DNA from: an uncultured Bacteroidales bacterium
Lineage (GTDB): Bacteria > Bacteroidota > Bacteroidia > Bacteroidales > Muribaculaceae
NCBI GenBank assembly: GCA_902760865.1
Contig: CACWID010000004.1
Span: forward strand, 1 to 64,000
DNA: 64,000 nt
Reading direction: 5' to 3'
The position numbers and the translations under genes are program-made. A model generated the notes under the pieces. The model had not been told where the DNA came from and did not search any database. It saw only the letters and a program-made list of their open reading frames with translations. Positions within the stretch are counted from its first letter, which is position 1, and the number at the start of each line of letters is the position of its first letter. Below, in pieces: positions 1 to 64,000 of the stretch.

Positions 1-23
1 TAGGTGAAAAATCTGACATGGCA

Positions 24-52
24 AAATCCTGAGCAACTTTTTGTTGCTCAGG
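24..52 (-). terminator. Probable terminator hairpin downstream of the aldo/keto reductase
   Basis: A perfect 10-bp stem (CCTGAGCAAC with GTTGCTCAGG) with a 5-nt loop lies about 60 nt past the stop codon of the minus-strand reductase gene. On the minus strand it is followed by ATTTT, a weak U-tract. The rest of positions 1-113 shows nothing else. Confidence 0.5.
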
Positions 53-113
53 CACTTATAAATAATGTTAAACTATAGTGTTGCGGAATTAAGGATTAAG
101 GAAATTTTCAGCA

Positions 114-947
114 TCAAACGCTCTCGGAATCATATTTGAGCACATCCGACGGCCACCCAGTGACGTTCCTGCCCGTATCAAGACGACGTATCTCACACAG
201 GTCATCTTCGTTCAGGGTGAAGTCAAAGAGGTCAATATTCTCTATCATCCTTTCCTTGTGGGTGGTCTTGGGGATGATAATAATGCCGTTCTGGATCAAG
301 AACTTGAGGGCAATCTGGGCCGCAGTCTTACCATATCGCTCGCCGACGCTCTTTAGAATCGGATTCTTGAAGATGCCGTGCTTGCCCTCGGCCAATGGGC
401 TCCATGCTTCCAGGGCCACGTTGTAGGGCTGCAAGTATTCCATCATCTTGCGCTGCTGATAGAGCACATGCGTCTCACACTGGTTCACAACAGGCATGAC
501 CCTAGCACCCTTCACAATCATCGGGAAGGTGTTGGGATAGAAATTCGACACACCTATCGCCCTGAACAGACCTTGCCCATAAAGTTCCTCGAGCGCATGC
601 CACATGACTGCAGGTTTCCCGACGGGCCAGTGAATCAGCATCAGGTCCACATAGTCCAGACCAAGCTGCCTCATGGAATGATCGACCGATCGCATCGTCT
701 CGTCTCTGGTATAACAGGAATCGCATATCTTCGTCGTGATGAACAGTTGTTCACGCGGCACGCCACATGCCCGAACGGCATCCCCTACCCCGCGCTCGTT
801 GTAGTACATGGCCGCCGTGTCGATGCTCCTGTAGCCTACCGAAATGGCATCCTCCACAACCCGCTGTGTTTCCCTCTCAGGGACATCATAGACGCCGAGG
901 CCAACCATCGGCATCTGCAATCCGTTATTCAAGGTCTTATATTCCAT
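114..947 (-). CDS. Aldo/keto reductase
   Basis: A 277-aa NADPH-dependent carbonyl reductase of the AKR superfamily, cytoplasmic with no signal peptide. The start MEYKTLNNG at 947 gives the normal AKR N-terminus; an in-frame ATG five codons upstream is less likely. The AKR tetrad can be read: Asp and Tyr in SIDTAAMYYNERGVG, Lys in FITTKI and His in LIHWP. The region around GVSNF and the C-terminal IPKTTHKERMIENI match the cofactor-binding part of the fold. The length is normal. It has its own TAATTTTG promoter at 979-986, so it is probably transcribed separately from the cupin gene upstream. The substrate cannot be told; 2,5-diketo-gluconate or methylglyoxal reductase-like activity are the usual annotations for this group. 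Confidence 0.92.
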   Translation of the reverse strand: MEYKTLNNGLQMPMVGLGVYDVPERETQRVVEDAISVGYRSIDTAAMYYNERGVGDAVRACGVPREQLFITTKICDSCYTRDETMRSVDHSMRQLGLDYVDLMLIHWPVGKPAVMWHALEELYGQGLFRAIGVSNFYPNTFPMIVKGARVMPVVNQCETHVLYQQRKMMEYLQPYNVALEAWSPLAEGKHGIFKNPILKSVGERYGKTAAQIALKFLIQNGIIIIPKTTHKERMIENIDLFDFTLNEDDLCEIRRLDTGRNVTGWPSDVLKYDSESV

Positions 948-978
948 ATTACTTCTACACAATCAAAAAACTCCGTTA

Positions 979-986
979 CAAAATTA
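979..986 (-). promoter_or_regulatory. Bacteroidota -7 promoter element for the aldo/keto reductase
   Basis: CAAAATTA on the plus strand reads TAATTTTG on the minus strand, matching the consensus TAnnTTTG. It lies 31 nt upstream of the chosen ATG. Confidence 0.6.
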
Positions 987-1006
987 GTGAAAATTAGTCA
1001 TAATTC

Positions 1007-1039
1007 AGTGAGGTGGGCGATTATTTCACCCACCTCACT
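1007..1039 (-). terminator. Hairpin after the cupin gene
   Basis: An 11-bp perfect stem (AGTGAGGTGGG with CCCACCTCACT) just past the cupin stop codon. The U-tract on the minus strand is poor, so the hairpin is a probable rather than certain terminator. It separates the HxlR-cupin transcript from the reductase gene. Confidence 0.5.
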
Positions 1040-1074
1040 TACTCTTTAGTTTCGTATCTGTCTGCAAGCGTGCC

Positions 1075-1530
1075 TTACCAGTTGAGGGGCTCTTGCAGGA
1101 TGTTGCCGTCGGTCATGGGGCTGTCGGCCTCGGTGAACGGGGTGGCCTTGTACTGGATGCAGAGCATCGTCAGGTCCTCGCTGCCGGTGTTCTTCAACGC
1201 GCGCTTGCCATTAGGCGACACGCGGATCACGCTGCCCTCGCTGACGGGGAAGATCTCACCATCGACCTGGTACTGGCCCTCGCCACGCAGAATGAAGTAG
1301 AGTTCCTCATGAGTCTTGTGGGTGTGCAGGAAACCGCTGTCCTGTCCAGGAACGAGCGTCTGGAAAGAGAACTCGCTGGCAGCGGCGCCAACGGCCTGTC
1401 CGCCGAATACCTTGCCCTTGATCGTGAAGTCCGGGCCCATGGGCAACTCGTGTTCAATAATCTCGCTGATGCGGCCAACGTTAATGGCGGCATAATTTGC
1501 ACCCTGTGCAATCTTTTCAATCTGTTTCAT
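1075..1530 (-). CDS. Cupin-domain protein
   Basis: A 151-aa single-domain cupin, probably cytoplasmic. The metal-binding cupin motif 1 is visible around residues 65-85 (HTHKTHEELYFILRGEG, with two His, a Glu and the typical G spacing), and motif 2 is near SVIRVSPNGKRALKN, where the usual His is replaced. It may bind a metal and a small ligand or act as a dioxygenase or isomerase; the reaction cannot be assigned. The start codon is 17 nt after the stop of the HxlR regulator gene, so the two form an operon and the cupin is a probable member of the HxlR regulon. Confidence 0.85.
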   Translation of the reverse strand: MKQIEKIAQGANYAAINVGRISEIIEHELPMGPDFTIKGKVFGGQAVGAAASEFSFQTLVPGQDSGFLHTHKTHEELYFILRGEGQYQVDGEIFPVSEGSVIRVSPNGKRALKNTGSEDLTMLCIQYKATPFTEADSPMTDGNILQEPLNW

Positions 1531-1547
1531 TGTGTAGTAAAATGTGA

Positions 1548-1928
1548 TTAATGTTTTTTATTGGATGAATAATTCTTGCGGTCATTCAAGATATCGGCCA
1601 GATTGGCCAGTGCCCACTCAATCAGGCTGTTGATATGCGGCATGAGTGACTTGCCGCGCTCGGTGATACTGTATTCCACCCGCGGCGGAATCTCGGCATA
1701 GGCTTGCCTCGACACCAACCCGTCGGCCTCCAGGTTACGCAGCGCCACGGTTAGCATCTTCTGCGAGATGTCGGGGATGGCTGCGAGGATGTCGGAATAC
1801 CGCATCGGCGTGTCCTTGCCGTCGAGCGTGTACAGTATCAGCATCGACCAGCGGTCGCTGATGCGCGACAGGATATTGCGTATCGGGCAATCAGGAAAGT
1901 ATGGATCAACAATGATGTCTCGTAACAT
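1548..1928 (-). CDS. HxlR-family transcriptional regulator
   Basis: A 126-aa winged-helix regulator of the HxlR family, of normal length. The family's N-terminal Cys is present (DCPIRNIL, about residue 14), followed by the HTH region ISDRWSMLILYTL...MRYSDILAAIPDISQKMLT and the wing EYSITERGKSL. HxlR proteins often sense electrophiles or quinones through that Cys. It is the first gene of an operon with the cupin, 17 nt apart, with a TAACTTTG promoter at about 1976-1983. Autoregulation and control of the cupin and possibly of the nearby reductase are inferred from the position. Confidence 0.9.
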   Translation of the reverse strand: MLRDIIVDPYFPDCPIRNILSRISDRWSMLILYTLDGKDTPMRYSDILAAIPDISQKMLTVALRNLEADGLVSRQAYAEIPPRVEYSITERGKSLMPHINSLIEWALANLADILNDRKNYSSNKKH

Positions 1929-1975
1929 ATTTCGTTCTGATTTTCAGTTATACTAACTTTTCTCTCGTTTCGGTT

Positions 1976-1983
1976 GCAAAGTT
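1976..1983 (-). promoter_or_regulatory. Promoter of the HxlR-cupin operon, in an otherwise empty 380-bp gap
   Basis: The sequence GCAAAGTTA reads TAACTTTGC on the minus strand, a good -7 element about 50 nt before the HxlR start. The remaining gap to 2309 is AT-rich and holds no gene that I can support. Confidence 0.55.
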
Positions 1984-2309
1984 ACTACCGTTGGTTGACA
2001 TGACAATGAACCGCCCGAAATGTTCGCTACGCACTTTGATGTTAGAATTGGACAAATCAACGGATTAGAAAACTCACTTTTATGCTTTGTTAAGATTTGA
2101 CTGCCCCACCCTAGAGAAAAAGAAAACAATAAATAAGTACAATCTTTGATTTCAATAGACTTTGTATTTCTTGTTTTCCCTTTTTCATTGTTTTCGGGGA
2201 AATTTGATGTTTTTGGCACAAAAAATGAAGATTTTTTTGGGAACGCAAAAAGACTGCGGTCGGCCATATTTCCTTTGCAGCGTCAAACGAAAACAAGCAT
2301 AAAAAATTC

Positions 2310-2393
2310 GGGAAAGCGGCGAAGTTGGAGAGTCGTGGCAGACTGTAAATCTGTTGCCCCAAGGCTGAGTAGGTTCGAGTCCTACCTTTCCCA
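2310..2393 (+). tRNA. tRNA-Tyr (GTA)
   Basis: The acceptor stem GGGAAAG pairs with CTTTCCC, and the discriminator base is A. The anticodon loop CTGTAAA carries anticodon GTA at 2345-2347. At 84 nt with a long variable arm it is a class II tRNA, as expected for bacterial tRNA-Tyr. The T-loop TTCGAGT is standard. No CCA is encoded. Confidence 0.93.
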
Positions 2394-2406
2394 CAAGTCA
2401 AATGAT

Positions 2407-2483
2407 GGCTCCGTAGCTCAGTAGGTCAGAGCACCACACTTTTAATATGGGGGTCCTGGGTCCGAGTCCCAGCGGAGTCACCA
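2407..2483 (+). tRNA. tRNA-Lys (TTT), with unusual positions
   Basis: The acceptor arms GGCTCCG and CGGAGTC pair with a G2-U71 wobble; the anticodon loop CTTTTAA gives TTT; discriminator A and an encoded CCA follow (2481-2483). It starts 13 nt after tRNA-Tyr and is probably co-transcribed. Three positions are odd: the T-loop reads TCCGAGT, so the almost invariant T55 is C; the anticodon stem CCACA/TATGG has a C30-A40 mismatch; and position 2 makes a wobble pair. It may be a divergent second copy or a decaying one. The lysine TTT assignment itself is clear. Confidence 0.85.
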
Positions 2484-2504
2484 ATAAACAAAGGAAAAAA
2501 TGAT

Positions 2505-3083
2505 ATGAAGATGTTCAGACAATTATACATAAGATGGTTGGTTCGTCGGGGCAAGGCCATAGATATATGGTCACACAGCGACTATCCCGCACAAGTGTTA
2601 TCCAACCTTTGCAGCAATCCGTTCACCTTTGACGGGGTGCTGTGCGGCAGCATGGAGGGGTTTCTTCAGTCGCTGAAGCAGCAGGATCGCGACAAGCAAC
2701 GGCAGATATGCGCCATGAAGGGCCGCAATGCCAAGAGGGCGTCCAGCACCCATTGGCAGACCGACCAAATCGTCTGGTGGAAGGACATCGCCATAGACCG
2801 GCAGTCCGACGATTTCCTGCAACTGGTTCGCCATGCCTATCAAGCCATGTTCGACCAGAGCGAGCGGTTCCGTGCGGCGCTGATGGCGACACGGGGCATG
2901 AGGCTCTACCACTCCCGTGGCAAGAGCAACCCCTTCAAGACCATCCTGACCGAACAAGAGTTCTGCCAGATACTCACCGACCTGCGCGACAAGTATGACG
3001 AACGCGACAAGGGCCTGGGACACCGAAGGCTCATCTTCGTCGAAGTGGAATACGAGCCCTCGTCAACGGACGGTGAGAACTGA
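2505..3083 (+). CDS. NADAR-like domain protein (probable ADP-ribose glycosidase family)
   Basis: A 192-aa cytoplasmic protein that reads like the NADAR/YbiA family. It has LSNLCSNPFTFDG (compare the SNF...F..DG start of NADAR), SMEGFLQSLK, where NADAR has a conserved E and a Q/K-rich helix, AKRAS, then a W-rich linker, a helix with MFDQSERFRAALMATRG, and HSRGKSNPFKTILTEQEFCQILTDLR near the end. NADAR proteins remove ADP-ribose from guanosine or cleave related N-glycosidic bonds, and some act as antitoxins to DarT1. No DarT toxin is next to it, so this is an orphan by context. It begins 22 nt after the tRNA-Lys CCA, with AAAGGA upstream. Family assignment is from motif memory. Confidence 0.65.
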   Translation: MKMFRQLYIRWLVRRGKAIDIWSHSDYPAQVLSNLCSNPFTFDGVLCGSMEGFLQSLKQQDRDKQRQICAMKGRNAKRASSTHWQTDQIVWWKDIAIDRQSDDFLQLVRHAYQAMFDQSERFRAALMATRGMRLYHSRGKSNPFKTILTEQEFCQILTDLRDKYDERDKGLGHRRLIFVEVEYEPSSTDGEN

Positions 3084-3134
3084 ATATTTCCAAAGCGACT
3101 CCTCACGCCAAATGTGACCATAAAAGCAGAAAAG

Positions 3135-3175
3135 CAGTGTGAAACTCTATTGTGTTGGGTTCCACACTGTTTTTA
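3135..3175 (+). terminator. Terminator after the NADAR-like gene
   Basis: CAGTGTG pairs with CACACTG over a 21-nt loop and is followed directly by five T on the plus strand. Confidence 0.6.
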
Positions 3176-3198
3176 CGGATTTAAACAGAGACATTCTT

Positions 3199-4536
3199 CT
3201 ATACTTCCGTCAGAAGAAAAGCCATAAACATTGGCAATGTCAACAAACCTTCATTTCTCCCGATATTGTAATCACCAAGTTTAATGGCGCTTGAGACATG
3301 ATATTTCTCCGGATGTTTCAAAACTGTTTTCAAAGATTTGGCATTACCTGTGGTTGCCTTGCATCCCACTGGGGAGCATTTGCCCTTATAGCGGATAAGG
3401 AAATCAAGCTCAAGACGGCTGTCTTTGTGATAATAATAAAGCTTTCTACCCATCTTTCCGAAAATGTCAGCCACAAGGTTTTCAATGATGGCGCCCTTAT
3501 AGCTGAGCAGGTCACCTTCCAAGATGCTTGACTGCGTGCCTTCTTCCAACATTGAGACAAGCAAACCGATATCAGCCATATAGACTTTAAACTCACTTTG
3601 GATTCGGTTTCCGTCAAGTGGAAGCTCGGTAATCATCGTATTATAGCACCTGCGAATGATACCTGCATCTTCAATCCATTGAAGGCTCCCAGTGTAGTCC
3701 CGCCCTCTGCCACCGGGGCGCACTGCCGAGTAGTTGAATTTTTTATACTCACGTGCAAGTTGTGCGGGTATAGACTCAAAGCATTCACGTATTCGTGATT
3801 TGTCTGCGGGAAGGGCATACTTAACCATGTCCGCTTTATAATCATCAACGATACGCCTCTGCACCGCAAGCACCTTTCCTATTTGTCTCGTCTCAATAAA
3901 GGTAGAAACGACTTCTGGCATACCACCAACAACTATGTACTGATAAAGCAGTTCCCGGAAGCGGTCCTTCAGCGCCTCTTCAATCGGTGTTTCATTGTTC
4001 AAGCAGGTTTTCAAGTATCCAATGTGCATGTCTTTGATGCCATTGGCCCAAAGCCATTCTTCAAAGTCCATCGGGTACATGTCAACTATGTCCTCAAAGC
4101 CTACTGGAATAGAGGCCTCCGCTTCCTCGGCCTTTTCTTCAGGAGTCTTGTATCCATTAACACCAAGCAAAGACCCCGTGCAGATAACCTCGTACCGACC
4201 ATCCAGGTGAAAGTATTTCAATGAGCCTCTTGCTTTGGGACAGTCCTGTATCTCATCAAAGACAAAGCAAGTGTTTCCTGTTTCAACTTCAATGTTGGGC
4301 ATGGCCGCGGTGATCCTCATGATGATAGAATCCACTTCCAAATTCGGGGTGAAGAATTTCTTATAGTCAGGATGCTCGCGAAAATCCAAATACACAACGT
4401 TTTTAAAATGCTTGCAGGCAAAGTCCATCACACTGCTGGTTTTGCCACACTGGCGGACACCTTTCACAACAAGAGGTTTGTGAGAGCTGTCATCCAACCA
4501 CGATTGGAGAGTCTTATCTATCTTTCGTCTATACAT
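3199..4536 (-). CDS. AAA ATPase with DUF4143
   Basis: A 445-aa P-loop ATPase of the AAA_14/DUF4143 type, common in Bacteroidales and of normal length. Walker A is GVRQCGKTSSV (about residues 26-36); Walker B is in CFVFDEIQD (about 88-96); the DUF4143 region follows in the C-terminal half (about 200-400), including a nuclease-like stretch ELDFLIRYKGKCSPVGCKA. The cellular role is not established for the family; some members sit in defence or toxin-antitoxin-like contexts. The gene stands alone. Its promoter TAACTTTG is at about 4600-4607, and the leader holds a 33-bp direct repeat. Confidence 0.92.
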   Translation of the reverse strand: MYRRKIDKTLQSWLDDSSHKPLVVKGVRQCGKTSSVMDFACKHFKNVVYLDFREHPDYKKFFTPNLEVDSIIMRITAAMPNIEVETGNTCFVFDEIQDCPKARGSLKYFHLDGRYEVICTGSLLGVNGYKTPEEKAEEAEASIPVGFEDIVDMYPMDFEEWLWANGIKDMHIGYLKTCLNNETPIEEALKDRFRELLYQYIVVGGMPEVVSTFIETRQIGKVLAVQRRIVDDYKADMVKYALPADKSRIRECFESIPAQLAREYKKFNYSAVRPGGRGRDYTGSLQWIEDAGIIRRCYNTMITELPLDGNRIQSEFKVYMADIGLLVSMLEEGTQSSILEGDLLSYKGAIIENLVADIFGKMGRKLYYYHKDSRLELDFLIRYKGKCSPVGCKATTGNAKSLKTVLKHPEKYHVSSAIKLGDYNIGRNEGLLTLPMFMAFLLTEV

Positions 4537-4540
4537 AACT

Positions 4541-4607
4541 ACACGTTTTCCTGCCGACTTTTGTGCGACTCACGCACATTTTCATGCCGACTTTTGGTGC
4601 AAAGTTA
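4541..4607 (-). promoter_or_regulatory. Promoter and repeated leader of the DUF4143 ATPase gene
   Basis: GCAAAGTTA at about 4599-4607 reads TAACTTTGC on the minus strand. Between it and the ATG at 4536 the leader carries two copies of AAAAGTCGGCA spaced 33 bp apart, each followed by a (T/G)GAAAA(T/C)GTG tract. The repeat is an observation; a role in translation or regulation is not shown. Confidence 0.5.
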
Positions 4608-4708
4608 CACATTTTCTGCAAAATCCCAAATATAATTGTACCAGATTCTTTAAGTTGACACTGAGCAATGCGATATTTTACTGTTATTTCTGAATTTGCA
4701 CAGGTTGA

Positions 4709-4748
4709 AAAATGCCCCGGCTTCATCGATCGGTTGAAGTCGGGGCAT
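4709..4748 (-). terminator. Strong terminator of the metallophosphoesterase/regulator operon
   Basis: On the minus strand ATGCCCCG-ACTTCA pairs with TGAAG-CCGGGGCAT (8 bp GC-rich base plus a 5-bp upper stem), followed by TTTTT. It lies directly after the stop at 4753. Confidence 0.8.
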
Positions 4749-4752
4749 CGTT

Positions 4753-5166
4753 CTATCCGTAGTTCAAGAGGGCGGTGAGCCGCTCCCGCACGAGCGCGAG
4801 CACGTCCCTCACCTCATTGAGCGTTGCCTTGCCGTCATCGTCAAGCATCTCGACGGCCTGCTTGAGCAGACGGCAATCCTCTTCGGTCAAGGGCATCTCG
4901 TTGATCGAGTAGTTGGGGTCGGCGTACCTGTAGTAGATCTTGTCAAAGACCTCGATCGGGGCGTTGTAGCCCAACTTGTCGGACCGCATGATTTGGAGGT
5001 CGCCCTGCACGGTCCGCACGGACACTCCCTTGATGATGCCCTCCATCTCCTGCAGGGCATCCGAGCATGCCTCGGTCAGGTCGTCTATGGTCCACAGACG
5101 GAACCTGTTCCGCAGGCAGCGGTCTATCGTCTTGTAGCGTATTAACGCATTCTTGTTTGCCGGCAT
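4753..5166 (-). CDS. Truncated WYL-type regulator (N-terminal HTH half only)
   Basis: A 137-aa protein starting MPANKNALIRYKTIDRCL. The sequence through RTVQGDLQIMRSDKLGYNAPIEVFDKIYYRYADPNYSI is the typical N-terminal winged-helix part of Bacteroidales WYL-domain regulators, which normally run to about 330-350 aa with a C-terminal WYL ligand-sensing domain. Here the frame ends after a short helix (LTEEDCRLLKQAVEML...LLNYG) and a terminator follows at once, so the WYL domain is absent. It is 40 nt downstream of the metallophosphoesterase gene and probably in its operon. It may be a stand-alone DNA-binding protein or a decaying regulator. Confidence 0.75.
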   Translation of the reverse strand: MPANKNALIRYKTIDRCLRNRFRLWTIDDLTEACSDALQEMEGIIKGVSVRTVQGDLQIMRSDKLGYNAPIEVFDKIYYRYADPNYSINEMPLTEEDCRLLKQAVEMLDDDGKATLNEVRDVLALVRERLTALLNYG

Positions 5167-5206
5167 TTTTATATGGTGTAATTGAATTGTCCATAATATC
5201 TGTTTG

Positions 5207-5857
5207 TTAAAATGATGTTTGCATTTGACTGGTAGTACGGCTGCTGATGATATCGCGTATCTGATAGAATGAGACGGGAGTATAATTGTTGTTGTCAACG
5301 CCCACGTCATATTGCGTCGCCATCAGCAGGGGCAACCGCTGCTTGTCCTTTTCCTTGCCCTGGCCATTCCCTCGCGTGTGCACATGGCCAAACAGCTGCC
5401 ACACGTGGCCATGAGAGTCGCCATAGCTCAGGAAGGGATGGTGGTTGAGGAAGATAGGTTGGTTGTCAATGATGACGTACAGTTCAAATGCGACATGCTC
5501 GAATCGTTCAAGCATTTCGGAACGCAGGTGATGGATGTCGTGGTTACCCACAACCAGCACAATCCTTCCGTTGAGCTGGTCAAGGAAACGGTTCCACACT
5601 TCTGCTCCGCCAAAGGCGAAGTCGCCCAGATGGAACACCAGGTCATTCTTGCCGACGACACGGTTCCAATTCTCGATAAGCGTCTGGTTCATCTCTTCAA
5701 TATCGCCGAAGGGACGATTGCAGTGACGCAAGATGGATGTGTGGCCGAAGTGGGTGTCCGACGTGAAAAACACCTTCTTTCCCGAGAGCGTATTCCCCGG
5801 TTTCAATTTACCTGCCTGCATCAGGTGCAAGGCAATCGTGTCTAATTTATCCTTCAT
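5207..5857 (-). CDS. Metallophosphoesterase (calcineurin-like)
   Basis: A 216-aa cytoplasmic phosphoesterase. All five family motifs are visible in order: SDTHFGH (about 33-39), GDFAFGG (about 78-84), GNHD (about 104-107), NHHP (about 137-140) and GHVH (about 156-159). These bind two metal ions in calcineurin-like enzymes. The length is normal. The substrate is unknown; nucleotide or phosphodiester hydrolysis is the family norm. It is followed after 40 nt by the truncated WYL-type regulator gene, and upstream lies a 36-bp tandem repeat array in the likely promoter region. Confidence 0.9.
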   Translation of the reverse strand: MKDKLDTIALHLMQAGKLKPGNTLSGKKVFFTSDTHFGHTSILRHCNRPFGDIEEMNQTLIENWNRVVGKNDLVFHLGDFAFGGAEVWNRFLDQLNGRIVLVVGNHDIHHLRSEMLERFEHVAFELYVIIDNQPIFLNHHPFLSYGDSHGHVWQLFGHVHTRGNGQGKEKDKQRLPLLMATQYDVGVDNNNYTPVSFYQIRDIISSRTTSQMQTSF

Positions 5858-5903
5858 GATTCAAAGTTTTGTGCGCCACAATCGACGCAATTAATAATAC
5901 TCG

Positions 5904-6190
5904 GTACGCAGATGCCATTCGTATAATTCGATTTAATCTGTACGTGGATGCCATTCGTGAAATTCGATTTAATCGGTATGCGGATGCCATTCGTGAAATT
6001 TGATTCAATCTGTATGCGGATGCCATTCGTGAAATTTGATCTAATCTGTACGCGGATGCCATTCGTGAAATTCGATTTAATCTGTACGCGGATGCCATTC
6101 GTGAAATTTGATCTAATCTGTACGCGGATGCCATTCGTGAAATTTGATTAATCTGTACGCGGATGCCATTCGTATAATTCGCGTAATTCG
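5904..6190. repeat. 36-bp tandem repeat array, 8 units
   Basis: Units begin at 5904, 5940, 5976, 6012, 6048, 6084, 6120 and 6155 (the last interval is 35 bp). Each unit joins GTACGCGGATGCCATTCGTG to AAATT(T/C)GAT(C/T)TAATCT with few changes. The first and last units read CGTATAATTCG in place of CGTGAAATTTG, so the ends match each other better than the inner units. There are no spacers, so this is not a CRISPR. Because 36 is a multiple of three, both strands show open frames, but there is no credible start or composition for a protein. Confidence 0.9.
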
Positions 6191-6219
6191 TAGTTTAAAA
6201 TTATTCGTAGTTAAAAAAG

Positions 6220-6253
6220 AAGAGTGGTTGGAATTCGACTTTCCAACCACTCT
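6220..6253 (-). terminator. Bidirectional-looking terminator downstream of the small ORF
   Basis: AGAGTGGTTGG pairs perfectly with CCAACCACTCT around a 12-nt loop. On the minus strand a T-rich run (CTTTTTT) follows. Confidence 0.7.
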
Positions 6254-6295
6254 TTATCGTTTACTTGAGTAGTATCTCGGGATATGGCTACAATG

Positions 6296-6454
6296 TTACA
6301 TCACCTGGTGAGTGTCATGTTGCCGATCCCTGAAAGTCGTTGAGCAAATCTCGGGCTTTGCATAATCTGGGGTGCAGATATGGCGATAGCCTCCAAACCA
6401 ACTCCTGGCCTGAACGTTTTTGCCTTTCAATATGTCAACTCTCAGTGTCAGCAT
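6296..6454 (-). CDS. Candidate small ORF (52 aa) with its own promoter and terminator
   Basis: ATG at 6454 is preceded by GAGAAAGG with 5 nt spacing. The frame runs 52 codons (MLTLRVDILKGKN... to ...RQHDTHQVM) to TAA at 6296. A close-to-consensus promoter is 25 nt upstream (6480-6487) and a strong hairpin ends the unit at 6220-6253. The peptide is basic, has two Cys and no signal peptide or membrane segment, and I do not recognise it. It could also be a non-coding RNA of about 250 nt. Confidence 0.4.
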   Translation of the reverse strand: MLTLRVDILKGKNVQARSWFGGYRHICTPDYAKPEICSTTFRDRQHDTHQVM

Positions 6455-6479
6455 GATAGCCTTTCTCTAAAATTGGCCG

Positions 6480-6511
6480 CAAAATTACACCTTTTCACCG
6501 AAACCGCCAAA
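6480..6511 (-). promoter_or_regulatory. Consensus promoter of the small ORF transcript
   Basis: On the minus strand TTTG (6511-6508), a 20-nt spacer, then TAATTTTG (6487-6480). This matches the TTTG-N19/20-TAnnTTTG rule for the Bacteroidota primary sigma factor. A further TACCTTTG lies at 6611-6604 without a clear -33 box. The rest of 6455-6841 holds no gene that I can support. Confidence 0.65.
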
Positions 6512-6841
6512 TTTCTGACGGATTATTTCATTTCCAGTTCCACTTATATACTACGTATATACTTTTTTTCAGACTGGCAATCATGTAATCATCTTTTGCG
6601 CCGCAAAGGTAAAGCCATAGACTGCAGCCTATTTGCGTTCATCATAAAAATCACTCAATTCTCAGTAAAAAATTGCTTCTTCTCAAATTCCCCTCCCACC
6701 AAAACCAGAGAGGCAAAATCAAAGACAATCCAAGGAGAAATCGCCTCCAGGCATTTCCCTCGTTACCAAAGAGAAAAGCCCCGGAACGCATGTCCGAGGC
6801 CATGAAAATCATTTTCCCTTGGGAATGGTTTTGTTATGGTA

Positions 6842-9025
6842 CTATTGGTTTAGAATCATATCTATGATTGCGTTTATATCGGCGATATTCACTTCGCTAT
6901 CGCCATTCACATCGCCATATTCGTGAGGATTGCCAGATAAAATCATATCTATCACAGCATTTATATCGGCGATATTCACTTCAAGGTCCCCATTGACATC
7001 GCCCTTCATGACCGTCACTGGGGCTATTGCCTTGACCTCATCAAGGAACATGCGTTTCTGTGGCATGATGTTGACTGTGATGGTTCCACTGCCTGTGATG
7101 GTTGCCTCGCATCGGGTCCACTGCCCTTTGCTCAGGGTGAATGTGTTGGGTGATATACTTGCCGTTCCATTGACCGACAAAGTGAGTGCCTCGCCATCGT
7201 TGCCGAATGGAGCTGCCACGAAGCTGAATGTCGCAATGCTGTCGATGTGAAACTCAGGGGTTGTCATCTGTCCTGACTTGGTGTTCGTGCCTGACTTGAC
7301 ACATTGATTGGCACCTGTCATGGCCAATCCCACCCAATCATCATTGTCGGGCATGAAGGTGCCGATTCCTGTTGAACCTCCCGAGAAAATGCTATCGTTG
7401 CCACCGATGCCATTGCAGTCATCAAATGACTCATAGAAAAGTTCACCCGGCTCTGGTTTGTGCACTTTTGTTGAGAAATCCTTGAACTCGAAGCACATCA
7501 AGCCTTCACTATCCCGAGAGATGCCCTTGATGGCCACATTGAGCATTGAGCGGCCGCTCAAGTTCTTGTGATACAGCGTGGCGGCGGGGGTGCTGTAATT
7601 GCTCAGGCTGTCATTACCACGGTATGGATACAGGTCTGTCTCTTCGGTTGTTTTATAGTATGTACCGGTCATGGGGCTGAAATAATTGTGGTCGTCATCA
7701 TTGTCGGCATGAATGAGGGTGATGCGCTGGTGGTCATTTTTCACCCCTGGGAATACCGCGCTAAAGTCACCGATGGTATTGACCACATTGCAGGCCCACA
7801 GGGTGGAGTCAAAATCGATGTATGTCACCATCATCCCTTCGGCCGGGAGATAGCTGTCCCAGCCTTTCTTGGCACGGTATTCAAGCATATAGAACTCATC
7901 GCGATAGCCCTTGTTGTAGATGATGAATGTGGTGCCGCCATCGGACGTGGCCTTCAGACCTGTGACAGATGTATCCCCTAAAAGTTCGACAGGCTCCATC
8001 CATCCGCACATCATCCGCTCATAGGCCGAGTAACCCACGGGGCAGAAGCCCTCGCCGGCATAACTGCCATCACACATCAGGTCCCAGTTGCCCATGCCAT
8101 AGTTGCCAGAATAGAGTATATCGTACATATCAGGATAGCCCATGCAATGCGAGAACTCATGGCACATCGTGCCGATGCCCTCATGGGTGCCGTCACTCTT
8201 GGCCTCGTTACTGCACGCATAGGAGTTGACCATCACTCCGTCGATCAAGAGAGGGGCTCCGTGATCTGACTCCTCGAGCGTCCAAGCGTGAGGCCAAATG
8301 GTATTGCCATCGAGCGACTCATGCTCACCCTCGCCAGCATAGAGCAGATACACCTGGTCAACCATCCCGTCGTTGTTCCAGTCGTAGTCGGCATAGTTGA
8401 CCTGGTCGGCAACGGCCATACATGCGGTGACTACCATCTCACCGGGATACAAGTCCTCACCCTCCCCATCATTGGTGCCGTAGTAGGCATAGCCGTGAGG
8501 CATCATAACGGGCCCCACAACATCAAAGTCAAGGGTGAACTGGCCATAACTCTGGTCATGGAAGTAGTCGCGCATGCTGCCCCTGAAACCGTACTCGTCG
8601 TGGTAGCCCGGCTCATTGGCCACACGATTCCAGAAGGGTTGGTCATTTCCCGGCATGAAATGTTTATCAGGGAACTCAACAAGGATAATCAGTCCGTGTT
8701 GTGTGCCTTGGAATATTTCCTTGTCCACCACACAGATGCGGCGGGGTGCACGTGCTGCCACTGCGGCACTTTTTGAACGCTTGTGCTGCAGGCGCTGGCG
8801 CAGTTGCTGTTCATTCACTGGCCAGAACATGCCGTTGCGGTCAGCGACAAAGCGCTGGCCAGCGGCAGTCACATAATAGTGCAGATTCTCGTCACCACAC
8901 AGCTGTGCCTCGACTGTCGTGCCATCGGTCAACGGAATCGTGCGCCACACTCCGCGCTTGGCAGGAACTGCAAGCGCCAAGATGGAAATCATCACAAACA
9001 ATAATAAGGTCGTCTTTCTTTTCAT
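6842..9025 (-). CDS. Secreted M6-family metalloprotease with C-terminal dockerin
   Basis: A 727-aa exported zinc protease. An N-terminal signal peptide (residues 1-22, KR then a hydrophobic core ending VPA) is followed by a propeptide-like region (23-100), then the M6 (immune inhibitor A-like) catalytic domain. Its HEFSH at 289-293 continues as CMGYPD, the extended HExxHxxGxxD metal site. After an Ig-like region comes a beta-rich carbohydrate-binding-like part (about 545-670). The last ~53 residues hold two dockerin repeats, each with a GDVNGD Ca-binding loop and an IADIN helix. The gene is 76 nt downstream of the 988-aa adhesin-like gene, with a hairpin between. Dockerins normally bind cohesins; none is seen here. 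Confidence 0.9.
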   Translation of the reverse strand: MKRKTTLLLFVMISILALAVPAKRGVWRTIPLTDGTTVEAQLCGDENLHYYVTAAGQRFVADRNGMFWPVNEQQLRQRLQHKRSKSAAVAARAPRRICVVDKEIFQGTQHGLIILVEFPDKHFMPGNDQPFWNRVANEPGYHDEYGFRGSMRDYFHDQSYGQFTLDFDVVGPVMMPHGYAYYGTNDGEGEDLYPGEMVVTACMAVADQVNYADYDWNNDGMVDQVYLLYAGEGEHESLDGNTIWPHAWTLEESDHGAPLLIDGVMVNSYACSNEAKSDGTHEGIGTMCHEFSHCMGYPDMYDILYSGNYGMGNWDLMCDGSYAGEGFCPVGYSAYERMMCGWMEPVELLGDTSVTGLKATSDGGTTFIIYNKGYRDEFYMLEYRAKKGWDSYLPAEGMMVTYIDFDSTLWACNVVNTIGDFSAVFPGVKNDHQRITLIHADNDDDHNYFSPMTGTYYKTTEETDLYPYRGNDSLSNYSTPAATLYHKNLSGRSMLNVAIKGISRDSEGLMCFEFKDFSTKVHKPEPGELFYESFDDCNGIGGNDSIFSGGSTGIGTFMPDNDDWVGLAMTGANQCVKSGTNTKSGQMTTPEFHIDSIATFSFVAAPFGNDGEALTLSVNGTASISPNTFTLSKGQWTRCEATITGSGTITVNIMPQKRMFLDEVKAIAPVTVMKGDVNGDLEVNIADINAVIDMILSGNPHEYGDVNGDSEVNIADINAIIDMILNQ

Positions 9026-9048
9026 GCTGATGTTTTTTTAGAAAAATA

Positions 9049-9086
9049 CTGGCAGCCGGGAATTAGCAAGGCCCCACGACTGCCAG
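9049..9086 (-). terminator. Intergenic hairpin between the adhesin-like gene and the M6 protease gene
   Basis: CTGGCAG pairs with CTGCCAG around a 24-nt loop and is followed by TATTTTTC on the minus strand. It could end the 988-aa gene's transcript or partially attenuate readthrough into the protease gene. Confidence 0.6.
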
Positions 9087-9101
9087 CAGTGAAAAAAGCA
9101 A

Positions 9102-12068
9102 TTACTTCACGAACACTTTAATACATCTATTTCCAACTTGTACGATATAGAATCCACGTTCCACTTCTATGTTGCGGTATGTGCCCGACTTGCTTCGGTA
9201 GATGGCCACGCCATTGATACCATAGATGCCCACAGGCAGGTTTTCGGCACCACTGATGACGATGTGTCCGTCTTTCGAACTGATTATAACCTGATCGATG
9301 CCATTCTCATCAATGCCAGCTGATTTGGTTGCCTCTATCGGCAACGACTCACCCTCGGCATAACGTGCGGTGATCTCATACTTGCAATCGGCATTGGCGG
9401 CGTTATCTTCAAATAGCAAGGTAGAGGCATCGGTCTGACCGACCAGTTCGCCATCACGGTAGATGTTATAGCCTAATACCTCAAGGTGTTCGGGCTGATA
9501 AGTGATGTCATCAAGCATGAGCAACATCTTGTCTTCGGACACACAGCGGACGGCAAAATGACGGCTTCCCTCAGGCAAGGTGTAGGTATATTCGGTCCAC
9601 TGGTCAGGCACAGGGTTGACGGTCTCAAGCAGGGTGAAGTGGGCGACATCCTGGTCGCTGGTCGAATACAGGAATTCAAACTTCTCGGGCAGCTCGCCGA
9701 AGAGGCTCTTGGCCCACAAGGTAATGGTCTGAGACTCTCCAGTGAGGCGGCGCGAGATGAGCCAATCATCATTCGTCCTGCCGTCAGTCATTTCGATGTC
9801 GGTGGCATAGCAGCCCAGGAATTGGCTGCCACTGTGCGGGGCAATCATGTAGTTCTCGGTCAAGTCAAGGCCTACAGCCTCAGGATTATAGACGATATAG
9901 GCTTGCGGCATGGTCATGAGCGGATGATCGACCCCGTTGATATAGCAAGTATATCCCTGATCCTGATCCACCAGGTTCCACAATCCCACATAACTTGTGA
10001 TCCAGGGCGAAACATTCTCAAAGTCCTCGGTTACAATATCATTCTCGACAGGTTCACTCCAAGTGATGGTGTTCATAGCATCATCAGCCTTGTATTCTGC
10101 ATCCTCGGGCATGGGCAGAGCCGTGTTGGGCATTACTGCCACTGTGACCTCAGCAGTCGTGTTGTTGTCCAGATACTCATCTCCGGCACAGACAACGACA
10201 GCCTGGAAAGTGAGTTCTCCTGCTTGGATGACATTAGGCTGATAGTTGAAAGTGATTTCGGCACTTTCACCGCGAACAATCGCGGTCCCGTTTTCGGTGG
10301 CTATCTTCTCGTCATTGCAATAGAGTTCCACGGCATATTCTTGGCAGGTCTCACCGCCCTCGTTGTTTACTGTCACAACTATTGGAGTCACCTCGTTGAC
10401 GCCGGTCAGCGCCGGTGCCTGAATGACTGCGGCCAGATCTTGACCAAGCAGATTCTTGATTTCGACGGCATCCAGATAGGGCGAATGCTCTTCATCGCCA
10501 CAGGTACCCTTGAATCGGATTACCGTATAGTCGGCATCTTTCACCCCATTAAGGTCCACATAAGCCTTAATCCAGCCAGCCTCATCGGTAAGCAAATTGT
10601 CATCGATGGAGTACAGCAGCACGTCATCACGCTGCATCATTGAGCCATAGACTTCAAGCCTGTTGCCGCTACCAGGATTGACATAGTAAGCAAAGGTCAA
10701 GTAGGGGTTCTCCACGCTATTCAACACAAGTTTGCCAGTGTTGATGGTGCATTGTCCAACCCCACCCCACAGTTGCATGCAACCGTTGTCATTGTCATAA
10801 CTCATGCTTGAAGTTCCCCACCATGAGGGATAAACAAAGTAGGCATTGAGCCACCAGCCCACGTCATTGCCTTGGTATCCATAAGCAAACGAGTCACTTA
10901 CCGGAAGATCGCGCTTGGCGCCGACAGCGAAATAGGGAGACTCGGCAAATCCGCTCACCCCTACCTCGTTTTGTGCAGTCACATAGTACTGCAGGGGGGA
11001 ATAAGGATAGGTCTCCACGTCCATGTCATCGTCCAGGAGTGAGAACTCGTCAAGTTCACCAGCTATCATTTCCTCACTGTAGTTATAGACATTATAGAGC
11101 AAAGCATCGACATCGACATATCCGCCGTGAGTACCTACTGCAGGACTTGCCTCCCATTCGACAGTGATTGTCCTGCCGTTGTCGATGAGTCGTACATTGG
11201 TCGGTGGCAGCGGCGTATCGATGCCCACATAGGTTTGCACCTCAGCGGGACGTCCTGCTGTAGTGCCCAAATAAGCGACAGCTTTAATGGTCTTCAACCC
11301 CGATGTTACCACATTGATGTCACATTCCAGGGCTTCGCCTAGGGCAGGGTTTTCAAAGGTATGGACGACTTCATCGTCGCACAGGATGTCAATCTTGCTC
11401 AACGCCGTCAGTGCCTCGCCGTTGATGCAGGCGGTCGGGGCATTGAGTGCCACATGTGCAGTGAGTGCGCCCATATCGCCAGGTGTACATGACAATACGC
11501 TAGGGGCATCAGGTGCCGACAAGTCGGCTCCAGCAGTGATGCTGATGTCATCCACACAGATATAGAACAGGTCGGCAGGACTCAAGGCATGGATTCCTAC
11601 CCGATAGTCACCAGTGGCCTCAATCACGAGTTCGGCGTTGAAATCCTCATAACTTGACGACATCACCTCGAACGGTTCGGCGATAGTGGCAAATTCGGCG
11701 GGATTGTCACCCATACCAAAGGCCACTTCCATCATTTCGCCGGAGCTGTAGCCCCGCCTGTACTTGAATGACAGTTTGTAGGTCGAACCTGCCTCTAAAC
11801 GGATGAGGGGTGTAAGCAGCCAATCATCGGCAGCATTAGTACTGTTGTAGTAGTAGCGGGCGCATTCGTCATAGTTGTACCATGACCATGTGCTTCCGTC
11901 ATGGTTATTGTCAAGCACCATAAAGTTGCCAAAGCCGCTCTCCAGTTCAAAAGTCTCAAGATAAGGCACAGTGTTGACCACTGCCGCGGCACAGGGCTGC
12001 GACGTGGCAATCAACCACGCGGGCACTGCCAGCATGAGTGCCAAATGGAATAGTACTTTTTTTGTCAT
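9102..12068 (-). CDS. Large secreted choice-of-anchor-J protein with a T9SS-type C-terminal tail
   Basis: A 988-aa exported protein. It has a signal peptide (1-29), a first cleaved-adhesin/choice-of-anchor-J jelly roll (about 35-180, with WYNYDE, ADDWLLTP and VDDISI), Fn3-like segments, a middle jelly roll (about 385-545), a CARDB-like stretch (about 550-645) and a final jelly roll (about 690-880, with NDDWLIS and LLMLDDITYQP). The last 70 residues (VGIYGINGVAIYR...GFYIVQVG..KVFVK) look like a T9SS type A sorting domain, which would be removed on attachment to the surface. Gingipain-type adhesin domains share this fold. The same plan is seen in two more proteins of this window. Ligand unknown. 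Divergent from the two-component system. Confidence 0.85.
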   Translation of the reverse strand: MTKKVLFHLALMLAVPAWLIATSQPCAAAVVNTVPYLETFELESGFGNFMVLDNNHDGSTWSWYNYDECARYYYNSTNAADDWLLTPLIRLEAGSTYKLSFKYRRGYSSGEMMEVAFGMGDNPAEFATIAEPFEVMSSSYEDFNAELVIEATGDYRVGIHALSPADLFYICVDDISITAGADLSAPDAPSVLSCTPGDMGALTAHVALNAPTACINGEALTALSKIDILCDDEVVHTFENPALGEALECDINVVTSGLKTIKAVAYLGTTAGRPAEVQTYVGIDTPLPPTNVRLIDNGRTITVEWEASPAVGTHGGYVDVDALLYNVYNYSEEMIAGELDEFSLLDDDMDVETYPYSPLQYYVTAQNEVGVSGFAESPYFAVGAKRDLPVSDSFAYGYQGNDVGWWLNAYFVYPSWWGTSSMSYDNDNGCMQLWGGVGQCTINTGKLVLNSVENPYLTFAYYVNPGSGNRLEVYGSMMQRDDVLLYSIDDNLLTDEAGWIKAYVDLNGVKDADYTVIRFKGTCGDEEHSPYLDAVEIKNLLGQDLAAVIQAPALTGVNEVTPIVVTVNNEGGETCQEYAVELYCNDEKIATENGTAIVRGESAEITFNYQPNVIQAGELTFQAVVVCAGDEYLDNNTTAEVTVAVMPNTALPMPEDAEYKADDAMNTITWSEPVENDIVTEDFENVSPWITSYVGLWNLVDQDQGYTCYINGVDHPLMTMPQAYIVYNPEAVGLDLTENYMIAPHSGSQFLGCYATDIEMTDGRTNDDWLISRRLTGESQTITLWAKSLFGELPEKFEFLYSTSDQDVAHFTLLETVNPVPDQWTEYTYTLPEGSRHFAVRCVSEDKMLLMLDDITYQPEHLEVLGYNIYRDGELVGQTDASTLLFEDNAANADCKYEITARYAEGESLPIEATKSAGIDENGIDQVIISSKDGHIVISGAENLPVGIYGINGVAIYRSKSGTYRNIEVERGFYIVQVGNRCIKVFVK

Positions 12069-12206
12069 AGTGGTTTAATTGATTAATATTGATGTTATTA
12101 ATGGTTAATCGGTAAATGCTGATGCGAAAATAGACAGACGGGTCTTAACGCAAGGTTAGGCTATGTTATTTTTAGGTTAACGGCCGTTTTATTGGATAAA
12201 ATAGAT

Positions 12207-12214
12207 TATCTTTG
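12207..12214 (+). promoter_or_regulatory. Promoter of the two-component system (near-leaderless)
   Basis: TATCTTTG lies 6 nt before the ATG at 12221, so the transcript should start at or within a few bases of the start codon and carry no ribosome binding site. Confidence 0.6.
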
Positions 12215-12220
12215 CCTCCG

Positions 12221-13147
12221 ATGAAAGGCAAAATCTACCGTATCGTTGCTTTCCTCGCGGTGTCTGCCGTCCTGAGCCTTCAAGCGTTGTGGATGGTGTA
12301 CACTTTTGTGCTGTTTGTGCAACGCGGGTCAGGCCAGATAGCGGATAGCCTTTTTGCGTTTTTTTCCGACAACTGGCTTCTAATCCTTGCCTCGGTACTT
12401 ATCGACGTGGCCATTATCGTGGGCATCGTCGAGCACATCCGCTTTGCCGAGAGGCAGAAACGCCTCGATGACATACGCAAAGATTTCTCATCGGCGATGA
12501 TTCACGACATGAAATCGCCGTTGTCATCCATCGTTATGGGCATCAAGGCTTTGCAGAGTGGCAAACTGGATGGCAAACCCGACATCAAGCGGCAATACTA
12601 CCGCATTGTCGAGGAAGAGGCCGAACATTTGTTGGGGCTTACCAATCGGCTTCTCGCCATCTCCAAACTTGAGAGCCACAATCTCGTCTTGTCAAAGGCG
12701 GAAGTTGAGTTGCGCCCCATGCTCGATGACGTCATTGACAAGTTCCGTGCTAAGACAAAGAAGAAGATGACGGTCAAAATGAGTCTGAACGCCGACAGCG
12801 TTTGGGGTGATGCCGAGTTAATCAAGGAAATCTTTGTCAATCTTGTCGATAATGCGGTAAAGTATAGCAAGGACGAGATTGCCATCCACATCGAGTCCTA
12901 TCACAACAATGGTACCACTCTGGTCTCGGTGAGGGACAACGGCCAGGGCATTGCGCACGATGAGTTGCCATTCGTCTTTGACAAGTTCGCACGTGCCACA
13001 TCCCAAGGCAATTCGCCTGGATTCGGTTTGGGACTCAATTATGTGTATCAGGTGATGCAGGCCCATGAGGGACGTGTCACTGTTGAGAGTCGCAAGGGTG
13101 AATACACTCAGTTCGTTTTGTTGTTTCCCAACAAGGTAGCGCTATGA
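12221..13147 (+). CDS. Sensor histidine kinase
   Basis: A 308-aa membrane kinase starting at ATG 12221; the in-frame TTG 9 nt upstream is inside the promoter. Two transmembrane helices (about 7-33 and 51-70) enclose a very short periplasmic loop of about 18 residues, so it probably senses the membrane or a partner protein. The H-box is MIHDMKSPLSS with the phospho-acceptor His95; the N-box is EIFVNLVDNAVKYS; G1 is VRDNGQGI and G2 is GFGLGLNYV. It overlaps the response regulator gene by 4 nt (ATGA), giving a coupled operon. It resembles RprX-type kinases of Bacteroides. The divergent secreted-protein gene at 12068 is a possible target by position only. Confidence 0.93.
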   Translation: MKGKIYRIVAFLAVSAVLSLQALWMVYTFVLFVQRGSGQIADSLFAFFSDNWLLILASVLIDVAIIVGIVEHIRFAERQKRLDDIRKDFSSAMIHDMKSPLSSIVMGIKALQSGKLDGKPDIKRQYYRIVEEEAEHLLGLTNRLLAISKLESHNLVLSKAEVELRPMLDDVIDKFRAKTKKKMTVKMSLNADSVWGDAELIKEIFVNLVDNAVKYSKDEIAIHIESYHNNGTTLVSVRDNGQGIAHDELPFVFDKFARATSQGNSPGFGLGLNYVYQVMQAHEGRVTVESRKGEYTQFVLLFPNKVAL

Positions 13148-13860
13148 TCAGATTGTTGATAGTGGAGGACGACCAGTCATTGTGTTATATCGAGAAGACT
13201 AGTCTAGAGGAAATCATCGGCGGTTACCAAGTGACCACGGCAGCCAATGGTGAAGAGGGACTCAGGGAGTGGAACACCCACGAATTTGATGTCATCGTGG
13301 CCGATATTGATATGCCCGTGATGGATGGATTTGAAATGGTGGAGCGCATCCGTGAGACCGATAAGGACATCATCGTGGTTTTCACATCGGCATTGACTTC
13401 TCCCAATGATGTAAAAGCAGGATTCAGGTTAGGAATCAACAATTATATCAAGAAACCTTTCATGCCCGAGGAACTGGATGCGCACATCCAGGCATTACTC
13501 AAGCTTAAAAACGGGCAGCGGAATTACGTTGAGAAGAACCAGTACCACATCGGCAAGTTTGTTCTTGATGTGAGCCATGCCACCCTGCGAGACATCCAGA
13601 CCGATGAAGTGAAGATTATCACACTCAGGGAGGTACAGATTCTGCATATTCTTGCCGAGAACATGAACGATGTGGTGCGCCGCGAAGCCATTGTCAACCG
13701 GTGCTGGAACCAGCGATATGACTATTTTGTCTCACGGTCGCTGGATGTGTTTGTGAACAAGCTGCGCAAACTGCTGGCCGACGACCCGACGGTGAGCATA
13801 GTCACCGTGCGCGGTGTGGGACTGCAACTGTCAGTCTCTGATCAATTGCCGATGCAATAG
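13144..13860 (+). CDS. OmpR-family response regulator
   Basis: A 238-aa two-domain regulator. Receiver (1-120): acidic EDD at 8-10, phospho-acceptor Asp54 in ADIDMPVMDG, Thr/Ser in FTSA, and Lys in IKKPF. The winged-helix DNA-binding domain (about 135-235) includes ITLREVQILHIL, SRSLDVFVNKLRKLL and the wing IVTVRGVGLQL. The start overlaps the kinase stop, and the pair clearly works together. The last 30 bases overlap tail-to-tail with the convergent CPBP-like gene. Confidence 0.93.
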   Translation: MIRLLIVEDDQSLCYIEKTSLEEIIGGYQVTTAANGEEGLREWNTHEFDVIVADIDMPVMDGFEMVERIRETDKDIIVVFTSALTSPNDVKAGFRLGINNYIKKPFMPEELDAHIQALLKLKNGQRNYVEKNQYHIGKFVLDVSHATLRDIQTDEVKIITLREVQILHILAENMNDVVRREAIVNRCWNQRYDYFVSRSLDVFVNKLRKLLADDPTVSIVTVRGVGLQLSVSDQLPMQ

Positions 13861-14595
13861 CCACAGCAAAGGCGGAATCATAGCCACACTTGCTGCACCC
13901 ATCCACCACGACGGAGTGTTACCCAGAGCCATCCACAACACATAGTCGCCGACTACCGGACCGACCACCGCCGGCCATATGCTTCGCGTGCGCAGGTACA
14001 GCCATCCCTCAATCAGCCCCGAGGCGAAAGCGAACAAAAACATAACCATGCCCACGGCCCCTTCTTGAAGGTTGGGCAGAGCCACTGTCACAGCAACAAT
14101 GGTCAGGGCTAACCAGTGACGGCGCATTGAGGAAAGCAGTTGACGTAAAATGCAGCTCAAGAATACGGTTTGAACAGTCACATACATCATGACCAGTGTG
14201 ACCACCGTGATTAACGGATGCGACCGATAGAGTGACATCAACTGAGTGTATTCATCGCTGAAGGGCGCCAGCAGATGATGGCACCAGAAAGCCAATACGT
14301 CAACGGCTATAAATAACACCGCACTCAGGACAACGACCGAAATACGGCGAGAGGCATCAAGATTTCCCCAAGAAAAAGATCCGTAACCATTGTGCACAAA
14401 CAGCCAGCAAGTGCCCAATGACCACAAAACGCCCATCAACATGACGACAAAGATCACCACCTCGTTCTTGGCTATCCCCACATGGTCATAGAGGCCTTGG
14501 CTCACTATAAAGCCAGCCAAGAGCATGCCACAGCCAATCATCAGCAAAGTAATGCAGACGAACAGCATGAAGTATAGAACCGCTTTGCCCATCAC
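13831..14595 (-). CDS. CPBP-like membrane protein lacking the catalytic Glu pair
   Basis: A 254-aa integral membrane protein with about 8 hydrophobic helices. The C-terminal stretch GLIEGWLYLRTRSIWPAVVGPVVGDYVLW aligns with motif 3 of CPBP/CAAX-protease homologues (compare GxxLGxLYxRTGSLWxxIxxH). The motif 1 region reads QTVFLSCILRQLL, where CPBP proteases have EExxxR, and the motif 3 His is replaced by Gly/Asp. It is therefore probably not an active protease. Such degenerate members may act as immunity or partner proteins. Its 3' end overlaps the response regulator gene by 30 bp on the other strand; a TACCTTTGC promoter is at about 14616-14624. Confidence 0.7.
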   Translation of the reverse strand: MMGKAVLYFMLFVCITLLMIGCGMLLAGFIVSQGLYDHVGIAKNEVVIFVVMLMGVLWSLGTCWLFVHNGYGSFSWGNLDASRRISVVVLSAVLFIAVDVLAFWCHHLLAPFSDEYTQLMSLYRSHPLITVVTLVMMYVTVQTVFLSCILRQLLSSMRRHWLALTIVAVTVALPNLQEGAVGMVMFLFAFASGLIEGWLYLRTRSIWPAVVGPVVGDYVLWMALGNTPSWWMGAASVAMIPPLLWLLHRQLIRD

Positions 14596-14779
14596 TCACA
14601 AAACTGATAAGATAGCGCAAAGGTACACAAATAAATCCGTTTATGTGCCCAATACAACGTTACTATTAAGTTAATTCATCATCTCGACATGGAGGACAGC
14701 ATGCCCAGTTTCCCCTATTGCTACAGACTTGCATTCTTACCCCCCGTCGGCAAGTGAACAACAAGGCGGTGTGCCATAA

Positions 14780-14880
14780 TAACGTCGCTGGTTTTTAATC
14801 GGCCTAACGGCCGAAAAATCATAATAATTATATTAATAATTATGTTTGGTTTCTCGCGCAAAGCGCGATTCATTTACGTT
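14780..14880. repeat. Small palindromic intergenic element in the 14596-14901 gap
   Basis: A GC hairpin (CGGCCTAACGGCCG), an AT-rich near-palindrome (CATAATAATTAT with TTAATAATTATG) and a second GC hairpin (TCGCGCAAAGCGCGA) follow one another. The same layout of GC hairpin, AT palindrome and GC hairpin is seen at 21266-21442. Confidence 0.55.
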
Positions 14881-14901
14881 GAATGATTGATGGCTATAGG
14901 T

Positions 14902-15291
14902 TTATTGGTGTTCCTTCTCATGTCGGTTCTTGTCCAGGTAATCGAGCAGGTCGATGGTGCCAGTGACGCTATCGACACCCACGGTGGGGACAGATTCTAC
15001 CATGCGGGTCTTGCCACTGGCCTTGTCGACATAAAAATTTACCAACGCGCCCGTATAGCTGCGGAAGATCACCTGATATTCGGCATCGGTCTCCTCCCCC
15101 ATCGTGACAGACATGATGTCTGGGTTCTCCTCGGCCACGCTCCAGTCATACTCGCTGTGGCAGTAGTTGTTGACGCCCTCGTAAGCCATTTCGGCGGTGA
15201 CGCCTGTGGGCTGCAACACATCGGTCTTGCTCCTGTGGCATGAACATAACAGCAAGGCCATCAACGCAAATGAAGTAACAATATATTTCAT
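14902..15291 (-). CDS. Small lipoprotein, function unknown
   Basis: A 129-aa lipoprotein starting MKYIVTSFALMALLLCSCHRS, with a signal peptide and lipobox LCSC giving a lipidated Cys at about residue 18. An ATG three codons upstream is also possible. The mature part is polar and I do not recognise a family; the TGALVNFYVDKASGKTRMVES stretch hints at a PepSY- or lipocalin-like beta hairpin, which is only a guess. The promoter TACCTTTG is at 15327-15320. Confidence 0.75.
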   Translation of the reverse strand: MKYIVTSFALMALLLCSCHRSKTDVLQPTGVTAEMAYEGVNNYCHSEYDWSVAEENPDIMSVTMGEETDAEYQVIFRSYTGALVNFYVDKASGKTRMVESVPTVGVDSVTGTIDLLDYLDKNRHEKEHQ

Positions 15292-15319
15292 AAAATCCAT
15301 ATTTATTTTTCTCGCAGGG

Positions 15320-15327
15320 CAAAGGTA
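15320..15327 (-). promoter_or_regulatory. Promoter of the small lipoprotein gene
   Basis: CAAAGGTA reads TACCTTTG on the minus strand, 29 nt before the start codon. Confidence 0.6.
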
Positions 15328-15506
15328 GCGATTTTTTCGTCAAAAGGCCAATTTTCTGATAAAATATGCCAAATCGAGCCATATTTGAAATATTTGTGCT
15401 AATTTTGTGGCTGTAATTGCAGCGGCAGCCTTGTCGCGCCGCCCGCTATCTTGCTGTTTATATTGAGTATTATCACATTAATCCACATCAATTTAATATT
15501 CAGATT

Positions 15507-16019
15507 ATGAAAAAAACAATCTTTACCTTGATGCTGATGCTCATGTCAGCCATCGCTATTAACGCTCAGAGTCTGACTGCCCATCAATGGGGCACCAAAC
15601 TGACCGATGATGACGGCAAAGACGTGCTCGTGGCTTTGGCCTTCGATAAAAACGGGGCCTGCGAACTGCTCGTCGGGGCCGAGCATCAGATGAAAGAGGA
15701 TGGTGTGCCCATCACCATCACGGGCAGTGTGAGCGTTCCCGGCACCTACACCCTGAAGGACAAAGACTTGACCATGAATCTGGACAGAGGCCAGGCCGAG
15801 GTTGATTTTGACTATGAAATCAAGGGGATGGACGCCAAGACCAAAGCCATGATGGACAAGCAAATCAGGAACGAACTCAACGGCCTGAAAGGCGAATTCA
15901 AGAAGACGATGCTTGACGGCATGCCCAAGATGCACAAAATGAAGATCGTCAAGCTCACCAACAAGGAACTTACCCTCCAGATTGATAACGGTCGCGAAAT
16001 GCCGTTCTACGCATTATAA
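15507..16019 (+). CDS. Small secreted lipocalin-like protein
   Basis: A 170-aa exported protein. MKKTIFTLMLMLMSAIAINAQ is a clear signal peptide, with cleavage predicted after INA. The mature part consists of predicted beta strands with a charged helix (MDAKTKAMMDKQIRNELNGL). The pattern HQWGTKL...LAFDKNGACEL...GTYTLKDKDLTMNL is like Bacteroidota lipocalin-like proteins of unknown ligand. The start is taken at the signal peptide Met; the frame is open for 30 codons upstream without a better start. A TAATTTTG promoter lies about 105 nt upstream. Exact family uncertain. Confidence 0.8.
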   Translation: MKKTIFTLMLMLMSAIAINAQSLTAHQWGTKLTDDDGKDVLVALAFDKNGACELLVGAEHQMKEDGVPITITGSVSVPGTYTLKDKDLTMNLDRGQAEVDFDYEIKGMDAKTKAMMDKQIRNELNGLKGEFKKTMLDGMPKMHKMKIVKLTNKELTLQIDNGREMPFYAL

Positions 16020-16062
16020 CGATTAGCCAATCTTCACCACATCACGCCGAGGGTGACATCAA

Positions 16063-16107
16063 AAAGTGAACCCCAAAAGTCGGATGAGACTTTTGGGGTT
16101 CACTTTA
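16063..16107. terminator. Bidirectional terminator between convergent genes
   Basis: AAAGTGAACCCCAAAAGT pairs with ACTTTTGGGGTTCACTTT, an 18-bp perfect stem. It serves both the small secreted protein (plus) and the 1658-aa gene (minus). Confidence 0.85.
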
Positions 16108-16133
16108 ATTTGGTTCAAGACCTATCGACTAAT

Positions 16134-19100
16134 TCACTTGACGACGGCCTTCTTATTGCCAATCAGATAGAGGCCCTTCAGGCCCTCGAGGCTGGTGGTC
16201 TGGCGACGTACCAATCGGCCATCGATGGTGTACACGTCCACGGGCTGGCCATCAGCAGCAATCTCGGTGATGCCACTAGTGACCACGACAACGGCCGTAG
16301 CAGGAGCAGATTCCTTACCGCCCTCATAAACAGCCGTCACGGCAAACGTGTGCTCACCGCTGGAGAGGCCTGAAACTGGCATTTCGTAGGTCGTGTCAGC
16401 AGTACTGCCGACCAGTACGCCATCGACATAGATGTTGTAACCGACAGGAGCCGATGCGCTACGCTCATAGGTGATATCATCCAGCAGGAGGCCGAAGATG
16501 TCTTGAGCCGTATGGCGGATGGCAAAGTACCTAGTTCCCTCGGGAAGCGTGAAGGTATACTCAGTCCAGTCGGTGGCATCGAGCCATACCTCCTCGAGCG
16601 AGACAAAACTATCGATATCGGTATCGGTAGTCGAATAGAGCACCTCGAAGGATTCATAGCCATAATCGGCCGTAATCACGCGGGCAAAGAAGCTGATCTC
16701 CTGTTCATTGCCCATCAGCTCGGGCGATATCAGCCAGTGATCGGTAGCGGGGATAGGATCGCCGTCGGACACACAGGTTGACAGCAGCAACTGGTTACCG
16801 CTGTGCGGTTCATAAACCGAACCCACTCCTTCGGGGAAGCCCTCATACATGGAGTTGAATACCATCCACGCCATGGGGTCACCCAGGTTGGGAACCTCAA
16901 AGCCCGAGAAACCGTAGCACATCAATCCGTTGCCATCGTAGAGTGACCAGTCGCCCAAGGCACCAGTGTGCTGCGTATCAGTAATGCCACCCAAGCTGAA
17001 CTCGGGGAAGGCCTCGGCATCCTCAAACTCTTCGGTCACACGCATAGCGCCGTCGGTATCGGGAGCGGTCCACGACAGAGCCAGATCGTTGCCAGACTGC
17101 TCAACAATCAAGTCTGTAGGAGCAGGCAGAGAGGGCTCGATAATGGTGATATAGGCTTGGGCCTCGTTGTTGGCAAGCTGTTGGTCCATCTCATAGACAA
17201 CGCGAGCCACAATCTCAACATCGCCGGCTTCGTCAAGAACAGTGGTCGGGAAATCAACCTGCTGGGTCCAGGACATGAAGGGAGCCAACATCTGGTTGGG
17301 CGTCACATCCAGCAACTGCTTGTCACCGGCCGTGAGCAATACCCTGAAGCCGTTAGCGGCATTCTCGCCCTCGTTGGTCACAGTCACCGACATCGAAGCC
17401 GTTTTGCCGGCCTCGACACTCGCGGGAGCATCAACCGAAATAGAGAGATCATGCTGATACAAGTCTGCGATGTGGATATTGTCCACCAGGAGCAGGTCGC
17501 CAAGGGTAACCAGTTCACCCTCCCAATGGTCAATCTCGGATGCATTGACATACTTTGCCAAAAGACCGATGCGGGCGTAGCGACCGCCTTGCAGGGCAGT
17601 CAGGGGCACCTTCACCTGCGTGAAGGAATTACCCACTGCGATGCCTTCCCGGAGGAGGGTAAACTCGCCGCCGTCAACGCTGCCGATTACTGCCAGCGAA
17701 CGGATGTCGGGGCTGGCGACGTCAAAGAGAAGCGTCGGGTTGGTAAGACCTTCAAGGTCGAGTTTGCCCGAATTGAAGAATACCATGCCTTCCTCCTCGC
17801 TGAGCAGTGCCATCGACGAGCCATCGTTGTCGGAGGCCTGAGGCGAAATCATGATCGTGCCGTTGGTCTCCCAGAAGTAATGCGACTCATCATCAGTAAA
17901 GCCCTCGACAAGAGGCAGCTCATAGGGTGCGCCTACCAGCAGACCTGTCGTTGCTGACATTCCTTCATACTCGGCGTTGGCCTCGTTTTTGGTCTCAACA
18001 ATCCAGTACTCCAGACGCTGTTCGCCCTCATCGGTGTCGAAGGGCACGTCGTAGGCGTCAGCGTCGGTGAGCGTGGCAAGCAACTCGTTCTTCTCGACAG
18101 AATTGCTGGTCCATCCTTGCTCAACAAATGTACTCCAGACGAGATAGTTGACCGTGGCAGGATTTACCGGGCCACCATTCTCGCCGGTGTTGCCCACCTT
18201 ATCCCATTTCAGCGCAACGATTTCGACACCGTCGGCAGCAGTGAGGTTCTCGACAGGACTCGGCACATCGGGGCCGACATAAACGGTCACCTTCTCACTC
18301 TTCAAGCCCTTGCCCGACTCGTTGTAGGGGATGGCTTGGTAGGTGTGGTCACCGACTTCATCGGGCTCATCGACATAGGTCGCGGTTGCGCCGGGAGCAA
18401 CATTCTCAACGCTTCCGACAACGCTTCCGTCTCGCAGGATGTCGATTCGTGTCAGGTTGGCGGTCAACGGCGAACCGTCAACGGCGAGAGTGGGAGCGGT
18501 CACATTGACCTCGGCACGCAGCGCAGCCTGCTCATCGGCTACAACATTGATGGCGGGTGCAGCAGGAGCCGTAGGCTCGGCACCAAAGTCGATGCTGATG
18601 TATTTCACCATGAGGCGATAAGCGTCAGCATCGCTGATGGCATGGATGGCCAGGTAATACTTGCCGTCCTCATTCACCGAGAACATGCCCTCAAATTCTT
18701 CGCCCATGTCGTCATAGGAGGTGACATATGTGGGCTCAATGACCGTGGTCGTCAAAGCCTCAGCAGTGGGCTCTGTACCCAGCAGCACCTCAAAACGCTC
18801 TTCGATGCCCGAATTGTGGGCATTGACAACCACGCTGTAGCTCTTGCCAGCCTCGAGCTGGACGGGCAAAGTGACCAGGTAGTCATCAGCCGCATTGTCA
18901 GCGCTGTAATTGTAATTGGTCAGGTAAGTGTCGTCCCAATTCCAGGTGCAACCGTCCTCGTTGGCGTCAATCACCGTGAAGAGGTCGAAGGTCTCGGGCA
19001 GGGTCAGATCGGCGGTATAAGGCACAGTGAGCGTGGCAACAAGTTTCACGGTCACGACCTCGCTCTTGTCACCTGCACCCATCTCGTTATAGGCCACAGC

Positions 19101-21110
19101 ATAGTACTTGTGTGAGCCCAGGGTCAGGTCTTCGCCATTGTCAACCCAGGTCAACGCCGCACAGGGTGCCACGTCCTCGAAGGTGTGGATCACCTGTTCG
19201 TCGCGCACGAGCTCAACCTTGTCCAGGTTGCCCGACAGGGGCTCGCCATTGCGTTTCACCACAGGAGCCTTGAAGTTGACGGTCACCTCGATCTGCTCTT
19301 CGGTCTGGACGGCGGTGAAGTCGGTGGGAGCGGCCGGAGCCTCCATCTCATAGACGTCAACCATCACATTGTCGACAAAGAGCTTGTTCATGTCGGCTGG
19401 CGAGATGGCATGGAAACCGATGTAATAGGTTCCAGTCTCGCTCACGATGATTGTAGCTTCCAGCTGCTGAGGTTCCTCCCAGGTCACATCAGTAGGCTCA
19501 ACGACCTGGATGGTCATGCCCTCGGGCGTGGCATCGCTGCCGGCCAGCACCTCGATGCGCTCGTCATAGCCCTTGTTCCATGTGTCAAACGTCAGGCGGT
19601 ACTGCTTACCAGCCTCGAAGTGGAAGGCAGGCGAAATCAGCCAGTCGTCGGCATCAAAGGATTCATTATAAGTGTAACGGGCAAACCAGTTCTCGTCGCT
19701 GTTGTAGGCAAAGTCCCAGGTGTCGTGGTCACCGTTGGCATCGATGATGGTGAATGCTTCCTGCTCTTCCTGGGTCTGGAAGGTGTTCAGGTAAGGATAG
19801 TCCTCAATGGGCTTGAAGGGGTCCTCACGGCTTATGGCGAGGTCCTCAATCCAGACGTCGAAATCCACATTCTCGTCACTGCCGTTGGCCAGCAGCTCGA
19901 CAAGCGAGGTGAATACCCCGCCCTCCTCGTCAAAGGCCATTTCATAGGGCACCAGGTTGTCTCCGTTATAACCCACTGCATAGATAGTCTGGCCGTCCAG
20001 TTCGCCCAGCACCTGCAGGCCGTCGAAGGTCACGACGCCGTCGTTGATGACGCCATGCATCCACGCGTCAGGATAATCGGCAAACAGGCCCTGCAGGTAC
20101 ACGTCATCACCATCAAAGCCCAGGTTGACCTGGCCGCGGAAGGGCACTGACGAGCCCTCGTAGTAATGACCACGGGTGTACCACGTCTCGGTCTCCAGGC
20201 CAGCCGGCGGCGTCACTGTCACCACATCGAGTGGCACAAAGTCGTGGTCGAAGGTATAGACGCTCTCGTAGTCTCCGAAGTCGGAGAACTCAACATTGCC
20301 GTCGCTCTCATAGAACACGCCGATAATGTTGTCCTCGCTCGAACCATTGAGCGTAATTTGGTCACCGTCGATGGTGAAGGTAATCGCATCACGCGCATCG
20401 TCCTTGAAGTAGAAGCGGTCATCCTTCACGCCCCAATAGAGGACATGAGGCACTGCAAAGTACCCTCTGTGGCCCACCAACTGCCCCGTGGGGATGGTAA
20501 TGGTGTTGCCATCGAGAGTGCCTTTCACCCAAGAACTGGTGCGATAGGTGGAGATGATGTCCTTGATATAGACATCGCCGTTGTCGCAGAACACGACATG
20601 CACCTGACCGAACTGCTCGGTGAGCAGCCTGGAGTCGCCGTCAGGGTCATAAACCAGCGCATTGCCCGAGCGATTATAGACTTTGCGCTGGCCCTCGGCG
20701 GGCTTAATGATCACGCCGTAGTCGTCAATCACCTCCCCAGCACGTCGAGCAGCCCTGTTGTTCTTCAGGCTCGGTCCGGCGGCAGGACGATGGGCCTTTC
20801 GCTTGCAGGCGGTTTCTTTTTTGTCCTTCACCTTGGACATGGCAGCGGCTTCTTGGGCCTTGGTTTTCACTGCGGCATCCCGCTTCTTGTCGGCAGGTGT
20901 TGTCGGCACGGTAGCCACATCAGCCCCTGATGCGGCAACATTAACTATTCTAGAGGGTTGGTTCTTAATCTTCCTCAGGCCGTCGTGAGTGGTCCTGGCC
21001 ATCCTGGTGGTCAAGTCCACTTGCCGATGAGGCGAATCCTGTGCCCTCGCCTGCGATGGCCACAACAGGAGCATGGCCACAACAAGCAAAAACATGGTTT
21101 TCTTTCCCAT
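16134..21110 (-). CDS. Giant secreted multi-domain choice-of-anchor-J protein with a T9SS-type tail
   Basis: A 1658-aa exported protein. The start MGKKTMFLLVV at 21110 gives a proper signal peptide (1-23); upstream Mets add a Cys-rich tail that would spoil it. Residues ~25-130 are Lys/Arg/Ala-rich and low complexity. Two copies of an unassigned beta module follow (about 130-270 and 300-440; VYIKDI...SWVKGTLDGNTITIPTGQ in the first). Then come repeated choice-of-anchor-J jelly rolls with Fn3-like linkers (DDWLISPAF, DDYLVTLP, DHWLISPEL, LLDDITYERS), a CARDB-like segment, and a C-terminal sorting tail (VYTIDGRLVRRQT...GLYLIGNKKAVVK). It probably acts as a surface adhesin or scaffold. Promoter TATATTTG at 21161-21154. 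Confidence 0.85.
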   Translation of the reverse strand: MGKKTMFLLVVAMLLLWPSQARAQDSPHRQVDLTTRMARTTHDGLRKIKNQPSRIVNVAASGADVATVPTTPADKKRDAAVKTKAQEAAAMSKVKDKKETACKRKAHRPAAGPSLKNNRAARRAGEVIDDYGVIIKPAEGQRKVYNRSGNALVYDPDGDSRLLTEQFGQVHVVFCDNGDVYIKDIISTYRTSSWVKGTLDGNTITIPTGQLVGHRGYFAVPHVLYWGVKDDRFYFKDDARDAITFTIDGDQITLNGSSEDNIIGVFYESDGNVEFSDFGDYESVYTFDHDFVPLDVVTVTPPAGLETETWYTRGHYYEGSSVPFRGQVNLGFDGDDVYLQGLFADYPDAWMHGVINDGVVTFDGLQVLGELDGQTIYAVGYNGDNLVPYEMAFDEEGGVFTSLVELLANGSDENVDFDVWIEDLAISREDPFKPIEDYPYLNTFQTQEEQEAFTIIDANGDHDTWDFAYNSDENWFARYTYNESFDADDWLISPAFHFEAGKQYRLTFDTWNKGYDERIEVLAGSDATPEGMTIQVVEPTDVTWEEPQQLEATIIVSETGTYYIGFHAISPADMNKLFVDNVMVDVYEMEAPAAPTDFTAVQTEEQIEVTVNFKAPVVKRNGEPLSGNLDKVELVRDEQVIHTFEDVAPCAALTWVDNGEDLTLGSHKYYAVAYNEMGAGDKSEVVTVKLVATLTVPYTADLTLPETFDLFTVIDANEDGCTWNWDDTYLTNYNYSADNAADDYLVTLPVQLEAGKSYSVVVNAHNSGIEERFEVLLGTEPTAEALTTTVIEPTYVTSYDDMGEEFEGMFSVNEDGKYYLAIHAISDADAYRLMVKYISIDFGAEPTAPAAPAINVVADEQAALRAEVNVTAPTLAVDGSPLTANLTRIDILRDGSVVGSVENVAPGATATYVDEPDEVGDHTYQAIPYNESGKGLKSEKVTVYVGPDVPSPVENLTAADGVEIVALKWDKVGNTGENGGPVNPATVNYLVWSTFVEQGWTSNSVEKNELLATLTDADAYDVPFDTDEGEQRLEYWIVETKNEANAEYEGMSATTGLLVGAPYELPLVEGFTDDESHYFWETNGTIMISPQASDNDGSSMALLSEEEGMVFFNSGKLDLEGLTNPTLLFDVASPDIRSLAVIGSVDGGEFTLLREGIAVGNSFTQVKVPLTALQGGRYARIGLLAKYVNASEIDHWEGELVTLGDLLLVDNIHIADLYQHDLSISVDAPASVEAGKTASMSVTVTNEGENAANGFRVLLTAGDKQLLDVTPNQMLAPFMSWTQQVDFPTTVLDEAGDVEIVARVVYEMDQQLANNEAQAYITIIEPSLPAPTDLIVEQSGNDLALSWTAPDTDGAMRVTEEFEDAEAFPEFSLGGITDTQHTGALGDWSLYDGNGLMCYGFSGFEVPNLGDPMAWMVFNSMYEGFPEGVGSVYEPHSGNQLLLSTCVSDGDPIPATDHWLISPELMGNEQEISFFARVITADYGYESFEVLYSTTDTDIDSFVSLEEVWLDATDWTEYTFTLPEGTRYFAIRHTAQDIFGLLLDDITYERSASAPVGYNIYVDGVLVGSTADTTYEMPVSGLSSGEHTFAVTAVYEGGKESAPATAVVVVTSGITEIAADGQPVDVYTIDGRLVRRQTTSLEGLKGLYLIGNKKAVVK

Positions 21111-21153
21111 AATGATGATTTTTGATGATAAACAAATGCAAGATTTTAGCATG

Positions 21154-21161
21154 CAAATATA
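21154..21161 (-). promoter_or_regulatory. Promoter of the 1658-aa secreted protein gene
   Basis: CAAATATA reads TATATTTG on the minus strand, 44 nt upstream of the start. Confidence 0.55.
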
Positions 21162-21265
21162 CATAATTATCAGCACCTTGCAAAAAAAGTGATGCACATT
21201 GCCACATCAACCTGCAAAATGTGTATAATGGTCGATAAGGCCCAAGAGCAAAAATAACACAAAAA

Positions 21266-21442
21266 AGGCTGTGTCATAAATCAATTGCTAGAATTATAAC
21301 CGCCCTGCGGGCGGGAAATTAAGCAAATTATTTTTAAAATTTTTATTAATATGAATAAAATATTAATTTTAATTTAAAAATTTGTTTGATTTCCCGTGCG
21401 ATAGCACGGTTATATTACCGAGTCACAATTATGACACAGCCT
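21266..21442. repeat. 177-bp inverted-repeat element (MITE- or REP-like)
   Basis: Perfect 14-bp terminal inverted repeats (AGGCTGTGTCATAA and TTATGACACAGCCT). Inside them ATAACCG pairs with CGGTTAT and CGGGAAAT with ATTTCCCG, each flanking a small GC hairpin (CCGCCCTGCGGGCGG on the left, CGTGCGATAGCACG on the right), with an AT-rich core. No ORF. The ends resemble GGCTGTGTCATCA at 36080 and TGATGACACATCC at 57706. It fills most of the 400-bp gap between the giant gene and the TonB receptor gene. Confidence 0.75.
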
Positions 21443-21509
21443 CCCTGTATTAACGTCCTAAGCGTAAAGCAGCCGTCCCTTCTGGGTTAAGCCGATGATC
21501 TTTCATCAA

Positions 21510-23612
21510 TCAGAACTCAAGGGGGATCGTGAGCTTGACGATGATGTTGCGGCCCATGTTCAGCACGCCCTGGCGACCGGTGACGGGATTGACGTCGGCA
21601 TACTTAAGGCGGCTCAGGTGGCTCTGATAGGCCTTGTTGGTGAGGTTGGTCCCCATCAGGCTCAGGCAGGCGACACGTTGACCCTTGACCATGATGTCGG
21701 TGCCGATGGCAGCGTTGAGCAGGCAATAGGCCGGCGTGGCGGTCTCAGTGTCATCGGCGCGGTAGTAATGGTCCTGCTTGAAGTTATAGTCCACACCCAG
21801 CGAGACGAAGGCATTGTTCAGCACACGTCCGTCATGCAGGATTTCCCACTTGACGTCGCTCTGCCATCGCGGTGCCGGAGTGAACGGCAGGTACCGGGAT
21901 TCCTCGGGCTGGTGCAGCTGCACAGCATTGACCAGGGCAAAGCTGGTGCCCACGTGCAGGAAGTGCCAGGGATGGATATCCAGCGCCAGTTCGCCACCCA
22001 GCAGCTGGGCATCGCCACTGTCGTAGCGATAGGTCATGAACTCATCGTAGATGACCTCGCCTGTGCGGTGGATGAAGATGTAGTTGTCGATGCGGTTGCT
22101 GAACAGCGACAGTTGAGCATCGAGCCAGGACGTGGTCAGTTCGGCACCCAGGTCAAACTGCAGGCTGAACTCGGGCTTGAGGTCACGGTTGCCCACCTCA
22201 TAGCGCAGCGAACCCTCGTGCACGCCGTTGCTGGCCAACTCGCTGATGTTGGGAGCACGGAAACCGCGGGCTGCATTGGCCCTCAGGTCCAGATGCTCGG
22301 TGGCGTGCCACACGGCACCCACGCTGGCGGTAAAGCCGCTGAAGTTGCGCTTGAAGGCCTGGAAGCGTACGTCGCCATATTCAGTCAGTTTGCGACTGTC
22401 GAGATGGCGATTGTCAAAGCGCAGACCTCCGTTGAGGGCCCATTTGCCGACGTTGGCGGTCGTCGTGACGAACACGCCGAAATCAAACAGGTCATAGTTG
22501 GGGATCAGGAACTCGTAGCCCTCATTGAGCGAACCCTGCCACATGCCGCTCACGCCGCCGGTGATGCGCCAGTCCTCGCCCAGGCGCCTCGTCACGTAGT
22601 GGACGTTGTAGTTGACTGTGTGCAGCTTGAGGTAAAGCCCATACTCATCTGGAAGCTCAAACTCCTGGCGGCGGTTCTGCTGGTAAGCCAGCACGGCATT
22701 GAGTCTCCCCCCACCCACATAGAACGCGTTGTCAAGCACAGCCTTGTAGTGATACACCTGCTGGTAAGGCAAGCCGTGGTGATAGGTCTTGGTGTCGGTG
22801 TAGGGCTGCTCCAACTCGCCCGTCAGCGGGTCACGTTCGCCCTCGGCGATGCTGGGCGTGAGGTGGAAATAGGAACCCGTCAGGCGCGTATGGCCCCAGG
22901 CCTTGTTGACACCCAGCATGCCCGACAAGGCACGCTCGCGGAACTGCGTGTTGGGCACATAGCCGTCAATGGGGGTCTTATAGGCATGGGCAAACTTGTC
23001 ACCGTAGCGGATGTTCCATGACAGGCCCTGCTTGTTGCCGCCAAAGTTGAACGAGTAGTTCACCAGTCCGCTGTTGGAATGGTATTCGGAGTTCACATTG
23101 ACGCGCATCTTGCCCAGAGGCACCACGGGGTCGGTGTTGAGTTTGAGAACTCCCGCCAGGGCATCCGAGCCGTAGAGCAGACTCGCCGGGCCCTTGAGCA
23201 CCTCGACCGAGCTCACGGCGTTGCCGTCAATCTCCACGCCGTGCTCGTCGCCCCACTGCTGCCCCTCCTGGCGCACGCCGTCGGCCACGACGACCACACG
23301 GTTGTAACCCAGTCCGCGGATGACGGGCTTGGAAATGCCGCTGCCGGTGCTCACCTGTGCCACGCCGGGCAACTTGGCCACCGCATCAACGATATTGGTG
23401 GCAGGTGTCATGCGCAGGGCGTTGCGGTCAACGACACCTGCAGGCATCGACATGTCCTGCATCTTTACTGCACCGGTCGGGCCGGTGACGACCACTTGTT
23501 TGAGTTCTATGTGGCGAAAGAACACGTCGGTCGAGTCGAGCACGACCGCCTCTTGAGCTGCCATCGTGCCCACGCACGCCAGCAGCAGAAGAATCGAAAA
23601 GTATGATTTCAT
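21510..23612 (-). CDS. TonB-dependent outer-membrane receptor, ZnuD-like
   Basis: A 700-aa outer-membrane receptor with a signal peptide (1-19). The plug domain (about 40-150) has VVVTGPTGAVKMQDMSMPAG, GISKPVIRGLGYNRVVVVADGVRQEGQQWGD (in two stretches) and VEVLKGPASLLYGSDALAGV. The 22-strand barrel follows, ending in the aromatic IPLEF typical of BamA substrates. PNISELASNG and YEVGNRDLKPE resemble ZnuD-type zinc receptors. It lacks the N-terminal carboxypeptidase-like domain of SusC proteins. It lies downstream of a Cys/His-rich small membrane protein gene in the same orientation, which fits import of a metal such as zinc or copper, but the substrate is inferred. Confidence 0.92.
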   Translation of the reverse strand: MKSYFSILLLLACVGTMAAQEAVVLDSTDVFFRHIELKQVVVTGPTGAVKMQDMSMPAGVVDRNALRMTPATNIVDAVAKLPGVAQVSTGSGISKPVIRGLGYNRVVVVADGVRQEGQQWGDEHGVEIDGNAVSSVEVLKGPASLLYGSDALAGVLKLNTDPVVPLGKMRVNVNSEYHSNSGLVNYSFNFGGNKQGLSWNIRYGDKFAHAYKTPIDGYVPNTQFRERALSGMLGVNKAWGHTRLTGSYFHLTPSIAEGERDPLTGELEQPYTDTKTYHHGLPYQQVYHYKAVLDNAFYVGGGRLNAVLAYQQNRRQEFELPDEYGLYLKLHTVNYNVHYVTRRLGEDWRITGGVSGMWQGSLNEGYEFLIPNYDLFDFGVFVTTTANVGKWALNGGLRFDNRHLDSRKLTEYGDVRFQAFKRNFSGFTASVGAVWHATEHLDLRANAARGFRAPNISELASNGVHEGSLRYEVGNRDLKPEFSLQFDLGAELTTSWLDAQLSLFSNRIDNYIFIHRTGEVIYDEFMTYRYDSGDAQLLGGELALDIHPWHFLHVGTSFALVNAVQLHQPEESRYLPFTPAPRWQSDVKWEILHDGRVLNNAFVSLGVDYNFKQDHYYRADDTETATPAYCLLNAAIGTDIMVKGQRVACLSLMGTNLTNKAYQSHLSRLKYADVNPVTGRQGVLNMGRNIIVKLTIPLEF

Positions 23613-23692
23613 TCTGTGATTGTTCTAATGATTAAACGGGATGTAGTTATAGCCGGATAATCGGTCATAGACTATCTGGCACACATGATGAA

Positions 23693-24067
23693 TCACAGAA
23701 CGAACGGGGGTGCACGCAACGAGGGATGCGCCACGGCCCTGACGACAGGCTCCGCAGCCAGGAAAAACTCCAGATGGACTGCAACTTGCTTTGCCACATG
23801 GCAAGTTACCGTGCGGGGCACATCAATCTGTGTGCTGAGGAAGCGGCACGACAAGCACTCATCAATGTGGTGGGTGCCTGCGGTGATGTGACCCGAGTGG
23901 TGTACCGCGGTGTGACACTGGTCACAATCGACAGCCCTGGAGAACTCGTTAAGGGAATGCACATGAAGCGACGCGAGCAACACCATCGGCACATAGACCG
24001 ACAGCATGATCCACGCAAACAGTTGTTGAATGCGGGTGACGCCGTTTTGTGTTAGCCCTCGTTTCAT
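23693..24067 (-). CDS. Cys/His-rich small membrane-anchored protein, possible metal-handling partner
   Basis: A 124-aa protein starting MKRGLTQNGV. One hydrophobic segment (about 10-33, LFAWIMLSVYVPMVLLASL) is followed by a periplasmic part with clustered ligands: HVH, CDQCHTAVHH, GHI, HH and CLSCRFL. I recognise the pattern from small Bacteroidota proteins next to TonB receptors but cannot name a family with certainty; DUF2946-like metal proteins share the style. The ATG is 7 nt after a TATATTTG promoter (24081-24074), so a leaderless mRNA is likely and supports this start over one 48 nt upstream. The TonB receptor gene follows after 80 nt. Confidence 0.7.
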   Translation of the reverse strand: MKRGLTQNGVTRIQQLFAWIMLSVYVPMVLLASLHVHSLNEFSRAVDCDQCHTAVHHSGHITAGTHHIDECLSCRFLSTQIDVPRTVTCHVAKQVAVHLEFFLAAEPVVRAVAHPSLRAPPFVL

Positions 24068-24073
24068 CGGCTG

Positions 24074-24081
24074 CAAATATA
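24074..24081 (-). promoter_or_regulatory. Promoter of the Cys/His-rich protein-TonB receptor operon
   Basis: CAAATATA reads TATATTTG on the minus strand and ends 7 nt before the ATG at 24067. Confidence 0.6.
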
Positions 24082-24183
24082 GAGAAATTTTTAAAAACCA
24101 AGTCCCCAGGTGCAATAATTCAGATTATTTAAGATATTCCTGCCGATGTTTCCCTCTTTCTTGAAGGAGTTTATACTTGAAAT

Positions 24184-24219
24184 AAACCCCAAAAGTTGCA
24201 CAAACAACTTCTGGGGTTC
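24184..24219 (-). terminator. Terminator after the 999-aa secreted protein gene
   Basis: On the minus strand AACCCCAGAAGTTG pairs with CAACTTTTGGGGTT with one wobble, followed by a T-containing tract. It resembles the hairpin at 16063-16107. Confidence 0.75.
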
Positions 24220-24239
24220 ACATCAAGTGTCGTGTAAGG

Positions 24240-27239
24240 TTATTTCACGAGGACTTTGCGGGCGGTGCCGTCGCTGTAGCGGATGATGTTGACACCGGGC
24301 TGCAGCTGCTGGAGCTGGCGGCCCTGGAGGTCATAGATGCGGGCATCGGCAGGCATGGTGGCCATCACTTCCTCGATGGCGGTAAACTGAACGTTCACCT
24401 CATTGCTGGGCAAGCTCTCGCCCTGCTCGTAAACGGCGGTCACATAGTAGGTGGCATCGTTGCCGGCCTTCTCGCCCGTGTAGGTCGTCTCGGGAGCGGC
24501 GACAAAGGCGATCATCTCGCCGTCGCAATAGACGTTGTAGCCCGTCAGGGTGCGGGGTGCTTCGGCGGTGGCAGCGGGAGCGAAGGTGAAGTCGTCAACC
24601 ATCAGCATCACGCTGCGACGGATGCAACGAACGGCGAAGTAGCTGGTACCCTCGGGCACGTCAAACGAGTATTCGCGCCAACCGTCACCGACGTAGATGC
24701 GCTCCTCGTCGTTCAACTTCACGAAACTGTCGTGGTGGCTGTCGGTCGTCGAGGTATAGACGTTGATCCACTCCGAGTCAAAGGTGGCAGCCTTGGCCCA
24801 GAACTTGATGGTCTGCGCACGGCCGTCGAGGCGCGGCGTGATCAGCCAGTCGTCGTTCTCGTAGGGGTAGTCCACACTGGGAGCAGCCATGTACTGCTCG
24901 CCGCTGCGGGGCATGAACGCATTGTCCATGTTGTCCTCAACCCAGACTTGGGTCTCGGTCGTGTTGAACACTTGGAAGGCCATGGGAGCGCCCTGATTCT
25001 CGTAGGTAACAGGGATGCGCGGTGTCACGAGCGTCGTGGCCTGGTCGCCGTCATAGAGGGTCCAGTCGCCCACGCCGTTGATAGCGAAGGCACGGTAGGA
25101 CTCAAAGTCATCGGTCACATACTCCAGCTCGCCCTGTGCAGGCTCAACCGACTGGCAAGCATCCCACGTCAGCGTGATATTGTTGCCGCTGGTAGTAGCC
25201 GAGAGGTACTCGGGTGCGGGCAGTTCATTGGGACGAACCGAGGTGGCGATGACAGCGCTCTTGTTGTTCTCGGGCATCATGTCGTTGGCCCAAACCACCT
25301 CGACCTGCCAGTTGATGGACTCCATCTCGGCATCGGCTGCAGTAGCGGTATAGGTGGCGATACCGGTCGTTGTGAAACCGGCAGCAAGCGATTGCTCGGT
25401 GACACTCTGATAGAGTTCGCCGTCCTTGTAGATATTCACGGTGTAGTTCTGGGCCTCCTGTGAACCGCGGTTCACGATGTCGTACTTCATCTCGAAGTCC
25501 TCGCCCACGTTGACACGCTTCGGGTCGATGGTGAAGGCGCTGACGGCAAGATCATTCTCGACACTAGCCTCACCGATGCGGATGTTGTCCACATACAGGT
25601 CACGGCGGGCACCCATCTGGTCGCTCAGGGCCGAGGCCAGCAGACCGATGTTGGCAAAGTTGGCGTCAGCATTCTTGGGCAGAATCACTTCACACTCTAC
25701 CCACTGGTCGGTCATCTCGTTGAGGAAGAACTGGGCGTTCTCGACATCCTGCCACTCGCCGCCGTCATAGGAGACTTGCACCTGGATGTTGTCGTCGATT
25801 TCGCCGTCCCACTCGGGGTCGTACCACGCGCTACGGCCATAGTGGAACATGAACTTCATCGTGGGCACGGCCACGCTGTTGAGGTTCAGCATGGGCGAAA
25901 CGATACGGCTGTGGGTGTCATAGTCGGCATACTGGCTCTCAGCAACGAGGAAGCCGCCGTCATAGTCGGGAGCCTCGATGAGCGGCTCGCCCGTCCAGTC
26001 GTCATAGATGTCGCCCGTGGCATAGAAGTCAAAGTCGTGCACCTCGCCGTCCTGGGTCCAGTTCTCTTGCTCGCCCCATGCGAACGATGCCTGGTAAGGC
26101 AGGTCAAGAGGCTTGCCGGTCACCACGCTGTTGCTCTGCACGGCCTCACCCTCATTGCCGTTATAGAGCGGCGTGATGGTGTAGCTGGCGTTGACTTGGC
26201 CCTCAGTGACGGGGATGTTGTCGGTATAGGAGGTCTCGCTGGTGCCCTCGGCAACCACGCCGCTCGACTCGCTGTTGCGCTCCACGCGATAAGTGATCGC
26301 GCTGTAGTCAACATAGCCGCCGTTGACCGACTGCGTCGGGGCGTCCCAGGTCACGGTGATGCTCATGTCGTTGTTCAGCTTGGCCACAGCATTGGCGGGA
26401 GCCACGGGCATATCCATGCCGACAAAGGCGGTCACCTCGACTGCACTACCCTCGCCCTCGCCATTGCGGGCAACGACACGGTAGGTGTTGAAGCCGTTCA
26501 CGACCTCGGCATCGAGATAGGTCAAGGCCTCACCCGGGGCTGGATTCTCGAAGGTCTTCTCGAGCACACCGTTGACATAGACATCGATGGCGGTGATTTC
26601 GCTCAAGGCCTCACCGGCGGCAGTTACCGCGGGAGCCGTGAAGGTCAGCGTAGCCTCGTTGGCGCCGAGGTCGGCAGGCGTCAGCACGAGGTCGGTCACC
26701 TCGCCGGGAACGCCCTTGGACGATTTCTCGACGAGCTTCACGTTGTCGATTTCGACGCGGTGTTGCTCAGGGTCACTGTAGGCATAGAACGCAATGCGAT
26801 ACGTGCCGCTGGTGGCAGCATACACCTTGACCGTCTTGTCGCCCGAGTCGCTCTTGACAACGCCGGGATAGTCGGCGAGCACCTGGGTGAACGAGGCGGG
26901 ATCGGTGCTGGTGCCGAGCAACACGCGCAGGTTCTCGGTCTTGGACAGCACGCCCATGTAGAACGTCAGCTCATACACGTTGTCGGCATCCAGCTCAAAC
27001 TCCGGCGAGATGTAGTAATCATCGCCGGGAAGGCCGGTCTGGTAGTCGAGCATGTAAGCAGCCATGCCGTTGAGGAACTCCCACGTGCGGCCACCGTTCT
27101 GGTCAACGATGGTCCAGGAGTCAAAGGCTTCCTGCGTGTCGAAGGTCTCTTCGAGCAGGATATCGCCAGGGTTTGCCCACATTGCTGTTGCGGCAAACGC
27201 CATCAGCCCCAAGAATAGGGTCCGTAAAGATTTTTCCAT
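24240..27239 (-). CDS. Large secreted choice-of-anchor-J protein with a T9SS-type tail
   Basis: A 999-aa exported protein. The start MEKSLRTLF at 27239 gives a signal peptide cleaved near MWA-NPG (about residue 22). The first jelly roll (about 25-170) has ETFDTQEAFDSW, GDDYYISPEF and RVEIDNVKLVEKS; a middle one (about 385-560) has SRIVSPMLNLNSV and LYVDNIRIG; the last (about 700-885) has NDDWLITPRLDG and VMLMVDDFTF. Fn3-like linkers and a CARDB-like segment lie between. The C-terminus ARIYDLQGRQLQQLQPGVNI...TARKVLVK is a typical sorting tail. It has the same overall order as the proteins at 9102 and 16134, so the three are paralogues. Promoter TAAATTTG at 27296-27289. Ligand unknown. Confidence 0.87.
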   Translation of the reverse strand: MEKSLRTLFLGLMAFAATAMWANPGDILLEETFDTQEAFDSWTIVDQNGGRTWEFLNGMAAYMLDYQTGLPGDDYYISPEFELDADNVYELTFYMGVLSKTENLRVLLGTSTDPASFTQVLADYPGVVKSDSGDKTVKVYAATSGTYRIAFYAYSDPEQHRVEIDNVKLVEKSSKGVPGEVTDLVLTPADLGANEATLTFTAPAVTAAGEALSEITAIDVYVNGVLEKTFENPAPGEALTYLDAEVVNGFNTYRVVARNGEGEGSAVEVTAFVGMDMPVAPANAVAKLNNDMSITVTWDAPTQSVNGGYVDYSAITYRVERNSESSGVVAEGTSETSYTDNIPVTEGQVNASYTITPLYNGNEGEAVQSNSVVTGKPLDLPYQASFAWGEQENWTQDGEVHDFDFYATGDIYDDWTGEPLIEAPDYDGGFLVAESQYADYDTHSRIVSPMLNLNSVAVPTMKFMFHYGRSAWYDPEWDGEIDDNIQVQVSYDGGEWQDVENAQFFLNEMTDQWVECEVILPKNADANFANIGLLASALSDQMGARRDLYVDNIRIGEASVENDLAVSAFTIDPKRVNVGEDFEMKYDIVNRGSQEAQNYTVNIYKDGELYQSVTEQSLAAGFTTTGIATYTATAADAEMESINWQVEVVWANDMMPENNKSAVIATSVRPNELPAPEYLSATTSGNNITLTWDACQSVEPAQGELEYVTDDFESYRAFAINGVGDWTLYDGDQATTLVTPRIPVTYENQGAPMAFQVFNTTETQVWVEDNMDNAFMPRSGEQYMAAPSVDYPYENDDWLITPRLDGRAQTIKFWAKAATFDSEWINVYTSTTDSHHDSFVKLNDEERIYVGDGWREYSFDVPEGTSYFAVRCIRRSVMLMVDDFTFAPAATAEAPRTLTGYNVYCDGEMIAFVAAPETTYTGEKAGNDATYYVTAVYEQGESLPSNEVNVQFTAIEEVMATMPADARIYDLQGRQLQQLQPGVNIIRYSDGTARKVLVK

Positions 27240-27288
27240 AAAAAAACGCATTAATGTTGATTAAACGATACAATAATATAAAGCACCG

Positions 27289-27296
27289 CAAATTTA
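27289..27296 (-). promoter_or_regulatory. Promoter of the 999-aa secreted protein gene
   Basis: CAAATTTA reads TAAATTTG on the minus strand, 50 nt upstream of the start. Confidence 0.55.
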
Positions 27297-27512
27297 CTGA
27301 TACTTGCTGAGTTAGGCAACACAACCATCAATAAAAAAATGTAACAAAGATCATTTCCCCACAATAAAGTGAATATTAATAACGAACTGCAAAGCGGTCG
27401 CAAACTAGTCCCCCACCCTGCACCTCGCACCATGCCACACAGACAAAAGCGAGGAGGGATTGCCACAGGCATTTTCCTCCCCACACTATCATGTATTATT
27501 TAGGATTTTGCG

Positions 27513-28943
27513 TCATTCATCGCCAGCGAGCTCGAGCGTTGCGAATCGCAGATGAGTTATACCCTTGAATCCCGTCATGAACATGCGTACATAGCGGATG
27601 TTGGAGAAGTCCTGAATAGAACCAACCTTCTTCTGATACTGATTCAGGGGGATGGTGAACTGGTACCACGTTGCCTCCTGAGTCTGGCCATTGCGCACAT
27701 GGACTTTTGCCACCAGCTTGTCGGTGATAAAGTTCTTACCCACCTCCATAAAGTCGGGACGAATCGCGATGCGATACTGGAAGAAACGTTCATCCTCGTT
27801 AAGCGTGAGGTCCAGATTGATGTCCTCGGCATTGGGAGTGGAGCGTGAAGTCTGATACTGACTGTCGCCGGCATCACTCTGAGAGAGCGAGTTGCCCTCA
27901 GTGCCGTTATAGTGCTTGTAACGGCCGTTTATCGCGAAGCGCTGATAATCGTAGTAGTTATTGAGATAGTAGGCGTAATTATCGCCTGCCGGGTCATTGA
28001 ATGGGGAGAACGGATCATCCAGCATGGCAATGATCTTGGACTCCGGCAAAACTGCACGCAACTCATTCAAGAATTTGGCATAGGTGGGATGTTCAAACTC
28101 CGCCTGGTCGGTAAGTCCGTCAAGGCCGACATCCTGAAGAATCCGCGAACCATTACTGTTATCGAAGGCATACATCAGTGGAGCCTGAGAGGGGACTTTT
28201 CCCCAAACTGTATGGGTGACATACGTGTTATCACCATTGTAGGTCAACCCGTTCTCATAGCTCAAGAGACCATCCTTGAGGACATCCTCGCTTACCTCAC
28301 CCAGGTTGAAGTACAGGTAGCCGCCCGTCTGGTTGTCAAGTTCGGGATCCATGAACGGGTCCAGCAGCCAGAACTGGATATACTTGATGCCGGCCTGCTC
28401 CAGGTCGGTATTGAGCATCTTGCGCATGATACCGCCCCATCGGCGCTCAGGATTAAGCAGGTATCCGTCCTGATCAACGTTGCTGCCGTCGAGGTTGTAC
28501 GGGCCGCGCTCACGCGGGTAGAACGACAAATTGAGCGTCTCGATCACCGACGACTCGCCATTCTCCAGCTCGCGGTCAGGGAAGACCTCAGAAAATGCCA
28601 CTTCGCGGGCATAAGGATAGGACAAGGCGTCCATGTCATTGTTGATGTAGCCGGGGGCACCGGGTGAGTTGCGTTGCGTGAACAGCCGGTCGATGGTGTA
28701 CCACGCCAACAACGCACGGTTCTTGCCATAGGTCACGTCGTTCGTCAAAGAAGCTTCGGGGAACAGCTCCGGATCTGCCGGAACCGAAGCCAACGACCAA
28801 GCGAACGGAAAGCTGATATCGATAGCAGTACGGCTGTTCTCGGGCTCGTCAATAACGGTGTTTCCCGATTTTGAATCATTACAGCTCGTTGACACCACAA
28901 ATAATGACAAGGCCAAAAGGCTGTTTATTATTATCCTTTTCAT
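27513..28943 (-). CDS. Lipoprotein homologous to an internal segment of T9SS translocon SprA (Sov)
   Basis: A 476-aa protein with a lipoprotein signal (lipobox STSC, Cys21). From about residue 38 to the end it reads like the middle of SprA, the ~2400-aa T9SS outer-membrane translocon: FPFAWSLASVP, ALLAWYTIDRLF, ERGPYNLDG, NPERRWGGIMRK, QFWLLDPFMDPE, LYFNLGEVSEDVLKDG, TVWGKVPSQ, FSPFNDPAGDNYAYY, TPNAEDINLDLTLNEDE, RYVRMFMTGFKG and LRFATLEL. The frame ends at TGA just where, as I recall it, SprA continues EWR; the codons after TGA read Arg-Lys. No barrel region follows. It is either a free-standing domain that works with T9SS or the remnant of a duplicated SprA gene; the ~430 intact residues argue for function. 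Homology is from memory. Confidence 0.8.
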   Translation of the reverse strand: MKRIIINSLLALSLFVVSTSCNDSKSGNTVIDEPENSRTAIDISFPFAWSLASVPADPELFPEASLTNDVTYGKNRALLAWYTIDRLFTQRNSPGAPGYINNDMDALSYPYAREVAFSEVFPDRELENGESSVIETLNLSFYPRERGPYNLDGSNVDQDGYLLNPERRWGGIMRKMLNTDLEQAGIKYIQFWLLDPFMDPELDNQTGGYLYFNLGEVSEDVLKDGLLSYENGLTYNGDNTYVTHTVWGKVPSQAPLMYAFDNSNGSRILQDVGLDGLTDQAEFEHPTYAKFLNELRAVLPESKIIAMLDDPFSPFNDPAGDNYAYYLNNYYDYQRFAINGRYKHYNGTEGNSLSQSDAGDSQYQTSRSTPNAEDINLDLTLNEDERFFQYRIAIRPDFMEVGKNFITDKLVAKVHVRNGQTQEATWYQFTIPLNQYQKKVGSIQDFSNIRYVRMFMTGFKGITHLRFATLELAGDE

Positions 28944-29171
28944 AACTCTAAACTTTTAATTAACATGGGTTTATAATAAATAATTAGGTAATGATGTACT
29001 TTTGTTCCTAACATAAATAACATTAATTCTCATTGGTTCCCATTAAGGCTGGCCATAAGATATAGCCCCCTTTACCATAAAAACGGAATAAAATGAGAAA
29101 TATTATATATCCTTTCGGGACACTTCAAGCAATTTCAATGTTCTTGAACCGCACCCGAGCAAGCTTATGAT

Positions 29172-29372
29172 AACGAGAGTTCGACGAAAATAAGTTACTG
29201 ATACTCAATTCCTCCCCTAAGATAGGGGAGGTGGCGCGTAGCGCCGAAGGAGTATGATTCACCCTCAAAGCACTTACTCTTGGTGCATCAACGCCCCCCG
29301 GCCCCCTCTTATCTAAGAGGGGGAGTTGCTAACGCACTGATTGACAATTAATAATTTCGTCGAACTCACGTT
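29172..29372 (+). mobile_element. 201-bp MITE-like element, copy A
   Basis: Ends AACGAGAGTTCGACGAAA and TTTCGTCGAACTCACGTT are inverted repeats with one mismatch over 18 bp. Inside are three GC hairpins (CCTCCCCT/AGGGGAGG, GGCGC/GCGCC, CCCCCTC/GAGGGGG). No ORF. An inverted copy of the same length is at 40344-40544, and a fragment at about 57582-57643. It lies in the 550-bp gap 28944-29494, which otherwise shows only AT-rich sequence and a plus-strand TACTTTTG with no gene after it. Confidence 0.8.
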
Positions 29373-29427
29373 ATTGTACCTGTACTGCCCCGATAAACAG
29401 CGGACTCATCAACGACTTCAGGTGTAC

Positions 29428-29470
29428 AAAAGAGCCTTAATTGGCACAAACGACCAATTAAGGCTCTTTT
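29428..29470 (-). terminator. Terminator of the cupin-monooxygenase operon
   Basis: AAAAGAGCCTTAATTGG pairs perfectly with CCAATTAAGGCTCTTTT around an 8-nt loop, just past the stop at 29495; T-rich on both strands. Confidence 0.85.
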
Positions 29471-29494
29471 CATGAGAATATTTGACCCTCTAGC

Positions 29495-30274
29495 CTATTT
29501 CTTCTTGAAAATCAGCGGCATCGTCTCGGGGTCGAGGGGCTGCATGGTGGGGAGGCTCAGCGACTTCACCATGTGCAGCGTACCCTGCTTGTACTTCTGG
29601 AAATGGTCCGTCTTGAGGTGCTCCTGATAGGCGGCATCCGAAGCGTAAATCTCCAGGATGCGTATCTGGTTGGGATCCTCGGCACTCTGCATCGGGAACA
29701 GGCAGATGACGCCGGGCTCACGCTCCACGCTCAGGCGGTCCACCTCGTTGGCAAACGCCAGATACTCTTCCAAATACTCGGGATAGACCTCGATTTCGGC
29801 AATGCGGACAATCATCGGCTCGCTAGCGACAGGACTGGTAAAATCCTCATCAGTCACCTTGCGCAACTGCACGGCATGCTCTTCACCCTCGACTATCTCG
29901 GTGACGGTCATGCACTCGGCAGAGCTCCAGGGCGTGGCGCCATTCCAATGGCGCACATTGGGCGCGGTGGTCACCACATCGCCTTTGCGCAGCAGCTGCT
30001 TGGGTTTGCCCTCCTCCTGATAGTAGGCCTCACCGCTGAGCACCATCAGCACTTGAGTGGCACTGGGATGATAGTGCCAGGAATTGCGGCTCCCCTGCTC
30101 AAAGAGGAAATTGGTGGTCATCTGCCGCTCACTGCAGCTAAGTACCGAAATGTGGACTGTGCCCGTGTTAAACTCAGCGGGGGCAGTAAATTCGACAGGG
30201 AAAATGGTCTGAGCCTGAACTGCAGCAGACAGACTTAACAAAGCAGCCAGCAACAGGAATGATATCTTCTTCAT
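29495..30274 (-). CDS. Exported cupin fused to an antibiotic-biosynthesis-monooxygenase (ABM) domain
   Basis: A 259-aa protein with a signal peptide (MKKISFLLLAALLSLSAAVQAQ). The cupin (about 35-140) has the metal motif WHYHPSATQVLMVLSGEAYY and GDVVTTAPNVRHWNGA. The C-terminal ABM-like ferredoxin fold (about 155-240) has MIVRIAEIEVYPEYLEEYLAFA, REPGVICLFP and DHFQKYKQGTL. ABM proteins act as small monooxygenases or as quinone- or aldehyde-handling proteins. It is the third gene of a tight operon (10 nt after the amidohydrolase gene). Export of both this and the amidohydrolase suggests periplasmic work on one small, perhaps aromatic, compound; that is inference. Confidence 0.85.
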   Translation of the reverse strand: MKKISFLLLAALLSLSAAVQAQTIFPVEFTAPAEFNTGTVHISVLSCSERQMTTNFLFEQGSRNSWHYHPSATQVLMVLSGEAYYQEEGKPKQLLRKGDVVTTAPNVRHWNGATPWSSAECMTVTEIVEGEEHAVQLRKVTDEDFTSPVASEPMIVRIAEIEVYPEYLEEYLAFANEVDRLSVEREPGVICLFPMQSAEDPNQIRILEIYASDAAYQEHLKTDHFQKYKQGTLHMVKSLSLPTMQPLDPETMPLIFKKK

Positions 30275-30284
30275 CAGCTTATGG

Positions 30285-31268
30285 TCATTTAAATAATTGA
30301 TGTGCATTCTTCCACAGGAACATTTCTCTGAACGGTGCTAGGTCGGGCTCGTCAGTGAGGTACTGCTTCATCCTCGCGAGGCCCTGCGTGAGCACCTGCG
30401 GGGCGACGTAGGGATAGTCCGAGCCATACAGCAGATGGTCGGGCGTGGTGATGGTGAGCATCATGCGGATGGTCTCAGGCGAATGGGCTCCTGCCAAGTC
30501 ATAGTAGAGCGCGGCAAGGTTGGCTTCCCAGTTGATGTCACCCACCATCTTGTTGGCCTGCATGACGGGCGTGAGCGACTTCATGCGCGGCACGGCCAGC
30601 GGCAGATAGGCACCGCAATGAGGCACGACCACCTTCACGTCAGGATAGCGGGCCAGCACATTGCGGCTGATCATGTTGGTCACGGCACGGGTCGTCTCCG
30701 ACAGGTATTCCTGCATGGCGAGCGGCGTCTGTGCCATCACCTCGCGGTTGACGGGATTGGGGCGGTGCGGATGCAGGATGATAACGGCATGCCGCTCGCT
30801 GAGCACGGCAAAAAGCGTATCGAGTTCCGATGCGCCCAGGTATTGCCCCTGGACATTGGTCGCCAGCTTGATGCCGTCGGCCTTCAGCGTGTCGAGCGCA
30901 TAGACCGCCTCGCGGATAGCCGCCTGCACATCGGGCAGCGGCAATGCGGCGCAGAACATGAACCGGCCCGGATGCTCGCGCTTGATGCGGGCAGCCTCCT
31001 CGTTGGTCGCTCTTACTACCTCAGCCGATGACGGCTGCGGGGCAGCCAACGTCAACACCGAGGTCTCGACACCCGCCTCGTCCATCCACCGCAGATGGCT
31101 CTCCACGTCATACTGCGGCAACGGGAATCCCTCCTCCATGAGGCGGCCTTCAGTCTCCAGAGCAGAGACAAAATCAGGAGTGATGATGTGGCTGTGCACA
31201 TCCATCACTCCCTGGGCCAATGCACAGAGTGCCATAGCCATACATAGAAACGTAACGCTGATTCTCAT
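30285..31268 (-). CDS. Exported amidohydrolase-2 family protein (ACMSD/resorcylate-decarboxylase-like)
   Basis: A 327-aa protein starting MRISVTFLCMAMALCALAQG, a signal peptide. The mature TIM barrel begins with the metal-binding VMDVHSHIITP (His25, His27), continues with ILHPHRPNP, VVPHCGAYLPL (metal or base His) and ends with LLYGSDYPYVAP, holding the conserved Asp. This is the Amidohydro_2 pattern shared by ACMSD, gamma-resorcylate decarboxylase and lactone hydrolases. Length normal. It starts 1 nt after the aldo/keto reductase stop codon and is followed after 10 nt by the cupin-ABM gene. A decarboxylase or hydrolase role is likely; the substrate is unknown. Confidence 0.88.
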   Translation of the reverse strand: MRISVTFLCMAMALCALAQGVMDVHSHIITPDFVSALETEGRLMEEGFPLPQYDVESHLRWMDEAGVETSVLTLAAPQPSSAEVVRATNEEAARIKREHPGRFMFCAALPLPDVQAAIREAVYALDTLKADGIKLATNVQGQYLGASELDTLFAVLSERHAVIILHPHRPNPVNREVMAQTPLAMQEYLSETTRAVTNMISRNVLARYPDVKVVVPHCGAYLPLAVPRMKSLTPVMQANKMVGDINWEANLAALYYDLAGAHSPETIRMMLTITTPDHLLYGSDYPYVAPQVLTQGLARMKQYLTDEPDLAPFREMFLWKNAHQLFK

Positions 31269-31269
31269 C

Positions 31270-32211
31270 TTATTCCATACTGTGTTCCCAGCCGCCACGG
31301 GTGTCAATGCCGGTGGCATCGGCCAGTTTCTCCAGTTTTGCTACCTCCTCGTCCGTCAGCTGGATCTTTGCGGCTTCGGCAGCCTCAATGACGTGACGCT
31401 CCTTGGTCGCTCCGATGAGCGGCATCACGCCCTTGGCGATGGCCCAAGCGATGCCGATCTGTGAACACGATGCGCCATATTTCTGGCCGATTGCGGTCAT
31501 CTCATTGGTCAAAGCCTCCAACTGGGGCAGCACGGGGTTATACTTCTTGCCACGGTCACTCTCCTCGGGCAGCGGGTTCTCCTTGTTGTACTTGCCGCTG
31601 AGCGCTCCTTGCTCCAGCACCATGTAAGCCCAGAATTCGATGCCGTTCTTCTTGCAGTAGTCCAGCACTCCGCCTTTCTCGCTGGTACGATACAGCAACG
31701 AGAAATGGTTCTGGACGGCCGACACCTTGAAGCCTGCCTCGCCCAGGATTTCGTTGGCACGTTCAATCTCCTGGATATTATGGTTGGAAACGCCCACGCG
31801 TTTCACCTTACCGCTCTGCAACAAGGGGATAAGACCCGGCGTCCAGCGCTCCACGTCCATCGGATTGTGGATCCAGTAGATGTCGATGTAGCCGCAGTCC
31901 ATGCGCTCGATGGATGCGTCGGCCATCTTCTCGACACTGTTGTCATAAATCTCGGCAAGCTGCGGAGTGAACTTGGTTGAAATCGCCACATCGTCACGGT
32001 TCACGCCCTTGGTGAGTGTGCCGAGGATGCGCTCCGATTCGCCCATGCCGTAAACCGTGGCGGTGTCCCACAGGTTCAGTCCGGCCTTCATCGCCGCCTC
32101 GAGCACGGGTTTCAGATTCTCAACATCGGTATTGGAACCGAACACGGCATCTCCGCCAAAAGCACCAGCGCCCCAAGCCCAAGTGCCCAACGCAATCTTT
32201 GTTTCCTTCAT
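31270..32211 (-). CDS. Aldo/keto reductase
   Basis: A 313-aa cytoplasmic oxidoreductase and first gene of a three-gene operon with the amidohydrolase and cupin-ABM. The start MKETKIALGTWAWG fits the family N-terminus. The tetrad appears as LWDTATVYGMGESE (Asp, Tyr), ISTKF (Lys) and WIHNP (His); GVSNHN and the C-terminal cofactor-binding IGATKERHVIEAA follow. It resembles the Tas/YhdN-like branch more than the reductase at 114-947. The promoter TACCTTTG is at 32264-32257, divergent from the AraC-type regulator gene, which is its likely regulator. Confidence 0.92.
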   Translation of the reverse strand: MKETKIALGTWAWGAGAFGGDAVFGSNTDVENLKPVLEAAMKAGLNLWDTATVYGMGESERILGTLTKGVNRDDVAISTKFTPQLAEIYDNSVEKMADASIERMDCGYIDIYWIHNPMDVERWTPGLIPLLQSGKVKRVGVSNHNIQEIERANEILGEAGFKVSAVQNHFSLLYRTSEKGGVLDYCKKNGIEFWAYMVLEQGALSGKYNKENPLPEESDRGKKYNPVLPQLEALTNEMTAIGQKYGASCSQIGIAWAIAKGVMPLIGATKERHVIEAAEAAKIQLTDEEVAKLEKLADATGIDTRGGWEHSME

Positions 32212-32256
32212 AGTAGTGTCTTCTTGATTAAAAATTGAATGATTCTTTTCTGGATG

Positions 32257-32348
32257 CAAAGGTATGGCGAAATCCAGACGTGATGACAAATCAATTTACT
32301 GATAAATCAACCCTTTTTACCGATTATCAAAAATATTGATTATTTTTG
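32257..32348. promoter_or_regulatory. Divergent promoter region of the reductase operon and the AraC-type gene
   Basis: Minus-strand TACCTTTG (32264-32257) serves the reductase operon. Plus-strand TATTTTTG (32341-32348) serves the regulator gene, whose ATG follows 8 nt later, so that mRNA is almost leaderless. The 76 bp between the elements is a likely operator region. Confidence 0.6.
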
Positions 32349-32356
32349 CACTTGAG

Positions 32357-33256
32357 ATGAAGAAAATATTAAAGGTACATAACGTCAACGACTATGCCCG
32401 CTACATCGGTGCACCGGTGCTGCATCCGCTCGTCTCGGTCATCCACTACGACGAACTGGAGCATTGCCGGCACTCGCTGAACAACTACGATGTCTATGGT
32501 CTCTTCATTGCCGACGAGACGCTGGAGGAACTGACCTATGGCCTCACGACCTATGACCTGCACCGCCATGCCCTGATGTGTGTCTCTCCGGGCCAGATAG
32601 GCGGCAAGGCCGACATCGGGGAGGAAATACAGACTAAGGGCTGGGCCTTGCTGTTTGACCCCGTACTGATGCATGGGACCGACCTGGAGAAGCGCATACC
32701 GGCCTACAGTTTTTTCTCCTATAACACCAACGAGGCCTTGCTCATGGGTGACGACCAGCGACAAATCATCGTCTCGCTGCTCGAAGCACTGAGGGCTGAA
32801 CTCAGTGGCGGTGATGACGACCACCGGCAACACATCATCGTCTCTTATATTGAACTGGTACTCGAACATGTGGCGCGATTCTACGCCAAGCAACTCTCAT
32901 TGCAGACGGCTAAGACCAACGACCTCTTGACAAGGTTCGAGAATCTATTGAACCGTTATTATGCCGAGGGCATCTATCAAAACCATGGACTCCCCACGGT
33001 GAAATACTGTGCCCAGGAATTGTTCCTGTCGCCCAATTATTTCGGTGACTTGATTCATCAGATGACTGATGACACGGCAAGCAACATCATCCGCCGTTTC
33101 GTCATGCAGCGTGCACAGCAGCTGCTCATCGGCGGAACAAGCATTACCCAGACAGCCGAATTGCTAGGATTCGACTATCCGCAGCATTTCACTCGGGTGT
33201 TCAAGAAATTCTATGGCGTGTCGCCCACTGCCTATCTGAAGCAAATGTCCAAATAG
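32357..33256 (+). CDS. AraC-family transcriptional regulator
   Basis: A 299-aa regulator. The N-terminal cupin-like sensor (about 1-165) has VSVIHYDELEHCRHSL and GWALLFDPVLMHGTDL. The C-terminal AraC HTH (about 195-298) has VKYCAQELFLSPNYFGDLI for the first helix-turn-helix and ITQTAELLGFDYPQHFTRVFKKFYGVSPTAYL for the second (read in two stretches). The start is at MKKILKV, just after the promoter. It shares most motifs with the regulator at 38167, so the two are paralogues. Divergent from the reductase-amidohydrolase-cupin operon; it ends 1 nt before the convergent tannase-like gene. Confidence 0.9.
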   Translation: MKKILKVHNVNDYARYIGAPVLHPLVSVIHYDELEHCRHSLNNYDVYGLFIADETLEELTYGLTTYDLHRHALMCVSPGQIGGKADIGEEIQTKGWALLFDPVLMHGTDLEKRIPAYSFFSYNTNEALLMGDDQRQIIVSLLEALRAELSGGDDDHRQHIIVSYIELVLEHVARFYAKQLSLQTAKTNDLLTRFENLLNRYYAEGIYQNHGLPTVKYCAQELFLSPNYFGDLIHQMTDDTASNIIRRFVMQRAQQLLIGGTSITQTAELLGFDYPQHFTRVFKKFYGVSPTAYLKQMSK

Positions 33257-33257
33257 C

Positions 33258-34793
33258 CTATTTGCCATTCACGATGCCGGCTATCCACTCGAAGAGTTCG
33301 TCGAGGGCGTAGTCGCCGCTGTGGGGACGGTTCCAAGCCAGCAGGAAGTTCACGTCCTTGCCCGCATTCTGGAGTTTGAGGGCCAGGTTGATGGGCACAA
33401 GGAACGAGGTGTCGCGGTCACGGGCTCCATGACGGATGTACCAGTGGGGAGCCACGTCGGTCACGCCGTCGCCGATGAAGTTCATCGGATTCAGCAGGCG
33501 CACGTTTTCTCGGATTTCATCGGTCACCGTCGAGCCGGTCTTGGCGGCGCTGTAATCGGTAAAGTTGACGCTGCTGCCGCTCTTGTCGCCAAATTCCTCA
33601 TTTTCGCCCGAGGCACGGCCTCCTGCCACGCCCTGCGTGTCAAAGGCAGGGGCAGTCTTCAACGGCTGCGTGGAAACGACATAGTTGAGGTACTTGGCCA
33701 TATCCAAATCGATGATGTAATCGCCCGGCTTGCCGCCGCCACGGCCGCCACGTTGCATCATGGGAGGCATCTGTCCCCCACCCTGACGCACGCCGCCGTT
33801 GATAGGTGGCATTCCGCCCATGTCCTCCTTGCTGAACGTGAAGCCGAGGCTGTCGGGGATGTCGGCTCCGGCATTCTTGGCGAGCTGTGCCGAGCGGATG
33901 AGTTCACGCTTGATGTAATCCAGGTAGTTGTCGGCGGTGAGCGGTGTGCCGTCAGGGGTGTGCAGATTTAGGCTCTTGAGATAGGCGGGGAACTGCGCCT
34001 TGAGTTCGTCGCTCACGGCGAGCACGGCAGCATCGCCCTGCTGACGGCTGTCGGTGCCGTTATAGAGCCATTCGTAGGCCATGTCGGCATGGTCCAGGTC
34101 GATAATCGGGCAATAGCACACCGAGGCGAACACGTCGTCGCGCTGCTGGGCGGCACCCATGGCGAGCAGCATCGGCTCATAGGCGGGATTGTTGCCCGTG
34201 GCGCCCATCAGACTCGACATCGCTCCGCCGGCACTGGTGCCGTCGGTGATGATCCTCTCGGCATCGCCGAGCATCACGTCGTCAAACTGGCGCAGGTAGC
34301 GGATAGCGGCCTTCAGGTCCAAGATGGCGGCAGGGGCACGGCCCGTGTAGATGGTCTGTCCCTTCTTGATGCCGGCCTTCTTGTCGGTTTTAGTGGCGGT
34401 TACCATCGAGTTACGGCCACGGCTGCCTGGGATGGCTACTACATAGCCCTCTTTCAATGCCCTGCCCGTGGCATCGCTGGCCTTGGGCTGCTGGGCGGGC
34501 GCCGCCATATATCCGCCCACATAGGTGCGCAGCAATATCGGGGTCTGCTGTGTCGCCCCGTCGGGTACATACACGTTGATGGTCTGATAGGCGGAGTCCT
34601 CCACGTTGGTCACGAAGAACATGCCCTCATAGGCCGTGTAGTTCACCTCCACTCCATCGGGCATCGTCAAGGTCCTCGTCTCGCCAATCGTCGGGTCAAA
34701 CCTCAGTTGCGGCGGCGTTTTTACCGCTTTAGTTTTAGCGCTAGCACCAGCCACCACGGCAAGCGCCAGCATCCATGTCAATATCCTTTTCAT
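33258..34793 (-). CDS. Exported tannase-like (subtype B) alpha/beta hydrolase
   Basis: A 511-aa exported esterase. MKRILTWMLALAVVAGASAK is a signal peptide. The nucleophile elbow is TDGTSAGGAMSS, with Ser187. The late catalytic region reads HWYIRHGARDRDTSF and LAWNRPHSGDYALDELF, giving the acid and the catalytic His; this C-terminal block is characteristic of bacterial subtype B tannases. A Gly/Met/Gln-rich insert (about 345-370, GGMPP...GGRGGGKPG) lies in the lid region. Tannases cleave galloyl esters; other feruloyl-type esters are possible. Promoter TACCTTTG at 34827-34820. Convergent with the AraC-type gene. Confidence 0.8.
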   Translation of the reverse strand: MKRILTWMLALAVVAGASAKTKAVKTPPQLRFDPTIGETRTLTMPDGVEVNYTAYEGMFFVTNVEDSAYQTINVYVPDGATQQTPILLRTYVGGYMAAPAQQPKASDATGRALKEGYVVAIPGSRGRNSMVTATKTDKKAGIKKGQTIYTGRAPAAILDLKAAIRYLRQFDDVMLGDAERIITDGTSAGGAMSSLMGATGNNPAYEPMLLAMGAAQQRDDVFASVCYCPIIDLDHADMAYEWLYNGTDSRQQGDAAVLAVSDELKAQFPAYLKSLNLHTPDGTPLTADNYLDYIKRELIRSAQLAKNAGADIPDSLGFTFSKEDMGGMPPINGGVRQGGGQMPPMMQRGGRGGGKPGDYIIDLDMAKYLNYVVSTQPLKTAPAFDTQGVAGGRASGENEEFGDKSGSSVNFTDYSAAKTGSTVTDEIRENVRLLNPMNFIGDGVTDVAPHWYIRHGARDRDTSFLVPINLALKLQNAGKDVNFLLAWNRPHSGDYALDELFEWIAGIVNGK

Positions 34794-34819
34794 GTGATTA
34801 TTAAATTGATTACTTGCTC

Positions 34820-34827
34820 CAAAGGTA
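34820..34827 (-). promoter_or_regulatory. Promoter of the tannase-like gene
   Basis: CAAAGGTA reads TACCTTTG on the minus strand, 27 nt before the ATG. A second minus-strand element TATATTTG lies at 35011-35004, about 210 nt upstream. Confidence 0.6.
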
Positions 34828-35094
34828 ATCAAAAAAGCAACATAGGCGGTTCACCAAACCGCCACTTTTTTCATTTTTCCCGACTTATATTCGTGATTAT
34901 TCTTTGGGAGCCCGCCAAAATATTTGAACAAATCAGATTCTATTTGTAGTATTCAGTATAGCAATACCTGTCTCATCATCCAATTCTTTTAATTATTACA
35001 CCGCAAATATACATATTAATAGATGAAAAACAAATAAAAAGACTAGAATCCGCAATCATGACTACTGTTTTCTAAAAGATTCTTGGAATTTTTG

Positions 35095-35102
35095 TACCTT
35101 TG
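35095..35102 (+). promoter_or_regulatory. Promoter of the flavodoxin remnant and thioesterase genes
   Basis: TACCTTTG lies 27 nt before the ATG at 35130. Confidence 0.6.
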
Positions 35103-35129
35103 TGGACTCAAATCTAACATTAATATACA

Positions 35130-35255
35130 ATGAAAGAATATACAATGAAAGCATTATTTATCAACGGAAGTCCTCGCAAGAACATGAACACGGCCCAGGT
35201 GCAGAACGCCTTCGAACTGGGCAAGCGCCTGGTGGAAAAAGCCAAGAATCAGTAA
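35130..35255 (+). pseudogene. Internally deleted flavodoxin-family gene (41-codon remnant)
   Basis: An open 41-codon frame joins the start of an NADPH-dependent FMN reductase/flavodoxin (MKALFINGSPRKNMNTAQ, the FMN phosphate loop) directly to the typical C-terminal helix of the same family (NAFELGKRLVEKAKNQ). About 140-150 residues that normally lie between are missing, with the frame kept. The product cannot bind FMN alone. It keeps its promoter and ends 5 nt before the thioesterase ATG, so it may now serve as a translated leader for that gene. Confidence 0.75.
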
Positions 35256-35260
35256 GCGGC

Positions 35261-35965
35261 ATGTACAGTCTGAAGTATAAAGTCACCACCAGCACCTGTG
35301 ACAGCGAGGGACGGCTGAAGCTCTATTCGGCCCTGCAGATGATGCAGGACTGCTCCGAGATGTGGATAGACACTGAGCCCGGCGTGAAACAGTATTTCGC
35401 CCAGCAGAATATGGCTCAGCTGCTGGCATTCCGTCAGGTGGAAATCATGCGTGTACCGACATACAAAGAAGAGTTGACGGTGACCACCTCGGTCTATGGC
35501 ATGAAGTCCATGTTCGGTTTCCGCAACACGTTCATCTATGACGCCCAGGGCAAGCCCTGCTACAAGACGTGGAGCATGGGAGCCTTTGTGGATCTGTCCA
35601 ACGGCAAGCTCAAGCGCGTGGACGATGCTACCATCGCGTCGATGACCCTGGAGCCACAGTTGGAGATGAACTACCGGGACCGCCGGATTATTCTTCCTAA
35701 AGAAGGCGGACTGACGCTAGAGCCCATCAAGGTACTGCGTGCCGACATCGACTACAACAAGCACCTGAACAACGCCAACTACGTCCGCATGGCGATGGAA
35801 CTGCTGCCTGAAGATTTCGAGGTCAAGGGGTTGAGGGTCGAGTATCGGGTAGCGGCCAAGCCAGGCGAAACGCTCGTCCCGACCCTCTACCAGACAGACG
35901 GCGGCATCATCGTAGCGCTGTCGGTCAGGAACGAGGTCAGCGCCATCATCGAGTTCACAGAGTGA
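35261..35965 (+). CDS. Acyl-ACP thioesterase-like protein
   Basis: A 234-aa cytoplasmic hotdog-fold thioesterase. The start is MYSLKYKVTTSTCDSEGR at 35261; longer forms would run through the remnant upstream in another frame. Two hotdog repeats are visible: LKLYSALQMMQDCSEMW...FRQVEIMRVPTYKEELTV, and DIDYNKHLNNANYVRMAME, which carries the Asn/His pair of FatA/FatB-type enzymes, followed by LRVEYRVAAKPGETL. The length fits bacterial acyl-ACP thioesterases, which release free fatty acids. Translation may be coupled to the flavodoxin remnant. Confidence 0.88.
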   Translation: MYSLKYKVTTSTCDSEGRLKLYSALQMMQDCSEMWIDTEPGVKQYFAQQNMAQLLAFRQVEIMRVPTYKEELTVTTSVYGMKSMFGFRNTFIYDAQGKPCYKTWSMGAFVDLSNGKLKRVDDATIASMTLEPQLEMNYRDRRIILPKEGGLTLEPIKVLRADIDYNKHLNNANYVRMAMELLPEDFEVKGLRVEYRVAAKPGETLVPTLYQTDGGIIVALSVRNEVSAIIEFTE

Positions 35966-36059
35966 GACATCACATCATCCCGCTGTGAGTTATTTGCCCG
36001 AGAAATCGGGAATTGTAGCCAATCACAAGCCCTCTCCCCGCTCTCCTTAGCAGAGAACA

Positions 36060-36125
36060 GGAAAAGAGGGCTGTGTCATCATTCACTCGTTGCACGTGGG
36101 GTCGTGCTTCGCACGGACATTAATA
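36060..36125. repeat. Small palindromic element
   Basis: GGCTGTGTCATCATTC is followed by a hairpin CGTGCTTCGCACG. Its left part matches the terminal repeat of the element at 21266-21442, and the same hairpin type occurs at about 57677-57692 (CGTGCAAAGCACG). The 180-bp gap between the genes holds nothing else that I can support. Confidence 0.45.
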
Positions 36126-36145
36126 CAAGTCTGAACCTTTAGTTC

Positions 36146-36661
36146 TTACAGTTTGCCCACGAGGTCTAGGATCTTCTGACGGGTGGCATCGGTCTTCTGC
36201 TCATCGACGGTGGCGGTCACGATGCCGGTATCCTCCACATTCCAGTATTTGCAGATGTCTCGGTACTCGGCCATGGCGCCGTCATACACGCCGGGCGAAT
36301 AGGAGGACATGAGCAACGCCATCTTCTTAGCCTTAGCGGGGCTGTTCACGCAGTACATGCGCTGGATGGGAGCCTGGATCTGGGCATTCAGCGTGAAGTA
36401 GTAGATGGGTGCGGCCAGCACGAGTACCTCGGCCTCAGCCATCAGTGGATAGAGTTCCTGCATGTCGTCCTTCTGGATGCACGCCCCGTCGCCCTTGCCG
36501 TGGCAATATTCACAGGCCAGGCAGCCCGCAATCTTTTTCTTTGACACGTTCACCAGGGTCACCTCATGACCTGCAGCCTCGGCTGCTTTCTTATACTCTT
36601 CTGCCATCCAGGCGGTATTGCCGTTCGCCCTGGGCGAACTCTGTAAAATCAGGATGTTCAT
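36146..36661 (-). CDS. Flavodoxin-fold NADPH-dependent FMN reductase
   Basis: A 171-aa cytoplasmic flavoprotein. MNILILQSSPRANGNTAWM is the FMN phosphate-binding start; AGCLACEYCHGKGDGACIQKDDM is the Cys-rich loop typical of the family; VLAAPIYYFTLNAQIQAPIQRMY covers the flavin edge. Length normal. Such enzymes reduce quinones, nitro groups or azo compounds. It has its own TATCTTTG promoter at 36752-36745. It is related to the internally deleted remnant at 35130 but is not its missing part, as it is complete and on the other strand. Confidence 0.9.
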   Translation of the reverse strand: MNILILQSSPRANGNTAWMAEEYKKAAEAAGHEVTLVNVSKKKIAGCLACEYCHGKGDGACIQKDDMQELYPLMAEAEVLVLAAPIYYFTLNAQIQAPIQRMYCVNSPAKAKKMALLMSSYSPGVYDGAMAEYRDICKYWNVEDTGIVTATVDEQKTDATRQKILDLVGKL

Positions 36662-36744
36662 AGTTTTTGTAGTTTAAAGTGAATAGTATTAATATGCTGA
36701 TTAATGAGTATTCTATCTTGTCTATGATCTTTCTCTCCGACATG

Positions 36745-36752
36745 CAAAGATA
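36745..36752 (-). promoter_or_regulatory. Promoter of the FMN reductase gene
   Basis: CAAAGATA reads TATCTTTG on the minus strand, 84 nt before the ATG. Confidence 0.55.
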
Positions 36753-36850
36753 ACGATTTTTCTCGAAACATCCATCACATAATCGTCCGACGGACCGAAC
36801 GCCCGCCGAAACCACATTATTCACAAGCAGTTAGCCCTGCAATAAAAAAC

Positions 36851-36886
36851 AAGGACATCCGTGCCAGACTAGACGCGGATGCCCTT
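36851..36886 (-). terminator. Terminator after the lipoprotein hydrolase gene
   Basis: On the minus strand GGGCATCCGCG pairs imperfectly with CACGGATGTCC, followed by TTGTTTTTTATT. The stem contains the ACGCGGATGCC core seen in the repeats at 5.9 and 42.5 kb. Confidence 0.7.
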
Positions 36887-36901
36887 CCTCTGCTTTTGTT
36901 G

Positions 36902-38026
36902 TTACTTCAGATTCGTCTTGAAGAATTCTGCCAGCTTGTCCCAGGGGATGAGGTTCTTCGGCTCTCCCTTGCCGACGGGTTCTGTGTAGCCTCCGTCGTA
37001 GAGGTCGCAGTGTGAAGCTCCGGGAATAATCAGCAGTTCCTTATTCTCAGGATTGGGATTGGGCTTGCCGATGGTGTTATAACCCTCGGCCTTGCCATCG
37101 ACCATGTAGTGGTAGGCGGCCTCGCCGAAGTAGCGCGAGTGGGCCTTCTCGCCATGCATCACGAGGACGGCCGAGCGTATCTCGTTGATGTAGTAGAGGA
37201 AGCGGGCGTTGGCATAGGCCTGTGTGCCGATGGTGCGCCAGCCGTCGGTACTGTTGCCCGAGCGGGCATGGTAGCCGCGCTGAGTTTTGTAATAGTCATG
37301 GTAGTCTTTCACGAACTGGGGCGCATCCTCGGGCAGCGGGTCCACGACGCCACCGGCCATCGCCATGGGGTCGGCAAGACGCTGCTTGGCGACTGCCTCA
37401 CGGGCGGCATGACGCGATTCCTCCTTGTCCTCGCTGTCAAAGTAGCCGTTGCCGCTCACGCGGGTCATGTCATACATCGTGCTGGCCACGGTGGCCTTGA
37501 TACGGGTGTCGGCAGCGGCGGCATTCAGGGCGATGCCACCCCATCCGCAGATGCCGATGATACCGATCTTGTCGGCATCGACATTCTCCTGACTGGAGAG
37601 GAAATCGACGGCAGCCATGAAGTCCTCGGTGTTGATGTCGGGCGAGGCCGTGCGACGGGGCTCGCCGCTGCTCTCGCCGGTGTATGACGGGTCAAAGGCC
37701 AGCGCCACAAAGCCGCGCTCGGCCATGCGCATGGCATACAGGCCGCTCGACTGTTCCTTGGTGGCTCCGAACGGGCCGCTCACGGCGATGGCGGGCAATT
37801 TGCCCTCGGCGCCCTTCGGCTCGTACAGATCGGCCGCCAGGGTCAGGCCATACTGTGTCTCAAACGTCACCTTGCGGTGGTTTACCTTCTCGCTGAGCGG
37901 GAACACCTTGTCCCACTCCTGAGTCAATTTCAGATTAGCATTCATATTCTCATCGTTTTGATTGCAGGCCATGAGCAACAAGCCCATGAGCACCAATGTA
38001 AATAATCCTCGTTTCATCTTCGTCAT
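36902..38026 (-). CDS. Lipoprotein alpha/beta hydrolase with a Cys at the nucleophile elbow
   Basis: A 374-aa lipoprotein with lipobox LLMAC (Cys21); an ATG three codons in is an alternative start. The hydrolase core includes LPAIAVSGPFG, ALAFDPSYTGESSGEPR and GIICGWGG-type elbow GICGWGG, where Cys stands at the usual Ser position as in dienelactone hydrolases. LVMHGEKAHSR and the late LLIIPGASHCDLYDG give the acid and the catalytic His. It belongs to the large Bacteroidales esterase group near YcjY. Divergent from an AraC-type gene, with its promoter TATCTTTG at 38053-38046, and so is a likely target of that regulator. Confidence 0.87.
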   Translation of the reverse strand: MTKMKRGLFTLVLMGLLLMACNQNDENMNANLKLTQEWDKVFPLSEKVNHRKVTFETQYGLTLAADLYEPKGAEGKLPAIAVSGPFGATKEQSSGLYAMRMAERGFVALAFDPSYTGESSGEPRRTASPDINTEDFMAAVDFLSSQENVDADKIGIIGICGWGGIALNAAAADTRIKATVASTMYDMTRVSGNGYFDSEDKEESRHAAREAVAKQRLADPMAMAGGVVDPLPEDAPQFVKDYHDYYKTQRGYHARSGNSTDGWRTIGTQAYANARFLYYINEIRSAVLVMHGEKAHSRYFGEAAYHYMVDGKAEGYNTIGKPNPNPENKELLIIPGASHCDLYDGGYTEPVGKGEPKNLIPWDKLAEFFKTNLK

Positions 38027-38045
38027 TCTGTTCTAGTTTCGGTTG

Positions 38046-38156
38046 CAAAGATATATAAGTAATTGACAACCGCCCTTATCCAAAATAACTGAAAACCTAC
38101 CCATTTTACATTTTCTCTACAAAACACCATGAATTGGGGTAAAATGATTATCTTTG
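38046..38156. promoter_or_regulatory. Divergent promoter region of the hydrolase and the second AraC-type gene
   Basis: Minus-strand TATCTTTG (38053-38046) and plus-strand TATCTTTG (38149-38156) are about 95 bp apart. The plus-strand ATG follows 10 nt after its element. The layout copies that of the first AraC-type locus at 32257-32348. Confidence 0.6.
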
Positions 38157-38166
38157 TCCCTTGATT

Positions 38167-39072
38167 ATGAAGGACCTGTTTTACATCGACAAGGCGAATG
38201 ACTTTGCGCTGGACGTGGGTGCCGAGGTGTGGCATCCCATGGTCAGTGTGGTCCATTTCGACGAGTTGGGCGAGATACGCCACTCGCTGAACAAGCTGGG
38301 GGTGTACGCCATCTTTGTGCAGGATAATTTTCCCATCGAGTCGGCCTACGGCATGGGCGGCTACGACACGTCTAAAGGGTCGCTCGTGGCGGCCTCGCCA
38401 GGGCAGATCATCGGCAAGACCGACAACGGCCACCGCGAGGTGTATCACGGTTGGGCGCTGCTGTTCGACCCAGAGTTCATGCGCGGCACGGTGTTTGAGC
38501 AAAGGCTGGCCGACTACCATTTCTTCTCCTACAACGTGAACGAGGCCCTTCACACCACCGAGGGCGAGAAACAGGTCCTGTGGCAACTGATGGAGAGAAT
38601 ACGCACGTTCATCAGCCACAGGGAGCAGACGCCGTTGACCGACCGCATCATCCAGGACTACATCGTGCTCGTGTGCGACTACTGCCTGCTGTTTTATCAG
38701 CGGCAGTTCCAGACCTCGTCGGCCGAGCGAAGCGACCTGCTGGCCCGATTCCAGAAGGTACTTGTCGATTACTATGAGCGCCACCTGCAGCATCGCCACG
38801 GCCTACCCAGCGTCAAGTACTGCGCCCAGGAGCTGTGTCTCTCGCCGAGCTATTTCGGCGACGTTATCCGCAACGCCACTGGCGACAGTCCCACACGCAT
38901 CATCCAGCGTTTCCTCATTGAGCGCGCCAAGAGCCTGATGATTGGCGGCATGACGGTGTCGCAGGTAGCCGACGAGCTGGGTTTTGAATACCCCCAGCAC
39001 TTCACCCGCTACTTCAAGAAACACGAGGGGATGACGCCCTCGGGCTATGTCGCATCGATGCGGAAACAATAA
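38167..39072 (+). CDS. AraC-family transcriptional regulator (paralogue of the one at 32357)
   Basis: A 301-aa regulator starting MKDLFYIDKAND. The N-terminal sensor half has VSVVHFDELGEIRHSLNKLGVY and GWALLFDPEFMRGTVFEQRL (each read as two stretches). The DNA-binding half has VKYCAQELCLSPSYFGDVI and VSQVADELGFEYPQHFTRYF. Both halves match the regulator at 32357 motif by motif, so a duplication is likely. It lies divergent from the lipoprotein hydrolase and upstream of an acetyltransferase gene with its own promoter. Confidence 0.9.
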   Translation: MKDLFYIDKANDFALDVGAEVWHPMVSVVHFDELGEIRHSLNKLGVYAIFVQDNFPIESAYGMGGYDTSKGSLVAASPGQIIGKTDNGHREVYHGWALLFDPEFMRGTVFEQRLADYHFFSYNVNEALHTTEGEKQVLWQLMERIRTFISHREQTPLTDRIIQDYIVLVCDYCLLFYQRQFQTSSAERSDLLARFQKVLVDYYERHLQHRHGLPSVKYCAQELCLSPSYFGDVIRNATGDSPTRIIQRFLIERAKSLMIGGMTVSQVADELGFEYPQHFTRYFKKHEGMTPSGYVASMRKQ

Positions 39073-39124
39073 TCGAGGTAGGTTTTCCGATGTTTCGGTT
39101 AACCGTCGTTGCTGCTGATGTGTG

Positions 39125-39132
39125 TACCTTTG
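39125..39132 (+). promoter_or_regulatory. Promoter of the sugar acetyltransferase gene
   Basis: TACCTTTG lies 20 nt before the ATG at 39153. Confidence 0.6.
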
Positions 39133-39152
39133 CACACCTATCTATTTGAACT

Positions 39153-39716
39153 ATGACTATCAAGGAATATAAAGAATTCATTGCCTCAGGACAAATGGTG
39201 AAGGCCGGCTCCGAGGCGCATCTGCTGATGCACCAAGCCAGCCGCGAGGCACAGAAAATCACCGCCCGACTGAACAGCGAATTTCATGAGCCGGAGGAGA
39301 TCCGGCAGCTGCTGTCAGAGCTGTGGGGCATTGAGGTGCCCGAGAGCGTGGGCATGTTCCCGCCGTTCTACACCGACTTCGGCAAAAACACGACGGTGGG
39401 CGAGCGCACGTTTATCAACGCCGGATGTAAGTTCCAGGACCAGGGCGGAATCTCCATCGGTGATGATTGCCTGATCGGCCACAATGCCACCCTGTGCACC
39501 ATCAATCATGCCCAGGACCCCGATCGTCGGGGCGACATGGAGTTCCATCCCATCCGCATCGAGAACAAAGTGTGGCTCGGTGCCAACGTGACCGTCCTGC
39601 CGGGTGTCACCATCGGCGAGGGCGCCATCGTGGCCGCCGGTGCCGTGGTGACCAAAGACGTCGCCGCCAGAACCGTCGTCGGGGGCGTGCCGGCAAAACT
39701 CATCAAGCGGATCTGA
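39153..39716 (+). CDS. Maltose/galactoside-type O-acetyltransferase
   Basis: A 187-aa left-handed beta-helix acetyltransferase of the LacA/Maa/NodL group, cytoplasmic. The N-terminal helical cap is followed by hexapeptide repeats ([42 protein letters not shown] in two stretches). The catalytic His lies in TINHAQDP, and the conserved closing [13 protein letters not shown] is present. It transfers acetyl from acetyl-CoA to a sugar or similar acceptor. Length normal. Confidence 0.9.
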
Positions 39717-39749
39717 TACTCAGATTTTGCCGAAATGGGAGTTTTACCG

Positions 39750-39757
39750 TACCTTTG
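39750..39757 (+). promoter_or_regulatory. Promoter of the GNAT acetyltransferase gene
   Basis: TACCTTTG lies 95 nt before the GNAT start. A 24-codon frame begins at ATG 39763, 5 nt after the element, and ends at 39837 (MGQKRMNTTS...EVTNP). It could be a leader peptide. Confidence 0.5.
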
Positions 39758-39852
39758 CACGCATGGGTCAAAAAAGGATGAATACGACTTCGCTGCAGTT
39801 CATCGACTATGACCATTCTGAAGTAACCAACCCATAAAGAATCTGAGGGGGA

Positions 39853-40344
39853 ATGATCAACATCAGACAATACGAGAAGACCGACTGCCAGCCAGCGATG
39901 GAGATATGGAACAGCGTGGTGCGTGAGGGGATAGCCTTCCCTCAGCTTGAAGAGCTGACCATCGAGGAGGCCGATGCCTTCTTCTGCAGCCAGTCCTATA
40001 CCGGGGTCGCTATCGATGACGGGACGGGCGAGGTGCTGGGCCTCTACATCCTCCATCCGAACAACGTGGGGCGATGCGGACACATCGGCAACACGAGCTA
40101 TGCCGTCAAGGAGGGCTTTCGCGGCCTGCACATCGGCGAGAAGCTGGTCAAGGATTCGTTACTGAAAGGTGCACAATGCGGATTCCGCCTCCTTCAGTTC
40201 AATGCTGTCGTCGCCTCAAACATTCACGCCCTGCACCTCTACAAACGTCTAGGCTTCACACAGTTGGGTCGCATCCCACAGGGTTTCCTCATGAAGGACG
40301 GCCACTACGAGGACATCATCCTCTTCTACATCAAGCTGACATAG
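39853..40344 (+). CDS. GNAT-family N-acetyltransferase
   Basis: A 163-aa acetyl-CoA-dependent N-acetyltransferase, cytoplasmic. MINIRQYEKTDCQPAMEIWN is the typical first strand and helix; the acetyl-CoA loop is in YAVKEGFRGLHIGEKLVKDSL; NIHALHLYKRLGFTQLGRIPQ (two stretches) is the C-terminal motif B. It resembles YnaD/Pat-like proteins acting on amines or toxic amino compounds. GAGGGGG precedes the start. The TAG stop overlaps the first base of the MITE-like element copy B. Confidence 0.88.
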   Translation: MINIRQYEKTDCQPAMEIWNSVVREGIAFPQLEELTIEEADAFFCSQSYTGVAIDDGTGEVLGLYILHPNNVGRCGHIGNTSYAVKEGFRGLHIGEKLVKDSLLKGAQCGFRLLQFNAVVASNIHALHLYKRLGFTQLGRIPQGFLMKDGHYEDIILFYIKLT

Positions 40345-40544
40345 ACGCGAATTCGACGAAATTATTAATTGTCAATCAGTGCGTTAGCAACTCCCCCTCT
40401 AAGATTAGAGGGGGCCGGGGGGCGTTGACGCCCCAAGAGAAAGTGCTTTGAGGGTGAATCATACTCCTCCGGCGCTTCGCGCCACCTCCCCTACCTTAGG
40501 GGAGGAATTGAGCATCAGCAACTTATTTTCGTCGAACTCACGTT
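40344..40544 (-). mobile_element. 201-bp MITE-like element, copy B (inverted relative to copy A)
   Basis: The reverse complement of the element at 29172-29372, with the same length and internal hairpins. The right end is TTTCGTCGAACTCACGTT; the left end has diverged to GACGCGAATTCGACGAAA. ATAGACGC occurs at both edges (40341-40348 and 40547-40554) and might be a target duplication. The element starts on the last base of the GNAT stop codon. Confidence 0.8.
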
Positions 40545-40571
40545 GATATAGACGCCCACCCCATCTGACAT

Positions 40572-40705
40572 GTAGAGACGCAAAATCTTGCGTCTCTAGG
40601 AACGAATATGCCAACGACCACCATGTAGAGACGCAAAATCTTGCGTCTCCGGGAACGAATATGGCAACACATGACGATGGGAGACGCAAAATTTTGCGTC
40701 TCTAC
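40572..40705. repeat. Three copies of a palindrome of about 28 bp
   Basis: The half-site GTAGAGACGCAAAA and its inverse occur at 40572-40599, 40624-40651 and 40681-40705, separated by similar spacers (GGAACGAATATG(C/G)CAAC). Other copies are at 57463-57488, 57517-57543 and 63390-63416. They sit in the 445-bp gap between the GNAT and zinc-ribbon genes together with the MITE-like copy B. Confidence 0.85.
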
Positions 40706-40789
40706 AGTGAGAGCTTCTAATGAGTGCCTCGAAGAGGAACTTTATGATTGGCAGGCTTTTGGCGGATGTTGCAGTTTGTCGGGTTCCTG

Positions 40790-41170
40790 TTATGTCAAGA
40801 TTCCCAGGTCATAGTGCAATCGTGGGCTGTGGCACTTGGGGCAGAACAACGGGGCATCATTGCCCTTCAGGAAGGGTTCTTCCTTCTTCCTGATGACCGT
40901 TCCGCACTTGGGGCACTTGAAGTCTTCGGCAGATTCGCCGAATTTGTGATGCTCTGAACTCTCGTTATGCTCTACGGTAAAAGCATGACAATGAGGACAT
41001 TGCCTGCCTATCGTGCATGACATGTCGCCATGAATGAAGCTGACGATATCCTCCTGATAGCCACAGTCATCACACACTATCGTGCCGGCGCCTCCCATGT
41101 GGGAGAAGCAAAGATAATCTTCATCTTCGCGCAGGCCCAATTCGGCCTCAATGTCTTTCTCGTCTTTCAT
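40790..41170 (-). CDS. Zinc-ribbon protein, function unknown
   Basis: A 126-aa cytoplasmic protein with four CxxC knuckles: CDDC (about 33-36), CPHC (about 58-61), CPKC (about 86-89) and CPKC (about 110-113), enough for two zinc ribbons. The N-terminus is acidic (MKDEKDIEAELGL). I do not recognise a named family. It starts 45 nt after the prfA stop and probably belongs to the prfA transcript. Confidence 0.75.
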   Translation of the reverse strand: MKDEKDIEAELGLREDEDYLCFSHMGGAGTIVCDDCGYQEDIVSFIHGDMSCTIGRQCPHCHAFTVEHNESSEHHKFGESAEDFKCPKCGTVIRKKEEPFLKGNDAPLFCPKCHSPRLHYDLGILT

Positions 41171-41215
41171 CTCTATTTTTCCTTTCTTATTTTAATTACT
41201 TAATCTGGAACTACA

Positions 41216-42325
41216 TCAAAGTTCCGCCTCCTTAAGTTTCTCGGCGTTCTCGGCGACGATGAGGTGGTCGATGCAATCCTGGATGTCGCCATCCATAAAG
41301 GCGGGCAGGTTGTAGATCGTGTAGCCGATGCGGTGGTCGGTAATGCGGCCCTGCGGATAGTTGTAGGTGCGGATTTTGGCCGAGCGGTCGCCCGTCGAAA
41401 CGAGGGTCTTGCGGCGCGAGGCGATGTCGTCCATATACTTCTGATGCTCGTGGTCATAGATGAAGGTACGCAGGCGTGCCAGTGCCCTCTCCTTGTTCTT
41501 GGGCTGGTCGCGCGTCTCGGTACACTCGATGAGGATTTCCTGCTGCTCACCCGTGTTAGGGTTGGTCCACATGTAGCGCAAGCGCACACCACTGTTCACC
41601 TTGTTCACGTTCTGGCCACCAGCACCGCCGCTGCGGAAGGTGTCCCACTTGATTTCGCCCTCGTTGATGTGGACGTCAAACGGCTCTGCCTCGGGCAGCA
41701 CAGCCACACTGGCAGCGCTGGTGTGCACCCTACCCTGGGTCTCGGTAACGGGCACGCGCTGCACGCGGTGCACGCCCGACTCATACTTCAACGTGCCATA
41801 GACGTTATCGCCAGTAATGCTGAACACGACCTCCTTGAAGCCGCCCACAGCGCCCTCGCTGCAACTCGACATCTGCACGTTCCAGCCCTTGGTCTCGCAG
41901 TAGCGGGTGTACATGCGTGCCAGGTCGCCGGCAAACAGCGCTGCCTCGTCGCCGCCCGTGCCGCCGCGAATCTCGAGCACCACGTTCTTGCTGTCCTCGG
42001 GGTCCTCGGGGATGAGCAGCAGCTTAATTTCCTCCTCCATCTTGGGCACCTCGGCCAGGTTGGCGTCGATTTCCTCACGCGCCATGGCGCGCAGGTCCTC
42101 GTCGTTCTCGGTTTCCAGCACGGCCTTGGCCTGCTCAATGTCTTCCAGCAACTTGCGGTAGCGATGGGTGGCATTCAGCAAGGTCTCCAGGCTCTTATAT
42201 TCTTTGGTCAGCTTGACGTAGCGCCGCTGATCGGCAATGACATTGGGGTCGGTAATCAGCGTCCCGATTTCCTCAAATCGGGCATCCAGGCCGTCAAGGC
42301 GTTGTAATAATGCGTTCTCTGCCAT
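41216..42325 (-). CDS. prfA: Peptide chain release factor 1
   Basis: A 369-aa class I release factor that ends translation at UAA and UAG. The start MAENALLQRLDGL fits the family. The codon-recognition PxT motif is present as RVPVTETQGR, marking RF1 rather than RF2 (SPF), and the peptidyl-hydrolysis motif is RSGGAGGQNVNKV, whose GGQ Gln is the usual methylation target. Length normal. Promoter TACCTTTG at 42354-42347, 21 nt upstream. A zinc-ribbon gene follows in the operon. Confidence 0.97.
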   Translation of the reverse strand: MAENALLQRLDGLDARFEEIGTLITDPNVIADQRRYVKLTKEYKSLETLLNATHRYRKLLEDIEQAKAVLETENDEDLRAMAREEIDANLAEVPKMEEEIKLLLIPEDPEDSKNVVLEIRGGTGGDEAALFAGDLARMYTRYCETKGWNVQMSSCSEGAVGGFKEVVFSITGDNVYGTLKYESGVHRVQRVPVTETQGRVHTSAASVAVLPEAEPFDVHINEGEIKWDTFRSGGAGGQNVNKVNSGVRLRYMWTNPNTGEQQEILIECTETRDQPKNKERALARLRTFIYDHEHQKYMDDIASRRKTLVSTGDRSAKIRTYNYPQGRITDHRIGYTIYNLPAFMDGDIQDCIDHLIVAENAEKLKEAEL

Positions 42326-42346
42326 AGTGTTTTCAGAATTTGGCTG

Positions 42347-42354
42347 CAAAGGTA
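42347..42354 (-). promoter_or_regulatory. Promoter of prfA
   Basis: CAAAGGTA reads TACCTTTG on the minus strand, 21 nt before the ATG at 42325. Confidence 0.6.
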
Positions 42355-42456
42355 GTAAAAAAGCCGTTAGCTTTTAGCCATTAGCCCTCAGTTTTTAGTT
42401 TTATCGTCAGTTCGGCCAAAATGCTCACTCCCAACCAACCCATCAGCATGAGGCAA

Positions 42457-42692
42457 GGAACGCGGATGCCACGTTGTTTGAGTTGTTGTTAATATCAAGA
42501 ACGCGGATGCCCTCAGAAAAATCAGACTAATCTGTTGTTTTTTAAAACTTTGCGCCTTAGCGCCTTAGCGTGAGGCCCGGAACGCGAATGCCCAATTAGT
42601 TCAATTCGTGAAATTCGTAGTTTTTTAAGTAAGAACGCGGATGCCCTCAGAAAAATCAGACTAATCTGTTGTTTTTAATAAGAACGCGGATA
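42457..42692. repeat. Modular repeats built on ACGCGGATGCC
   Basis: A direct repeat of about 46 bp (AAGAACGCGGATGCCCTCAG then AAAAATCAGACTAATCTGTT) occurs at 42497-42544 and 42632-42676. Extra AACGCG(G/A)ATGCC cores lie at about 42460, 42581 and 42680, and an ATTCGTGAAATTCG piece at 42605. These are the same word blocks as in the 36-bp array at 5904-6190. No gene is seen in 42326-42791. Confidence 0.75.
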
Positions 42693-42779
42693 CTTTTTGT
42701 TGTTGGGGTCGGATTAGCGCAAGTCCTGTTTAGACACAAGATTTTGCGATGCCTAGAACAATAAACACGGACTTTTTAG

Positions 42780-42787
42780 TAATTTTG
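42780..42787 (+). promoter_or_regulatory. Promoter of the sulfatase-GH3 operon (leaderless)
   Basis: TAATTTTG lies 4 nt before the ATG at 42792, leaving no room for a ribosome binding site. Confidence 0.6.
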
Positions 42788-42791
42788 TGGC

Positions 42792-44780
42792 ATGAAACGT
42801 CGCTTATCCATTACGTCTTTTCCTGTATGCTGGCTGCTGTGGGACCTGCTGGTAGTCTATTGTGCCTACACCCTGTGCCGTGCCGCATTTCTGGCACTCA
42901 ACTGGTCGCTATATGCCGGGACACTGACTTTGGGCCACGGGCTGGAACTGTTCGGTGCCGGCCTGCTGTTTGACACGCCCGCCATCCTCTACACCAACGC
43001 CGTCATCCTCCTGATGTTCCTGTTGCCCCTGCACTGGAAGGAGCGACCCGGCTATTACCGCGTGGCGCGCTGGATCTACACTGTCGTGAACAGCATCGCG
43101 GTGTATATGAACCTGATGGACTGCGTCTATTTCCCCTTCACGGGCAAGCGCACCACGGCATCAGTCTTTGCCGAGTTCGGTAACGAGAGCACGGGCGAAA
43201 TGCTGAAAATCTTCGGCGGCCAATTCCTCAGCCACTGGTATCTGGTCCTGTTGGCAGCCCTAGTCACCTGGGCGTTCTGGAAATTGTTCCGTCCCGATTC
43301 TAAATCGGCCACGCCTAGGCGAGGCCCTACAACAAGATACTATATCGTTCAAGTACTGTCATTGCTGCTGGCCATCCCGTTGTGTATCGGCGCCATCCGT
43401 GGCGGCTTCACCAAGGCCACCCGTCCCATCACCATCAGCAATGCCAACCAGTATGTCAACCGCCCTGCCGAGACGGGCATCGTGCTCAACACGCCCTTCT
43501 CTATTTTCCGCACCTTGAAGAAGACGCCCTTCGTCGTCCCCGACTACATGAGCGACGAGGAGGCACTGGCGCTCTACACCCCACTCCACCAGCCCGCCGA
43601 CACTGCCGCCTTCACGCCCCGCAACGTCGTGGTACTCATCCTCGAGAGTTACAGCAAGCAGCACATCGGCTTTTACAACAAGACGTTGAGGAACGGCACC
43701 TACCAGGGATTCACGCCCTTCCTGGACTCGCTCATCACCCAGGGGGCGATGACCTTCCGCTACTCCTACGCCAACGGGCGCAAGAGCATCGAGGGCATGC
43801 CGTCGGTGCTGTCGTCTCTGCCCAACTTCGTCGAGCCGCTGTTCCTCACCCCCGCCTCGCTCAACGCCATGTCGGGCCTCGCCCGTGAACTGGGCGAGAA
43901 CAAGGGCTACACCACAGCCTTTTTCCATGGGGCGCAGAACGGCTCCATGGGATTCCAAGCATTTGCACGAGCCACTGGTTTCCAGCGATATTACGGGCGC
44001 ACCGAGTTTAACGCCGACCCCAATTTCCACGGCGACGACGACTTCGACGGCACTTGGGCCATCTGGGACGAGGAGTTTTTCCAGTTCTTCGCCCAGCAGA
44101 TGGGCAAGATGCAGCAACCCTTCATGACGGCTCTGTTCAGCGCCTCCAGCCATGACCCGTTCGTCGTTCCCGAGAAGTACCAGGGCCAGTTCCCCCAGGG
44201 CGAACGCCCCTTGCAACAGTGCATCGCCTATACCGACTACGCCCTCAAGCGCTTCTTTGAGGCCGCCAGCCGTCAGCCGTGGTTCAACAACACACTGTTT
44301 GTCATCACGGCGGACCATGTGAGCCAACAGATCGACCCGTTCTACTGCACCACTCTGGGCAACTACTGCGTGCCCATCATCCTGTATGCCCCCGGCGACC
44401 CCTCGCTGCACGGCTATGACGAGGAGCGCGTAGTCGAGCAGATCGACATCATGCCCACGGTGCTCTCCTATCTGCACTACGACAAGCCCTACATCGCCTT
44501 CGGCCGCGACATGCTCAATGAATCACCCGATGAAAGCCAGGCCATCCACTGGTTGCCCGAATCCAGCAGCTATGAATACGTCTGGGGGGACTATGCCCTG
44601 CAATTCGACGGAAAGCAGGTCACCGGTGCCTACGAGTTCCGCACCGACTCTACCTTCTCCCGCAACGTGCTCGGCACCATGCCGCCAGCCACACGCGACC
44701 GCATGGAGCGCCAGATGAAGTCCATCATCCAGCAATACATGCAACGCATGAATGGTGACCAACTGACGGTTAAGCATTAG
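42792..44780 (+). CDS. LtaS-like membrane sulfatase/phosphoglycerol transferase
   Basis: A 662-aa inner-membrane protein. Five hydrophobic segments (about 12-36, 48-60, 66-82, 94-115, 148-164), with another at about 184-202, precede a periplasmic alkaline-phosphatase-fold domain (about 275-600). Metal site: VVVLILESYS (Glu285) near its start. The nucleophile is in GRKSIEGMPS (Ser332, where LtaS has Thr). SASSHDPF, FVITADHVSQ and the closing IDIMPTVLSYL are also typical. Family members transfer phosphoglycerol or phosphoethanolamine to envelope glycans, or cleave sulfates. The GH3 gene follows after 32 nt and is probably in the same operon. Confidence 0.9.
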   Translation: MKRRLSITSFPVCWLLWDLLVVYCAYTLCRAAFLALNWSLYAGTLTLGHGLELFGAGLLFDTPAILYTNAVILLMFLLPLHWKERPGYYRVARWIYTVVNSIAVYMNLMDCVYFPFTGKRTTASVFAEFGNESTGEMLKIFGGQFLSHWYLVLLAALVTWAFWKLFRPDSKSATPRRGPTTRYYIVQVLSLLLAIPLCIGAIRGGFTKATRPITISNANQYVNRPAETGIVLNTPFSIFRTLKKTPFVVPDYMSDEEALALYTPLHQPADTAAFTPRNVVVLILESYSKQHIGFYNKTLRNGTYQGFTPFLDSLITQGAMTFRYSYANGRKSIEGMPSVLSSLPNFVEPLFLTPASLNAMSGLARELGENKGYTTAFFHGAQNGSMGFQAFARATGFQRYYGRTEFNADPNFHGDDDFDGTWAIWDEEFFQFFAQQMGKMQQPFMTALFSASSHDPFVVPEKYQGQFPQGERPLQQCIAYTDYALKRFFEAASRQPWFNNTLFVITADHVSQQIDPFYCTTLGNYCVPIILYAPGDPSLHGYDEERVVEQIDIMPTVLSYLHYDKPYIAFGRDMLNESPDESQAIHWLPESSSYEYVWGDYALQFDGKQVTGAYEFRTDSTFSRNVLGTMPPATRDRMERQMKSIIQQYMQRMNGDQLTVKH

Positions 44781-44812
44781 TAATAAGAACGTTAACACCA
44801 AATTCAAGAGAT

Positions 44813-47176
44813 ATGAAGTACAAGACAAGAGTGAACATGATGTTGATGGCATTATTACCCATCATTTGCATCGCTGTATTGTTGGCGGGCTGCCAAAAGT
44901 CGGTCAATATCGAGCAGCGTGTTGATGAACTGTACAATAAGATGTCGCAAGAAGAACGCATCGCCCAGTTAAGAAGCATGTACATGGACGAGTTGTTCGA
45001 TGAGCAAGGACAACTGGATACGGTTAAATGCCGTCAGTTGATTCCAAACGGCATCGGACACTTTTCACAGTTTGCCATGCAGGCACCACGCGACCCCAAC
45101 GAGCTGCGCGACCGTGTGGCCGCTGTCCAAGACTGGCTGATTCATCACACCCCCAACGGAATACCGGCACTATGTCACGAGGAAGCCCTGACGGGCATTA
45201 ACACCATGGGTGCAACTATCTATCCTCAACAGATAGGACAAGCTTGCTCGTTCAACACGCAATTGGCCGAGCTCAAGACCCGTCAAACCGGTACAGCCAT
45301 GAGAAAAATGGGTGCTGTTCTGGCCCTCTCGCCAATGGTCGATGTGTGCCGCAATCCCAGTTTCAATCGTCTTGAGGAATCCTATGGTGAGGACGCTTAT
45401 CTGTCGGCGGCAATGGGAACGGCTTTTGTCAAGGGAATGCAGCAAGGCGACCTCAAGAAAGGTGTAGGAGCTTGTTCCAAGCATTACCTGGGATATGGCG
45501 GTGGTGGCGATGCCGACGAGAAGGAACTGATGGAGGAGATACTGTTACCTCATGAGGCCATCATCCGACTTGCAGGCAGCCACGTGATCATGCCGGGCTA
45601 TCATGCCGTTCATGGGGTCAATTGTGTGGCTAATGCCGAGATTCTGCAGGATATCTTGCACGGTTATCTCGATTTTGATGGAATGGTGGTGAGCGATTAT
45701 GGCTCTATCGATCAGATTCCAGAACTTACCGACCCCGTCCAAAAAGCCGCTGCAGCCATTAATGCGGGCAATGATGTAGACTTTCCTACCGGCAACTGCT
45801 ACCAGCACCTGCAGCAAGCTATTAATCAAGGCCTTGTGAGTCCCGACACCCTTGAAAGGGCTGTAAAAAACGTGTTGCGCCACAAGATGCGTGCCGGGCT
45901 GTTTGATAAGAACCCATACCTTTACAGCAAGGAGCAGATTACTCTCGACACGCCAGAGGAACGGCAAACCGCCTATGATATCGCTACCCAGTCGGTGGTT
46001 CTGCTGGAGAATAACGGCATCCTGCCGCTCAAGGACGCCAAGAACATACTCTTGACAGGTCCGAATGCCAACACCATGTGGGCCATGTGTGGCGATTACT
46101 CCTTCCCGGCCATGTCCTATTTCTGGAAAAAGATGGAAAGCGGTTACGAGCAGCCTCATATCGTGACCTTGCTTGAGGGTATGCAGGACCGCAAGGCAGA
46201 GGGTGTGAATATCCTTTATTCGCGCGGCTGCGACTGGACCGAGGAAATCGAAACCAAATATGATAAGAACGGCGACCCGCGCTCATGGGAATACGGACTG
46301 CTGCACCGCAAGGTGGACGCAGGAGAAACCGCCGACAAGGCTGAAGCGTTGGATATGGCGCGACATAGTGATGTCATCGTGGCCGCCGTCGGTGAGAACG
46401 TGATGCTTTGTGGCGAGAATCGCGACCGTCAAGGCCTGAGATTGCCTGGCCGCCAGCAACAATTTGTCGAGGAACTGCTGGCCACAGGAAAGCCTGTCGT
46501 GCTTGTTGTGTTCGGTGGCCGCGCTCAGGTCATCTCGGACATCGCCGACCGTTGCGCTGCCGTCATTCAAGCTTGGTATCCGGGTGAAGAAGGCGGTCAT
46601 GCAGTGGCCGACATCCTGTACGGGAAAGTCTCTCCCTCAGGCAAGTTGTCTGTCAGTTATCCCAAAACAGAGGTCTATGAGCCATTGTGCTACAACTATA
46701 GCGCGGAACCCGATCCTCGCGTACAGTGGCCCTTCGGCTACGGTTTGAGCTATACCACATTTGAATACAGCAACTTGAAAGTCGAAGGTGATTTCTCAAC
46801 GGCCTCTCCTAGCGTCAACCTTTCGTTTGTGGTTAGTAACACGGGAAAGATGGCTGCAGATGAAATCGCACAGGTGTATCTTTCCCCCACCAGCAGCAAT
46901 CAGCCTCTTCGCCCGATTCAGTTACAGGGTTTTGCACGTGTGTCGCTCAATCCCGGCGAGAGCAAGACTGTCAAAATAAAGCTCTATACCGAACAGTTCG
47001 GCTACTACAGCCACCAAGGCCAGCGCCAGTGGAATATCCCCCCTGGCTCATACATCGTGAAAGTGGGAGCTTCGTCGGCCGATATCAGGCTGCAACAAAC
47101 AGTTGCGCTGAATGGCGATCCCGTCACCAGATCGCTAAGAGAGCATTATTTCTCGGAAACGATCATTGATCAATAA
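44813..47176 (+). CDS. GH3 beta-glucosidase/xylosidase lipoprotein
   Basis: A 787-aa periplasmic or surface lipoprotein with lipobox LLAGC (Cys27). The GH3 N-terminal barrel has ALCHEEALTG, GACSKHYLGYGGG and the nucleophile region GMVVSDYGSI with Asp295. The alpha/beta sandwich domain follows (NILLTGPNANT; GENVMLCGENRDRQGLRLPG), and then the PA-less C-terminal Fn3-like domain (FGYGLSYTTFEY ... GFARVSLNPGES). The length is normal for a three-domain GH3. It probably releases glucose or xylose from oligosaccharides; exact sugar not clear. Fourth in line with the sulfatase promoter as its likely start of transcription. Confidence 0.93.
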   Translation: MKYKTRVNMMLMALLPIICIAVLLAGCQKSVNIEQRVDELYNKMSQEERIAQLRSMYMDELFDEQGQLDTVKCRQLIPNGIGHFSQFAMQAPRDPNELRDRVAAVQDWLIHHTPNGIPALCHEEALTGINTMGATIYPQQIGQACSFNTQLAELKTRQTGTAMRKMGAVLALSPMVDVCRNPSFNRLEESYGEDAYLSAAMGTAFVKGMQQGDLKKGVGACSKHYLGYGGGGDADEKELMEEILLPHEAIIRLAGSHVIMPGYHAVHGVNCVANAEILQDILHGYLDFDGMVVSDYGSIDQIPELTDPVQKAAAAINAGNDVDFPTGNCYQHLQQAINQGLVSPDTLERAVKNVLRHKMRAGLFDKNPYLYSKEQITLDTPEERQTAYDIATQSVVLLENNGILPLKDAKNILLTGPNANTMWAMCGDYSFPAMSYFWKKMESGYEQPHIVTLLEGMQDRKAEGVNILYSRGCDWTEEIETKYDKNGDPRSWEYGLLHRKVDAGETADKAEALDMARHSDVIVAAVGENVMLCGENRDRQGLRLPGRQQQFVEELLATGKPVVLVVFGGRAQVISDIADRCAAVIQAWYPGEEGGHAVADILYGKVSPSGKLSVSYPKTEVYEPLCYNYSAEPDPRVQWPFGYGLSYTTFEYSNLKVEGDFSTASPSVNLSFVVSNTGKMAADEIAQVYLSPTSSNQPLRPIQLQGFARVSLNPGESKTVKIKLYTEQFGYYSHQGQRQWNIPPGSYIVKVGASSADIRLQQTVALNGDPVTRSLREHYFSETIIDQ

Positions 47177-47256
47177 CCATCAGGTTAAGACTTCATTGCG
47201 CATTAACGTGGGTCTTATATGCAAGGACTTGCTTTTAAGCCCGTAGGGCTGTCAGG

Positions 47257-47421
47257 TTATAGGCAAGAGTGCAGCGAAGCGGAACTCCTGTACTTGACAG
47301 CCACACACGAATAATAGCCCAGTTAGTGACAACAGGCTTTGAATCAGGGATTTAATGCGAACCCTCTGTGGATAAACTATGGCAGGGGTTTCACTCGGCT
47401 TCGCCTCGTTGCACCCCTGCC
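47257..47421. repeat. Two hairpins in the 288-bp gap after the GH3 gene
   Basis: GGCTGTCA pairs with TGACAGCC (47257-47302), with an inner AGAGT/ACTCC arm, and GGCAGGGGT pairs with ACCCCTGCC (47391-47421) around a CGGCTTCGCC hairpin. They may terminate transcripts from both sides, but neither has a clear U-tract. Confidence 0.5.
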
Positions 47422-47464
47422 TATGTAATCTGACATTTGTCGGACTCTAATGATTTCTTTTCTT

Positions 47465-48583
47465 CTAGAAGTTGTAGCCCAGGAAGTGGTAAACGTCGTT
47501 GACCATGCGCAAGCGTTCGATGTCGGGACGGGTCGAGAAGAAGAGGAAGATCAGGTCGCGCTCGGGAATCTTGCCGGCATAGATGGTGAAACCGCCGTTG
47601 TCGCCCAAGTGATAGACATGGGTGGGCAGGCCGGGATAATCCTGAACAAAGAAGCCGTAACCATAGCCCGTGTAAGGCTGGTAGCCGTACTCGGCATCTT
47701 TGGGGATGCGAATCCAGGGCTGATAAGCCAGACGCTTGCTGGCGGCCGTCCACACGCGGTTGTCGCGCAGGGCACGTTCCCATTGCACAAAGTCGTTGAT
47801 GGAACAATAGAGGGCTCCGTCGGCCTTGGTGGCAAAGAAACTTTCCTCGCCGTAGTCATATTCCTGCCATGTGCCGTTATCGTCACGCTCATAGCCGTGT
47901 GCCATGTTGGGAATCAGGCGGTTAGGCTCATAATAGCAACAAGTATTCATCCTGGCCCTGTTGAAGACGTTTTTCCTCATATAGGTCTCAAAGGGGGTAC
48001 TCGCAACGCGCTCCACAATCTGGTAAATCAGCTGGAACGTGGGGTTGATGTACTCATATTGGGTGCCGGGCTGGAAATTCAGGTGGTCGAGCGTGCGCAT
48101 ATACTGCACAGAGGTGATGTCGTTGCTGTAGAGCACGAAGTGGCGGTCGTCGCGAGGACGCGCGTCGGGGATGCCCGAGGTGTGGCTCAGGATGTGATGC
48201 AACGTGATGTCCTTGAAGAACGGCGCCTGAAACTCGGGAAAGAACTTCGACAACGGGTCACTGAGCGAGAGCTTGCCTTCCTCGGCCAGCTGCATCAGGG
48301 CCACTGCCGAGAACTGCTTGGACACCGAGGCGATGCAGAAGTTGGTCGCAAAAGTTACAGGAGCCTTGGTCTCCATGTCGGCAACACCAAAGCAGCGGCT
48401 ATAGATGGTGTCGTTGCCCTGCATGATGAGCACGGCGGCACCAGGCTCGTCGGGATTGTGATACACCGCGTTGAATACCATGTCGATTCTACGCGTCAAC
48501 TCGTCTTTACTCATATTACGTGTCTGGGCAGCGGTGGCCAGGGCCAGCAACGCCGCAAGGATTACTATGGCTTTTCTCATCAT
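47465..48583 (-). CDS. Beta-lactamase-fold serine hydrolase (class C/EstB-like), exported
   Basis: A 372-aa exported hydrolase. The start MMRKAIVILAALLALATAAQ gives a signal peptide; the longer frame upstream passes through the promoter TACCTTCG (48595-48588), so the ATG at 48583 with a near-leaderless mRNA is preferred. The SxxK motif is SVSK (nucleophile Ser), the second motif is YIN in YEYINPTFQ, and the third is HLGDNGG. Such proteins act as esterases, D-aminopeptidases or penicillin-binding-like hydrolases rather than resistance enzymes. It stands alone, with a candidate sRNA just upstream. Confidence 0.9.
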   Translation of the reverse strand: MMRKAIVILAALLALATAAQTRNMSKDELTRRIDMVFNAVYHNPDEPGAAVLIMQGNDTIYSRCFGVADMETKAPVTFATNFCIASVSKQFSAVALMQLAEEGKLSLSDPLSKFFPEFQAPFFKDITLHHILSHTSGIPDARPRDDRHFVLYSNDITSVQYMRTLDHLNFQPGTQYEYINPTFQLIYQIVERVASTPFETYMRKNVFNRARMNTCCYYEPNRLIPNMAHGYERDDNGTWQEYDYGEESFFATKADGALYCSINDFVQWERALRDNRVWTAASKRLAYQPWIRIPKDAEYGYQPYTGYGYGFFVQDYPGLPTHVYHLGDNGGFTIYAGKIPERDLIFLFFSTRPDIERLRMVNDVYHFLGYNF

Positions 48584-48630
48584 GGTGCGAAGGTAGTGCT
48601 TTTTCCGTATCGGCACAAAATAATAGACAT

Positions 48631-48763
48631 AAAAAAAGGTTTGCTGCGCTCACGCGTGACAAACCCTCTGCAAATAACATTTCTCCAAATTTATTAACTT
48701 TTAACTTGAATAGAATTGATGCAATTAAGCTGGAAATAGTATTTCTTATTTGAGTTTTTATTT
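48631..48763 (-). ncRNA. Candidate small RNA or attenuated leader, about 130 nt
   Basis: A consensus promoter on the minus strand (TTTG, 19-nt spacer, TAACTTTG at 48776-48769) is followed about 100 nt later by a hairpin GGTTTG/CAAACC with inner GCG/CGC pairs (48639-48665) and seven T. That defines a short independent transcript. It contains TTGGAGAAATG, a possible translation start, but the frame runs through the terminator. It may also attenuate transcription into the serine hydrolase gene 48 nt downstream. Confidence 0.5.
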
Positions 48764-48768
48764 CGATG

Positions 48769-48800
48769 CAAAGTTACAACTCTTTTTTTATATAACAAAA
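48769..48800 (-). promoter_or_regulatory. Consensus promoter of the candidate sRNA
   Basis: TTTG and TAACTTTG separated by 19 nt on the minus strand, inside the 460-bp gap between the serine hydrolase and alcohol dehydrogenase genes. Confidence 0.65.
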
Positions 48801-48973
48801 AAATTTACATGAAATTTCAGCCAATTCGCCATATTTTTTTATCAATAATCTCATAAAATGACCCCAAACGGCCATTTGAGGGGTCAATGAGGTCGATTCT
48901 CGGTCCAGATGACATGAAAAATCTCCACTGGACGCGGCAATCATTTGAGACCTGAAGCAAGGAATCCAAAACA

Positions 48974-49009
48974 CTGGCGCCAGACTTCTACCAAAGAAGC
49001 CTGACGCCA
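48974..49009 (-). terminator. Terminator of the exported-flavodoxin/alcohol dehydrogenase operon
   Basis: TTGGCGTCAGGCTTCT pairs with AGAAGTCTGGCGCCAG with two mismatches on the minus strand, followed by TGTTTTGG. Confidence 0.75.
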
Positions 49010-49047
49010 AACAATCTAAAACTTAAGTAATGGAAACAAATGCCTTA

Positions 49048-50220
49048 TCAGAGGCAATTGCGGTAGATCGTCTCAATGTCCTCCTGCTTGAGGGGCACGA
49101 AGCCAGGCAGCGTGTCGCCATAGCAAGCCTTGCGGGCCATGGTGGGAATATGCTCCTCGCCGATGCCCAGTGCAGTCAGAGTGCTGGTCAGTCCCAGGGT
49201 ACCGAAGAGGAACTCCTTGGTTTTCTCAATGGCCTGGTGGGCGATGTCCAGAGCAGGCTGATCGGCATTGATGCCGAAGACGTTAACACCATACTGGACA
49301 TACTTGCTGACGGTCTTCTCGCTCAGGCAGTACTCCATCCATCTCGGGGTGAGGATGGCCAGACCCAAGCCGTGGGTGATGTCATAGTAGGCCGAGAGTT
49401 CATGCTCCATCGGGTGGCAACTCCAAGCCTGGCGCTTGCCGCCGTCGATGAATCCGTTGATGGCCCATGACGAAGTCCACATCAGGTTGGCGCGGGCCTC
49501 ATAGTTCTCGGGCTCCTTGATGGCGATGGGTGCATACTTGATGATGGTCTTGAGCATACCCTCCATGAAGCAGTCGAGCATGTAGAGATCCTGATTCATG
49601 TTGAAATAGACCTCAAAGATGTGTGACATCATGTCGGCAGCACCACAGGCCGTCTGATAGGGGCTGACCGTATAGGTCACGGTGGGATCCAGGAAAGAAA
49701 CCTTGGGCAACAAGGTGGGACGCTCCACGCGACCGATCTTGTCGTTGGTCTCGGGGTTGCTGATGACGCCGCCGGCATCCATCTCGCTACCCGTGGCCGA
49801 CAGGGTCAGCACGCTGATGATGGGCAGCGCCTCGGTGATGGGTGCCCACTTCTCGTTGAAGAAGTCCCATGGGTCATTGTCCACCTTGGCACCGGCAGCC
49901 ATAAACTTAGTGGCGTCGATGGTCGAGCCACCGCCCACGGCGAGCAGCACGTCGATGTTGTGCTCCTTGCACATCTGGGCACCACGGCGAACGCTGTCGA
50001 TGCGCGGATTGGGCTCGATGCCCGAGAGCTCAAACAGCTCCATGCCGGCCTTCTTGACCTCGGCAACCACTGCGTCATAGAGGCCTGAACGCTTGATCGA
50101 GCCGCCTCCGTAGGTGAGCAGCACGCGTTTTCCAAACTTTGCGAGCTCCTCATGGAGGTGCTGCAGCTGATTCTCTCCAAAATACACCTTTACAGGTATG
50201 TCATAGACAAAATTGTTCAT
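49048..50220 (-). CDS. Iron-containing alcohol dehydrogenase (BdhA/YqhD-like)
   Basis: A 390-aa cytoplasmic dehydrogenase of the group III alcohol dehydrogenases. The NAD(P) part has LLTYGGGSIKRSG and LAVGGGSTIDATK. The metal-binding half has ADMMSHIFEVYF, HPMEHELSAYYDITHG (two stretches) and GLGLAILTPRWM, which supply the Asp and His ligands. Such enzymes interconvert aldehydes and alcohols (butanol, propanediol, or toxic aldehydes). Last gene of a four-gene operon, 15 nt after the DUF362 gene; it is the only member without a signal peptide. Confidence 0.93.
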   Translation of the reverse strand: MNNFVYDIPVKVYFGENQLQHLHEELAKFGKRVLLTYGGGSIKRSGLYDAVVAEVKKAGMELFELSGIEPNPRIDSVRRGAQMCKEHNIDVLLAVGGGSTIDATKFMAAGAKVDNDPWDFFNEKWAPITEALPIISVLTLSATGSEMDAGGVISNPETNDKIGRVERPTLLPKVSFLDPTVTYTVSPYQTACGAADMMSHIFEVYFNMNQDLYMLDCFMEGMLKTIIKYAPIAIKEPENYEARANLMWTSSWAINGFIDGGKRQAWSCHPMEHELSAYYDITHGLGLAILTPRWMEYCLSEKTVSKYVQYGVNVFGINADQPALDIAHQAIEKTKEFLFGTLGLTSTLTALGIGEEHIPTMARKACYGDTLPGFVPLKQEDIETIYRNCL

Positions 50221-50235
50221 CTTGTTGAATGATGG

Positions 50236-51180
50236 TTATAGTTTAACAATGACGTATTTCTTGGAACCGAGGCCGATGTGTTCGGCCCAGTCGATGGTGT
50301 GCGTGCCGTGACGGCTGTTGATGCGCTCAATCAAGGGCGCGTTGTCATCACCGGCCTTGGCCTTGTGGTTGAACACCATCTCTACGCAGGCCCAATCCAG
50401 AGCCACGGGGTCCAGACTGGCCATGATGCCCATATCCTTGAGCTTGGGTTCCTCGGGGGAACCGTCACAGTCGCAATCGACCGACATGTTGTTCATCACG
50501 TTGATATATATGACATGGCCGCCCATGTAGTTGTGCACCGCCTGGGCAGCGGCAGCCATCGACTCGAGGAAGCCGTCCTGGTTCTCGATGTGATTCCATG
50601 CATCACTGGCGTCGTCGGTGTAACCTGCCGAATGGATATAGGCCTTGCCGGCAGTGCTGGCAACACCGATCGAAGCATTCTTCAACACGCCACCGTAGCC
50701 GCCCATGGCATGGCCCTTGAAGTGGGCCAGGTTGATCATCCAGTCATAGTTGGCCAGGTGGTCGCCCACGATGTCATACTTGATGTGGCTGCGGTCCTTG
50801 ACGGGAATGCGCATCTGGCCATACTCGTCCATGATATCGACGGCAAAGATGGAGTCAAAGCCGTGCTCGTGGATGGTCTGCCAGTGCTTGGACACGTCCT
50901 GGCGCGAGCCGCCATAGGCCGTGCAGCACTCCACGATGGTGCCGTTCACCTCGTCCACCAGGTTGCGGATGAGCGTGGGCTTCAGGTAATGGTTGTTACC
51001 CGACTCGCCAGTGCTGATTTTCACTGCCACGCGTCCGGTAGCCTCAACGCCGAGTGCCTTGTAGATCTTGACGAGTGACTCGGGGCTTATTTCACTGGTG
51101 TAGTACACCTTGCTCTGGGCAGTAGCCATGATGGCCATCAGAGCAAAAGCGAAAAGCATCAAAGAATGTTTCTTATTCAT
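50236..51180 (-). CDS. Exported DUF362 protein
   Basis: A 314-aa protein starting MNKKHSLMLFAFALMAIMAT, a signal peptide ending before QSKVYY. The DUF362 core is clear: RVAVKISTGESGNNHYLKP, CTAYGGSRQDV, INLAHFKGHAMGGYGGVLKN, VDCDCDGSPEEPKLKDMGI and SLDPVALDWACVEMV. Most DUF362 proteins are cytoplasmic and some carry ferredoxin domains; this one has no extra CxxCxxC ferredoxin cluster and is exported. Its role is unknown; a redox link is suggested by the flavodoxin and dehydrogenase neighbours. It has an additional TATTTTTG promoter at 51216-51209. Confidence 0.88.
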   Translation of the reverse strand: MNKKHSLMLFAFALMAIMATAQSKVYYTSEISPESLVKIYKALGVEATGRVAVKISTGESGNNHYLKPTLIRNLVDEVNGTIVECCTAYGGSRQDVSKHWQTIHEHGFDSIFAVDIMDEYGQMRIPVKDRSHIKYDIVGDHLANYDWMINLAHFKGHAMGGYGGVLKNASIGVASTAGKAYIHSAGYTDDASDAWNHIENQDGFLESMAAAAQAVHNYMGGHVIYINVMNNMSVDCDCDGSPEEPKLKDMGIMASLDPVALDWACVEMVFNHKAKAGDDNAPLIERINSRHGTHTIDWAEHIGLGSKKYVIVKL

Positions 51181-51208
51181 ATTAATCGTGATAAATGGTT
51201 TGACGACA

Positions 51209-51216
51209 CAAAAATA
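51209..51216 (-). promoter_or_regulatory. Internal promoter before the DUF362 gene
   Basis: CAAAAATA reads TATTTTTG on the minus strand, 29 nt before the ATG at 51180, in the 79-bp gap after the flavodoxin gene. Confidence 0.55.
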
Positions 51217-51259
51217 CGTCTTTTTGCCCACATGGGCAAATCTGAACCAGAAGATAATT

Positions 51260-51832
51260 CTACAGAGACTCGAGCCAAGACTTGATCTCGGCATCGTTCA
51301 TGTAGTTGAAGTTCTTGGGAGCAACCCAGTTGGCATCAGGAGCCGAGGGCCTGAGATACTTCAGCGTCTCTCCTGCCCCGCTGCCGCCCGAGGTAAAGAA
51401 CGGGATCACGGTCTTGCCCGCCAGGTCATATTGCTCCAGGAAGGTGTTGATGATCGTCGGGGCGATATACCACCAGATGGGGAAACCGACAAACACCGTG
51501 TCATATTGCGCCATGTTCTCGACACGGTTGGCAATGGCGGGACGGCTGCTCTTGTCGGCCATCTCGACGCTGCTGCGGCTGGACTTGTCCTGCCAGTTCA
51601 GGTCGGCAGGCGTGTAAGGCTTTTCGGGAACGATTTCGTGCAGGTCGGCACCTGCCACCTGGGCGAGGCGTGTCGCTGCCTCCATCGTGGTACCTGTCGC
51701 ACTGAAGTAGGCGACCAGGGTCTTTGTGTTGTTGTTCATCACGTCATCATTGTTTAAAACATGGACGCCTGCCATGGCAGATAATGCCAGGCAAGCGACC
51801 ATGAGAGTTGATAGTAGTCTGTTGATTCTCAT
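51260..51832 (-). CDS. Exported flavodoxin
   Basis: A 190-aa protein with a signal peptide (MRINRLLSTLMVACLALSAM, cleaved near AGV). The mature flavodoxin fold begins KTLVAYFSATGTTMEAATRLA, with the FMN phosphate loop SATGTT, and continues with DTVFVGFPIWWYIAPTIINTF and VIPFFTSGGSGAGETL, all typical of Flavodoxin_4. Export of a flavodoxin is unusual since the family normally carries electrons in the cytoplasm. Its ATG overlaps the stop of the dockerin-bearing flavodoxin gene (ATGA), so the two are translationally coupled. Confidence 0.9.
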   Translation of the reverse strand: MRINRLLSTLMVACLALSAMAGVHVLNNDDVMNNNTKTLVAYFSATGTTMEAATRLAQVAGADLHEIVPEKPYTPADLNWQDKSSRSSVEMADKSSRPAIANRVENMAQYDTVFVGFPIWWYIAPTIINTFLEQYDLAGKTVIPFFTSGGSGAGETLKYLRPSAPDANWVAPKNFNYMNDAEIKSWLESL

Positions 51833-52941
51833 TTATGTAAAAGCATATTAATTAAAGCGGTAACATCACCGATTCCGGCTTCTCCATCACCGTTCACATC
51901 GGCCGACGGATTGCCTGCGGCATTTCCTGAAAGCAGCACGTTGATCAGGGCGGTCACGTCTCCGATCGACAATTCGCCATCACCGTTCACGTCGCCAGTG
52001 ATAGCCAGCACAAACTTCACGGTCACTGCGCCCGAGCCCAATGCCTCGGCCAGGCCTGTCGGATCGTCAATGCTGCCGATGCGGGTATAGGAGTAACTCG
52101 TCTGGAAGGTCTTGTAGAACAGCACCACACACGTGGAACCATAGAGCATGATATCACCGGCATGGATGGTACCGGGATTTGCAGGACTAGTAGGCAAGGA
52201 GCTATCCAGGTAATGGTATTTCTCGTTGCCGTTGAGTTCAGTCATGTCCAGTGTGAGCGGCAGCCGGTCAGCAAAGGCTTGGCCCGTGGCATTGTCGGCC
52301 AGCGTCGCCGTGAAAGTCTTGTCGCCCACGATGACACGCATCTTGCCGGGATTCGACTCCACTTCAACTTCCAGACTGCTCACCCACTCGCTGGCCATAG
52401 TACCCATGTTGGGGCGGTTGTTATAATTAATGTGCAACGGTGACCCCACAAAGGTGCTCTCGGGCAGGACGTCGTGAGCATCGGTAACGACTCCCGAGAT
52501 GCCGCTGCTCCAGCTGGTCACTGCCAGAGCGACCTGCTTGCCGGCGAGTTTCTCGGCATGGTTGTGCAGGAAGGTGAGCATCGGGTTGGACATCTTGCCG
52601 TTCCACAACGGCGTGCAGATGAAGACCACATCCCAGCCCTCAAAACTCTCAACGCTGGTGTTGATCTCGGGCCAGTTGCCGGCATTGATCTGGCTACGCT
52701 CATTGTTGGCATAGTTATAAGTCGTCGAACTCTCAGGGCGGGGATAGTTGCCGTGGTCCACGACTTCGAGCAGAGTGCCGCCGCAATCGTCGGCAATGTT
52801 CTCGGCGAGCGTTTTGGTCACGCCGCTATAGGTGTAATAAACCACCAAGCAACGTGCTTCGTTGACGCTGACAGTTTCAGCCTGGACATGCAGTTGCGCC
52901 ATCAGCAGCACAGAAATCAATAGTAATGTAAATCTTTTCAT
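51829..52941 (-). CDS. Exported flavodoxin-cyclophilin-like-dockerin fusion
   Basis: A 370-aa protein with a signal peptide (1-21). Residues ~28-180 are a flavodoxin fold (CLVVYYTYSGVTKTLAENIA; VVFICTPLWNGKMSNPMLTF; VTSWSSGISG). Residues ~190-308 are a cyclophilin-like barrel (MRVIVGDKTFTATLADNATG; LNGNEKYHYL; GDIMLYGSTCVVLFYKTF; YTRIGSIDDPTGL). The last ~58 hold two dockerin repeats (GDVNGDGELSIGDVTALIN and ADVNGDGEAGIGDVTALIN). First gene of the operon; promoter TAATTTTG at 52987-52980. Flavodoxin plus cyclophilin-like pairs are known in Bacteroidota, but a dockerin tail implies attachment at the cell surface or to another protein. Confidence 0.9.
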   Translation of the reverse strand: MKRFTLLLISVLLMAQLHVQAETVSVNEARCLVVYYTYSGVTKTLAENIADDCGGTLLEVVDHGNYPRPESSTTYNYANNERSQINAGNWPEINTSVESFEGWDVVFICTPLWNGKMSNPMLTFLHNHAEKLAGKQVALAVTSWSSGISGVVTDAHDVLPESTFVGSPLHINYNNRPNMGTMASEWVSSLEVEVESNPGKMRVIVGDKTFTATLADNATGQAFADRLPLTLDMTELNGNEKYHYLDSSLPTSPANPGTIHAGDIMLYGSTCVVLFYKTFQTSYSYTRIGSIDDPTGLAEALGSGAVTVKFVLAITGDVNGDGELSIGDVTALINVLLSGNAAGNPSADVNGDGEAGIGDVTALINMLLHK

Positions 52942-52979
52942 TTTGTTCTCCAGTTATATTATGCACTTTTTTTCAGTTG

Positions 52980-52987
52980 CAAAATTA
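52980..52987 (-). promoter_or_regulatory. Promoter of the exported-flavodoxin operon
   Basis: CAAAATTA reads TAATTTTG on the minus strand, 39 nt before the ATG. Confidence 0.6.
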
Positions 52988-53100
52988 CCCTGTTTCTTCC
53001 ACGCATGCGATACCAATTTAAAGGTGAAAACTACCCAAATCATGGTAAATGGCCCCAATCGGGGCATAACCCTGCGGCCTGCAGCCAGATAAATGATGAA

Positions 53101-53134
53101 ATTCGCTCGAGGACGGGTACATCCTCGAGCGAAT
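53101..53134 (-). terminator. Hairpin after the 735-aa secreted protein gene
   Basis: ATTCGCTCGAGGA pairs perfectly with TCCTCGAGCGAAT around an 8-nt loop, 43 nt past the stop; followed by TTCATCATTT on the minus strand. Confidence 0.7.
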
Positions 53135-53176
53135 ATTCATTGCATTTCAAGCGCGGTCTTCCGACCGGGAATCATG

Positions 53177-55384
53177 CTACTTGATCACCTTGGTGGCAGT
53201 GCGGGTGCCGTCGGTGAAGGTAGTAACCTGGATGGTCAAGCCGCTGGGCTGTGCCATCTCCTGTCCGGCCAGATTGTAGTAACGCACATCGGCAATCTGC
53301 TTGCCTGACATGAGTTCGTCAACGCCAGAGTAGGGATAGACCGTGATGTAAACAATCTCACTCGAATTCTTCTCTCCGTTGACGGTGTAGTGTGCCTGGA
53401 TACCTACCCTGTGGTCAAACAACTGACCATTCTCGGGGTGATAGAGGTAGGTGCTGGAGTTTGAGATGTTCCAGCTGAAGGCGAAGATCGAAGAAGGAAT
53501 CTCGGTGACGTCCTCAGTCAGATCGTTGGGATAGTTATCAACCGTGAAGGTGTAGATCTGGTCATCATCGGTATAAACGCTGAAGCTCAGGTAATACTGG
53601 TCGATGGGGTTACCGTCGACGTCGGTCGTGGGCAACGTGTAGGAGAAGTAGCCATAGTTGCTGCCATACTCGGCATAGTCATACCAGTAGCCGGCCTCGG
53701 GATTGGCGGGAACGGCAGGTTCGGGCGTTCCGGCATAGATATAGACGATGTCGCTGGCATTCTTCACGCCGTTGACGGTGTAGTAGACCTGGATACCGAT
53801 GCGGTGCTCAAAGATGGGATTGTCACTGTGGTTGGAACCGTAGAAGCACACCTGGGTCGGCGTGAAATCCCAGTAGTTGGACCATAAGGAGTAAGGCACC
53901 TCGGTAACGTCTTCATTGATGCTGGGATAGGAATTGGCGTCAAAGGTGTAGACCTGGTCGTCATCGATGAAGACGCTGTAGCTGATGAACTCCTGCTCCA
54001 TGATATTGCCTTCGACATCCATCGTCGGCAACGTGTAGTACAGGTAGGTAGCGCCGTCGGTCCTGCCCATATCATACCATGACAGGTTCGTGGCATTGGA
54101 GGGAACGGCGGGCTTGATGTTCATCAGGGTGCCGTAAGGCTGGTTGGGACCCACATACTCCAGGCAGGTGAAGTTGTAGCCGTTGCTGAAGTGGCCCATC
54201 AGACCCGTAGCGTTATAATAGTCGGGGAATTCAGCATTGGGATCGCCCTGGCAACCCAGCAGATAAAGTTTGTCACCGTCAATCTTGTACTGGATGGCGT
54301 CAACATCGTCGATGGTGTACTCAAAGATGTAAGCTCCGTTCTCGTCCTGATAGATGATGCTGGAGCCCCACAGCAGCTGCACGCCATACTCTTCATCCTC
54401 GCTATAGGACAGGTACTGGCCCACGGGGACGCTGATGATGCCCGTCTCGGGGTCATAGTCACCCCACACCCAGGTGTTGTAGGACTTGTTCCACCACAAG
54501 GGATTCTGGATATAGACCTTGCCGTCGGTGCCATAGACGATATTCATCTTGTCAACGAAGGGGCTGGACTGCACGCCGAAGTAGCCCGAGAAGATGGACT
54601 GGCCGGCGCGGTTATAGGTGGCCATCTCGCCTTCGGGCTGGTCGTAGATGACAGTGGGAACAACGGTCGTCTCGGTGCGGGTCAGCTCGGTGTCCCACTC
54701 CAGACAGCCGCCGAACTCGCCGTCACTGTTCCAGCAGCACGACAGTCCGTAAGCGTTCCAGCGGCTCATATCTTGACCCGTCTCGCTTGAGCCATCGGTG
54801 CCCAGCAGGGTAATCTTGTCGCCGTCGATGGCATAGACGACCTCGGTAATGCTGTAATCCGGTGTGAACGCGATGTGGTCGGGCTGTCCGTCAGCATAGA
54901 CAAGCTCGGTGCGGCCCATACACAACACGATATCGTCCTGGTAATAGTCGCTCCAGTAAACCGACTGTCCCATCGGTACAGTGATGGTCGTGCCGTCCTC
55001 ACTCAGTTCACCCTGCACCCAACTGGAGCCGTAGGTCGCCCCGAAGTTGAAGAGGATGTTCTTCAGATAAACCACGTTATTGTCGGCAAAGACCATATCC
55101 ATCTTGCCGCTCTGGAGATCCAAACCCAACTGGTCCTGGTTCGGGAAGATGCCCTGGCCGCCGGTGCGCAAATAGGTTCTTAACTCGCCCTCAGGCATCG
55201 AGGTGATAACCCTCATCGGCTGATTGGCCTGTAACGCCATCGCTTCATCCTGTGTAATGGCAGGGGTGACAACTTGATGGTTCTTAACCACATGACGGCC
55301 TGAGTTCTTGATACTCATCACACCGGCCGATGCAGCAAACGCAACCGTCAAGGCTACTAAAAGTAACGATAATTTTTTCATCAT
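53177..55384 (-). CDS. Secreted repeat protein with a T9SS-type tail, function unknown
   Basis: A 735-aa exported protein with a signal peptide (1-20). Two copies of an unassigned beta module follow (about 65-205 and 245-390); each has an RTGGQ/NRAGQ start, a V-F/Y-A-D-N/G-T-D-G strand and a W-V-x-G-E/D strand ending in I(T/S)VP(M/V)GQ. The same module occurs twice in the 1658-aa protein. Then two ~130-residue repeats (about 430-560 and 565-695) share YYTLPTMDVEGN/SYTLPTTDVDGN, DDDQ(V/I)YTF and EDVTE(V/I)P. The C-terminus DVRYYNLAGQEM...TRTATKVIK is a sorting-tail type. Promoter TATTTTTG at 55477-55470. Ligand unknown. Confidence 0.82.
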   Translation of the reverse strand: MMKKLSLLLVALTVAFAASAGVMSIKNSGRHVVKNHQVVTPAITQDEAMALQANQPMRVITSMPEGELRTYLRTGGQGIFPNQDQLGLDLQSGKMDMVFADNNVVYLKNILFNFGATYGSSWVQGELSEDGTTITVPMGQSVYWSDYYQDDIVLCMGRTELVYADGQPDHIAFTPDYSITEVVYAIDGDKITLLGTDGSSETGQDMSRWNAYGLSCCWNSDGEFGGCLEWDTELTRTETTVVPTVIYDQPEGEMATYNRAGQSIFSGYFGVQSSPFVDKMNIVYGTDGKVYIQNPLWWNKSYNTWVWGDYDPETGIISVPVGQYLSYSEDEEYGVQLLWGSSIIYQDENGAYIFEYTIDDVDAIQYKIDGDKLYLLGCQGDPNAEFPDYYNATGLMGHFSNGYNFTCLEYVGPNQPYGTLMNIKPAVPSNATNLSWYDMGRTDGATYLYYTLPTMDVEGNIMEQEFISYSVFIDDDQVYTFDANSYPSINEDVTEVPYSLWSNYWDFTPTQVCFYGSNHSDNPIFEHRIGIQVYYTVNGVKNASDIVYIYAGTPEPAVPANPEAGYWYDYAEYGSNYGYFSYTLPTTDVDGNPIDQYYLSFSVYTDDDQIYTFTVDNYPNDLTEDVTEIPSSIFAFSWNISNSSTYLYHPENGQLFDHRVGIQAHYTVNGEKNSSEIVYITVYPYSGVDELMSGKQIADVRYYNLAGQEMAQPSGLTIQVTTFTDGTRTATKVIK

Positions 55385-55469
55385 AGTTTTAAAGATAATT
55401 AGTTAATAAATGAGAAAACTATTCCTGTATCAATACTTGAATTGCGGTATTATAGAGTTAACATTGCCG

Positions 55470-55652
55470 CAAAAATACTTGATAAAAACCGATTAACCAA
55501 GAGAAGGGTCCAGAATTTGATACCAAAATATCAAAACTACACCTTTTGGCCCGTTTTGGCAAGAAAAAGAAAATGCGATTGCGCCATCCCCAAGAAAATT
55601 TCAAGAAAACGGCATCATTTCTTGTCAATTTATCAAAAAGATACTACTTTTG
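55470..55652. promoter_or_regulatory. Divergent promoters in the 322-bp gap 55385-55707
   Basis: Minus-strand TATTTTTG (55477-55470) serves the 735-aa gene. Plus-strand TACTTTTG (55645-55652) serves the C10 protease gene, 55 nt before its ATG. Nothing else is seen in the gap. Confidence 0.55.
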
Positions 55653-55707
55653 GCACCCGATAATAATCATTTTATTATACCAATTAACCATCAAACCATC
55701 TTATACA

Positions 55708-57378
55708 ATGTACATCATCAAGAAATTAATGAGTTCACTCATGCTGGCAGCACTCACGATGGTATCGCTCCAAGCCAGCGCCGACAACATCAGCGCCAAC
55801 GCAGCCAAGTCGGTAGCCAACAACTTCCTCAAACAACAGACTGCGACCAGGTCCTTCAAGTCTGCATCACTGGCCGACCTGACGCTGGCCCATGCCGAGC
55901 CGTCGAAGGCTGTGGCTGGAGCCAACGCCTACTACGCCTTCAACATCAAGGGCGGAGGCTTTGTCATCGTCGCCGGCGAGGACCGTGCCACCCAGGTGCT
56001 GGGCTACAGCGACAAGGGCCGCATCGACTTCAACAACCTGCCCGCACCGTTGCGCGACGTGCTCAACGGATACCAGCAGGAGATTGAATTCCTGCAGTCC
56101 TACAAGGGTGATGACCTCGTGCCCGCACCCGCTCCCTCGTTCAAAGCCTCCAATGGCGTGGAACCGCTCATCAAGACCACTTGGGGCCAGGAAGACCCCT
56201 ATGACTGGCAGTGCCCGCTCGAGAATGGCGAGTACTGCGTTGTGGGATGTGTCGCCACCGCGATGGCCCAGGTGATGTACTACTGGAAATTCCCCACCAG
56301 CAGCAACAGCATCAATTCGTACAGCCTTGGCGGATGGTGGGGAGGAGGCACAACAGTTCCGGCCCTGCCTGCCACCACATTTAACTACAACCTGATGCTC
56401 CTCTCCTACTGCCACTGGGATTGGGACAATAGCGTGCTCGTACAGGACACTTACACCGATGAACAAGCCCAAGAGGTAGCAAAATTGAGTCGTTACTGCG
56501 GCCAGGCAGTGCAAATGGACTATAGTCCTGAGGGCAGCGGTGCCTATACCAGCGACCAGCTCTCGGCCATGAAGAGCTTTGGCTACAGCCAGTCAGCACA
56601 GTATGTACAGAAGAGCGGCTGGTATAGCAACAGCTACTCTACCGCACAATGGGAGGCCATGATCCGCACCGAGCTGGACGCCGGACGCCCCATCCTGTAT
56701 GCAGCCAATGACCCCAGTGCCGGAGGCCACGCCTTCATCTGCGACGGCTACAACAGCGACAACAAGTACCACTTCAACTTCGGCTGGTATGGCACCTGCG
56801 ACGGCTGGTATGTATCCACCGCTTTGAACATGACTCATCGCGACGGTGAGCAGCTCCGTTTCAACTCCGGACACGAGATGCTCACCGGCATGGAGCCCAC
56901 CTCCTACTGCGTCCTCACCGCCGAGGGTGTTGAAGCCGCTAGCGGCCTGTTCATATTGGGCGAGGAGATGCCCATCGAGGCTCAAGGCGTCACCCTTAGG
57001 ACCAGTTACAACACGGTGAATGTATCCTTCGGTCTTACCAACGAGGGCGGTAGCAGTGTCTATACCGGAAACAGCATCACCATCAACAAGAATTCGTTTG
57101 AACAAGGCTCAGCCATCAACGGCGCCATCACCCTGCCCGAAAACCTGGCAGCCGGCACCTACGGCATCAACTTCTCCTATGTCTATGGCTCCGCCCGTCC
57201 CCAGGTCGCTTGCTCATCAACGGGAAAGCTGGAAGTCGTCGGACACCTGGCCAAGTTCAACGAGCCGTTCAACATCAACGATGTCACCACGACGATCAAC
57301 TATCTGCTCAAGTCAGAACATCCCGTGCTCACGATTGAAGATGTCACCCATCTGATCAACCACATTCTCGCCCACTGA
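55708..57378 (+). CDS. Secreted C10 (streptopain-like) cysteine protease with dockerin-like helices
   Basis: A 556-aa exported protease. The start MYIIKKLMSSLMLAAL at 55708 gives a signal peptide (1-24); the frame is open further upstream but without a signal. An inhibitory Spi-like propeptide (about 25-145) precedes the mature enzyme. Catalytic Cys181 is in VVGCVATAMAQVMYYW and His341 in AGGHAFICDGY; FNFGWYGTCDGWY supplies the Asn/Trp region. A beta-sandwich follows (about 420-515). The end has FNINDVTTTINYLL and LTIEDVTHLINHIL, like the helical halves of dockerin repeats but without the DxNxD calcium loops. A terminator follows at 57399-57443. Confidence 0.9.
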   Translation: MYIIKKLMSSLMLAALTMVSLQASADNISANAAKSVANNFLKQQTATRSFKSASLADLTLAHAEPSKAVAGANAYYAFNIKGGGFVIVAGEDRATQVLGYSDKGRIDFNNLPAPLRDVLNGYQQEIEFLQSYKGDDLVPAPAPSFKASNGVEPLIKTTWGQEDPYDWQCPLENGEYCVVGCVATAMAQVMYYWKFPTSSNSINSYSLGGWWGGGTTVPALPATTFNYNLMLLSYCHWDWDNSVLVQDTYTDEQAQEVAKLSRYCGQAVQMDYSPEGSGAYTSDQLSAMKSFGYSQSAQYVQKSGWYSNSYSTAQWEAMIRTELDAGRPILYAANDPSAGGHAFICDGYNSDNKYHFNFGWYGTCDGWYVSTALNMTHRDGEQLRFNSGHEMLTGMEPTSYCVLTAEGVEAASGLFILGEEMPIEAQGVTLRTSYNTVNVSFGLTNEGGSSVYTGNSITINKNSFEQGSAINGAITLPENLAAGTYGINFSYVYGSARPQVACSSTGKLEVVGHLAKFNEPFNINDVTTTINYLLKSEHPVLTIEDVTHLINHILAH

Positions 57379-57398
57379 TAAGCGAGCCACTGAACAAA

Positions 57399-57443
57399 CG
57401 GCCTCAAGCAACGCCAATACGGTATGCTTGAGGCCGTTTTTTG
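57399..57443 (+). terminator. Terminator of the C10 protease gene
   Basis: ACGGCCTCAAGCA pairs perfectly with TGCTTGAGGCCGT around a 13-nt loop and is followed by six T. Confidence 0.9.
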
Positions 57444-57462
57444 ATGCCACTTCGTCCATAAT

Positions 57463-57543
57463 GTAGAGACGCAAAATTTTGCGTCTCAGGGATGAATTTG
57501 GAAACGTATGACAAATGGAGACGCAAAATTTTACGTCTCTACA
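57463..57543. repeat. Two more copies of the GTAGAGACGCAAAA palindrome
   Basis: Copies at 57463-57488 and 57517-57543 are separated by a spacer like those at 40.6 kb (GATGAATTTGGAAACGTATG). They lie just past the C10 protease terminator. Confidence 0.8.
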
Positions 57544-57581
57544 GAGAGGGATAGAATTTCAGTAGCATCTTAACCCACGCC

Positions 57582-57643
57582 AGCAGCTCCCCCTCTTAGA
57601 TAAGAGGGGGCCGGGGGGGCGTTGATACCCCAAGAGCAAGACC
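57582..57643 (-). mobile_element. Fragment of the 201-bp MITE-like element
   Basis: AGCTCCCCCTCTTAGATAAG followed by AGGGGGCCGGGGGGGCGTTG and CCCCAAGAG matches the inner part of copy B (40391-40440). Both ends are missing. A CGTGCAAAGCACG hairpin and TGATGACACATCC follow at 57677-57718. Confidence 0.65.
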
Positions 57644-57816
57644 CCAACAACGCAGTCTTGTTTAATTTCTTCGTGCAAAGCACGAACATTAATAGATGCA
57701 TGGGTTGATGACACATCCCCATCTTGCCCATTGATTACCAACACAAAAAAACATGGCGCGGGGCAATCACTGCTACGCGCCATGCACGAAATTATTAACC
57801 TTTAAAATTGAATGTA

Positions 57817-59742
57817 TTACTTCACTTCTTCGTAAGTGGTGTCTTCTACGTTATCGCCGCCCTGGCCGGGGTTACCGCCCTGCTGGGGACCGCCCTGGAA
57901 ACCACCCATGTTATTGGGGTCGAAACCTGCACCGGGTTGTCCCTGAGCGCCGCCAGCCTGCTGGTACATCTTCTCGAAGAGCGAGTTGAGCTCGGCAGTT
58001 GCGGCGTCGATGGCAGCCAGGTCTTGGCTCTTGTGGGCATCTTTCAGCTTGTTCAAGGCACCCTCAATCTGGCCCTTGATGTCGGCGGGCAACTTGTCAC
58101 CGCTGTCCTTGAGCACCTTCTCGGTCTGGAAGATGAGGGCGTCGGCGCCGTTGATCTTGTCGATGCGCTCCTTCTCGGCGGCATCGGCGGCAGCGTTGGC
58201 CTCGGCCTCGTCCTTCATGCGCTGGATTTCAGCGTCACTCAGGCCGCTGGAGGCCTCGATGCGGATGCTCTGCTCCTTACCGGTAGCCTTGTCCTTGGCG
58301 CTGACGTTCATGATACCGTTGGCATCGACCTCAAAGGTCACCTCGATCTGAGGAATGCCACGGGGAGCGGGAGCAATGCCATCGAGGTGGAAGCGACCCA
58401 GCGTCTTGCAGTCCTTAGCCATGGGGCGCTCGCCCTGGAGAACGTGGATTTCTACCTCGGGCTGGTTGTCGGCAGCAGTCGAGAATACCTGGCTGCGGCG
58501 AGCGGGGATGGTCGTGTTGGCCTCGATGAGCTTGGTCATCACACCGCCCAGCGTCTCGATGCCCACACTCAGGGGCACGACGTCGAGCAGCAGCACGTCC
58601 TTGACATCACCGGTGAGCACACCGCCCTGGATGGCGGCACCTACCGCTACGACCTCGTCGGGGTTGACACCCTTGGACGGAGCCTTGCCGAAGAACTTCT
58701 CCACAATCTGCTGAACAGCGGGGATACGGGTCGAACCGCCCACGAGGATGACCTCGTTGATGTCGCTGGTGCTCAGGCCGGCATCGGCGAGCGCCTTGCG
58801 GCAGGGTTCGATGGTGCTCTGGATCAGGTCGTCGCACAGCTGCTCAAACTTGGCACGGGTCAAGTTCTTTACCAGGTGCTTGGGCATACCGTCAAGCTGG
58901 GTGATGTAGGGCAGGTTGATCTCGGTGGTGGTTGAGCTGGAGAGCTCAATCTTGGCCTTCTCGGCAGCCTCTTTCAGTCGCTGCAGGGCCATGGGATCCT
59001 TTCGCAGGTCCATTCCGTTCTCCTGCTGGAACTCGTCGGCCAGCCAGGTGATGATGCGCTGATCGAAGTCGTCACCGCCCAGGTGGGTATCACCGTTGGT
59101 GGCCTTTACCTCAAACACGCCGTCACCCAACTCCAGAATGGAGATATCAAAAGTACCGCCACCCAGGTCAAACACGGCAATCCTCTTGTCGCTGTTGTCC
59201 TTGTCCAGGCCATAGGCCAGAGCGGCTGCAGTAGGCTCGTTGACAATGCGCTGCACCTTCAGGCCGGCAACCTCACCTGCCTCCTTGGTAGCCTTGCGCT
59301 GAGCGTCGTTGAAGTAGGCAGGCACGGTGATGACAGCCTCGTCAACGGTAGTTCCGAGGTAATCCTCGGCAGTCTTCTTCATCTTCTGCAGAATCATGGC
59401 CGAGATCTCTTGCGGCGTATATTGACGGCCCGCAATTTCGACGCGGGGCTGGTTGCTGCCGTTGTCCACGACCTTGTAAGGTACGCGCTCCACATCCTTC
59501 AGGACGTGGTCAAACTGCTCGCCCATGAAACGCTTGATAGAGAATACGGTACCCGTGGGGTTCATGATGGCCTGGCGCTTGGCGGGGTCACCGACAATGC
59601 GCTCTCCCCCATCCTTGAAAGCGACAACCGACGGAGTCGTGTTGCGACCTTCGCTATTGGGGATAACCACAGGCTTGGAGCCTTCAAGAACTGATACACA
59701 CGAGTTAGTCGTTCCTAAATCGATACCAATAATCTTTCCCAT
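57817..59742 (-). CDS. dnaK: Molecular chaperone DnaK (Hsp70)
   Basis: A 641-aa cytoplasmic Hsp70 of normal length. The ATPase domain starts [21 protein letters not shown] and has [19 protein letters not shown] and [10 protein letters not shown]. The interdomain linker and substrate domain include [24 protein letters not shown] (two stretches) and ITVP-type strands. The C-terminal lid ends in a Gly/Gln/Pro-rich tail and the EEVK-type terminus. It assists folding with DnaJ and GrpE, neither of which is adjacent, as is common in Bacteroidales. No TAnnTTTG or CIRCE-like inverted repeat was identified upstream, so I cannot say how it is regulated. Confidence 0.98.
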
Positions 59743-59929
59743 AATAATTTCCTTCTTTCTTTTTTATTTTTTAATGTTGTTAATTTCAATTGTTGTTAGC
59801 GACCTTGTGGATACAGGTCACCGACCACATTACTGCAAACGGTGTGCCAAGGCTGACAGGGTGACACATTGTCAGCAAAACTGACACGCCCGGATGCGCC
59901 TTTTCTCATATTTTTAGCCTACCTTTGTC

Positions 59930-59937
59930 AGTGCTTA
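59930..59937 (+). promoter_or_regulatory. Promoter of the GH13 amylase gene
   Basis: TACCTTTG lies 15 nt before the ATG at 59953. Confidence 0.6.
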
Positions 59938-59952
59938 AAACATATCATCGAC

Positions 59953-61656
59953 ATGAATCGTTATTTAATACTCCTGCTCCTGTTGAGCCTACATCTTAAT
60001 ATACAGGCCCTATCAAGCGGTCCGTCATGGTTGTCCGATGCGGTAATCTATCAGATTTACCCGTCATCATTCATGGACAGCGACGACGATGGCATCGGTG
60101 ACATCCAGGGTGTCATCTCGCGGTTGGATTATGTGCAGAACCTGGGAGTGAACACCCTCTGGTTTTGTCCCATGTTCAAGTCAGCCTGGCAGGATGGCGG
60201 CTATGATGTGACAGACTTTTACAGCATCGACCCGCGATTCGGCACCAACGAGGATCTGCGGCAGCTTGTGCGTGAGGCCCACATGCGGGGGCTGAAGGTG
60301 TGCCTGGACCTGGTTGCCGGACACACGAGCGACCAGCACCCATGGTTCAAGGCTTCGTCCCAGCGCGAGCGCAACAAGTATAGCGACTACTACATGTGGA
60401 CCGACACCATCCCCGATGATGAGCGCAGGACCGTGGAACGGCGCCACCGCACCCATGACCCGGCCATCGCCACTTGGGGCAGCTATGGCATGGCGAACGC
60501 TCCCCGTGCAAAATACTACCGTAAAAACTACTTTGAGTTCCAGCCTGCATTGAACTATGGCTATGTCAACCCCGACCCTGACGACCCTGTCCAGCAAGCC
60601 ATCGATGCTCCCGGGCCGCAAGCCGTTCGCCAAGAGCTGAAGAACATCATGTCCTACTGGATGGACATGGGTGTTGACGGTTTCCGCATCGACATGGCAT
60701 CGTCGCTGATCAAGAATGACACCGACAAGCAGGAGAACATCAAGCTGTGGCAAGCAATCAGGCAATGGATGGACGAGCAGTACCCGCAATGTATCCTCAT
60801 TGCCGAGTGGAGCAATCCCCAACAGTCGCTGGTGGCCGGATTCCACGTCGATTTCATGATTCATTTCAACCTGAGGGGGTATGACTCCTTGTTTTTCCCC
60901 AATGGCGCCCCCGACAGCGGGAATTATGACTACTGCTACTTTGACGCCAGCGGCCAGGGCGGTGTGGAGGCATTTGTCAACAACTTCACGCGGGCCTATG
61001 ATGCAACGCGCGGCATCGGCTATATCTCCATCCCCACCGGCAATCATGACATCATCCGCCATAACTATGGCACCCGCAACACCATGGACCAACTCAAGGT
61101 GTGCATGCTCTTCCATCTGACCATGCCCGGTGTGCCCTGCATCTACTACGGCGACGAGATCGGCATGAAATACACGACTGGGCTGAGCAGCAAGGAGGGC
61201 TCGGGCCATCGTGCCGGTTCCCGCACGCCCATGCAGTGGAGCAACACTTGGAATGCCGGTTTCTCGTTATGCGACCCCCGTCAGCTTTACCTGCCCGTTG
61301 ATACCGAGGGCGGCAGCCTCACTGTCGAGACACAGGAAGGCGACATGAACTCGCTGCTCAACTTCACCAAGAGGTTGCTACGCCTAAGGCACGGACAGCC
61401 GGCCCTGGGCAATGACGGTGACTGGCAAATGCTCAGTTCAGTCGATCAGCCCTATCCGTTCATCTATATGAGGGAAGCCCACGGCAAGCGACTGGTCGTC
61501 GCCATCAATCCCAGCGCAAAGAAAGTCAACGCGACCATCGCCAGCCAGCACATCGACGGCAGAGCTCTCATCAAGACGGGCAATGCATCCTACCACAAGG
61601 GCAAAAAGGGAGACAAAATCACATTGCAAGGCTTCTCGGCAGCAGTCTTTGAGTGA
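59953..61656 (+). CDS. Exported GH13 alpha-amylase/alpha-glucosidase
   Basis: A 567-aa exported glycosidase with a signal peptide (MNRYLILLLLLSLHLNIQAL). The barrel begins SDAVIYQIYPSSFMDSDDDG (calcium site) with GVNTLWFCPMF; region I is DLVAGHTSDQHPWF, where the usual DxVxNH reads DLVAGH; region II is GVDGFRIDMAS with the nucleophile Asp; region III is LIAEWSNP with the acid Glu; region IV is PTGNHD. A C-terminal beta domain follows (RLLRLRHGQPAL). It acts on starch-type oligosaccharides in the periplasm or at the surface. It stands alone rather than in a susCD cluster. Confidence 0.93.
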   Translation: MNRYLILLLLLSLHLNIQALSSGPSWLSDAVIYQIYPSSFMDSDDDGIGDIQGVISRLDYVQNLGVNTLWFCPMFKSAWQDGGYDVTDFYSIDPRFGTNEDLRQLVREAHMRGLKVCLDLVAGHTSDQHPWFKASSQRERNKYSDYYMWTDTIPDDERRTVERRHRTHDPAIATWGSYGMANAPRAKYYRKNYFEFQPALNYGYVNPDPDDPVQQAIDAPGPQAVRQELKNIMSYWMDMGVDGFRIDMASSLIKNDTDKQENIKLWQAIRQWMDEQYPQCILIAEWSNPQQSLVAGFHVDFMIHFNLRGYDSLFFPNGAPDSGNYDYCYFDASGQGGVEAFVNNFTRAYDATRGIGYISIPTGNHDIIRHNYGTRNTMDQLKVCMLFHLTMPGVPCIYYGDEIGMKYTTGLSSKEGSGHRAGSRTPMQWSNTWNAGFSLCDPRQLYLPVDTEGGSLTVETQEGDMNSLLNFTKRLLRLRHGQPALGNDGDWQMLSSVDQPYPFIYMREAHGKRLVVAINPSAKKVNATIASQHIDGRALIKTGNASYHKGKKGDKITLQGFSAAVFE

Positions 61657-61726
61657 TTTTTCAGGAGTTTTGAGCAGTTTTTCAAAAGTTTTCTCCCAAA
61701 AGAACTCTCATTTGCCACACTTTTGC

Positions 61727-61734
61727 TACCTTTG
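61727..61734 (+). promoter_or_regulatory. Promoter of the udk-lptB operon
   Basis: TACCTTTG lies 68 nt before the udk start. Confidence 0.6.
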
Positions 61735-61802
61735 TATGTTTGAATTGTGGCGAAGGACTGCAATGCGACATTTTCAATGATCTTTAAAATCTAGTTAATA
61801 TT

Positions 61803-62426
61803 ATGATTATCATCGGTATTGCCGGCGGAACCGGCTCTGGTAAAACCACTGTTGTTCGCAAAATCATGGAGCGTCTGCCCGAGGGCGAGGTGGGTGTGAT
61901 TTCCCAGGACTCCTATTACAAGGATTCTAGCCACGTCCCCCCCGAAGAGCGTCAGAACATCAACTTTGATGAGCCGGCAGCATTTGACTGGAACCTACTG
62001 CTGGAGCATGTCAAGATGCTCAAGCGCGGCGAGTCCATCGAGATGCCCACCTACAGTTACCTCACCTGCTCCCGCCAGAAGGAGACCGTCCCGATGGGTC
62101 CGCACGACGTGGTGCTGATCGAGGGCATCATGGCACTGAGCGACGCACGCCTGAGGAAGATGATGGACATCAAGGTGTTTGTTGACGCCGACGGCGACGA
62201 CCGCCTGATTCGCGTCATCTCTCGCGACTGCATCGAGCGCGGCCGCACTGCCGAGGCCGTCATCGACCGCTACCAGAAAGTGCTCAAGCCCATGCACCAG
62301 CTGCACATCGAGCCGACCAAGAAATTTGCTAACATCATCATCCCGGAGGGTGGCAACAACGAGGTCGCCATCAACCTGATCACCGACTACATCAAGGGAC
62401 GACTGACCACCAACAAGAAGAAATGA
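61803..62426 (+). CDS. udk: Uridine kinase
   Basis: A 207-aa cytoplasmic kinase phosphorylating uridine and cytidine in pyrimidine salvage. Walker A is [17 protein letters not shown] (about 5-21). [13 protein letters not shown] and [13 protein letters not shown] are substrate-site blocks; [12 protein letters not shown] is Walker B-like; [21 protein letters not shown] (two stretches) is the lid and uridine-binding part. Length normal. Its stop overlaps the lptB ATG by 4 nt (ATGA). Confidence 0.96.
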
Positions 62427-63277
62427 AACTGCCCTGGCAAAAGAAGGCCAAGCCTGACGCTGACGGTTCGCCACGGCCAGCCAAACCCGGAGACAAGGAG
62501 ACGGCCGCACGCCTCAACGCATCTGGCGAGGCGGGTACGCTCGTGCTCAGCACCGACAACCTGGTGAAGAAGTACCGCCAGCGCACCGTCGTCAACCACG
62601 TCTCCATCAACGTCCACCAGGGCGAGATTGTCGGCCTGCTGGGCCCCAACGGAGCCGGAAAGACCACGACTTTCTACATGACGACGGGCCTTGTCACCCC
62701 CAACGAGGGACGCGTGTTCCTCAACGATGTGGACATCACCACCCTGCCCGTATATCGTCGCGCCCAGCTGGGCATCGGCTACCTGCCGCAGGAGGCCTCG
62801 GTCTTCCGCACCCTCAGTGTCGAGGACAATATCCGCACCATCCTGGAGATGACCGACCTCACGCCCGCCGAGCAGAAGGACCGCCTGGAGCAACTCATCA
62901 GCGAGTTCCACCTGCAGAAGGTGCGCAAGAACCTGGGTAACCGCCTCTCGGGTGGCGAGCGACGCCGCACCGAGATTGCCCGCGGCCTGGCCATCAACCC
63001 GCGCTTCATCATGCTCGACGAGCCGTTTGCCGGTGTGGACCCCATCGCCGTCGAGGACATCCAGAGCATCGTCTATAGCCTGAAGAGCAAGAACATCGGC
63101 ATCCTCATCACCGACCACAACGCCCCCGAGACATTAAGCATCACCGACAGGGCCTACCTGTTGTTCGAGGGCAAAATCCTGTTCCAGGGCACCAGCGAAG
63201 AGCTGGCCGAAAACCCCACCGTCCGCGACAAATACCTCGGCCACAACTTCATCTTCCGCCGCAAGCACTTCGACTGA
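62423..63277 (+). CDS. lptB: LPS export ABC transporter ATPase
   Basis: A 284-aa ABC ATPase that powers lipopolysaccharide extraction with LptFG. Walker A is [17 protein letters not shown]; the Q-loop region is [10 protein letters not shown]; the signature is [15 protein letters not shown]; Walker B is [15 protein letters not shown]; the switch His is in [10 protein letters not shown]. These are LptB-specific (the NAPETL and [15 protein letters not shown] forms). An extra basic N-terminal tail of about 40 residues ([20 protein letters not shown]) precedes the domain. Co-translated with udk; a terminator lies at 63306-63340. Confidence 0.95.
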
Positions 63278-63305
63278 AATCAAACAAATTGGACCACAAA
63301 ACAAC

Positions 63306-63340
63306 AACCGGGACAACAATGATGCTGTCCCGGTTGGTTT
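63306..63340 (+). terminator. Terminator of the udk-lptB operon
   Basis: AACCGGGACA pairs with TGTCCCGGTT around a 10-nt loop and is followed by GGTTTTAAT. Confidence 0.75.
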
Positions 63341-63389
63341 TAATACAGTCTTTAGTTTAATAAGCGTTTATATTTATTGTGTCAATTCT

Positions 63390-63416
63390 GTAGAGACGCA
63401 AAATTTTGCGTCTCTC
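63390..63416. repeat. Copy of the GTAGAGACGCAAAA palindrome
   Basis: The sixth copy in the window, with a near-perfect inverse half (TTTTGCGTCTCTCG). It lies between convergent genes. Confidence 0.8.
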
Positions 63417-63443
63417 GTCGTTAGGCGCCACAAAAAATGTTTT

Positions 63444-64000
63444 TCAGCGATGGGATATCCGCCAGATGGTGCCCTCGATGAGTGAGCAGTAGATGTCGCC
63501 GGTCGCGGGATCAAGTTCGAAGCCGTTGACCTCGCTCGAACCAAGGCGATAAGTGAACTCCAGTTGATGGGTCACAGCATTGACCACAGCCAGCATGCCG
63601 CGACGCGAGCCGCAGTAGAGATAGCCGTTGTGCTCGAGCACGATGCAGGGAGCATGCTCATAACCGAAGCCCAGGTCCACCTTCCACAACATCTGATATC
63701 GGTCTCCGGTGCTCATGGCAACGAGCTCGCCATCCATCGTCTTGGCGTAGGCCACCTCGCCGTCAGCACTGCGTCCCAGGCTCTCGCGCACCTTGTTGTC
63801 GTTCTTCTCGCGCCACAGTTCCGTGCCGCTACGGCGGTCGATGGCGGTGGTCACGCGGTCGGGGGCAACGATGACAACCCGCTCGGGAGTGACGACGGGC
63901 ACGACATTGCCGGGACTGTAGAGGTTGGCGCTCTTGCCGTTGTTCCACTGCCACTGCAGGGCGCCCGTGCGGCGGTTCAGCGAGCGCAGGTAGGTGTCCC
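63444..64000 (-). CDS. PQQ-like beta-propeller protein (5' end beyond the window)
   Basis: The 185 C-terminal codons of a longer gene; the frame is open to the window edge (…RSLNRRTGALQWQWNNG at 63915-63995). Propeller blades of the PQQ/BamB type are visible: DRRSGTELWREKN, GELVAMSTGDRYQMLWKVDLG, NGYLYCGSRRGMLAVVNAVT and GFELDPATGDIYCSLIEGTIWRI (two stretches), each ending in a W/A docking motif. The GTG at 63902 is inside the frame and not a likely start. The N-terminal part and so the family (BamB-like, or a propeller fused to a phosphoesterase as in some Bacteroidales) cannot be decided here. Confidence 0.82.
   Translation of the reverse strand, partial: DTYLRSLNRRTGALQWQWNNGKSANLYSPGNVVPVVTPERVVIVAPDRVTTAIDRRSGTELWREKNDNKVRESLGRSADGEVAYAKTMDGELVAMSTGDRYQMLWKVDLGFGYEHAPCIVLEHNGYLYCGSRRGMLAVVNAVTHQLEFTYRLGSSEVNGFELDPATGDIYCSLIEGTIWRISHR

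Follow-up and report, generated by a model that had tools for sequence, protein, structure and literature searches.

A small predicted lipoprotein derived from one domain of the type 9 secretion pore SprA in an uncultured Bacteroidales bacterium and some of its relatives

A stand-alone SprA-domain gene and its surroundings

The window, i.e. the whole stretch of 64,000 nucleotides analysed here, comes from an uncultured Bacteroidales bacterium (genome G000). As summarized in Table 1, it carries a gene whose product combines a lipoprotein signal with a single SprA domain. The first-pass annotation of this DNA had recognized about 430 residues from the middle of SprA, the translocon of the type 9 secretion system (T9SS), behind a lipoprotein signal and without the barrel, and this description holds. 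The NCBIfam profile TIGR04189 (SprA/Sov) matches the 476-residue protein with an E-value of 4.2e-159 and 531.7 bits (cut-off 200), residues 25-474 being aligned with positions 758-1191 of the 2319 model positions. The Pfam profile SprA_N, which had been suggested as a check, matches residues 315-473 (E 1.7e-51), and residues 856-1260 of Flavobacterium johnsoniae SprA (PDB 6h3i) align with residues 29-473 (E 4e-82). The PDB matches up to an E-value of 0.1 comprise two distinct sequences, both of them F. johnsoniae SprA. Given the length of the protein and the part of SprA that is matched, the full-length 36-strand SprA barrel is absent from this one-domain protein, whose AF2 model is self-contained. 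The T9SS sorting domain TIGR04183 is also absent; TIGR04189 alone matches up to an E-value of 1. Thus, a small predicted lipoprotein made from one secretion-pore domain is encoded in this bacterium and in some of its relatives, as the comparisons below confirm.

Table 1. Features of the stand-alone gene and its flanks in the window
Feature	Position	Strand	Basis and remarks
Stand-alone SprA-domain lipoprotein gene	27513..28943	-	476 aa, stop TGA; open reading frame and profile matches; nine more complete copies in the genus
Putative signal peptide with lipobox (residues 1-20), followed by Cys21	28884..28943	-	By eye; lipobox in 10 of 10 complete copies
SprA domain (residues 25-474 = TIGR04189 758-1191; 6h3i 856-1260)	27522..28871	-	Profile, PDB and AF2/Foldseek matches
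TGA stop at the SprA Trp codon (GEWRN)	27513..27515	-	Comparison with 19 SprA genes and the stand-alone genes of G053, G054 and G063
CGC AAA after the stop, probable remnant of the SprA Arg-Asn codons (CGC AAC in G054, G063)	27507..27512	-	Gene comparison
Downstream neighbour, 1003 aa, choice_anch_J / Cleaved_Adhesin, probable secreted protein; outside the unit	24240..27251	-	Open reading frame and profiles
CATTACCTAATTATT, possible control element about 35-50 bases upstream of the gene	28979..28993	-	Alignment of 10 copies, by eye

The neighbouring genes gave few clues. An adjoining gene for a T9SS-type secreted protein had been noted by eye, and a probable secreted protein is indeed encoded there; it matches choice_anch_J and not TIGR04183 at an E-value of 0.001, so that its assignment to T9SS rests on inspection. 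Homologues of the two choice_anch_J proteins of the window were found in four of 12 other loci of the genus that were compared. No constant partner gene and no constant T9SS neighbour were noticed in the loci read, where the neighbours shift between genomes and most are unannotated, and PADLOC-DB models returned no family at an E-value of 0.001 for the stand-alone protein and nine neighbours. Upstream of the gene, a stretch like CATTACCTAATTATT was seen by eye in nine of the ten aligned copies (L134-L142 and the window) despite the divergence of the alleles. A separate repeat, GGTGGCGCGTAGCGCCGAAGGAG, occurs twice in the window in opposite orientations (29230-29252 and 40464-40486, the latter with two mismatches). 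No match was obtained for it in 100 shuffles, and among 185 loci the exact sequence was found only in the window's own copy, L001.

Predicted fold and export signal

The AF2 model made from a 63-row alignment has a pLDDT of 82.6 and a pTM of 0.84, and thus the modelled domain forms a self-contained fold. When Foldseek was run with this model, SprA was the best match (E 3e-39, TM 0.74), followed weakly by family-11 carbohydrate-binding modules (E 0.11 and 0.14; probability 0.75 and 0.80). A model of 1185 residues of the SprA encoded in the same genome reached a pLDDT of 50.2 and a pTM of 0.38 and was not used for the domain topology.

Glycan binding is common among surface lipoproteins of gut Bacteroidota. 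Is the protein a new adhesin or glycan-binding surface protein, whose beta-sandwich core binds a sugar or a host ligand unrelated to secretion? The carbohydrate-binding modules as the nearest non-SprA folds and the habits of gut surface lipoproteins point that way. However, the fold match is weak and would equally apply to the same domain within SprA, and no constant glycan-use gene was noticed around the stand-alone gene in the genus loci. I regard this explanation as quite unlikely.

The lipobox of the window protein reads ...LFVVSTS-C (by eye). With a lipoprotein signal ahead of the domain, the protein would most likely sit in the outer membrane and face outward. It resembles surface lipoproteins bearing an export signal in having a lipobox and a polar and then an acidic residue after the cysteine; it differs in being derived from SprA and in having a weaker signal, the genus copies reading NDS, SDS or TDS (SDN in G054) as compared with the B. 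fragilis consensus SDDDD reported in PMC5080379.

The stop codon replaces a tryptophan codon of SprA

The first-pass annotation had proposed that the frame ends where TGG of the SprA EWR motif had changed to TGA, and relatives bear this out. Twenty SprA genes were extracted for the comparison, one of which escaped the search pattern. All of the 19 read have GEWRN at this place, with the codons GAG/GAA TGG CGN AAC/AAT. The stand-alone genes read GGC GAG TGA CGC AAC in G054, GGA GAA TGA CGC AAC in G063, GGT GAC TGA CGC AAT in G053, and GAT GAA TGA CGC AAA in the window. Since SprA has GAG TGG CGC AAC where stand-alone genes have GAG/GAA TGA CGC AAC, a change from TGG to TGA is well supported, and it is probably older than the split of these alleles. 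The bases past TGA differ in G103, G096, G080, G085, G078, and G094, and TAA takes the place of TGA in G021 and in a remnant in G006; either the stop or the sequence beyond it has thus drifted in these copies. Translational read-through past the TGA was also considered and set aside: in the 60 bases after the stop, the SprA-like frame ends within about two codons.

The intact SprA of the same genome

The genome has its own SprA on another contig (G000:C3:76099-77478 for the corresponding part, 70% identical to the stand-alone protein), in an open frame of 2503 residues, or 2499 counted from the first methionine. The comparison with a full sprA of the same genome, which had been called for, therefore makes the window gene an extra, partial copy; the stand-alone protein does not serve as the SprA of its genome. 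Compared with SprA (PDB 6h3i and 8gl8), it retains the sequence and the predicted fold of one domain of about 450 residues. Unlike SprA, it amounts to about a fifth of the length, has neither the barrel nor the N-terminal part, and has its own lipoprotein signal and a separate locus. Another genome of the genus, G017, shows two different sprA genes (L147 on G017:C104 and L006 on G017:C39), one of them cut by the contig start, which reflects either mixed strains or a real second sprA.

Two PorV-family proteins above the cut-off were found in the window's genome and none in 14 control genomes, and six of its seven TIGR04183 matches lie above the cut-off, as opposed to one of the 14 controls with a match above it. 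These observations suit the main rival of the interpretation favoured below, in which the lipoprotein is a T9SS accessory that offers the surface of the SprA cap in trans to sorting domains or to a PorV-cargo complex, as a holding, anchoring, or release site after the cargo leaves the pore. According to PMC10994853, the SprA cap contributes to binding of the cargo sorting domain, and the choice_anch_J homologues in four of 12 other loci may be counted on the same side. On the other hand, the loci read showed no T9SS gene as a regular neighbour, with most neighbours unannotated, and the SprA of the same genome is not the closest one. When 35 SprA sequences were ranked by similarity to the stand-alone protein of each of ten genomes, the SprA of the same genome took ranks 25, 29, 4, 33, 18, 5, 23, 5, 32, and 30, i.e. 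it was among the five closest in three genomes (ranks 4-5) and at 18-33 in seven. There is thus no general tracking of the own SprA, and a tight partner of the own SprA is not favoured by these ranks of 4-33. An accessory role is, on balance, unlikely.

The same ranks bear on a regulator that docks on SprA, either plug-like or as a cap replacement tuning the pore. Since the protein is derived from SprA, it could bind where the parent domain sits or take its place, and the three genomes with high ranks would suit this. Against it stand the seven genomes with ranks of 18-33, the loss of connecting segments between the domain and the remainder of SprA (see below), and the fact that the Plug of known systems is another protein, one that seals the pore of the SprA translocon (PMC10994853, PMC7463736). 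The plug role raised in the first-pass annotation is also hard to reconcile with the export signals of independent forms, which lead to the outer membrane or beyond. A regulator of either kind seems very unlikely.

Distribution in the genus

A search of 101 genomes of the genus gave a match in 92. Complete stand-alone frames of 473-484 residues (open frame) are present in ten of the 101 (G000, G103, G096, G021, G054, G080, G053, G085, G094, and G078), and all ten end at the same place in the domain, within a few residues. The copy of G063 is cut by a contig end, and remnants were found in G006 and G116. In the latter (L145:8463-8724), roughly 32 C-terminal residues of the stand-alone protein are encoded directly before a stretch like the C-terminus of the window's 1003-residue neighbour, as after a deletion. 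Two observations had been named beforehand as fatal to a retained gene. The first, a full-length sprA at this exact locus in relatives, was not seen in the loci read. The second, decay among relatives, is real in G006 and G116; the ten other copies are complete and under purifying selection, and with a complete copy in ten of 101 genomes, simple decay does not describe the gene.

Other origins of the window copy were considered. An assembly artefact or contamination is disfavoured by the complete copies in ten genomes of the genus and by the position of the window copy inside a 167-kb contig. No phage match was obtained, and among 20 viral-contig stretches that fitted a search pattern none encodes a relative. 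The sole plasmid match is an annotated sprA of Parabacteroides; the replicon concerned (P. distasonis NZ_OY725768.1) is 388 kb in length and listed as a plasmid.

Phylogeny and selection

A tree of the domain was built from 65 rows (10 stand-alone sequences, 47 SprAs of the genus, and 8 outgroup SprAs). The stand-alone sequences form one clade with a support of 100/99, nested inside the SprAs of the genus, although the bootstrap was not fully settled. In a codon model, omega is 0.157 for the stand-alone genes, about 2.5 times the value of 0.062 obtained for the SprA domain in these ten genomes (final values of the fits; earlier ones were 0.188 and 0.086). Pairwise NG86 values for the stand-alone genes range from 0.115 to 0.254, and many SprA pairs are saturated at silent sites by this method. 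These values, which answer the call for a dN/dS analysis, clearly indicate purifying selection on the stand-alone gene; the codon-model omega gives no sign of positive selection on average.

Which parts of the domain have been released from constraint? Among the 244 columns that hold the same residue in 95% or more of the 47 SprA rows, 16 are changed in at least eight of the ten stand-alone sequences, which gives little sign of a new site and counts against an adhesin. Eight of these 16 columns lie at the two junctions with the remainder of SprA, namely the N-terminal linker (YIDDFESTQSG) and the C-terminal end (VRG) of the domain. Comparison of the sequences thus supports the view that the ends have been uncoupled from SprA with most of the core kept. 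Residues 251-275 and 351-375 are more variable in stand-alone proteins than in SprA (mean identity 0.54 versus 0.85 and 0.65 versus 0.90), which argues against an accessory offering the SprA surface, but the reverse holds for residues 151-175 (0.77 versus 0.69) and 276-300 (0.64 versus 0.52). The absence of the gene from most genomes of the genus is a further point against such an accessory.

The first-pass annotation had also considered a truncated duplicate under new use. Duplication and retention agree with the single clade, the selection, and the uncoupled ends; the new use is something I infer. Could the gene be a chance survivor, a functionless sprA fragment kept through the horizontal spread of a gene island? 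The two remnants, the patchy presence, and the raised omega would be expected of such a fragment. But ten frames have stayed open, without stops, at pairwise dS values of up to about 1.57-1.58, with an omega of 0.157 and with a lipobox in every one, and further forms with export signals of their own exist elsewhere. A mere survivor is therefore highly improbable.

Exchange between species and old alleles

The stand-alone genes of G103 and G096 encode proteins 97% identical (dS 0.06), whereas the SprA domains of the two are 81% identical (dS 0.89). Conversely, G053 and G078 have SprA domains 97% identical (dS 0.21) and stand-alone proteins of about 66-67% amino acid identity. The latter pair shares the same locus, where the stand-alone genes have a dS of 1.06, as compared with 0.41 for the upstream gene, which I take to be an acetyltransferase gene, 0.08 for the downstream gene, presumably of HxlR type, 0.45 for a presumed aldo-keto reductase gene, and 0.43 for a presumed TonB receptor gene; these names were given by likeness. 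The dS of the stand-alone genes is 0.74 for G000/G094, 1.17 for G000/G078, and 1.58 for G000/G103, versus 0.33-0.48 for the neighbours compared, and 1.12 for G021/G053 versus 0.84 and 0.40. Thus, five genome pairs show greater divergence in the stand-alone alleles than in the neighbours examined. Two further pairs, in which exchange is recent, have stand-alone genes about as similar as their flanks (97.5% DNA identity against 92-94% for G103/G096; 91.6% against 94-98% for G080/G085). The genes of the island are mostly 80-95% identical in DNA, as against the sprA regions of five pairs, four of which show 72-83% identity and one 92.7%. These contrasts clearly indicate that the region moves between species by horizontal exchange, and that the stand-alone alleles look older than their surroundings in several pairs. 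Drift combined with exchange could account for the old alleles.

Stand-alone forms in other families of Bacteroidales

Short lipoprotein forms in other Bacteroidales, the search for which had been suggested, do exist. An order search of 393 genomes, with at most four candidates scored per genome, was supplemented by a re-run of 20 genomes (15 with multiple matches, besides the window's own, and five with low scores). Stand-alone forms were found in at least four genomes of other families, G165, G270, G491, and G317. G270 has two, one of them cut by a contig end, and a family search added a form in G499. By family, the trait is present in two of three genomes of f65, one of ten of f63, and two of 16 of f119. 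A type A sorting domain closes the complete proteins of three genomes, G165 (24.3 bits, barely above the cut-off of 23), G270 (41.4 bits), and G491 (34.7 bits), and TIGR04183 is accordingly found at L168, L169, and L171. These proteins resemble T9SS cargo in carrying this domain behind the SprA domain; the window form has a lipobox instead. The forms of G317 and G499 start with a lipobox (by eye). The G317 gene (L172:9045-10400) is frame-broken, and its relative in G499 has an open frame. All complete forms share the domain together with a signal that would direct it toward the outer membrane or the outside. Some 1.4 kb upstream of the G270 form cut by the contig end (L170) is a gene of the PorP/SprF family (L170:2313-2744; PF11751, E 8e-17).

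A tree of 39 rows places the f65 forms within the SprAs of f65 (97/94) and the genus forms within those of the genus. A single origin was ruled out: a topology uniting all 13 stand-alone sequences in one clade is rejected with a p-AU of 1.6e-129. Long branches connect the remaining three rows, including the grouping of the G491 form with the f119 lipoproteins, which calls for caution, and thus the count of origins outside the genus is not exact. Three changes are counted on the tree, a number that by itself does not tell gain from loss; the tree suggests at least two further events giving stand-alone forms outside the genus. Among the matches listed for two overlapping class samples (149 genomes, and 396 genomes with at most four candidates scored in each), no further stand-alone form appeared. 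Eight genomes of the larger sample had two or more matches (the window's own, G549, G562, G625, G736, G796, G843, and G849). The second matches of G549, G562, and G625, seen in the 149-genome sample, are split or frame-broken SprAs, and those of G736, G796, G843, and G849 fall outside the matches listed.

Possible function and meaning

The comparisons above show the anatomy and history of the gene; from them I infer a function. SprA is capped on the outside, according to PMC10994853, and the cap, the lateral opening, and the Plug are described in PMC7463736. With such a cap, and with the convergence of independent forms on export, the domain is probably extracellular in SprA and would belong to the cap. 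In the favoured explanation, an ancestor shared by some members of the genus acquired an extra copy of a self-folding SprA domain, which was cut where the Trp codon became TGA and came to stand behind a lipoprotein signal. The copy is retained by selection and passes between species, existing as old, divergent alleles. According to the tree, the same domain was released separately outside the genus, where a T9SS sorting domain or a lipoprotein signal would provide for its export. Displayed away from the pore, the domain would bind whatever binds it in SprA, such as a phage, an antibacterial toxin, or an antibody, and binding there would make it a decoy or competitor that spares the pore.

My leading, though tentative, interpretation is thus that the SprA domain is displayed at the surface as a decoy for an outside binder of SprA. 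Since the domain comes from a surface pore needed for secretion, this is the most economical reading, and a surface protein involved in a conflict could well show the repeated origins, scattered distribution, exchange, and old alleles seen here. It is doubtful, but conceivable, that Bacteroidales have repeatedly excised this domain and displayed it as exchangeable, allele-rich decoys in a conflict that targets the type 9 pore. Several observations speak against a decoy. There is no PADLOC hit in the protein or the nine neighbours tested, and the gene is rare (ten of 101 genomes of the genus, at least four genomes of the order sample, and one from the family search). The divergence of alleles does not exceed that of the neighbours in every pair (G103/G096 and G080/G085), the signal after the cysteine is weak relative to SDDDD, and the PorP/SprF-family gene near the L170 form favours a T9SS accessory instead. 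To my knowledge, nothing directed at SprA, be it a ligand, a phage, a toxin, or an antibody, is known for these bacteria, and no description of a stand-alone SprA-domain form turned up among the papers listed in the literature searches.

SprA is usually regarded as a single giant pore. A SprA domain that is separately exported, kept by selection, and born more than once would mean that the domain has an activity of its own or a role as a target. That other families made similar cut-outs independently suggests that displaying the domain outside the pore is useful in itself. The finding may reflect a so far unrecognized pressure acting on the secretion machinery of a large bacterial group, and it makes a direct experiment possible: the domain can be expressed and its binders looked for.
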